NCBI GenBank assembly: GCA_024645105.1
Contig: JAHEGM010000010.1
Span: 1-33,916, forward strand
Source: Rhodoluna sp.
GTDB taxonomy: Bacteria; Actinomycetota; Actinomycetes; Actinomycetales; Microbacteriaceae
Length of the DNA stretch: 33,916 bases
Direction: 5' to 3'
The notes under the pieces were generated by a model. That model was not told the DNA's origin. It saw only the letters and a program-made list of their open reading frames with translations, and did no database searches. The translations under genes and the position numbers were made by a program. Below, in pieces: positions 1 to 33,916 of this stretch; the stretch's first letter is position 1; each line of letters begins with the position of its first letter.

Positions 1-4
1 AAAC

Positions 5-1030
5 ATGAACGACAACAAATTTGTCGCGGCCATGAGTCGCGCGCTCGCACTCGCGGGTAACTCGCCTATCTTTGGTGAGAACCCCCAGGTAGGTGCGGTA
101 CTTATCAACGATGCCGGCGAGGTAATCGCCGAGGGTTGGCACAAGGGTGCCGGCACACCGCACGCTGAAATTGATGCGCTAAATAATCTGGCTGCCAAGA
201 ATTTGACCGCAACGGACTTGACCGCAGTTGTGACGCTTGAGCCTTGCAACCACACCGGCAAAACCGGCCCCTGCTCTCAGGCGCTGATTGCAGCCGGAGT
301 AAAAAAGGTTGTCTTTGGCACTTACGACCCGGGTAAGACTGAAGGTGGCGGCCGATTCACTCTTGAGGAAGCTGGCGTTGAGGTAGTAAGCGATGTGCTG
401 CGTGACGAGTGCGTGCAACTTATTGCTCCGTGGTTTACCAACAAGTTCAAAAAGCGCCCCTATGTAGTTATCAAGTGGGCGGCCAGTGTTGATGGCCGAA
501 CCGCAGCAGCCGATGGCACCAGCAAGTGGATCACCGGAGCCGAAGCTCGCGAAGACGTGCATGCACGTCGCAGCGCTTCTCAGGCAATTTTGGTTGGCAC
601 CAACACCGTTGCGCTTGATAACCCGGAACTTACCGCTCGAAAGCCAGATGGCTCACTTTACGAGAATCAGCCGCTCAGGGTAATTATTGGCGAGCGTGAG
701 ATTGAGCAGTCTTCACGAGTTTTCAACACCGATGCCGAAACCATTCAGTTCAAGACTCGCAACCTAACTGAGGTTTTGGAAAAGCTATTTGAGCGCGGCA
801 TTCGCCAGGTATTTGTTGAGGGCGGGGCTGAGCTTGAGTCATCGCTAATTAGCTTGGGTTATGCCGATGAATTTTTGATTTACGTTGCGCCAAAGTTAAT
901 TGGCGGACCGGCAACAGCAATTCGCGACATTGAGGTCGCCAGCATTGATCAGGCATTGGGCCTGGAATTTATTGAAGCCAAAAAGCTTGGCGCGGATATT
1001 TTGATTCGCGCTGTAACTAAGGAGAACTAA
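5..1030 (+). CDS. ribD: Bifunctional riboflavin deaminase/reductase RibD
   Basis: Cytoplasmic enzyme for the second and third steps of riboflavin synthesis: it deaminates the pyrimidine product of GTP cyclohydrolase II and then reduces its ribosyl side chain with NADPH. The N-terminal deaminase domain (about residues 1-145) has the zinc site HAE at 53-55 and PCNHTGKTGPC near 80-90, with Cys81 and Cys90 as expected ligands. The reductase domain follows from about 148 (KWAASVDGR, then KWITG). At 341 aa it has normal length. The start leaves a short leader before the conserved ENPQVGAVL block. Only four bases precede it, so any promoter, RBS or FMN riboswitch lies outside the window. Its TAA overlaps the ribE ATG (TAATG), suggesting translational coupling. 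Confidence 0.96.
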   Translation: MNDNKFVAAMSRALALAGNSPIFGENPQVGAVLINDAGEVIAEGWHKGAGTPHAEIDALNNLAAKNLTATDLTAVVTLEPCNHTGKTGPCSQALIAAGVKKVVFGTYDPGKTEGGGRFTLEEAGVEVVSDVLRDECVQLIAPWFTNKFKKRPYVVIKWAASVDGRTAAADGTSKWITGAEAREDVHARRSASQAILVGTNTVALDNPELTARKPDGSLYENQPLRVIIGEREIEQSSRVFNTDAETIQFKTRNLTEVLEKLFERGIRQVFVEGGAELESSLISLGYADEFLIYVAPKLIGGPATAIRDIEVASIDQALGLEFIEAKKLGADILIRAVTKEN

Positions 1031-1626
1031 TGTTCACTGGAATCGTAGAAGAACTAGGCAAGGTCAAAGCCATAGAGGTTTTGCCAGACGCAATTAGATT
1101 GACTATCGAGGGGCCGCTTGTGGTTTCTGATGTAAATCGCGGCGACTCAATCTCTGTTAGCGGCGCCTGCCTAACCGCAGTGGAACACGATGCAACTTCA
1201 TTCACGGCAGACGTGATGCAAGAAACCCTAAAGCTAACCAGCCTTGACGGCATCAAAGTTGGCGACCCGGTAAACCTTGAGCGTGCCATGACCGCGGCTA
1301 CCCGTTTCGGCGGCCACGTGGTGCTGGGTCACGTTGATGGCGTGGGCGAGGTAATCTCGCGCGAGCCAAGTGAGAACTGGGAATGGGTACGAATCTCGGT
1401 GCCAAAAGAGCTAATGAAGTACGTGGTTCTAAAAGGATCAATCACCCTTGACGGAATATCACTGACCGTAAATGAACTGGGTGATGACTGGGTAGGCCTA
1501 AGCCTGATTCCAGAGACCCTATCGCTTACCACTCTTGGTTCAAAGAAGCCGGGCAGCAAAGTGAACGTAGAAGTTGATGTAATGGCAAAACATATTGAGC
1601 GCCTAATTGAAGCGAGGAACAACTAA
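1030..1626 (+). CDS. ribE: Riboflavin synthase alpha chain
   Basis: Catalyses dismutation of two 6,7-dimethyl-8-ribityllumazine molecules to riboflavin, the last step of the pathway. The protein begins with the diagnostic MFTGIVEELG and consists of two tandem lumazine-binding repeats (about 1-96 and 97-190). The first contains VSGACLTA, and the second contains ITLDGISLTVNE. The length of 198 aa is typical. It overlaps ribD and ribBA by one base each (TAATG at both junctions), so it is very likely co-translated as part of the rib operon. Actinobacterial annotations name this gene ribE or ribC. Confidence 0.96.
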   Translation: MFTGIVEELGKVKAIEVLPDAIRLTIEGPLVVSDVNRGDSISVSGACLTAVEHDATSFTADVMQETLKLTSLDGIKVGDPVNLERAMTAATRFGGHVVLGHVDGVGEVISREPSENWEWVRISVPKELMKYVVLKGSITLDGISLTVNELGDDWVGLSLIPETLSLTTLGSKKPGSKVNVEVDVMAKHIERLIEARNN

Positions 1627-2858
1627 TGCAACTATCAAGCATCGAGGCGGCACTGGCCGCACTGCGCGAAGGAAAGCCGGTACTGGTTGCCGACGATGAG
1701 AATCGCGAGAACGAGGTTGACGCAGTTATGGCCGCTCAGTACGCGAGTGCCGAGTGGATTGGCTGGATGATCAGATACACCTCCGGTTACCTTTGTGCCC
1801 CAATGACAGAGCAGCGTGCCAATCACCTGAACCTAAACCTTATGGCAACAACCAACCAAGACCCGTTCAAGACTCAGTACACCATCTCTGTTGACGCTGC
1901 CGAGGGGGTGACCACCGGTATCTCAGCTGAGGACCGCGCCACCACCTTTAGAGTGTTGGCCGATAGCGATAGCACCCTTGATTCAATCATTCGCCCAGGT
2001 CACGTGATTCCGCTGCGTGCGCACCAAAACGGTGTGCTTGATCGCCGCGGCCACACCGAGGCAACCGTTGACTTGCTAAAGCTTGCCGGCCTAGCCCCGG
2101 TTGGTGTTATTGGTGAGATGACAAATGACGACGGCTCAATGACTCGCTTGGCAGATGCCTTCGCAATTGGTGAGAAATTTGGACTGCCGGTAATCACCAT
2201 TGATCAAATTGTTTCAATGCGACTTGACTCCGTTGAGTTTGCAGCAGAAACCGTTAACGACCGCATTCGCTTTGAAGCTGAGGCAAAACTTCCAACCACA
2301 CACGGTGACTTCAGAGTGCGTGGTTACTACGACGTACGCACCACCGCAGATCACGTGGCAATCATTGCCGGAAACCCAACCGGCGAAGATGTGCTGATTC
2401 GCATGCACTCGGAGTGCATCACCGGTGAGGCATTTGGTTCGCTGAAGTGTGAGTGTGGACCGCAGCTGGAGTTTGCGCTTGACCAGATTGCCAACGACCC
2501 AAAGGGTGGCATCGTTATTTACCTGCGCGGTCAAGAAGGTCGCGGCATTGGCCTGCTGAACAAACTAAAGGCTTATGCGCTGCAAGACAAGGGCTACGAC
2601 ACAGTAGATGCGAACCTTGCACTTGGCTTGCCAAGCGAGGCTCGCGAATACGGTGCGGCCGTTTCTATTTTGCGAGACCTGGGCGTTGAGAGCGTTCGCC
2701 TAATGACCAACAACCCTGCCAAGAGCTCGTTCCTAAATGAAGCCGGTATAAAGGTGAACTCTTATGTGCCCGTGATTGTTGGCGCAGCTCAGCAAAACGA
2801 ACAGTACCTAGAAACCAAGCGTGCCCGCATGGGTCACATGATTCCGGAGGGAAAGTAA
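1626..2858 (+). CDS. ribBA: Bifunctional 3,4-dihydroxy-2-butanone-4-phosphate synthase / GTP cyclohydrolase II
   Basis: Feeds both branches of riboflavin synthesis. The N-terminal RibB domain (about 1-205) makes the four-carbon unit from ribulose 5-phosphate; the C-terminal RibA domain (about 206-410) opens GTP. RibA has the zinc ligands Cys264, Cys275 and Cys277 in SECITGEAFGSLKCEC and the catalytic block RGQEGRGIG. RibB keeps TTGIS, RPGH and RRGHTEA. Its acidic loop reads DDENRENEVD instead of the usual DDEDRENEGD, and VIGE replaces the common V(I/L)CE; the Glu and His residues expected at the active site are still present. It starts in a TAATG overlap with ribE and its stop directly abuts the ribH ATG. 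Confidence 0.95.
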   Translation: MQLSSIEAALAALREGKPVLVADDENRENEVDAVMAAQYASAEWIGWMIRYTSGYLCAPMTEQRANHLNLNLMATTNQDPFKTQYTISVDAAEGVTTGISAEDRATTFRVLADSDSTLDSIIRPGHVIPLRAHQNGVLDRRGHTEATVDLLKLAGLAPVGVIGEMTNDDGSMTRLADAFAIGEKFGLPVITIDQIVSMRLDSVEFAAETVNDRIRFEAEAKLPTTHGDFRVRGYYDVRTTADHVAIIAGNPTGEDVLIRMHSECITGEAFGSLKCECGPQLEFALDQIANDPKGGIVIYLRGQEGRGIGLLNKLKAYALQDKGYDTVDANLALGLPSEAREYGAAVSILRDLGVESVRLMTNNPAKSSFLNEAGIKVNSYVPVIVGAAQQNEQYLETKRARMGHMIPEGK

Positions 2859-3314
2859 ATGAGCGGAGCGGGAGCACCAAAGATTGAGATTGACGCTGCA
2901 GGTTTGCAGGTGGCAATCGTGGTCACCAGTTGGCACACAGAAATAACCGATGCCCTGCTAGCCGGTGCCGAGCGCGCTTTGCAAAAGGCCGGCAACGACA
3001 CCTATGAAATCTGGCGAGTACCGGGCGCATTTGAACTGCCACTAGGAGCACAAAAGGCTATTGATGCTGGCGCCGAAGTGGTCATTGCGCTTGGCGTTGT
3101 GATTCAGGGCGAGACCCCGCACTTTGAATATGTCTGCGCCTCGGCAACTGATGGCCTTACCCGAGTGCAGCTTGATTCCGGTGTGCCGATTGGTTTTGGT
3201 TTGTTGACCGTAGATGATGCTCAGCAGGCGCTAGATCGCGCGGGCCTTGCAAACTCAAAAGAAGACAAGGGTGCCGAAGCCGTAGAGGCTGCAGTGCTGA
3301 TGGCTAGACTCTAA
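2859..3314 (+). CDS. ribH: 6,7-dimethyl-8-ribityllumazine synthase
   Basis: Condenses the RibBA four-carbon product with the RibD pyrimidine product to form lumazine, the riboflavin synthase substrate; the family forms pentamers or 60-mer capsids. Recognisable blocks are VTSWHTEI near 23-30, RVPGAFELP near 53-61, GVVIQGETPHFEYV with the catalytic His near position 89, and GFGLLTVDDAQQA. The 151 aa length is normal. The ATG follows the ribBA stop without a gap, and GGAGGGAAAG at the end of ribBA supplies a strong ribosome binding site. It is the last riboflavin enzyme in the operon. Confidence 0.96.
   Translation: MSGAGAPKIEIDAAGLQVAIVVTSWHTEITDALLAGAERALQKAGNDTYEIWRVPGAFELPLGAQKAIDAGAEVVIALGVVIQGETPHFEYVCASATDGLTRVQLDSGVPIGFGLLTVDDAQQALDRAGLANSKEDKGAEAVEAAVLMARL
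3305..3310 (+). promoter_or_regulatory. Candidate leaderless -10 (TAGACT, 6 nt before ATG)
   Basis: TAGACT lies inside the end of ribH, followed by exactly six bases and the ATG of the 126-aa membrane gene. No Shine-Dalgarno sequence is visible between them. A -10 hexamer at this distance puts transcription start at the A of the ATG. No good -35 is seen. Inferred from the pattern only. Confidence 0.4.
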
Positions 3315-3316
3315 AT

Positions 3317-3697
3317 ATGATTACAACTGCAACCCTCTTAAAGGACACAATGCTGGTTCTGCACTTTATTGGACTAGCTTCACTACTCGGCGGATTTCTA
3401 GTTCAGATTAAAGCCCTTAAGCCTGGCACCGCAAAAATCATTCCTGCAATGATTCACGGCGCTTGGACCATGTTGATTACAGGCCTGCTGCTAGTTGGCC
3501 TGCGCGAGTGGATGTCAGCACTTGATGCAAATGCTGCAGAACTCGACAACATCAAGATAGCCGTTAAGTCAATCGTGGTCACACTGATTGTGGTCTTCGT
3601 TATGTTGAACCGCAAGAAGCAAACCGTGAAATCAAGCACCCTTGCTCTTATTGGTGGACTGACCCTACTAAACGTAATTTTGGCAGTCTTCTGGTAG
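3317..3697 (+). CDS. Small integral membrane protein, function unknown
   Basis: A 126-aa protein I do not recognise as a named family. It has about four hydrophobic helices (roughly residues 10-30, 42-62, 80-98 and 106-125) with the basic segment NRKKQTVKSS between the third and fourth. Histidines occur early in the first two helices (VLHFIGLAS and MIHGAWTM), which could be ligands, but that is speculation. It begins two bases after the ribH stop and may be read with the rib operon. No SD is visible, and TAGACT sits six bases before the ATG, so a leaderless transcript of its own is also possible. Membrane genes after ribH are common in Actinobacteria, but no riboflavin role can be shown here. 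Confidence 0.82.
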   Translation: MITTATLLKDTMLVLHFIGLASLLGGFLVQIKALKPGTAKIIPAMIHGAWTMLITGLLLVGLREWMSALDANAAELDNIKIAVKSIVVTLIVVFVMLNRKKQTVKSSTLALIGGLTLLNVILAVFW

Positions 3698-3701
3698 AGA
3701 T

Positions 3702-4547
3702 CTAACGCATAAATAAAGCTGTGAGTCGCCGGGTTGTGAAAATCAACCCGGCGATTGTCATTAACAAGAAGTATGCGATGTGCACAAACAGCGCGCCATC
3801 AATGATGCCGAGCATCAGCCCGCGAATCATCTCTACACCCTGCCAAAGCGGCAAAGCCATAACCACGTATTGAATTGGTTCCGGGTAGAGACTGATCGGA
3901 AAGAACGTTCCCGAGAACATAAACATTGGCAACAAAAAGAAGTTCACCCAATTCATTTGCTGAAGGCTCTTGAGGTATGAGGTCACTGCCATACCAACCG
4001 AGGCAAAACCAAAGGCAATCAGTGTTGCGGCAGGTATTGCCAGCAAGCCATACCAACTGGTGACCACACCCATTGGGGTGACCACGGCCATGAACCCAAT
4101 CGCATAAATCGCGCCTCGAAGCAGCGCCCAACCAATCTCGCCCATGGCAACATCTAGCGAGCCAAGCGAGGTGTGCAGCATGGTCTGGTAGAGCTTGGCA
4201 AAGTGCATTTTGAAATACACGTTCCAGGTTGAATCGTAAATAGCGCCGTTCATAGCCGAGGTGGCCAGCAGCGCCGGGGCAATGTAGGCGGTGTAGCTAA
4301 CCGGGTTACCAGCACCGTCTGTCATGTTGCCAATGATCTGGCCAACACCCAAACCAAAAGCCAGCAAATAAAAAACCGGCTCCACGAAACCCGAAACCAC
4401 TCCAAGCCATGTTGAAGACTTGAGGGCAAAAAAGCTTCGCTCGATTACTCGCTGCGGCCTACCGGCATAAATTGCCTGGCCGAGGCGGCCTCGACGTTTC
4501 TCGGCGATGGTTACCGCACTTGATACCGCTGCGTTTACCAAACTCAC
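3702..4547 (-). CDS. ABC-2 type transporter permease (second permease)
   Basis: A 281-aa membrane protein of the ABC-2/NodJ-type permease family. After a basic N-terminal segment (KRRGRLGQ) there are about six hydrophobic helices, and the family-typical block MFMFSGTFFPISLYP lies near residues 210-225. It is a paralogue of the permease just upstream, which has FLFSGTFYPLDQMP at the corresponding place, so the two probably form a heterodimeric channel with the ATPase encoded first in the operon. The start overlaps the upstream permease stop by four bases (ATGA). The substrate cannot be read from sequence; relatives export polyketides, antibiotics, glycolipids or polysaccharide. The 3' end holds the hairpin that probably terminates the rib operon. 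Confidence 0.88.
   Translation of the reverse strand: MSLVNAAVSSAVTIAEKRRGRLGQAIYAGRPQRVIERSFFALKSSTWLGVVSGFVEPVFYLLAFGLGVGQIIGNMTDGAGNPVSYTAYIAPALLATSAMNGAIYDSTWNVYFKMHFAKLYQTMLHTSLGSLDVAMGEIGWALLRGAIYAIGFMAVVTPMGVVTSWYGLLAIPAATLIAFGFASVGMAVTSYLKSLQQMNWVNFFLLPMFMFSGTFFPISLYPEPIQYVVMALPLWQGVEMIRGLMLGIIDGALFVHIAYFLLMTIAGLIFTTRRLTALFMR
3726..3754 (+). terminator. Hairpin terminating the rib operon, embedded in convergent ABC permease gene
   Basis: An 11-bp perfect stem TCGCCGGGTTG / CAACCCGGCGA with a 7-nt loop begins 28 bases after the stop of the membrane gene and is followed by TTGTCATT. It lies wholly inside the 3' coding end of the convergent permease gene. It could end plus-strand transcription; on the minus strand it precedes the stop codon, so it is not a normal terminator there. 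The T-tract is weak. Confidence 0.5.
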
Positions 4548-5377
4548 TTTTGCAACCGGCTTTCAAACTTTGGGTAGGCAAACAACATTCCAATCACAAA
4601 GACGGTTGCTAAGAATATTGCGTGCATGGCCAGTTGCCAAAGTTCAAGCGGCATGCCGTAGCTCAGGAACCTGCCCAGTTGAGTGCTGTGCCACATCGGC
4701 GAGATCCAGCCAATCCACTGCAAATAAATTGGCATCTGATCTAGCGGGTAGAAGGTTCCTGAAAAAAGAAACATTGGCGCAATCACGAAACGACCAATGA
4801 TTGCAAACAAGGTTGTGTCATTTTCAATTCGCACGGTCACAGCAAGCATGGCTGCACCAAAGGCAAGGGCTGCAAATATCGATGTTAAAAATAAAGGCAA
4901 GGCACTGCTTAGCGGAATTGCACCAAAGACAAGCAGAACTGCTTCATATAAGATCACGGTAAAGATTCCGCGGATGGTGGCGGTGGTCATGATGCCGTTG
5001 GCAATTTGCCTTGCGGTGATTGGGGTGTTGTTCATGGCAAAAAACATTTTGTCCCAGACAAAGCCCTGCATGGTAGGAAACGTGACCTCATCTTGCAGGG
5101 CGTTGATGGCCGCAGTTGCAAGCAGTGCCGGCGCCACAAACTCAATGTAGCTAACACCATCTATCCCCTGGCCGCCGGTGTTTGCGTCAACCAGCGCACC
5201 AATGCCCAAACCAATAGAGACCAAATAAATAATTGGATTGCCAAGGCCAAATGAAATCATCGAGCCCATCCACTTGCTCATTGAGAACAACCGATACTCG
5301 GCAACCGCCCAGGCTCCTCGGCGCATTGCCCGCACGGAATCTACCGCTTTGCCGGGTTTGAACTTGAGATCAGTCAT
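4544..5377 (-). CDS. ABC-2 type transporter permease (first permease)
   Basis: A 277-aa permease with about six transmembrane segments, a cytosolic N-terminus (GKAVDSVRAMRRGAW) and the ABC-2 family signature FLFSGTFYPLDQMP near residue 205. It is the partner of the downstream permease, with which it shares layout and the SGTF(F/Y)P motif. Its ATG overlaps the stop of the ATPase gene by one base (TAATG) and its stop overlaps the next start by four, a tightly coupled three-gene operon. The layout resembles DrrA-DrrB-DrrC or NodI-NodJ type exporters. Substrate unknown. Confidence 0.88.
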   Translation of the reverse strand: MTDLKFKPGKAVDSVRAMRRGAWAVAEYRLFSMSKWMGSMISFGLGNPIIYLVSIGLGIGALVDANTGGQGIDGVSYIEFVAPALLATAAINALQDEVTFPTMQGFVWDKMFFAMNNTPITARQIANGIMTTATIRGIFTVILYEAVLLVFGAIPLSSALPLFLTSIFAALAFGAAMLAVTVRIENDTTLFAIIGRFVIAPMFLFSGTFYPLDQMPIYLQWIGWISPMWHSTQLGRFLSYGMPLELWQLAMHAIFLATVFVIGMLFAYPKFESRLQK

Positions 5378-6303
5378 TAGTCAACGAGGGTTCTGCCGGT
5401 TAGACGCAGGAACACATCTTCAAGAGAGCTTCGGCGAACCAAAGAAGTTACCGGGTTCATGCCCTGAGCCGAGATCTTCTCAAGGGTTTGTTCACCGTGC
5501 GAGGTGTAAACCAAAATACGATCCGGCAGCACCTCAATGCGGTCGGCAAGTTTCTTAAGCTGATCGGCAAACTGAGCATTTTTATCGGTGCCGAATCTAA
5601 CTTCAACCACCTCTTTGCTGGAGTACTTTTTGATGAGCTCTGCCGGAGAACCCTCGGCCATGATCTTGCCCTTGTCCATCACAATCAAGCGATCACAAAG
5701 CTGTTCGGCTTCATCCATGTAGTGCGTGGTGATGACCAAGGTCACGCCCTGTTCCTTTAGGCGAAACAGGCGATCCCAGAGTATGTGCCTGGCCTGCGGA
5801 TCAAGCCCGGTGGTTGGTTCGTCAAGCAGCAGCATCTCTGGCTCGTTTACCAAACCGCGGGCAATCGCTAATCGGCGCTGCATACCACCAGAGAGTTCTT
5901 CAACCTTGTCGTTGCGCTTTTCTTCTAGCTGCGCAAAAGCCAGCAACTCCTCAACCTTGGGCTTCAAGAACTTGCGGCTGAGGCCAAAGAAGCGGCCGTA
6001 GGTATAAAGGTTCTCCCAGGTCTTGAGCTCGCGATCCAGCATGTCTTTTTGCGGCACCACGCCAAGGTGGGCGCGAATCTCCGGGCCGAATTTATCGGGG
6101 TCTTTGCCAAGAATGGTCAGCTCGCCAGATGAGCGCTTAGAAACCGATGAAATCATCTTCATGGTGGTTGATTTGCCCGCGCCGTTGGGGCCAAGCAGGC
6201 CAAATGACTCCCCCTGCTTCACGGTGAAGTTGATGCCGTCTACCGCAACGAAATCTCCGTAAACCTTCTTTAGGTCCTTGGCAATAATCATGTCTGAAGT
6301 CAT
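5377..6303 (-). CDS. ABC-2 exporter ATP-binding protein (DrrA/NodI-like)
   Basis: The cytoplasmic ATPase powering the two downstream permeases. Visible motifs in order: Walker A GPNGAGKST near residue 40, Q-loop VVPQKD, signature LSGGM, Walker B LLLDEPTTGLDP and H-loop TTHYMDEAE. The roughly 80-residue C-terminal extension is typical of the DrrA/NodI group. I chose the ATG at 6303 (MTSDMIIAK, 308 aa) rather than the track start at 6321, because GGAAG sits just upstream and the family begins close to this point. It is divergent from the methyltransferase gene; the 57-bp gap must hold both promoters. Its own -10 is unresolved (TAGTGT at 6318-6323 or TAACCT at 6350-6355). Confidence 0.93.
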   Translation of the reverse strand: MTSDMIIAKDLKKVYGDFVAVDGINFTVKQGESFGLLGPNGAGKSTTMKMISSVSKRSSGELTILGKDPDKFGPEIRAHLGVVPQKDMLDRELKTWENLYTYGRFFGLSRKFLKPKVEELLAFAQLEEKRNDKVEELSGGMQRRLAIARGLVNEPEMLLLDEPTTGLDPQARHILWDRLFRLKEQGVTLVITTHYMDEAEQLCDRLIVMDKGKIMAEGSPAELIKKYSSKEVVEVRFGTDKNAQFADQLKKLADRIEVLPDRILVYTSHGEQTLEKISAQGMNPVTSLVRRSSLEDVFLRLTGRTLVD

Positions 6304-6348
6304 AGTTCTTCCATTCAACACTAGGTTTTGAGCTATCTAGGACCTTGC

Positions 6349-6354
6349 TAGGTT
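6349..6354 (+). promoter_or_regulatory. Candidate leaderless -10 (TAGGTT, 6 nt before ATG)
   Basis: TAGGTT, six bases, then the ATG of the methyltransferase gene. A possible -35, TTTGAG/TTGAGC, lies 15-16 bp upstream, and there is no Shine-Dalgarno. The surrounding 57-bp divergent gap also has three CTAGG copies (6321, 6337 and 6348), which could be repeated operator half-sites or chance. Confidence 0.45.
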
Positions 6355-6360
6355 AGATAT

Positions 6361-7236
6361 ATGCCTAAGACCAAAGCCCCTTCAACGGGTGCGCCAAAGA
6401 AACTTGGCAACACCAGGGTCACCGGCAAAGAGCAGTACTACACCCCCGCAGATTTGGCCGAGCGCCTGCTTGGCGAGGTGTTGCAATTGGTCCCGGATTT
6501 AAGCTCAAGAACGGTTCTTGAACCGGCTGGAGGCACCGGCTCATTTATTAATGCGGCCAAAAAGATTGGCGTGAATGACTTTTTGTCTTTTGACATAGAA
6601 CCAAAGCACCACAAGGTGGCCAAAGGAAACTTCTTAGAGGCAAAAATTGCTGCGAAGAATGCGGTGACTATTTCTAATCCGCCATTTGGCAGAAACAATT
6701 CGCTCTCAATTCCTTTTTTCAATAAGGCAGCCAATCACAGCGAATTCATTTGCTTTATTGTGCCAAGGTCTTGGCGCAAGTGGTCTGTAATTAATCGTCT
6801 AGATCAAAGATTTCACCTAGTTGCCGATCACGACATCAACATTGACTACGAAGACGACCTTGGCGTGAAGCTATCAAAGCGCAGTTCGTTGGCAACCTGC
6901 TTTCAAATCTGGCAGCGAAAAGAATTACCCCGGCCCAAATACCTAGTTTCAGATCAGGGCCTGATTGAAAAAACAGATTCGACAAATGCAGATGTAGCGC
7001 TAACCATATTTGGCTTTGGTTGCGGCAAGGTATTGACCGAATTTGATCGCAAACCAAACTCCACTCGAATGTTTTTGAAGTTGCACCACCCAAAGGCCCT
7101 AGCCGCATTGCAAACGGTTGATTTTTCAAGGTTTTATAAGAACACCGCTTATACCGAGGCGCTTTCGTTTCAGGAGATCAACTACCTGTTAAACGAGGCC
7201 ATTCTTGGGAATCCCCACCTAGTAGAAAAGGTTTAG
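6361..7236 (+). CDS. Orphan SAM-dependent methyltransferase, NPPF(G) N6-adenine type
   Basis: A 291-aa protein with the fold signatures of amino-methyltransferases: an N-terminal EQYYTPADLAERL block like that of HsdM-type adenine methylases, SAM-binding motif I VLEPAGGTGSF at about 52-62, an acidic end of strand 2 (SFDIEP), and catalytic motif IV SNPPFG at 105-110. After PRSWRK near 135 the C-terminal half is unrecognised and could hold a target-recognition region. DNA N6-adenine methylation is the first guess; RNA or protein glutamine methylation is possible because those families share NPPF/Y. No endonuclease or specificity subunit is nearby, so it appears to be an orphan. It lies six bases before an ABC exporter gene and is divergent from another exporter. 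The start is supported by the leaderless -10. Confidence 0.85.
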   Translation: MPKTKAPSTGAPKKLGNTRVTGKEQYYTPADLAERLLGEVLQLVPDLSSRTVLEPAGGTGSFINAAKKIGVNDFLSFDIEPKHHKVAKGNFLEAKIAAKNAVTISNPPFGRNNSLSIPFFNKAANHSEFICFIVPRSWRKWSVINRLDQRFHLVADHDINIDYEDDLGVKLSKRSSLATCFQIWQRKELPRPKYLVSDQGLIEKTDSTNADVALTIFGFGCGKVLTEFDRKPNSTRMFLKLHHPKALAALQTVDFSRFYKNTAYTEALSFQEINYLLNEAILGNPHLVEKV

Positions 7237-7242
7237 AACAAG

Positions 7243-9060
7243 ATGAGCATGATTGGTGGCGGCCGCGGCCGCGCAGCGGGTAGACCTGCGTTTGATAAAA
7301 ATGCACCAAAGGCAAAGTTCAGTCAGCTTTGGCCATACCTTGCCGAGCACAAGGGTGCACTCATCGTTGCGGTTATCTTGTCTGTGATTGGCGCCGCCGT
7401 TAGCTTGGCCCAGCCGCTGGTTGTTGGCCAGGTAATCACCGCAGTGCAAGAGGGCAAAGACCTTGGCTACCTCGTGGTTATTTTGGTTGCGGTGGTGCTT
7501 GGCAGCGCAGTTGCCAGCGGGTTCCTCTACTACGTCTTGGCCAAGGCCGGCGAAGGCGTGGTTTTCTCGGCCAGAGGCCAGTTGGCTACTCGCCTGCTTA
7601 GACTGCCGATTCCTGAGTATGACCTGCGTAGAACCGGTGACCTGGTATCAAGAGTTAGCTCAGACACCACACTGCTTCGCGCGGTGCTTACCCAGGGTCT
7701 GGTCGATGCCGCCGGCGGCGTGTTGATTTTTGTTGGTTCGGTTATTGCCATGGCTATCATCGATCCAATTTTGCTTGGCATCACACTGCTGATGATTGCA
7801 ATTGCGGTGGCGGCAATTGGCACCTCTGCCCGCCGCATTCGTTCGGCCACCACCAAGGCGCAGGAGCGAGTTGGCGATATGTCTGCCTCTGTGGAGCGCG
7901 CACTTTCTGCGGTGCGCACCATTCGCGCAGCCGGTGCCGAAACTCGCGAAAGCGAAATGATTATTGAAGATGCCAAAGAGGCATATAAGCAAGGTGTGAA
8001 AATTGCCGGCATTAACGCCAGCGTCACCCCGCTGGGTGGTCTTGCCGCAAACGGTGCTTTTATTGCGGTGCTTGGTGTTGGTGGCTACCGTGTTGCCAAT
8101 GGAGATACTCCGGTAGCCAGCCTGGTTACCTTCATTCTTTTGATGTTCCTAATGATTCGCCCAGTTGGTCAGGCCTTCGGCGCGTATACCTCGGTGCAAA
8201 CCGGTCTTGGTGCGTTGGCAAGAATTCAAGAAGTTTTGAACGTGCCGCTTGAAGACACAGATAAAGAGCGAAGCGAAACACCAAGGCGCAAGGCAGTTAA
8301 CTCAACCGCGATTGAATTCAAGAAAGTTTCTTTTGCTTACGCCGGGCAACCAGCTGAAGATGGAAAGCCGGTTGAAGCTCGCGAAGTGTTAGACAAAGTG
8401 AGCTTTGCAATTGAGCGCGGAACCCGCGTTGCAATTGTTGGTCCTTCAGGTTCCGGAAAATCAACCACCTTCTCTTTGATTGAAAGATTTTACGAACCAA
8501 CCTCTGGCCAAATTCTTCTAGATGGTCAGCCGGTCACCTCAATTACCAGAGAGGCGCTGCGTTCGCAGATTGGCTACGTTGAGCAAGATGCCCCGGTGCT
8601 AGCCGGCAGCATTAGAGAAAATCTTTTGATTGGTGCACCAGATGCCACCGATAAACAACTAAAGAGTGTTCTACAAGAGGTGAACCTAACCGATGTCTTG
8701 AAGCGAGACAAGCGTGGATTAGACGCCGAGGTTGGCGAACAGGGCATCATGCTTTCTGGTGGTGAGCGCCAGAGACTGGCGATTGCCCGAACCTTGCTTG
8801 CTGCCCCACCAATTCTGCTGCTTGACGAATCAACCTCTTCGCTTGATGGAATTAACGAGCAGCTCATGCGCGAGGCCATTGACTCAGTTGCCAAGAACCG
8901 CACGCTGATTGTGATTGCCCACCGCCTATCTACGGTGATTGATAGCGATCAGATAATCGTGCTCGAAAAAGGCAAGATTCTGGGGGTTGGCACCCATAAG
9001 CAACTGGTCAAGACAGTACCTCTATACAAGGAATTGGCTCGGAGTCAAATGTTGGCTTAG
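7243..9060 (+). CDS. ABC half-exporter, fused membrane and ATPase domains
   Basis: A 605-aa type IV (MsbA/BmrA-like) exporter subunit, probably a homodimer in the inner membrane. The N-terminal six-helix domain spans about 30-325, starting near FSQLWPYLAEHKGALIV. The nucleotide-binding domain has Walker A GPSGSGKST near 400-408, Q-loop GYVEQD, signature LSGGERQRLAIAR, Walker B ILLLDES and H-loop IAHRLSTV. The ATG lies six bases after the methyltransferase stop; AAAAGG is 11 bases upstream, a rather long spacing, and an in-frame ATG two codons on (7249) is an alternative start. Early codons are extremely GC-rich (two overlapping GCGGCCGC sites encode GGRGRAAGR). Substrate unknown; lipids or drugs are typical. 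Confidence 0.93.
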   Translation: MSMIGGGRGRAAGRPAFDKNAPKAKFSQLWPYLAEHKGALIVAVILSVIGAAVSLAQPLVVGQVITAVQEGKDLGYLVVILVAVVLGSAVASGFLYYVLAKAGEGVVFSARGQLATRLLRLPIPEYDLRRTGDLVSRVSSDTTLLRAVLTQGLVDAAGGVLIFVGSVIAMAIIDPILLGITLLMIAIAVAAIGTSARRIRSATTKAQERVGDMSASVERALSAVRTIRAAGAETRESEMIIEDAKEAYKQGVKIAGINASVTPLGGLAANGAFIAVLGVGGYRVANGDTPVASLVTFILLMFLMIRPVGQAFGAYTSVQTGLGALARIQEVLNVPLEDTDKERSETPRRKAVNSTAIEFKKVSFAYAGQPAEDGKPVEAREVLDKVSFAIERGTRVAIVGPSGSGKSTTFSLIERFYEPTSGQILLDGQPVTSITREALRSQIGYVEQDAPVLAGSIRENLLIGAPDATDKQLKSVLQEVNLTDVLKRDKRGLDAEVGEQGIMLSGGERQRLAIARTLLAAPPILLLDESTSSLDGINEQLMREAIDSVAKNRTLIVIAHRLSTVIDSDQIIVLEKGKILGVGTHKQLVKTVPLYKELARSQMLA

Positions 9061-9063
9061 ATT
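9058..9063 (+). promoter_or_regulatory. Candidate leaderless -10 (TAGATT, 6 nt before ATG)
   Basis: TAGATT, which includes the stop codon of the ABC exporter, is followed by six bases and the kynureninase ATG. TTGGCT at 9034-9039 is a plausible -35 with an 18-bp spacer. No Shine-Dalgarno is present, so kynU is probably transcribed leaderless from its own promoter. Confidence 0.5.
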
Positions 9064-9069
9064 GAATCT

Positions 9070-10395
9070 ATGAGCCCAATGAAGTCGCTCGCCGAATACG
9101 GCGACCCAACCGCACGCGAAACTGCCCTTGCACTAGATGCCGCAGACCCGCTGGCTAAGTACAAGTCTGCGTTCCAGATCTCAGACCCAGACCTCTGCTA
9201 CCTTGACGGAAACTCGCTAGGCAGAATGCCGCTGGCCTCTGTGCAGGCAGTAAATGATTTTCTAACCCATGAGTGGGGCAAAGAGTTGGTTGACGGTTGG
9301 GCCCACTGGATTGACGAGTCGCAAGCGGCAGGAAACCTGCTTGGCCGAGCAACACTTGGCGCAGCCGAAGGCCAGACCCTCGTGCAAGACACTACATCGG
9401 TTAATTTTTACCAGCTTTGCCGAGCGGCCATAAAGGCAAGACCCGGTCGCAAAACCGTAATCATTGACTCTTCTAACTTTCCGACTGACCGCTACATCTT
9501 GGCCGGCATCGCCGAAGATCTTGGCCTGAATCTAATCACGCTCAACAACGACGGTATGGGCGGCCCGGGTCAGGTTGAAGTTGAAGCCGATTGCGAATTA
9601 ATTACGCCAGAAATTCTTGAGCCGTTCTTGAACGATGACGTTGCTCTGGTAACCCTGCAGGTAATTCACTATCGCTCAGGATCTAGGCCTGATGTAAAAG
9701 CAATAACCGATCTAGTGCGCAAGCACGGCGGCCTTGTAGTTTGGGACGCCTCGCACGCCGGCGGTGCAATTGATTTGCAATTTGATGACTGGGGCGTTGA
9801 CCTAGCTGTTGGCTGTACCTATAAGTACGGCAACTCTGGGCCGGGCTCACCGGCCTGGCTCTACGTGCGCAAATCTATTCAGAGCCAAGTGCTGCCAACC
9901 ATTCAGGGTTGGTTTGCCAACGATAAGCAGTTTGAGATGGGTCCGTTCTTTGAACCGGCCGAACACATTCGCCGCTTTCAGATTGCCAGCCCCTCAATCA
10001 TTGGCATTCGCGCAATGCAGGCAAGTTACCAAATGATTGAAGAAGCCGGCATGAGTGCAATCAGCCAAAAGGCGGCTCTGGGCACAGACCTGATTCTTGC
10101 TCTTTACGATGCATGGCTTGCGCCGCTTGGTTTCACATTGTTGACCCCGCGTGATCACAATAAGCGCGGTGGTCACATCACCGTTGGCCACCCGGATGCA
10201 AAGAAGATTGCGGCGGCCATGAGATCAATGACCAACACAATTCCCGACTACAGAACCCCGGACTCAATTCGTTTGGCCATTGCTCCCCTGCCAACCAGTT
10301 ACACAGAGGTCTATGACGGCTTGGCACGCATGCGTGATTTAGTGCAGAGCAAAAAGTATCTTGAGATTCAAGATAACGGAAGCAGAGTTACCTAA
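9070..10395 (+). CDS. kynU: Kynureninase
   Basis: PLP enzyme cleaving kynurenine to anthranilate and alanine, in tryptophan catabolism. Family blocks are LDGNSLG near 46, DTTSVNFYQL, SNFPTDRY, the PLP-aspartate region DASHAGGAIDL and the PLP lysine in CTYKYGNSGPGSPAWLYV. At 441 aa it is slightly longer than the usual ~415. I keep the first ATG because TAGATT sits six bases upstream; MKSLAEYG three codons later is an alternative. It is followed after two bases by tryptophan 2,3-dioxygenase, so the pair forms a tryptophan-degradation operon. A kynurenine formamidase gene, needed between the two steps, is not in this window. Confidence 0.94.
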   Translation: MSPMKSLAEYGDPTARETALALDAADPLAKYKSAFQISDPDLCYLDGNSLGRMPLASVQAVNDFLTHEWGKELVDGWAHWIDESQAAGNLLGRATLGAAEGQTLVQDTTSVNFYQLCRAAIKARPGRKTVIIDSSNFPTDRYILAGIAEDLGLNLITLNNDGMGGPGQVEVEADCELITPEILEPFLNDDVALVTLQVIHYRSGSRPDVKAITDLVRKHGGLVVWDASHAGGAIDLQFDDWGVDLAVGCTYKYGNSGPGSPAWLYVRKSIQSQVLPTIQGWFANDKQFEMGPFFEPAEHIRRFQIASPSIIGIRAMQASYQMIEEAGMSAISQKAALGTDLILALYDAWLAPLGFTLLTPRDHNKRGGHITVGHPDAKKIAAAMRSMTNTIPDYRTPDSIRLAIAPLPTSYTEVYDGLARMRDLVQSKKYLEIQDNGSRVT

Positions 10396-10397
10396 GC

Positions 10398-11228
10398 ATG
10401 GGCGAGCAAGATAAAAAAGCTATCACCTACATCAGCTACCTAAAAGTTGATGAGTTGCTGGAACTGCAACAACCTGAATCTGATGGCGAGCATGACGAGA
10501 TGCTTTTTATTGTGATTCATCAGACCTACGAACTTTGGTTCAAGCAGATGCTGCACGAAGTGGCCGAGTTGCAGCGCACCCTTGAGGCCGGCAGCTCGCA
10601 CAGGTCACTGGCCATTTTGGGCCGAGTGCGCACCATCATGAAAACCTGTGTTGGTCAGCTAGACATTCTAGAAACCATGACGCCGCTGCAATTCAACACC
10701 TTCCGCGGACGCCTGCAATCATCAAGCGGTTTTCAATCTGCTCAGTTTCGCGAATTTGAGGCTGTGCTTGGTCGCCGCGATCAAGCAGGGGCCGATGCTG
10801 AGAAACACACCGGCATGGGAATGGCCGAGCATCTAATTGCCGGCTCACCGGCTAGGGCCAGGGTTGAACAGGCCATGCAGCGCCGATCACTATGGGACAG
10901 CACGTTGATTTATCTTGAATCACGCGGGCACAAGATGCCAAATGAAGTGATGAACCGCGATGTCACCGTTGGCTACACCCAGCACGAGGGCGTGCAAGAT
11001 GTTTTGCTTGAGGTGCACAGAAACGACGCAGAAGCCGCGATGATTTGCGAGGCACTCGTTGATCTTGATGAGGGCTTACAAGAGTGGCGTTATCGCCACG
11101 TGAAAATGGTTGAGCGAACCATTGGGCACAAGATGGGCAGTGGCGGTTCTTCCGGTGTTGGCTATCTTTCGAGCACGCTATTCAGGCCGGTATTTGCAGA
11201 CCTCTGGGCAATTCGCTCGAGGTTCTAA
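10398..11228 (+). CDS. kynA: Tryptophan 2,3-dioxygenase
   Basis: Heme dioxygenase opening the indole ring of L-tryptophan to give N-formylkynurenine. The N-terminal signature MLFIVIHQTYELWFKQML carries the conserved distal His of the active site, and ERTIGHKMGSGGSSGVGYL near the C-terminus carries the expected heme-ligand His and the substrate-binding GSGGS loop. The 276 aa length is normal for bacterial TDO. It starts two bases after the kynU stop with no strong SD, so it probably depends on translational coupling. It converges on folD with a nine-base gap. Confidence 0.95.
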   Translation: MGEQDKKAITYISYLKVDELLELQQPESDGEHDEMLFIVIHQTYELWFKQMLHEVAELQRTLEAGSSHRSLAILGRVRTIMKTCVGQLDILETMTPLQFNTFRGRLQSSSGFQSAQFREFEAVLGRRDQAGADAEKHTGMGMAEHLIAGSPARARVEQAMQRRSLWDSTLIYLESRGHKMPNEVMNRDVTVGYTQHEGVQDVLLEVHRNDAEAAMICEALVDLDEGLQEWRYRHVKMVERTIGHKMGSGGSSGVGYLSSTLFRPVFADLWAIRSRF

Positions 11229-11241
11229 TTTATTGAATTAG
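11225..11241. terminator. Weak AT-rich hairpin between kynA and folD
   Basis: CTAATT, loop TATTG, AATTAG: a 6-bp symmetrical stem containing both converging stop codons. It is too AT-rich to be a strong intrinsic terminator and lacks a T-run beyond the stem. It is listed because it is the only structure at this junction. Confidence 0.2.
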
Positions 11242-12107
11242 CGACTAGCCGCGTCAACCACATTTTTAGCAAGCATTGCGCGAGTCATTGGGCCAACCCC
11301 ACCTGGGTTAGGTGAGATGAAACCTGCAATTGAGGCAACTCCTGGGTGCACATCACCAACCAAAGTGGCTTTGCCATCTTCACCTGCCACACGGGTAATG
11401 CCAACATCAAGTACTGCGGCTCCAGGCTTGATCCATTCTGGTTGCACAAAGTGAGCAACGCCCAGTGCGGCAATAACAATGTCTGCTCGCTTCACAGCGT
11501 GCTCAACATCTTTAGAGGCCGAGTGTAAAAGTGTCACGGTGCTATCAATGCCCTTGCGGGTCATGAGCAAGCCAAGCGGGCGCCCAACTGTGATACCTCG
11601 ACCAATGATTGCAACCTCGGCACCATTGGTTGGCACCTCGTAGCGCTTCAAGAGTTCAAGAATTCCGGCGGGAGTACAAGGTATCGGAGAATCAATTTCA
11701 GATGAAACACCAAGCACTAGTTTTCCGAGATTAATTGGGTGCAGACCATCGGCATCTTTTGCCGGATCAATCAGCTCTAGCATTGCGTTTGTGTCTAAGC
11801 CAAAAGGTAAAGGCAACTGCACAATGTAGCCGGTGACATCTTTGGCATCGTTCAAATCACGAATCGCTGCACGAACATCGGCCGCAGACGCATTAGCCGG
11901 AAGGTCAACGCGAATGGAATGCATGCCAATTTCAGCGCTGTCACGGTGCTTGCTTGAAACGTATGCGTGTGAGCCCGGGTCGTCGCCAACCAGAAGTGTG
12001 CCGAGGCCAGGCGTGATTCCTTTTTGCTTTAGGTGAATAACGCGTTCGGCAAGTTCAGCCTTAATCGCTTTCGCAGTAGCCAGGCCGTCCAGGCGAATAG
12101 CGGTCAT
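11238..12107 (-). CDS. folD: Methylenetetrahydrofolate dehydrogenase / methenyltetrahydrofolate cyclohydrolase
   Basis: Interconverts 5,10-methylene-THF, 5,10-methenyl-THF and 10-formyl-THF in the cytoplasm. The protein has the folate-site block [15 protein letters not shown] with catalytic Tyr and Lys near 50-55, VQLPLP near 97, KDADGLHP near 118-125, and the NADP-binding [16 protein letters not shown]. The 289 aa length is normal. It begins seven bases downstream of glyA on the same strand with no good SD, so it is probably expressed as glyA-folD. GlyA makes methylene-THF, the FolD substrate, and the product 10-formyl-THF is used by PurN and PurH and hydrolysed by PurU, all encoded in this window. 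Confidence 0.96.
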
Positions 12108-12114
12108 AACTGAA

Positions 12115-13395
12115 TTACCAGTTTTCTAGGCCACTGTATAGCGGGAATGCCTCAGTTAGCTTGCGAGTGCGGGCACGAAGAGCTGCGATGTCTGGGTTTG
12201 GCACCAATACACCTGCGATGATCTCGGCTACCTCGGTGAACTCCTCAGCTGCAAAGCCACGAGTGGCAAGAGCCGGGGTGCCAATTCGAACACCAGAGGT
12301 TACCATTGGTGGACGAGGGTCGTTAGGCACTGAGTTGCGGTTAACTGTTATGCCTACATCGTGCAATAGGTCTTCAGTTTCTTGACCGTTGATTGGTGCA
12401 TTGCGTAGGTCAACCAAAACCATGTGAACTTCAGTTCCGCCGGTTAGAACCTGAACTCCGTTTGCAACAACATCTGCTTGAGTCAATCGGTTTGCAATAA
12501 TTGCCGCACCTTCAAGGGTGCGCTTCTGGCGATCCTTGAATTCATCGGTCATTGCAGCCTTGAAAGCCACTGCCTTACCTGCAATAACGTGCATCAGTGG
12601 GCCACCCTGCTGACCTGGGAACACCGCTGAGTCAATCTTCTTTGCGTATTCTTCCTTGCAAAGAATTAGACCAGAGCGAGGACCTGCGAGTGTCTTGTGC
12701 ACGGTTGTTGAAACTACGTCTGCGTAAGGAACCGGGTTTGGGTAAAGACCGGTTGCAACCAGACCCGCGAAGTGAGCCATGTCAACCCAAAGCTTTGCGC
12801 CAACCTCGTCGGCAATTTTGCGGAACTCTGCAAAATCTAGGTGACGAGTGTAGGCAGACCAACCGGCAATCAAAACCTGAGGCTTAACTTCGTGCGCGCG
12901 AGCGCGAACGATATCCATGTCAATCAAGAATGTTTCAGGGTTCAATTCGTATGCGTGCGCCTCGTACATTTTTCCTGAGAAGTTCAAACGCATGCCGTGG
13001 GTTAGGTGACCACCGTGAGCAAGCTCAAGTCCAAGAATTCTGTCGCCAGGGTTCGCCAGCGCCATCAGAACCGCAGCGTTTGCAGAAGCACCTGAGTGCG
13101 GCTGTACGTTTGCGTGCTCGGCACCAAACAAAGCCTTCGCGCGATCGCGAGCCAAGTTTTCGGCAACGTCAACTGCCTCGCAACCGCCGTAGTAGCGCTT
13201 GCCCGGGTAGCCTTCAGCATATTTATTGGTGAGCACTGAGCCCTGCGCTTCTAGAATGCCGCGAGAAACAAAGTTCTCAGAGGCAATCATCTCTAGGGTA
13301 TGGCGCTGGCGGTCTAGCTCTGCGTCTAAGACGGCCTTAATCTCTGGGTCAGTCTCGCTAAGTGGCGAGTTGAAAGTACTTGGAAGCTTTGACAT
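12115..13395 (-). CDS. glyA: Serine hydroxymethyltransferase
   Basis: PLP enzyme converting serine and THF to glycine and methylene-THF. Diagnostic blocks include [10 protein letters not shown] near 36-45, [15 protein letters not shown], the PLP-lysine segment [14 protein letters not shown] near 230, and [20 protein letters not shown]. At 426 aa it has normal length. The ATG is preceded by AGGGG at 7 nt. A candidate -10 TAGAAT lies 34 bp upstream, with an operator-like palindrome over the expected -35, so expression may be repressible. It forms an operon with folD. Confidence 0.97.
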
Positions 13396-13426
13396 GAGGA
13401 AACCCCTATAAATGGCGTTGAATAGG

Positions 13427-13435
13427 CCAATTCTA
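13427..13435 (-). promoter_or_regulatory. glyA promoter -10 within shared 9-mer TAGAATTGG
   Basis: On the minus strand TAGAATTGG stands with its -10 hexamer ending 34 nt before the glyA ATG. The same 9-mer occurs before guaB (34 nt) and sucC (33 nt). Transcription start would be near 13423 with a leader of about 28 nt containing the AGGGG ribosome site. Confidence 0.55.
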
Positions 13436-13447
13436 ACATTCGGGTCT

Positions 13448-13462
13448 TGGCCGACTCGGCCA
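13448..13462. promoter_or_regulatory. Operator-like palindrome over the predicted glyA -35
   Basis: TGGCCGA, one central base, TCGGCCA: a perfect 7+7 inverted repeat. With the glyA -10 at 13430-13435 and a 17-bp spacer, the -35 would be at 13453-13458, inside the palindrome. This is a typical place for a repressor to act. The regulator is unknown. Confidence 0.4.
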
Positions 13463-13569
13463 CATCGGGGTCAAAATAACAGACCAGCCAAAGCAGGAAT
13501 ACTTTAAATTTCTTCGCTAAAATGAACAGGTTGCCCGGATTCTGGGCCTAAAAATAAGGGATTACGAAT

Positions 13570-13695
13570 ATGTCTGGCGTGCCACTGCCCGTGCTAATTG
13601 GGGCCACCATGATTGTTTTGGGCCTTGCCCTGGGCACCTACGTAGCCATCAAGGCAATCAGCCGTAATCGCCGCGGTGAAGATCCGCTGGATTAG
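13570..13695 (+). CDS. 41-residue single-span membrane protein
   Basis: An ORF below the track's size limit, encoding 41 aa. Residues 1-6 precede a hydrophobic helix (about 7-29, PVLIGATMIVLGLALGTYVA) followed by a basic, then acidic tail (SRNRRGEDPLD), consistent with an N-out, C-in single-pass protein by the positive-inside rule. GGGA lies eight bases before the ATG, and a TAAAAT hexamer at 13517-13522 is a possible -10. It sits alone between glyA (divergent) and purU (downstream, with its own -10). I know of no family. The clean hydrophobicity profile, SD and fit to the gap support a real gene. Confidence 0.65.
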   Translation: MSGVPLPVLIGATMIVLGLALGTYVAIKAISRNRRGEDPLD

Positions 13696-13727
13696 TTAGC
13701 GCTAGCCCGCTATTTGAGGGCTTCACC

Positions 13728-13733
13728 TAAACT
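13728..13733 (+). promoter_or_regulatory. Candidate leaderless -10 of purU (TAAACT, 7 nt before ATG)
   Basis: TAAACT, seven bases, ATG. The same hexamer stands six bases before the purN and DUF3817 starts. No SD and no convincing -35 are present. It supports the ATG at 13741 over the longer track start at 13714. Confidence 0.5.
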
Positions 13734-13740
13734 TGAGCCT

Positions 13741-14598
13741 ATGACTACAGCCAATACCCACTGGGTACTTACCCTTGTTTGCAAAGATCAGCCTGGAATC
13801 GTCCACGCTATTTCTGGGGCAATCGTGGCTGCCAACGGAAACATCACCGAGTCATCACAGTTCACCTCAGACGACACCGGCCGCTTCTTCATGCGCCTGC
13901 AGATTGAGTCGGCGGTTCCTCGCGAACACTTTGAAAACCAGATAGCCCCTGTTGCCGAGCGCTATGGCATGACCTGGGAGCTCGACGAGGTTGGCCGCAA
14001 GATGAAGACCCTGGTCTTGGTCTCGAAGAGCGCCCACTGCCTAAATGATATTTTGTTCCGCCAACGTGCCGGTCAGTTGCCGGTTGAACTACCAGCGGTA
14101 TTTGGAAATCACTCAGACCTTCAGGGCCTAGCCGAGTTCTATGGCATTCCATTTGAGGTTCACCCAATTACTGGTGACACCGATAAGCGAGCTTTCGAAA
14201 ACATGCTGCGCACCTACATCAAGACCGCGGGCATTGAACTTATTGTGTTGGCCCGATACATGCAGGTGCTCAGTGAAGAATTCTGCAAGGAATTTGAAGG
14301 CAAGATCATTAACATTCACCACTCGTTCTTGCCGGGCTTCAAGGGTGCCAACCCTTATGCCCAAGCACATGCTCGCGGAGTGAAGCTAATTGGTGCAACG
14401 GCTCACTTTGTAACCGCAGACCTAGATGAGGGTCCTATCATCGAGCAAAACGTTGTTCGTGTTGAGCACTCAGACTCAAAGAAGCGTTTGGTCTCAATTG
14501 GTCAAGATGTTGAATCAAAGACCCTCACCCAGGCAGTGCGTTGGTTCGCCGAGCGTCGCGTGTTGCTTGACGGCGAACGCACCATTATCTTCAGCTAA
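13741..14598 (+). CDS. purU: Formyltetrahydrofolate deformylase
   Basis: Hydrolyses 10-formyl-THF to THF and formate, balancing one-carbon pools and supplying formate. The N-terminal ACT domain (about 8-90, TLVCKDQPGIVHAISG) is expected to sense glycine or methionine. The C-terminal formyltransferase-like domain holds the catalytic set in NIHHSFLPGFKGANPY (Asn, His) and the later Asp in DLDEGPIIEQ. The start was moved to the ATG at 13741 (285 aa), since the ACT domain begins there and a TAAACT hexamer lies seven bases upstream. It lies close to glyA-folD, divergently oriented, fitting a one-carbon cluster, and converges with the glycine-rich surface protein four bases beyond its stop. Confidence 0.95.
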   Translation: MTTANTHWVLTLVCKDQPGIVHAISGAIVAANGNITESSQFTSDDTGRFFMRLQIESAVPREHFENQIAPVAERYGMTWELDEVGRKMKTLVLVSKSAHCLNDILFRQRAGQLPVELPAVFGNHSDLQGLAEFYGIPFEVHPITGDTDKRAFENMLRTYIKTAGIELIVLARYMQVLSEEFCKEFEGKIINIHHSFLPGFKGANPYAQAHARGVKLIGATAHFVTADLDEGPIIEQNVVRVEHSDSKKRLVSIGQDVESKTLTQAVRWFAERRVLLDGERTIIFS

Positions 14599-14602
14599 AT
14601 TC

Positions 14603-16825
14603 TCACGAGAACTTTCGCACCAATCTTCTGGTGCGCATTAATCGCATTCCTTTTATTGTGCCCACCGCGGCAAAGGAAATTGCCAACGCTCCAAATGCCA
14701 TGGCCGCATAACTTATCCATTGATTATTCGAAACCACAAATGGTTTTGCCGCAGTTGGATTTTGAATCGTGATCTGCGGTTCATTTTCAGAATCAAAAGG
14801 TCGCGATTGGGCAACCGGCTCTAGATCTTCCTGCAGGCTTGGAGTGAACGCGTAGGTAGAAGCTAACGGCGCCAAAGTTGATTCCTCGTAAACCTCAGAT
14901 TCCGCTAGAACATCAACCGGTACTGCCGGTTCGGCAGGTGGTGCCGGTGCCGACGGTGAAGCTGTCGCAGGTGGTTCGGCCGGAGGTGCTGCAGCCGGCG
15001 GAGCGGCCGAAACCGTAGGCGCCGGGCTGGTAATCTGGGCCGGAGTTGGCGTTGGGGTTGGAGCAGGTTGCGCAACCTTGGTGGTTACCGCAGAGGCACG
15101 CACTGTTGCCGGCCCGGTATTGCCCAATGCATCAGAGTACGAATTGGTATTCATCAGCATCTGCACAGTTCCATCACTGCAACCGGTGGTTTCAACTAAG
15201 AATTTCAAGCCAGCGGTAGCTTCAGTAACTGAAACCGTGCAGTTTGACGCCGCACCAATCATCAAGAAATCACTAGCGCTGATGCCGGTTACCGCCTCAC
15301 TGAAATTAATTTCAAATGCCGGGCTCAGATAGCTTGTGCTTTCAGGGGTAACCCAAACACCAACCGGTGCGGTTCTATCAATTAATACTGCCGTGGCAAT
15401 GGTTGGAGCAGCTGGCCCAATATTGCCGGCCAAATCTGAAACTGAGTTTGCAGCCAGGCTAAGTTCAGCGCTGGCGGTATCGGTGCAATTTGTAATATGC
15501 AAAGAGTAGTTTGACTCGCTGCCAGCAATGTTGCCAAGCTGACAACCGGCGCCCTGCAAAGAAAAGTCGGCTGCTGCTAAACCGGTGATCGGCTCAGAGA
15601 AAGTCAGCGCATACTGCAGAGTGGTTGCGGCGTTTGGTGAACTTGGCGCCGTAACTGTGACCTGCGGAGCGATTCTTTCAATCACTACATCGGCAGCCGT
15701 TTTTTCTTGTGCTGGGCCTGCTAAAGCACCGGAGACAGAATTTGAAAGCAGGGTAAGTTTCAACGTGCCCACACCACAACCGGAAACTGTCACCGAATAA
15801 GTTGTTGCACTTCCAGTGATAGAAACCATTGTGCAGGTTGCCGTTGAACCGGTCATCGCAAAATCGGAATTGCTAAGTCCAGTTACTGCTTCGTTGAAGA
15901 CAAGGTTGTAGCTTAACGATGTGGCGTTAGTCAAAGTGTTGCTAGCCGCAAAAGTTGTGACCGATGGCGGCATGGCATAGGTAAGAATTGCCAGCCCGGC
16001 ACCTGATCGGTAGCCACCGGTGTGCGAGACACTGCTGGTTTGAACCGAGTGACTCCAAGAAGAACCACCACCGCCACCGCCAGCATTGGAACAACAGGTG
16101 TCGATATCGGCACCGCCACCGCCACCTCCGTAAAAGCCTCCGCCGCCGCCTCCGCCGCCAGATACATAACTTGAACCGCCAACACCGCCGACGCCAAAGT
16201 CACCCGTGCTGCCCCAGCTGCCACCATTTGGGTAGCCGCCATTACCACCCGATGACTGGGTAGCTCCAGAGCCGCCTTGGCCTTGACCGCTGGTGCCGGC
16301 CGATGCGTTTAGTCCTCCTGCGTTTCCACCGGTACCTCCGCTGAATCCTCCGGACCCACCGCCGCCACCGGCCACAGCGATCCTGTCGTTAATAGAGGTG
16401 GTTGATCTGATATCGGTTGCCCCACCGCCGGAGCCTTCGTCACCGCGGCCGCCGCCGGCATTGCCGCCTCCGTTAAAACCACCGGCTGCTCCAGAGCCCT
16501 GGGCTCCCGCGCCACCAACATAAATGTAGAGCGAGCTGGGTACCGAGGTTAGGTTGCCGGTGACTCGGCCGCCGAGGCCGCCCGATCTTCCGCCCTGAGC
16601 GCCCATCAGATCAAACGAGATGTTTTTAGCACCTGTGGGTGGCGTCCACAAATAGTAATCGCCATTGGCTTCGAAGGTCACGGTGCATGAGGCTCCAACA
16701 CAAACTGGTGTTGGATTGCTGTTCACTGCCCGAACCGATTGTGCAACCAATCCCCCGACCAGCACAGCAAGAATTCCTGCGATCGAGATTAGCTTCGACC
16801 TGAGCTGTGTGTTTTTCTTGTGCAT
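14603..16825 (-). CDS. Large secreted, membrane-anchored glycine-rich protein with three Ig-like repeats
   Basis: A 740-aa predicted surface protein. A basic n-region (MHKKNTQLRSK) and hydrophobic core make a signal peptide, probably cleaved after SVRA near 33. Residues about 50-285 form an ALK/LTK-type glycine-rich domain with the family-typical GGGATDIR and long Gly runs. Three tandem Ig-like repeats follow (about 286-580), each with F(N/S)E(A/P)(V/I)TG(L/I)xxxDF and its own Cys pair. A Pro/Ala/Thr-rich spacer (about 590-650) then leads to a transmembrane helix and the basic tail RTRRLVRKFS. There is no LPXTG. I use the ATG at 16825, since the track's GTG extension runs through the hairpin and DnaA-box region. 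Function unknown; adhesion or envelope structure is likely. Confidence 0.85.
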   Translation of the reverse strand: MHKKNTQLRSKLISIAGILAVLVGGLVAQSVRAVNSNPTPVCVGASCTVTFEANGDYYLWTPPTGAKNISFDLMGAQGGRSGGLGGRVTGNLTSVPSSLYIYVGGAGAQGSGAAGGFNGGGNAGGGRGDEGSGGGATDIRSTTSINDRIAVAGGGGGSGGFSGGTGGNAGGLNASAGTSGQGQGGSGATQSSGGNGGYPNGGSWGSTGDFGVGGVGGSSYVSGGGGGGGGFYGGGGGGADIDTCCSNAGGGGGGSSWSHSVQTSSVSHTGGYRSGAGLAILTYAMPPSVTTFAASNTLTNATSLSYNLVFNEAVTGLSNSDFAMTGSTATCTMVSITGSATTYSVTVSGCGVGTLKLTLLSNSVSGALAGPAQEKTAADVVIERIAPQVTVTAPSSPNAATTLQYALTFSEPITGLAAADFSLQGAGCQLGNIAGSESNYSLHITNCTDTASAELSLAANSVSDLAGNIGPAAPTIATAVLIDRTAPVGVWVTPESTSYLSPAFEINFSEAVTGISASDFLMIGAASNCTVSVTEATAGLKFLVETTGCSDGTVQMLMNTNSYSDALGNTGPATVRASAVTTKVAQPAPTPTPTPAQITSPAPTVSAAPPAAAPPAEPPATASPSAPAPPAEPAVPVDVLAESEVYEESTLAPLASTYAFTPSLQEDLEPVAQSRPFDSENEPQITIQNPTAAKPFVVSNNQWISYAAMAFGALAISFAAVGTIKGMRLMRTRRLVRKFS
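14616..14635 (+). terminator. Hairpin downstream of purU inside the convergent gene
   Basis: CGCACCA, loop ATCTTC, TGGTGCG: a 7-bp perfect stem starting 17 bases after the purU stop, located in the last codons of the convergent glycine-rich gene. There is no clear T-run after it, so termination is tentative. Confidence 0.35.
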
Positions 16826-16836
16826 GTAAAAAGCAA

Positions 16837-16867
16837 ATAACTCCGACAAGAAACTTGTCGGAGTTAT
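16837..16867 (-). terminator. Intrinsic terminator of icd, abutting the next gene's start
   Basis: ATAACTCCGACAAG / CTTGTCGGAGTTAT is a perfect 14-bp stem with a 3-nt loop. On the minus strand it is followed by TTTGCTTTTT, a good U-tract, making a strong intrinsic terminator about 40 nt after the icd stop. The glycine-rich gene's ATG follows the U-tract by only two bases, so the hairpin could also act as an attenuator of that gene. Confidence 0.75.
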
Positions 16868-16872
16868 CCACA
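16864..16872 (+). promoter_or_regulatory. DnaA-box match TTATCCACA
   Basis: An exact match to the strongest classical DnaA box, overlapping the end of the terminator stem. A second box lies 27 bp away in the same orientation. No dnaA, dnaN, rpmH or AT-rich unwinding region is nearby, so this is not an obvious oriC; binding is an inference. Confidence 0.45.
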
Positions 16873-16890
16873 CAGCCCGAGGGCTATAAG

Positions 16891-16899
16891 TTATGCACA
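16891..16899 (+). promoter_or_regulatory. DnaA-box match TTATGCACA
   Basis: Matches the TTATNCACA consensus exactly and has the same orientation as the box at 16864, spaced 27 bp start to start. Between them is a small GCCC-GA-GGGC inverted repeat. It lies eight bases downstream of the icd stop on the minus strand. Confidence 0.4.
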
Positions 16900-16907
16900 G
16901 ATCGTGC

Positions 16908-18125
16908 TTAGGCCATGCGCGCCTGAAGGTTCTCTGCTAGTGAGGCAAGGAACTCGTCTGTGGTCTGGTAAGCCTGGTCCTTGCCAACAAGTGCGGCTAA
17001 GTCCTTGGTCATTTTTCCTGACTCAACGGTCTTTACAATCACGTCTTCTAGAGTCTCGGCAAACTTACGAACCTCAGGAGTGCCATCAATCTCGGCGCGA
17101 GCAATCAATGCACGAGTCCAAGCAAAGATAGATGCAATTGGGTTGGTTGAAGTCTTCTTGCCTGCCTGCCAGTCGCGGTAGTGACGAGTCACGGTACCGT
17201 GCGCAGCCTCTGCAAGAGTGGTCTTGCCGTCAGGTGTGGTTAGCACCGAGGTCATTAGACCAAGTGAACCAAAGCCCTGTGCAACTGTGTCTGACTGAAC
17301 GTCGCCGTCGTAGTTCTTACAAGCCCAAACATAGCCACCCTCCCACTTGAGAGCTGCGGCAACCATGTCGTCAATTAGGCGGTGCTCGTAGGTGATGCCC
17401 GCAGCCTTGAACTTGTCTGCATACTCGGCGTCAAATACTTCCTGGAAGGCATCCTTGAAGGCGCCGTCGTAGGCCTTCAGGATTGTGTTCTTTGTTGAAA
17501 GGTAAACCGGGTAGTTGCGTGACAAACCGTAGTTGAACGATGCACGTGCAAAGTCACGAATTGAATCCATGTAGTTGTACATACCCATTGCCACGCCACC
17601 GTGTTCTGGGTAGTCGGCAATCACGCGAGTTACTGGCTCGCCGCCGTCGGCTGGTGTCCAGGTAATGGTAACCTGACCCTTGCCCGGCACCTTGAAGTCT
17701 GTTGCCTTGTACTGGTCACCGTGTGCGTGACGACCAATGATGATTGGCTTTGTCCAGCCTGGCACCAAGCGAGGAACGTTCGAGATGATGATTGGCTCGC
17801 GGAAAACAACTCCGTCAAGAATGTTTCGGATAGTTCCGTTTGGAGACTTCCACATCTGCTTCAGGTTGAATTCGGTTACACGTGCCTCATCAGGAGTGAT
17901 GGTTGCACACTTCACACCAACGCCGTGCTTGCGGATTGCATGTGCGGCATCGATTGTGATCTGGTCGTTGGTTTCGTCGCGCTTTTCAACCGATAGGTCG
18001 TAGTACTCAAGGTCTACATCTAGAAAAGGGTTAATCAAATTGTCTTTGATGTTCTGCCAGATGATTCTGGTCATTTCGTCGCCGTCTAGCTCGACGATCT
18101 TGCCTACTACCTTGATTTTTGCCAT
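16908..18125 (-). CDS. icd: NADP-dependent isocitrate dehydrogenase, animal/IDH1-type
   Basis: TCA enzyme making 2-oxoglutarate, CO2 and NADPH, probably a homodimer. The 405-aa protein resembles the eukaryotic cytosolic IDH group rather than the E. coli form: [13 protein letters not shown] at the N-terminus, [24 protein letters not shown], and the NADP-binding [13 protein letters not shown] with Arg and His in the positions associated with NADP preference. I moved the start to the ATG at 18125, which has AGGAG six bases upstream; the track's 12 extra residues precede this RBS. It is divergent from the amylase gene; a possible -10, TAGGCT on the minus strand, lies at 18178-18183. A strong terminator follows it. 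Confidence 0.95.
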
Positions 18126-18177
18126 CTGGCGCTCCTGTAATTCGTACTTCTTGGGCCGCATTGCCCAATCAATCTCT

Positions 18178-18201
18178 AGCCTATCGGGCTTGCCCTAGGC
18201 T
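18178..18201. promoter_or_regulatory. Back-to-back -10 elements in imperfect palindrome (icd / amylase)
   Basis: AGCCTA (TAGGCT on the minus strand, for icd) and TAGGCT (plus strand, for the amylase) bracket GGGC-TT-GCCC, forming a 24-bp palindrome with one two-base asymmetry. The plus-strand TAGGCT at 18196-18201 is seven bases before the amylase ATG, fitting a leaderless start. The -35 region of each promoter would overlap the other's -10, so simultaneous use would be hindered. Confidence 0.45.
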
Positions 18202-18208
18202 AAAAGGC

Positions 18209-19615
18209 ATGAAGCGCCTAGCCCTAGTTCTTACCGCCCTCCTAGCCATTACCGGCTGCACAACGACCCCATCGGCAAGCCGTGGAATCTCAAAAAACGA
18301 GGTTGGCTTGCAAATGTTCATGTGGAACTGGGAGTCGGTAGGCAAAGAATGCAAGGCCAATTTGGGTCCGGCGGGCTTTGACTGGGTTCTGGTTATGCCG
18401 CCGCAAAATCACATTGATGTTCCACAGTGGTGGTCACACTATCAGCCGGTTAGTTATGAAATTGAATCACGCTTGGGAACCCGGGAACAGTTTGCTCAGA
18501 TGGTTAGCGACTGCAAAAGCGCGGGCGTAAAAATAATTGCCGATGCCGTAATCAACCACATGGTTGGCATTCGCGCTGGCACCGCCTGGACTGGCGAAAA
18601 GTTTGTGAAGTATTCTCACCCAGGTCTCTACACTTCAGATGACTTTCACCCGGGCCGACTACCAATCGGAAACTGGAGCGACCAGAACCAGATTCAAAAC
18701 TATGAACTGCTTAGTCTTTCTGATTTAGCCACAGAGCAAAATGATGTTCGTGAAAAAATAAGTCGCTACCTAAACGACCTGCTCTCACTTGGTGTCTACG
18801 GATTCCGCATTGACGCGGCAAGACACATTCCGGCAGCTGATTTGCAATGGATCAAAGCCGGCTTACCGGCCAACACCTACTTCTTGCAAGAGGTAGCTGG
18901 TGACGAGCACCCTGACATCACCGAGTACTACGCAACCGGTGACCTTTGGGAATTTGACTGGCCACGAATCATGAAGAAGGCCTTCGGCAACAACCTTGGC
19001 GCAGCCAACCTGCCAAAGCGCCTAAAGAGCGCAAAGCTACTTGACTCAGACAAAACCGTGACAATGGTCACTAACCACGACACCGAACGAAGCGGTGAGG
19101 CCATCACAACCAAAGACGCGATGGTGCAACAGCTGGCCTTCATCTACACGCTGGCATCTACCTACGGCAAGCCAATGATGTACTCGGGTTATTCATTTGA
19201 AGATCGCGATCAAGAGCCGAAGCTACTAAGCGATGGCCGAGTCGCAGATCCGGTTTGCCCGGCAATTGACTCTGTTCCGCAGGCTAGCTACCAAATCCTG
19301 CAGTTCACCTGCCAACACCGCTGGAAGGCAATTGCGGGAATGATTGCTTGGCGAGATGCCGTTGGTGATGCGGAAATCACCGATGCGATTGGCCGCTCTG
19401 GGGTGCTTTCCTTTGGCCGAGGAGCAACCGGTCACATAATTCTTAACGGAACCGATAAGCCGATTGAAACAACCGTGCAAACTCAAATGCCGGCAGGAAT
19501 CTACACCGATGCCATCAGTGGTAAATCAATAACAGTTGATGAAATAGGAAAGTTCACCGTGCAGCTTGAGGCTAAGTCTGCAGCAGCTATTAGTGGAAGA
19601 AGTGACGTTCGTTAG
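18209..19615 (+). CDS. Secreted lipoprotein alpha-amylase (GH13, subfamily 32-like)
   Basis: Hydrolyses alpha-1,4-glucan at the cell surface. The 468-aa protein starts with a lipoprotein signal peptide whose lipobox LLAITGC puts the lipidated Cys at 17. The TIM-barrel motifs follow: DAVINH near 112-117, GFRIDAARH with nucleophile Asp202, LQEVAG with acid/base Glu228 and TNHDTER with Asp291. Segments such as [13 protein letters not shown] and [13 protein letters not shown] resemble Streptomyces secreted amylases. A short C-terminal beta domain ends the protein and no starch-binding module is seen. The ATG at 18209 is chosen over 18119 because the signal peptide starts there and TAGGCT precedes it by seven bases. 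Its last 26 bases overlap the convergent purH gene. Confidence 0.93.
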
Positions 19616-21242
19616 TGAAGTACATGGTGATGCCGCCAGCCTCTGCTGCGGCAATCACCTCTTCATCGCGAACTGAGCCACCGGGCTGAACCACGGCACG
19701 TACGCCGGCATCAATCAAAATCTGCAATCCATCGGCAAACGGGAAGAACGCATCCGAAGCCGCAACTGAACCCTTGGCACGAGACTCGGCACGTTCAACT
19801 GCCAACTTGCAAGAATCAACGCGGTTAACCTGACCCATGCCAACACCAACCGATGCCCCTTCACGGGACAACAAGATTCCGTTTGACTTCACCGCGCGAC
19901 AGGCACGCCAAGCAAACTCAAGTTCCTTCATGGTTTCGGCATCTGCCTTCTTGCCGGTAACTAGCTTCCAGCCCTGTGAGTTGAACTGCGAGAATTCATC
20001 CGGTTGTTGCACCAAAAGACCGCCAGAAATTTGCTTGTACTCAAGTGCTTCACGCGAGTAGTTAGCCGGCAACTCTAGAACGCGCAGGTTCTTCTTCTCA
20101 AGCAGAATACTTAGCGCCTCAATTTCATAAGACGGCGCAATAATTACCTCGGTAAAGATGCTGGCCACTTGCTTTGCCATGGTCACAGTAACCGGGCGGT
20201 TGGTTGCGATCACACCACCAAATGCAGAAACCGGATCGCACATGTGCGCCTTAGCGTGAGCATCGGCGATTACGTCGGCGGTGTTTGGGTCACCAATTGC
20301 TATGCCGCAAGGGTTAGCGTGCTTGATGATGGCAACCGCAGGTTCGTTGAAATCGTAAGCGGCACGAAGGGCGGCATCGGCATCAACGTAGTTGTTATAA
20401 GACATCTCTTTACCGCCAAACTGACGAGCCTGAGCAATGCCGGCAACGCTGCCTTCGCCAGTTGTTCTGTAAAGTGCGGCCGCCTGGTGTGAGTTTTCGC
20501 CGTAGCGCAAAACATTGGCCAGCTGGCCTGCAACCTTGAACTCAGGAGCAAAGCCAGGGTTTGCGTTTTCGATGTCACCCTTTTGACCGGCAGCGCGCTT
20601 CCAGTCACCTTCTAGTTCTGCTGCAAACCAGTTTGCTACCGCCGAGTCATAGCGTGCGGTGTGCGAGAAAGCTGCATAGGCAAGTTCGCGGCGCTGAGCC
20701 AAAGTGGTTCCGCCATCGCGAACGGCGCTAATTATTTCTGAGTACTTGGCTGGGTCAACCACAATTGCCACATTGGCGTGGTTCTTGGCTGAGGCACGAA
20801 CCATTGCAGGACCACCAATGTCAATCTGCTCAACAACAGCATCGCCCTTGGCGCCAGACTGAACGGTCTGCACAAAAGGGTAAAGATTCACCACAACAAG
20901 CTGGAACGCCTCAATGCCCAACTCGGCAAGCTGCTGCTCGTGAGCCACAAGACGCATGTCGGCAAGCAAGCCGCCGTGAACCTTTGGGTGCAGAGTCTTT
21001 ACTCGACCATCAAGTGATTCTGGAAAACCAGTAACCTGCGAAACCTCGGTAACCGCAATGCCTGCGGCTTGTAGCGCGGCGAAGGTTCCACCAGTAGAAA
21101 CAATGTCTACTCCGGCAGCGGCAAGCACCTGGGCCAGTTCTAGCAAACCGGTCTTGTCTGAAACTGAAAGCAGTGCGCGCTTGATTGCAACGCGATCGCG
21201 GTGGCGGTAATCAGCTGGCTTGTGGTCGTTGTGTGCGGCCAT
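19590..21242 (-). CDS. purH: Bifunctional AICAR transformylase / IMP cyclohydrolase
   Basis: Final two steps of de novo IMP synthesis; uses 10-formyl-THF. The N-terminal IMP cyclohydrolase domain (about 20-215) begins with [13 protein letters not shown] and contains [10 protein letters not shown] and [15 protein letters not shown]. The AICAR transformylase domain carries [10 protein letters not shown], the catalytic [15 protein letters not shown] and the C-terminal NERHFFH (normally near TGxRHFRH). At 550 aa it is slightly long because of an N-terminal extension. AAAAGGGG lies seven bases before the ATG. It is last in perM-purN-purH, the mycobacterial order. The conserved C-terminus is read across the 26-base overlap with the amylase, so the overlap is real. 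Confidence 0.96.
19626..19659 (+). terminator. Possible amylase terminator within purH
   Basis: GGTGATGCCGC and GCGGCAATCACC pair over 11 bp with one bulged base and an 11-nt loop, starting 10 bases after the amylase stop. The downstream sequence TCTTCATC is only weakly T-rich. The bases encode the conserved [12 protein letters not shown] of purH, so coincidence is possible. Confidence 0.25.
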
Positions 21243-21255
21243 GTTGAAGCCCCTT

Positions 21256-21846
21256 TTATTTAACTAGCGATGGAAGGTGGATTTTCTTGGCGGCGATATC
21301 TTTCACGGTTGCAACCAGCAACTCACGTTCTACAACCTTGATGCGTTCGTGCAGGTCGTGTTCGTTATCATCTGCCAAAACCGGCACGGTTGCCGAGGCA
21401 ATGTGCGGTCCGGTGTCAACACCTTCGTCGACAACGTGAATGGTCACCCCGGTTTCTGTGACCTTGGCATCTAGAGCGTCGCGAACCGCGTGCGCTCCAG
21501 GAAATGCTGGCAACAAAGATGGGTGGGTATTAATAAGGTTTGGGGTTAGTGCTGAAACAAAATTGGCTGGCAAAATTTTCATGAAGCCGGCAAGCACAAC
21601 CAGGTCAGGCCTAAAGTGATTCACGTTTGCCAATAGAACGTTTGCCCAGTTTTCACGAGTGTCAAAAGAACCCGGAGAAACCACAAAGGTTGGCACTCCA
21701 AAACGTTCGGCGTGAGCCAGGCCATCGGCCGCGTTATCGGAACCCACGGCAACAATCTTGGCGCCGAAAAGCGGGTTTTCTGTAGCCTCGAGCAGGGACT
21801 TCAGGTTAGAACCTGAACCTGAGATGAGAACTACGATCGATAGCAT
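21256..21846 (-). CDS. purN: Phosphoribosylglycinamide formyltransferase (folate-dependent)
   Basis: Third step of purine synthesis: transfers formyl from 10-formyl-THF to GAR. The 196-aa protein opens with [17 protein letters not shown] (phosphate-binding loop) and has catalytic Asn and His in [17 protein letters not shown] and Asp in [13 protein letters not shown]. The ATG has no SD; TAAACT lies six bases upstream, so this gene may be expressed both leaderless from its own promoter and by read-through from the perM-like gene 24 bases upstream. It is followed by purH after 13 bases. Confidence 0.95.
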
Positions 21847-21852
21847 TAAGCC

Positions 21853-21858
21853 AGTTTA
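21853..21858 (-). promoter_or_regulatory. Candidate leaderless -10 of purN (TAAACT, 6 nt before ATG)
   Basis: On the minus strand TAAACT-GGCTTA-ATG. It is identical in hexamer to the elements of purU and DUF3817. No ribosome binding site is present between it and the start, which favours a leaderless message. Confidence 0.5.
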
Positions 21859-21870
21859 TCGGTGTGTGAA

Positions 21871-23124
21871 TTATCGCTGAGCCAGCGGGTGGTCTGGCTT
21901 ATCTGGGCGGGCGCTTAGGAAAGCAGCTGGTATCGCTACCGCGGCAACCTCAACAAATAAGACTCCGGCAACAAGCAGTGGGTTTACGCCAACCACCTGC
22001 AAGCGCTCGGGGCCGATGCCACCAGAAGCCAACAGCGCAAGCAAGCCCATCTCGACTGCGGCAACCAAGGCAATTGAAATACCAAGTGTGATGGATGCGC
22101 TCCAGGCTGAGGCAAACTCAAAACGAATTGCGTCGGCGTGACGACGAATCAAAACGGTGGCCACAAATGCGCCCACCAGAGGCACAATCAGCGCTATCAT
22201 TCCAAAGCTCAACTCGCCAATCGGAAGCGCCGAGGTTACAGGTAGGGCTGGCAGTGGGCCAACCAAAGTTGCCACCGGTGAAATCAGCGAACCGGCGCCA
22301 AGTTGGAAGCCCACCCCGGTAAACCAGCTAGCACCCATCACCACAAGATTAGGCAGCACAGCCATTTGGCCCGCGGTGATCATTACTCCGCCCAAGAAAC
22401 TAACCTGCAATCCCTCGTAAAGACGAATTACTTGAATCCAGTTCACGGCAAGCATTATGGCAACAAAAACTGCCGAGACGCCAATCAAAATAACTACCAC
22501 TGCGGTACCAGCGCGAAGTGCCGGTGCGCTTACAGCTCTAATGGCCCAGTGCAAATTATTGAAGCGGCGTTGAGCCCAATCGCGAACCCAGATGCGTTCG
22601 GCCGATTCGGGTAGGGACGCAGCTTCACCAAAGGCCTGGCGCTTTCCCAACAGTGAACCAATTAATACAAAGAATAAAAAGAAAGCCGGCGGAAAGAATG
22701 TGCCCTGCCAGGTAACCGGATATGCAAACTCGTTGTACGCGGCGGTGCTAAGAAAAAGCGATACCCCGCCATAAACCAAAGCACTGGCAACCCAGGCTGG
22801 CCAGAGTTCAATTGCGGTGGTTAGTTTTTTGCCAAGGCGAAATGAAAAATGTGCAATCACTGCACTGAGCCCCAGTGGAATCATGCTGATCACAAATGCC
22901 GGAACCTCAGAGGAACCAAACATTCCTGCCGGCACCACTAAGCGGGTTCCATGCGCCATCATCCAGATGTCTGCAGATGCGCGAAAAGGCACTAGCCATT
23001 CAATGGTTGGATCATTTTCAAAAAGCCAGACCACGGTGAGTGGTGCAAGCAAGATGCCAATGCCAATGCCAGCAACGACTAGCGCCTCAAACGCTGCGAT
23101 AAGAAAAGTGAGTCGACGATTCAA
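21871..23124 (-). CDS. PerM-like polytopic membrane protein (DUF6350)
   Basis: A 417-aa protein with about nine or ten hydrophobic helices and no enzymatic motif that I can see. Position immediately before purN-purH and after sucCD matches the mycobacterial PerM (cell-division-related permease-like) locus, and the helix pattern fits DUF6350; assignment rests mostly on synteny. Features include WMMAHGTRLVVP near 53-64, a cytosolic basic stretch RDWAQRRFNNLHWAIR near 184-199 and a basic C-terminal tail. Translation begins at TTG (23124), with GGGGGAG ten bases upstream. In Mycobacterium PerM supports division under stress; transfer of that role here is inference. Confidence 0.75.
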   Translation of the reverse strand: MNRRLTFLIAAFEALVVAGIGIGILLAPLTVVWLFENDPTIEWLVPFRASADIWMMAHGTRLVVPAGMFGSSEVPAFVISMIPLGLSAVIAHFSFRLGKKLTTAIELWPAWVASALVYGGVSLFLSTAAYNEFAYPVTWQGTFFPPAFFLFFVLIGSLLGKRQAFGEAASLPESAERIWVRDWAQRRFNNLHWAIRAVSAPALRAGTAVVVILIGVSAVFVAIMLAVNWIQVIRLYEGLQVSFLGGVMITAGQMAVLPNLVVMGASWFTGVGFQLGAGSLISPVATLVGPLPALPVTSALPIGELSFGMIALIVPLVGAFVATVLIRRHADAIRFEFASAWSASITLGISIALVAAVEMGLLALLASGGIGPERLQVVGVNPLLVAGVLFVEVAAVAIPAAFLSARPDKPDHPLAQR

Positions 23125-23160
23125 GACGAAACACTCCCCCTAGCGCGATGCAAAAACGGT

Positions 23161-24048
23161 TTACAGGCTCTTGATAACTTCGCGCATTAGCGCAGCAGTT
23201 TCAGAAGGAGTCTTGCCAACCTTTACGCCTGCAGCTTCGAATGCTTCTTTCTTAGCCTGAGCAGTACCTGCAGAGCCAGAAACAATCGCACCCGCGTGAC
23301 CCATGGTCTTACCCTCAGGAGCGGTGAAGCCCGCAACGTAAGCAACAACTGGCTTAGTCACGTTTGCCTTGATATAAGCAGCAGCCTTCTCTTCAGAGTC
23401 ACCACCAATTTCACCAATCAAAACAATCGCCTTAGTCTCAGGGTCTGCCTGGAACGCAGCAAGTGCATCGATGTGAGTGGTTCCAATAACCGGGTCGCCA
23501 CCAATACCAATTGCGGTTGACATACCAATGTCGCGAAGTTCAAACATCATTTGGTAAGTCAGGGTTCCTGACTTTGAAACCAAACCGATAGGGCCAGGGC
23601 CGGTGATGTCTGAAGGAGTGATTCCAGCGTTTGACTTTCCCGGCGAGATGATGCCTGGGCAGTTAGGGCCAATCAGGCGAGTCTTCTGACCCTTGTTTAC
23701 GTTGTACGCCCAAGCCTCAGCTGAGTCGTGAATTGGAATACCCTCTGTGATCGCAACAGCCAATTCAATCTCAGCATCAATAGCTTCAATCATTGCGGCC
23801 TTTGCAAAGGCTGGTGGTACGAAGATAACGGTGACGTTTGCACCGGTTTCCTTCATTGCATCAGCAACGGTTCCAAATACTGGAAGCTGCTTGCCTTCAA
23901 CGTCTACGGTCTCGCCTGCCTTGCGCGGGTTAACACCACCAACGATGTTTGAGCCACCAAGTAGCATGCGGCGGGTGTGCTTCATACCCTCTGAACCAGT
24001 CATACCCTGAACGATGATTCGCGAGTTTTCGTTTAGAAAAATAGCCAT
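23161..24048 (-). CDS. sucD: Succinyl-CoA synthetase alpha subunit
   Basis: Alpha subunit of the TCA enzyme converting succinyl-CoA to succinate with nucleotide triphosphate formation. It starts [21 protein letters not shown], with the CoA-binding Rossmann domain at about 1-125 and the ligase domain after it. The phosphorylated active-site His is in [10 protein letters not shown] near 250-260. [10 protein letters not shown] and GRIGP-like blocks are present in family form. The length of 295 aa is normal. AAGGA precedes the ATG. It follows sucC by 20 bases and is clearly co-transcribed with it. Confidence 0.97.
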
Positions 24049-24068
24049 TTCTTTATTCCTTCTCGCGC

Positions 24069-25226
24069 TTAGCGGTTCGCGAATTCAGCAGCCTTGTCAG
24101 CTGCCTCATCCATAGTCTCAACGACGGTTACAAGTGGGTGGGCTGCGTCTGCAAGAATCTTGCGACCTTCAAGAACGTTGTTGCCATCTAGGCGAACAAC
24201 CAAAGGCTTGGTTGCCTTGTCACCTAGGGTCTTCAACGCGCCAACGATTCCGTTTGCAACAGCGTCACAAGCGGTGATTCCACCGAATACGTTTACGAAC
24301 ACACTCTTTACCTGTGGGTCGTTCAAGATAACGTCAAGACCTGCGGCCATAACCTCGGCTGAAGCTCCACCACCAATGTCTAGGAAGTTTGCCGGGCGAA
24401 CCTTGCCGTGCTTCTCACCTGCGTAAGCAACAACATCAAGAGTTGACATCACAAGACCGGCACCGTTTCCGATGATTCCTACTTCGCCGTCAAGCTTCAC
24501 GTAGTTGAGGTCCATAGCTTTAGCCTTGGCCTCTAGTGGGTCTAGCTCGTCGCGCTCCATTGCCTCGCGCTCGTGACGGAACTCTGCGTTGTCATCAAGT
24601 GAAACTTTGCCGTCAAGTGCAATTACGTCACCTGCCGCGCTCAAGATAAGCGGGTTTACTTCAACTAGGGTTGCGTCTTCTTCAACGAATACTTCGTATA
24701 GCTTCACAAAAACCGGAGCAACCTTGGCAGCAGTTTCGTCATCGAAACCACCCTGCTTAGCAATGCTCAATGCGGTTGCAAGATCAATACCCTTAGTTGC
24801 ATCTACTGGCACCTTTGCCAATGCTTCTGGGCGCTCTTCTGCAAGCTGCTCGATTTCCATTCCACCCTCAACGCTGCAAAGCGAAAGGAAGGTGCGGTTT
24901 GATCTATCAAGCAAAACTGAGAAGTAGAACTCTTTTTCAATTGATGCACCCTGAGCAACCATTACGCGCTTCACGATGTGACCCTTGATGTCTAGACCAA
25001 AGATGTTTTTTGAAAGTTCTTTTGCTTCTTCTGGAGTCTTGGCGACTTTAACGCCACCGGCTTTTCCGCGGCCACCGGCTTTAACCTGGGCCTTTACGAC
25101 TACTACTCCACCGATCTTGGCAGCTGCTGCCTCAACCTCTTCTGGGGTGTCTGCAGTGATTCCCTGCAGTACTGGTACACCGTAGGCCTCGAACATGTCG
25201 CGGGCCTGGTACTCAAATAAATCCAC
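24069..25226 (-). CDS. sucC: Succinyl-CoA synthetase beta subunit
   Basis: Nucleotide-binding (ATP-grasp) beta subunit forming the heteromeric enzyme with SucD. The 385-aa protein begins [19 protein letters not shown], includes [16 protein letters not shown] near 45-60 (ATP-grasp), VEVNPLILS, and the C-terminal [17 protein letters not shown] phosphohistidine-contacting region. Translation begins at GTG, with GGAAT four bases upstream. A promoter with TAGAATTGG stands 33 nt upstream, overlapping the pcrA stop codon, so sucCD can be transcribed independently of pcrA. Confidence 0.97.
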
Positions 25227-25256
25227 TTTGATTCCATTCAGTTATCGGACAACTGT

Positions 25257-25265
25257 CCAATTCTA
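25257..25265 (-). promoter_or_regulatory. sucC promoter -10 within shared 9-mer TAGAATTGG
   Basis: TAGAATTGG on the minus strand; the TAG is the stop codon of pcrA. The -10 hexamer ends 33 nt before the sucC GTG, like the glyA and guaB elements. Immediately downstream, near the expected transcription start, is the inverted repeat GGACA-GT-TGTCC (25247-25258), a possible operator. Confidence 0.5.
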
Positions 25266-27566
25266 AACCTTCTGGATAGGGGCCACTTTCACCAGTAATC
25301 GCTTGATTCCCACGCTGCCGAAGTGGATTTCGGCGGTTTGGCGGGCGCCTTCGCCAGCCGTGGCAACAACCTTGCCTCGGCCAAAATCTGAGTGTTCAAT
25401 CATGTCGCCAACCTCAAGTTGCAGGTCCCCGTTGTTGCGCACCGAGGAAATTGCCCCGTTCCAAACCTTCTTCTCCTTGGTTGAAGGAGTGCCGCCGTAG
25501 CCGCCCGAGCCCTCACCGGAACCTGAGCCGAAGCCCTGTTCGTCAGCAACCGATGAACGGTATCGGGTTGTTGGTAAACCTCTTCCGGAACCTGATTCGC
25601 GCCAGTCAATTAGGTCTGTAGGAATTTCTTGCAAATACCTAGAAGGGGTGGCCGATTCGGATTCGCCAAAGGTGGTGCGAGTCATGGCCAGCGAGATGTG
25701 CAACTTTTTACGAGCGCGGGTGATGCCCACATAGAAAAGACGGCGCTCTTCGGCCATGCCGCCCGGGGTGATAAAACTCATGCGATGCGGCAGCAGGCCT
25801 TCTTCTATTCCGGTGAGGAACACTGCCTCGTATTCAAGACCCTTAGCCGTGTGCAGGGTCATTAGCGAGACGGTTCCGGATTCATCGTCTAGCTCATCGG
25901 CTGCGGCAACTAGAGCAACTTCGTTCAAGAAGTCTGGCAAGCGGCCCTCAGGATTATTGCGCTGAAATTCGCGGGCCACAGAAACAAGTTCTTCAAGGTT
26001 CTCGACGCGAGCTTCGTCTTGGGGGTCTTTGCTGTTGCGCAAAGATTCAAGTAAGCCGGTGCGATCAAGCACGGCGCGCAGAATTACATCTACCTGCTCG
26101 TTTGGAATCATGGCCTCAAGGTTGTCCATCAATTCGGCAAGCTGATTGATAGCGCCGGTGATCTTTGGGCCAAAGCCAAGATCGCTAACGTGTGAAAGAA
26201 CTTGGCGCACAGACAGGCCATTCTTTTCGGCGTAGCTGGCGATTTGGGTTTCTGAGGCGTCACCAATGCCGCGCTTTGGCACGTTCAAGATTCTGCGGGT
26301 GGCTAGGTCGTCGCGGGTGTTGGCGATTGCCACCAGGTAGGCCATGGCGTCTTTGATTTCTTGACGCTCGTAAAACTTGGTGCCGCCAACCACGCGGTAA
26401 GGAATACCAGAACGAATAAAGATATCTTCAAGCGCACGGGTCTGCGAGTTGGTGCGGTAGAAAACGGCAATGTCTCTAAAGGCAAGTGCGTCATCACCCT
26501 CTGACTTGCTGTGCAGTTTGGTTATCTCATCGGCGATGAACTGCGCCTCGTCGTGCGCGGAGTAGCCGGTGTAGCCAACGATCTTGTCGCCATCGCCAGA
26601 TGCGGTCCATAGGTTTTTGGCCGGACGATCAAAGTTATTTGAGATAACCGCGTTGGCCGCCGAAAGAATGTTCTGAGTTGAGCGATAGTTCTGCTCGAGC
26701 AGGATTGTCTTGGCACCGGTGAAGTCTTTTTCAAACTCGGTGATGTTTCTAATATCGGCGCCACGGAATGCATAGATTGATTGGTCTGAGTCACCCACAA
26801 CGGTGAGTGATGCGGTCTTGGCTAACTCGCGAATCAGTGCATACTGAGCGTGATTGGTGTCTTGGTACTCGTCAACCAAAATGTGCTTGAACTTGTTTTG
26901 GTAGGTGGCCAGCACCTCCGGAAACGCGCGAAACAGGTGCACGGTTTCGCCAATCAGGTCGTCAAAATCAAAGGCGTTATTTTTGCGCAACTCGTGTTGG
27001 TATCTGGTGAAGATTTCAGAAATTACTCGAGCAACCGGGTCATTCTGATCAACGTTGCGAGCATACGACTCGGCATCGGCAAGTTCGTTCTTGGCATTTG
27101 AAATTGCCGCGCCAACACCGGCCGGGGTTAGCTTGTGCACGTCGGCACCAAGATCTTTGATGATGCGCTTGAGAATAGCGCGGGTATCACCGCTGTCGTA
27201 GATGGTGAAGTTTGAATCGTGACCCAGGCGCTCACTCTCGCGACGAAGAATCATCACGCAGGCGGAGTGGAAGGTCTTTAGCCACATGCCGTCGGCGGCC
27301 TCGCCCAGCAGGTGACGCACGCGCTCGCGCATTTCAGCAGCGGCCTTATTGGTGAAGGTGATGGCCAAGATCTGCGAAGGCCACGCGTCTTTGGTGGCCA
27401 AAAGGTGGGCGATGCGGTGGGTTAGGACTCGGGTTTTACCAGAGCCGGCACCGGCAACAATCAAAAGAGCCTGGCCACGATACTCAACGGCCTCGCGCTG
27501 CTGCGGGTTTAGACCCTCAACCAATGCGGCGGTCTTATCGGCAGCAAAAAAGCTCAACTCATTCAT
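25263..27566 (-). CDS. pcrA: ATP-dependent DNA helicase PcrA/UvrD1
   Basis: SF1A 3'-5' helicase for nucleotide excision repair and removal of blocked RNA polymerase. Motifs in order: Q-motif LNPQQREAVEY near 19-29, Walker A AGAGSGKTRVLTHR, motif II VDEYQDTNHAQ, motif IV QNYRST, motif V MTLHTAKGLEYEAVFL and motif VI EERRLFYVGITRARKKL. After a Gly/Ser linker (GFGSGSGEGSGGYGG) the C-terminus (DMIEHSDFGRGKVVAT) is the Tudor-like RNAP-interacting domain of PcrA. The 767 aa length is typical. TAAGAT nine bases before the ATG (27576-27581) would give an almost leaderless mRNA. Position before sucCD matches mycobacterial uvrD1. Confidence 0.96.
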   Translation of the reverse strand: MNELSFFAADKTAALVEGLNPQQREAVEYRGQALLIVAGAGSGKTRVLTHRIAHLLATKDAWPSQILAITFTNKAAAEMRERVRHLLGEAADGMWLKTFHSACVMILRRESERLGHDSNFTIYDSGDTRAILKRIIKDLGADVHKLTPAGVGAAISNAKNELADAESYARNVDQNDPVARVISEIFTRYQHELRKNNAFDFDDLIGETVHLFRAFPEVLATYQNKFKHILVDEYQDTNHAQYALIRELAKTASLTVVGDSDQSIYAFRGADIRNITEFEKDFTGAKTILLEQNYRSTQNILSAANAVISNNFDRPAKNLWTASGDGDKIVGYTGYSAHDEAQFIADEITKLHSKSEGDDALAFRDIAVFYRTNSQTRALEDIFIRSGIPYRVVGGTKFYERQEIKDAMAYLVAIANTRDDLATRRILNVPKRGIGDASETQIASYAEKNGLSVRQVLSHVSDLGFGPKITGAINQLAELMDNLEAMIPNEQVDVILRAVLDRTGLLESLRNSKDPQDEARVENLEELVSVAREFQRNNPEGRLPDFLNEVALVAAADELDDESGTVSLMTLHTAKGLEYEAVFLTGIEEGLLPHRMSFITPGGMAEERRLFYVGITRARKKLHISLAMTRTTFGESESATPSRYLQEIPTDLIDWRESGSGRGLPTTRYRSSVADEQGFGSGSGEGSGGYGGTPSTKEKKVWNGAISSVRNNGDLQLEVGDMIEHSDFGRGKVVATAGEGARQTAEIHFGSVGIKRLLVKVAPIQKV

Positions 27567-27575
27567 GACTAGGCA

Positions 27576-27581
27576 ATCTTA
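27576..27581 (-). promoter_or_regulatory. Candidate pcrA -10 (TAAGAT, 9 nt before ATG)
   Basis: TAAGAT followed by nine bases and ATG on the minus strand would place transcription start one to three bases before the start codon. No SD and no good -35 are visible. It is weaker than the 6-7 nt cases. Confidence 0.3.
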
Positions 27582-27614
27582 GGCGCAGGCACGGACTTTG
27601 CCGGTTGCAAGTCT

Positions 27615-28475
27615 TTAGTGCTCAATACCTTGGGCTACTTCTAATAAGAGGTCTGGTTGATCGGCAAAAACGCCATCGGCACCGGAGAGCACAAATTGTG
27701 AGTAGTACTGCTCAATTGAGGCCTCTGCCTCTTCAGCCTTTGCAGTCCAAATGAATACCTTGAGCCCCCTGGCCTTGGCCTGCTCAACCCAGTCGCTGTT
27801 CATTACCAGCACGTAGTTGAAACTGATGCCGTCAAAAATCTTTGCGGTTTCGTCAAACATCGGCTGACCCCAGGTGTCTACCAAAAATACGTAGTCGCCG
27901 ATATCGCCGCAGACTCTTTGCATCTGCTCGAGCACCTTGAAATCAAAACTCTCAAGGGTCAGCTTGATGCCGCGCTCTTTCCAATTGCTCTCGCGAAGCT
28001 TGCGAGCCAAAATCGCCGATACCGGAAAACCCCTGGCTGCAAAATAGGCGCCGTGCTTCACTTCAAGAATCAGATGCTTGCCAAAGACAAACTCTGCGGC
28101 CAGCAGTTCGTCAAGAGTAGGCAATTCAAATTGCCCATCAAACTTTGCGCTACCCGGGCGCTGCTCTGGCACGCGCTCCACCGCGCGCAGTTGCTTCAGC
28201 TCGGCAAGAGTGAAGTCTTCGCAGAACCAGTCTTCGCGCGTTTCTTGATAGCCAACCACTCCCTCGCGCTTTAGGTGCGCAAACTCCGGTCGCGATGCAA
28301 CATCGGTTGTGGTTGATAGATAGTTATCGTGACGAATGATTAGTTCGCCGTCTTTGGTAGGCACGAGGTCGCACTCGATTGCGTCGGCGCCCATTTCAAA
28401 AGCAAGCTTGAAAGCCTCAAGAGTATTTTCTGGGCGATACCCCGATGCACCTCGGTGCCCAAATACTTTAATCAA
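27615..28475 (-). CDS. Glycerophosphodiester phosphodiesterase family protein
   Basis: Predicted to cleave glycerophosphodiesters to glycerol 3-phosphate and an alcohol, salvaging lipid head groups. The N-terminus has the catalytic HRGASGYRPENTLEAF, then ECDLVPTKDGELIIRHD with the Glu/Asp metal ligands and second His. A TIM-barrel GDPD domain fills almost the whole protein, including LILEVKHG and the late FIWTAKAEEAE and GVFADQPDLL. There is no signal peptide, so it is probably cytosolic. I prefer the TTG at 28475 (286 aa), immediately before VFGHRG with GGAAAT upstream. The track's TTG at 28526 would overlap guaA and run through a palindrome. It ends 48 bases before the pcrA start. Confidence 0.9.
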   Translation of the reverse strand: MIKVFGHRGASGYRPENTLEAFKLAFEMGADAIECDLVPTKDGELIIRHDNYLSTTTDVASRPEFAHLKREGVVGYQETREDWFCEDFTLAELKQLRAVERVPEQRPGSAKFDGQFELPTLDELLAAEFVFGKHLILEVKHGAYFAARGFPVSAILARKLRESNWKERGIKLTLESFDFKVLEQMQRVCGDIGDYVFLVDTWGQPMFDETAKIFDGISFNYVLVMNSDWVEQAKARGLKVFIWTAKAEEAEASIEQYYSQFVLSGADGVFADQPDLLLEVAQGIEH

Positions 28476-28493
28476 AACTGGATTTCCATTCGC

Positions 28494-28519
28494 GGAGTAG
28501 ATCGCTTGCGATCTACTCC
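28494..28519 (-). repeat. Perfect 12+12 inverted repeat across the guaA stop codon
   Basis: GGAGTAGATCGC, TT, GCGATCTACTCC. It contains the guaA TAG in its first arm on the minus strand. No U-tract follows (GCGAATGG), so it is not a standard intrinsic terminator; it could stabilise the guaA 3' end or control GDPD translation. Confidence 0.6.
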
Positions 28520-30075
28520 CACTCAATTGTGCCTGGTGGCTTTGAGGTCACATCAAGCACTACGCGGTTAACACCTTCAACCTCATTGGTGATGCGGTTA
28601 GAAATTTTGGCGAGTAGGTCGTATGGCAAACGAGTCCAGTCGGCAGTCATGGCATCTTCAGAAGAAACCGGACGAAGCACAATTGGGTGGCCATAGGTGC
28701 GACCATCGCCCTGCACACCAACCGAGCGAACATCGGCAAGCAGCACCACTGGGCACTGCCAAATCTCACCGTCAAGCCCGGCAGCTGAAAGCTCGGCACG
28801 CACGATGGCATCTGCCTTGCGCAAAAGATCTAGGCGCTCCTTGGTAATTTCACCAACGATGCGAATACCAAGGCCAGGGCCTGGGAACGGCTGGCGGCCA
28901 ACGATTTCTGCCGGCAAACCAAGCTCTGCTCCAATCGCGCGAACCTCATCTTTGAACAGGGTTCGCAGCGGCTCAACCAACTCAAACTCAATGTCGTCAG
29001 GTAGCCCGCCCACGTTGTGGTGGCTCTTGATGCCTGCTGTAACACCGCCACCAGATTCAACAACGTCTGGGTAAAGGGTTCCCTGCACCAAGAACTTGAT
29101 TGGGCGGTTATCTGCTTTTGACTCTTCGTAAAGTGCGGCCTGCGCTTCTTCGAAAGTACGAATAAATTCACGACCGATAATCTTGCGCTTAGTCTCTGGA
29201 TCGCTAACCCCAGCAAGTGCGCTCAAGAATTTATCTTCAACGTTTACGGTCACTAGGCGAATACCGGTTGCCGCAACGTAGTCGCGCTCAACCTGCTCTG
29301 CCTCATCTTGACGAAGCAACCCGTGGTTTACAAAAACACAAACCAACTGGTCACCAACTGCTTTGTGCACCAAGGCCGCGGCAACCGCAGAGTCAACTCC
29401 GCCAGAAAGACCACAAATCACGCGCGCATCGCCCACCTGAGCGCGAATCTTTTCTACCTGCTCGGCAATTACATTGCCCGAGTTCCAAGTTGCCGGAATT
29501 CCAGCTGCGTTGTGCAAGAAGTTGGTCAGTACGTTCTGGCCAAACTCAGAGTGCTTTACTTCTGGGTGCCACTGCACGCCGTAAATCTTTTTCTCACTGT
29601 TGGCAAAGGCTGCAACCGGGGTGATCTCAGTTGATGCCAGAACCTCAAAGCCAGCCGGTGCTTCCATTACCTGGTCACCGTGACTCATCCAGCAAATTTG
29701 CTCAGCAGGCTGACCGGCAAGAATCTCGCCACCGGCTTTCACGTTTAGTTCGGTTGCGCCGTATTCGCGCTTGCCGCTGCGATCTACGCGACCACCAAGA
29801 GCGTTAGCCAAAGTTTGGAAACCGTAGCAAATTCCAAGCACCGGAATGCCAAGTTCAAGAATGCCCTTGTCAAGTTGAGGTGAGCCCTCTTCATAAACAG
29901 ATGACGGTCCACCCGAAAGAATGATGGCTAAAGGATTCTTGGCAGCAACCTCGGCGGCAGTCACGTTGTGGTGCACGATCTCTGAGTAAACATTTGCCTC
30001 GCGCACACGACGAGCAATTAGTTGCGCGTACTGTGCACCAAAGTCAACGACTAGAACTGGGCGATTAGCGGTCAT
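28513..30075 (-). CDS. guaA: GMP synthase (glutamine-hydrolysing)
   Basis: Converts XMP to GMP using ATP and glutamine ammonia. The 520-aa protein has an N-terminal class I amidotransferase domain ([30 protein letters not shown], nucleophile Cys in [10 protein letters not shown], His/Glu in QWHPEV) and an ATP pyrophosphatase domain with P-loop [14 protein letters not shown]. The dimerisation domain ends in the typical [10 protein letters not shown] chose the ATG at 30075 ([10 protein letters not shown]) instead of the extended track start. The start overlaps the DUF3817 gene by 11 bases; its AAAGG SD lies in a 12-bp palindrome, suggesting translational coupling. It completes the guaB-guaA guanine branch in this cluster. 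Confidence 0.97.
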
Positions 30076-30487
30076 TAGGCAGCTGCCTTTCTGCAACCTT
30101 GCTGAAGTAGCGCTCGGTAAAGAACGAAAGAAGAGGAACCACGCCACCAAGCGCAATCACCAAGAAACGCATGAAGCTCCAGCGATACAGAGTCCACATT
30201 CTGAAGTCACCAAATAGGTAGGCAACATAAAGCCAACCGTGAATGATCAAAGAAATTGAGGTTAAGTTAATGCCGGTTTCTGGAAAACCAACTTTTTCAC
30301 CAGCGGCGTCAAGCGAGTAATAGGCCAGGTAGGCAAATCCGTCTGGGCCGGCCAACCAAACATCAGCCTGAATGGCCAAACGAATGCCCCAAAGAATCAT
30401 GATCAAAACCAAGAAGATTCCGGTGATGTACGAGGTGACCTTGAAATACTTCAATGCCCCGCGAAGGGTGATTTCTTGTGGATTCAT
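30065..30487 (-). CDS. DUF3817 membrane protein
   Basis: A 140-aa protein with about three hydrophobic segments (near 18-40, 72-96 and 105-125), matching the actinobacterial DUF3817 family by the blocks [15 protein letters not shown] and [17 protein letters not shown]. The role is unknown; relatives are often beside guaA or cytochrome-oxidase-related genes. It starts four bases after the SURF1 stop and overlaps guaA by 11 bases. TAAACT six bases before its ATG gives a possible leaderless internal promoter that would also drive guaA separately from guaB. Confidence 0.88.
30077..30088. promoter_or_regulatory. 12-bp palindrome AGGCAGCTGCCT enclosing the guaA SD
   Basis: It ends one base before the guaA ATG on the minus strand and includes the AAAGG ribosome site. 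In RNA it can form a short stem masking the SD; ribosomes finishing DUF3817, whose stop is at 30065, would open it. This is inferred coupling. Confidence 0.35.
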
Positions 30488-30491
30488 TGGT

Positions 30492-31220
30492 CTAGTTTAC
30501 CTTTTCAACGATTGGCCCATTGGCCAGCAAGACCTGCTCGTCTCGCACCAGGCGCCACCAAAGGAATACAGCAAACCCGGCAAAAAGCAGCCATTCCAAG
30601 AAGTAGAAGGCGCTTAGCCAGTTGATCTTTTGTACTTGGTCATAAGTGACATTGATTGGTTCAAGCGGTGGCCAAGCAGATGCCTGACTTGCTCCGTTAA
30701 GAGCCAAGATTTGTGGCTGAGAAACCAATGGCTTCTGCGGAGAGTAGACGTTGATCAACTGAGCCAATGAGAGCGATTCAAAAACATATGGCAATTCGTT
30801 AGTTTGCCTAATCGGCGCCTCGGTTGGAATGAACACTCCCTCAAGTTTTGTTTCAAACTTTTGTAAGTCTGATTCCATGATTGCCATGCGCTCAGCCTTA
30901 ACCTCGGCCAAATCTGGTGACCAGCCAAGCGCGATGGTCAGCGACTTGTTTTTTGCATCGGTTGAATTCGCAACCAACCAGTAACCGGTTTCAGTGTCAG
31001 ATAAGCGATTGGCAATGATGAAAACATTTTTGGTGTCAATCTTTACGGCCACAGTTTCTAAGTTGTATGCCACGTGCGCTGGTTTATCTTTGGTGAAAGT
31101 TCTATCTAATTGCCATTGACCAAGGGCGGCAAAAACTGCGGCAACCGCAAGCGAAAGCAACAAAGCGCCAATCCACTTTGGTTGTCTTGCAACAGCAAAG
31201 AAGCTTGGCGCTTTTGTCAT
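30492..31220 (-). CDS. SURF1 family protein, cytochrome c oxidase assembly
   Basis: Membrane protein thought to help insert heme a into subunit I of aa3 cytochrome oxidase. The 242-aa sequence has the SURF1 layout: an N-terminal helix at about 17-38 ending in LGQWQLDRT, a large extracytoplasmic domain including the family-like TGYWLVANS and ALGWSPDL, and a C-terminal helix at about 205-228 followed by WWRLVRDEQ. No SD is apparent. It is embedded in a purine operon between guaB3 (7-base gap upstream) and DUF3817 (4-base gap downstream), which ties oxidase assembly to GTP synthesis only by position. Confidence 0.88.
   Translation of the reverse strand: MTKAPSFFAVARQPKWIGALLLSLAVAAVFAALGQWQLDRTFTKDKPAHVAYNLETVAVKIDTKNVFIIANRLSDTETGYWLVANSTDAKNKSLTIALGWSPDLAEVKAERMAIMESDLQKFETKLEGVFIPTEAPIRQTNELPYVFESLSLAQLINVYSPQKPLVSQPQILALNGASQASAWPPLEPINVTYDQVQKINWLSAFYFLEWLLFAGFAVFLWWRLVRDEQVLLANGPIVEKVN
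30494..30499 (-). promoter_or_regulatory. Candidate leaderless -10 of DUF3817-guaA (TAAACT, 6 nt before ATG)
   Basis: TAAACT-AGACCA-ATG on the minus strand, overlapping the SURF1 stop codon. It is the same hexamer as the purU and purN elements. No SD occurs between it and the start. Confidence 0.45.
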
Positions 31221-31227
31221 GAAATTT

Positions 31228-32346
31228 TTATGCGTGGTAAGGGGCTACTACAACGTCAACGCGCTGGAACTCTTTAACGTCTGAGTAGCCGGTGGTTGCC
31301 ATTGAGCGGCGCAGGGCACCCATAAGGTTTGTTGTGCCAGAAGCAGAAGAAGATGGGCCAAGCAAAATCTCTTCTAGAGTTCCGCTGGTACCAACCTCAA
31401 CTTTGTTTCCACGAGGTAGCTCTTGGTTGAATGCCTCTTGGCCCCAGTGTGAACCCTGACCCGGAGCTTCTTTGGCACGTGCCAAAACAGAACCCAGCAT
31501 TACGGCATCAGCGCCAACTGCAATTGCCTTGACGATATCACCAGAAGTGCCAAGCCCGCCATCGGCGATTACCTGAACGTAGCGGCCACCGGATTCATCC
31601 ATGTAGTCGCGGCGAGCACCTGCAACATCGGCAACCGCGGTTGCCATAGGTGCGTGAATGCCAAGAACGCGGCGAGTTGTTGAAGCAGCACCGCCACCAA
31701 AACCAACCAAAACACCGGCAGCACCTGTGCGCATCAGGTGCAGCGCAGAAGTGTAAGTTGCGGCACCGCCAACAATGACCGGAACATCAAGTTTGTAGAT
31801 GAACTCTTTTAGGTTTAGCGGTTCAACATTTTTTGAAACGTGTTCTGCCGAAACGGTTGTTCCGCGAATCACGAACAGGTCAACGCCGGCCTTCACAACG
31901 GTGTCAGAAAATTCTGCAGCGCGCTGAGGCGAAAGCGCGCCGGCAACGGTTACTCCGGCTGCGCGAATCTGTGCAATCCGATCGCGAATCAGCTCCGGCT
32001 TGATTGGCGCCGAGTAAATCTCTTGCATGCGCTTGGTTGCTTTAGTTGCGTCAAGCTTGGCAATCTCGTTTAGCTGCTGGGTTGGGTCTTCGTATCGGGT
32101 CCATAGGCCCTCGAGGTCAAGCACACCAAGGCCACCAAGCTTGCCGATGGCAATTGCGGTCTCTGGTGAAATAACTGAGTCCATTGGTGCACCAAGCACT
32201 GGCAAGCCAAACTCGTAGGCATCAATCTTCCATGAGGTTGATACATCTCGCGGATCACGAGTACGGCGGCTAGGAACGATTGCAATATCGTCGAAAGCCC
32301 AGGCACGAGTGCCGCGCTTGCCGCGGCCGATTTCCATTTCGGTCAT
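31228..32346 (-). CDS. guaB3: GuaB3 family IMP dehydrogenase-related protein
   Basis: A 372-aa TIM-barrel paralogue of IMP dehydrogenase without CBS domains. It starts EMEIGRGKRGTRAWAFDDIAIVP and retains LGAPMDSV, the phosphate-binding ADGGLGTSGD and GADAVMLGS. In the catalytic loop GFGGGAASTTRR, Ser222 aligns with the IMPDH catalytic Cys of GPGSICTTR, so classical E-XMP chemistry should not be possible at this position. It lies 17 bases after guaB with AGGA five bases before the ATG and is surely co-transcribed with it. The reaction of the actinobacterial form is, as far as I know, unsettled; a regulatory role or a different oxidoreductase activity are options. Confidence 0.93.
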   Translation of the reverse strand: MTEMEIGRGKRGTRAWAFDDIAIVPSRRTRDPRDVSTSWKIDAYEFGLPVLGAPMDSVISPETAIAIGKLGGLGVLDLEGLWTRYEDPTQQLNEIAKLDATKATKRMQEIYSAPIKPELIRDRIAQIRAAGVTVAGALSPQRAAEFSDTVVKAGVDLFVIRGTTVSAEHVSKNVEPLNLKEFIYKLDVPVIVGGAATYTSALHLMRTGAAGVLVGFGGGAASTTRRVLGIHAPMATAVADVAGARRDYMDESGGRYVQVIADGGLGTSGDIVKAIAVGADAVMLGSVLARAKEAPGQGSHWGQEAFNQELPRGNKVEVGTSGTLEEILLGPSSSASGTTNLMGALRRSMATTGYSDVKEFQRVDVVVAPYHA

Positions 32347-32363
32347 TATTTCCTAATTCGCTT

Positions 32364-33914
<1,551 letters not shown>

Positions 33915-33916
33915 TG

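Follow-up and report, generated by a model that had tools for sequence, protein, structure and literature searches.

The locus examined here raises the question of why two DnaA boxes stand in tandem in a short gap downstream of icd, away from dnaA and dnaN. The window, by which we mean the whole stretch of 33,916 nucleotides that was analysed, belongs to an incomplete Rhodoluna assembly (Microbacteriaceae, freshwater Actinobacteria) of 1.14 Mb in 97 contigs. The gap is 82 bp long (16826-16907) and separates two genes on the - strand. Upstream is icd (16908..18161), which encodes NADP-dependent isocitrate dehydrogenase; downstream is a gene for a glycine-rich surface protein of 740 amino acids (14603..16825) with an ALK_LTK_GRD glycine-rich domain, Big_12 repeats and a hydrophobic segment close to the C-terminus. 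As set out below, the surface-protein gene is the one that the boxes would regulate, and icd is a neighbour to which they do not belong.

On the + strand the inner box reads TTATCCACA (16864-16872) and the outer box TTATGCACA (16891-16899), with 27 bp from start to start. Both are best read on the - strand, that of the genes, where the outer box is TGTGCATAA and the inner box TGTGGATAA. The coordinates, shared orientation, spacing and 82-bp gap beside icd given in the initial annotation were all confirmed in the sequence. Its placement of the pair away from dnaA/dnaN also holds, with the dnaA-dnaN origin boxes lying approximately 245 kb away in the closed congener genome G006.

The DnaA-box consensus is TTWTNCACA (PMC5835720). 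It occurs twice in the window against 3.3 expected, so there is no enrichment. For TTATNCACA pairs on one strand and no more than 50 bp apart, the expectation is approximately 0.0003 per such window and 0.01 per genome, in a test that is post hoc because it was picked once the pair had been seen. The unusual feature is the proximity of the two boxes, not their number. The rarity first ascribed to these sites applies to the close tandem pair, and not to the single 9-mers, whose number is not above chance.

Conservation of the boxes and of the hairpins around them

We examined the surface-gene leader in 30 congeners. The motif TGTGNAWAA begins 47-49 nt before the surface-gene ATG in all 30 (47 nt in the window), and all 30 boxes, like both boxes of the window, fit TTWTNCACA. 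The sample includes four congeners in which the terminator hairpin of icd is decayed and six in which the surface gene is not beside icd (G005, G017, G029, G069, G070 and G076). The box is kept in each of these six and reads TGTGGATAAC every time. One of the six, the closed genome G017, lacks any match to this icd, an absence that suggests its replacement or loss in that lineage, and the surface gene of G017 lies elsewhere. At loci where icd is followed by a different gene (L027 and L029-L031), the box pair is missing; L029 has just one TTTTCCACA, within an unrelated palindrome.

Because the box stays when the gene leaves icd, and the pair is absent when another gene follows icd, the box appears to be owned by the surface gene. 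At L056 and L061 the apparent start of a divergent gene is only some tens of bases from the box on its upstream side, which should confine the surface-gene promoter to the segment between box and ATG. The inner box is very probably a promoter element of the surface gene and not of icd. The initial suggestion that DnaA might control the following gene therefore fits as regards gene control, since the box is fixed at 47-49 nt and moves with the gene; DnaA binding itself is plausible.

The outer box is a lineage-limited second copy. In 15 of the 30 surface leaders another TGTNNAWAA is found 26-28 bp farther upstream than the inner box (shuffle mean 0.01), and the tandem pair is genuine yet restricted to some lineages. 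Conservation in relatives, which the initial annotation had named as the check for both boxes, is accordingly complete for the inner box and found in only half of the sample for the outer one.

Between the two boxes of the window is a small stem-loop, AGCCC/GGGCT (16872..16887, - strand). In 11 of the 15 two-box leaders the between-box sequence has a better fold than 99% or more of its shuffled versions, and a stem-loop is seen in the same place in L054, L055, L064, L072-L074, L076-L078 and L080. Its sequence differs among relatives (AGCCC/GGGCT, AGGCC/GGCCT, GTCAAAG/CTTTGAC, GGCAAGT/ACTTGCC), so the pairing has been preserved by changes on both sides. Every significant between-box fold has icd upstream, and this suggests that the stem is part of the icd 3' UTR.

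The second hairpin of the gap is the intrinsic terminator of icd, which spans 16871-16833 on the - strand (feature 16833..16871) and has a 5' arm that overlaps the inner box. The strong terminator described at the outset, with its stem reaching into the first box, is real. Folding of the 82-bp gap gives -39.4 kcal/mol (z = -7.9), and the hairpin has the GC-rich stem and following T run of an intrinsic terminator. It is nonetheless separable from the inner box. A strong hairpin is mostly confined to loci with icd upstream; it is decayed in L056, L058, L060 and L061, where icd is not upstream, and in L082 the sequence of the hairpin arm differs with the box retained. The overlap of stem and box is, judging from these comparisons, incidental.

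The same layout at other genes and in other genera

A scan of four genomes for TGTGNAWAA followed by 37 to 41 nucleotides and ATG gave 33 matches, against 6 with the reversed pattern. The real gene starts among these matches included further surface or pilus genes, and two families derived from the scan were traced across the genus. The MHIED family is the first gene of an operon that also encodes a SAF/CpaB-like protein and a CpaE/MinD-like ATPase, and 21 of 28 loci have the box, oriented and placed (47-49 nt) as at the surface gene. Genes for a secreted PKD-domain protein have it with this orientation and spacing in 26 of 30 loci, with at most one mismatch. Across 312 open reading frames (ATG start, at least 180 aa, from the genus loci retrieved, target genes counted in), the distance of 47-49 nt accounts for 65 boxes, and all other distances up to 120 nt together for 23.

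The fourth gene family is cpaF, whose product is a TadA-family ATPase by best match, with a score under NCBI's cut-off. In Rhodoluna the leader of cpaF is longer, and its box stands 66-69 nt from the start. Elsewhere in Microbacteriaceae, in other genera with genomes of 45-76% GC, the box is found in 20 of 27 cpaF loci, and 19 of these 20 boxes are 45-50 nt from an in-frame start. In DnaA orientation these 9-mers read TTATCCACA (12), TTGTCCACA (5), TTTTCCACA (2) and TTTTCAACA (1), and the five genomes with the TTGTCCACA form are GC-rich. Many loci are kin by descent, so the counts are not independent; what is independent is the occurrence in four unrelated gene families and in approximately 19 genera outside Rhodoluna. 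The comparisons support a family-wide surface-appendage element, apparently common to Tad pilus, CpaB/CpaE-type, PKD and adhesin genes.

Some further sites lie outside these counts. The Rhodoluna SAF start has a box 47 nt before it, inside the end of the MHIED gene, and it was left out because it may reflect coding conservation (Ser-Val-Asp-Asn). G006 (L231) and G017 (L268/L110) have a second T2SSE ATPase gene with an inverted box, TTATCCACA/TTATGCACA when read on the gene strand, 59 nt ahead of its ATG; this too was left out. A gene with a weak ThiF match (L095/L233, G006:407961) has TGTGAATAAC 47 nt before its ATG and is a possible regulon member.

These distributions bear on three accounts of the pair that involve no promoter function. 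Chance is the simplest, and shuffling the window does not lower its TTWTNCACA count; conservation in every congener sampled, at a fixed distance, together with recurrence in other gene families and genera, makes coincidence scarcely credible. The initial annotation had also offered a DnaA titration or reactivation site, of the kind represented by datA and DARS, which two near-consensus boxes in tandem would suit. A datA/DARS-type site would be a box cluster conserved independently of the neighbouring gene. Here the boxes accompany the surface gene when it is relocated, their distance to the ATG is fixed, half of the loci have a single box, and the pair is missing after icd if another gene follows. 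The conserved unit is one box, or two in half of the loci, at a fixed promoter position, and the titration account is highly improbable. The remaining account derives the box from RNA structure, as a by-product of icd termination or as a component of a riboswitch or attenuator RNA. It draws on the overlap of the hairpin 5' arm with the box and on the covarying stem between the boxes. Against it, the box is intact where the hairpin decays in non-icd settings, which argues that it is not a by-product of the hairpin; the box-bearing MHIED, PKD and cpaF promoters are without this hairpin; and an Rfam search returned nothing beyond one chance-level match. We regard an RNA origin of the box as very improbable, and both the by-product and riboswitch versions were rejected on the ground that the box outlasts decay or change of the hairpin.

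Promoter layout and the candidate binding protein

The MHIED and PKD promoters share a -10-like hexamer, nAnnnT, at about -12..-7 from the start codon, and many surface promoters have TACATT one base farther upstream. A conserved -35 element was looked for in the surface, MHIED and PKD promoters and none was seen. In the window the presumed -10 region of the leaderless promoter is TATTTGCT (16832..16839, - strand), assigned from its position. It is a poor match, as it is in the nearest relatives, and clearer hexamers occur in other relatives (TACATT, AATAAT, TATCTT). Because the -10-like hexamer is near -12..-7, the layout implies that the transcripts would be leaderless, with the mRNA starting at the ATG. 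By analogy with known promoters, the box at about -47..-39 would then occupy the place where activators overlapping the -35 region bind. We rejected the box as a sigma-factor -35 element, as approximately 26 bp separate the 9-mer from the -10-like hexamer and about 15-19 bp are needed.

The mechanism that we propose begins with a protein that reads TGTGNAWAAC, the opposite-strand form of the DnaA box, and sits at about -47 to -39. The bound protein would help RNA polymerase to start a leaderless mRNA at a promoter with no recognisable -35 element. The outer box may have a helper role. The same layout would drive the Tad pilus ATPase operon, the CpaB/CpaE-type operon and the secreted PKD protein, which together would constitute a surface-appendage regulon. 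The likeliest protein is DnaA, and pilus and adhesin expression would in that case be tied to the level or nucleotide state of DnaA. The chances of the whole chain, from activator site through leaderless promoter and surface-appendage regulon to binding by DnaA, appear to us evenly balanced.

DnaA is established as a transcription factor at nrdAB and dnaA in E. coli, at gcrA, ftsZ and podJ in Caulobacter, and at nurR in S. meliloti; in the nrdAB case it can be an activator that stabilises promoter-bound RNA polymerase (PMC8203912). The present element resembles these DnaA-regulated promoters in having DnaA boxes in promoters outside oriC. It differs in its targets, which are pilus and surface genes, in having usually a single box of one orientation 47-49 nt from a presumed leaderless start, and in that DnaA binding is putative. 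The site at approximately -43, beside or overlapping an absent -35, is like that of class II (CRP-type) promoters, whereas it is asymmetric and 9-11 bp long and the CRP site is a palindrome; a CRP-type site was rejected for want of a palindrome. Near-consensus DnaA boxes away from oriC are shared with datA and DARS of E. coli, but those are clusters of boxes acting on DnaA, and here there are one or two boxes in a fixed promoter place. No description of a DnaA-box element in the promoters of Tad pilus or adhesin genes, or of this fixed leaderless layout, turned up in the open-access papers searched. Overall, the element appears to work like an activator promoter, and its membership of a DnaA regulon is putative.

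The geometry of the promoter also bears on the sign of regulation. DnaA represses some promoters, including its own (PMC8203912), and the box is close to the promoter, so that the boxes might be DnaA sites serving as a repressor operator or roadblock. The box lies upstream of the -10 and of the -35 region, with no conserved -35 seen, and this suits an activator better. A repressor role is unlikely, and the inner box probably acts as an activator site.

As to the identity of the bound protein, on balance we lean slightly towards DnaA at the inner box. The oriC, dnaA, gyrB and dnaB boxes of Rhodoluna use the same 9-mer, with TTATCCACA the commonest there. Variation among promoter boxes is mostly at the positions left open by TTWTNCACA, and the invariant positions are largely those of the DnaA box. 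TTGTCCACA is a familiar actinobacterial DnaA box, and its presence in five GC-rich genomes counts in favour of DnaA, as does the short, asymmetric form of the putative binding site. The same promoter element and regulon might instead be served by a dedicated transcription factor with a DnaA-box-like site (YTGTGNAWAACT). At the two positions that follow the 9-mer, C and T are favoured more in promoter boxes than in replication-locus boxes, and box position 5 is freer in the promoter boxes (the rows share ancestry), which favours a dedicated activator. Two variants point the same way: TTTTACACA occurs in nine surface promoters (9 of 77 promoter boxes) and TTATCAACA, which is outside the DnaA consensus, in 4 of 77. 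The TTTTACACA form is bound very weakly by E. coli DnaA, the only DnaA for which affinities are known (PMC5835720). Most promoters have one box only, which also speaks against the proposed mechanism, as does the poor -10 region of the window, and the targets are pilus and surface genes rather than replication genes. Where box types at replication loci and cpaF were compared (TTATCCACA vs TTGTCCACA), G122 agrees and G097 disagrees. That the invariant and variable positions are for the most part those of the DnaA box, with TTGTCCACA in GC-rich genera included, weighs against a dedicated activator.

A named candidate for such an activator comes from the competence/Flp pilus locus Mlut_14650-14660 of M. 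luteus, which likewise has SAF/CpaB-like and CpaE-like genes; the work on that locus points to an HTH_17 protein and, unlike the present case, describes no DnaA-like box (PMC8467076). In two genomes from other genera, G097 (L337) and G158 (L341), an HTH_17 gene that is the apparent counterpart of the competence-linked Mlut_14660 lies beside the SAF/CpaB gene and divergent from it, and the SAF operon of G158 has the box (TGTGGATAAC) 48 nt before its start. In two closed Rhodoluna genomes no clear equivalent of the regulator was seen. The HTH_17 hits of G006 and G017 are two that resemble the Rv2175c type and one by a primase-like gene, none adjoining the SAF gene, so an Mlut_14660-like protein is unlikely as the binder. 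A dedicated activator of some kind is nevertheless a possibility of some substance, if a doubtful one.

If DnaA is the binder, surface appendages would be directly tied to the replication cycle. In its broadest form the proposal makes DnaA an activator of surface-adhesin and Tad pilus genes throughout the family Microbacteriaceae, working through one precisely placed box at leaderless promoters. We hold this tentatively, at a little under even chances; were it true, adhesion, and perhaps pilus-dependent DNA uptake, would be coupled to the replication cycle. The element bears on how competence and Tad pili are switched on in Actinobacteria. In M. luteus, tad loci are essential for transformation, and the upstream signals and regulatory cascade are stated to be unidentified (PMC12849477). 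A short, fixed-position operator common to Tad operons and an adhesin gene offers a handle, as whatever protein binds it would regulate these genes. The freshwater bacterium Rhodoluna lacicola undergoes natural transformation and has working gene inactivation (PMC11577799), and in so tractable an organism standard biochemical methods should suffice to identify the binder.

Other DnaA boxes were noted in passing. A dense cluster lies upstream of dnaB, apart from the dnaA-dnaN origin boxes, in G000 (contig C85:12139-12350; L016-L020, L089), at L275, and in G006 and G017 (L271/L272). It may be a site through which DnaA controls dnaB, or a second locus of DnaA binding. TTATTCACA is found upstream of recA in G000 and G006 (L022, L235), and in G000 a DnaE2-like locus (L021/L093) has TTATACACA next to an SOS-like box.
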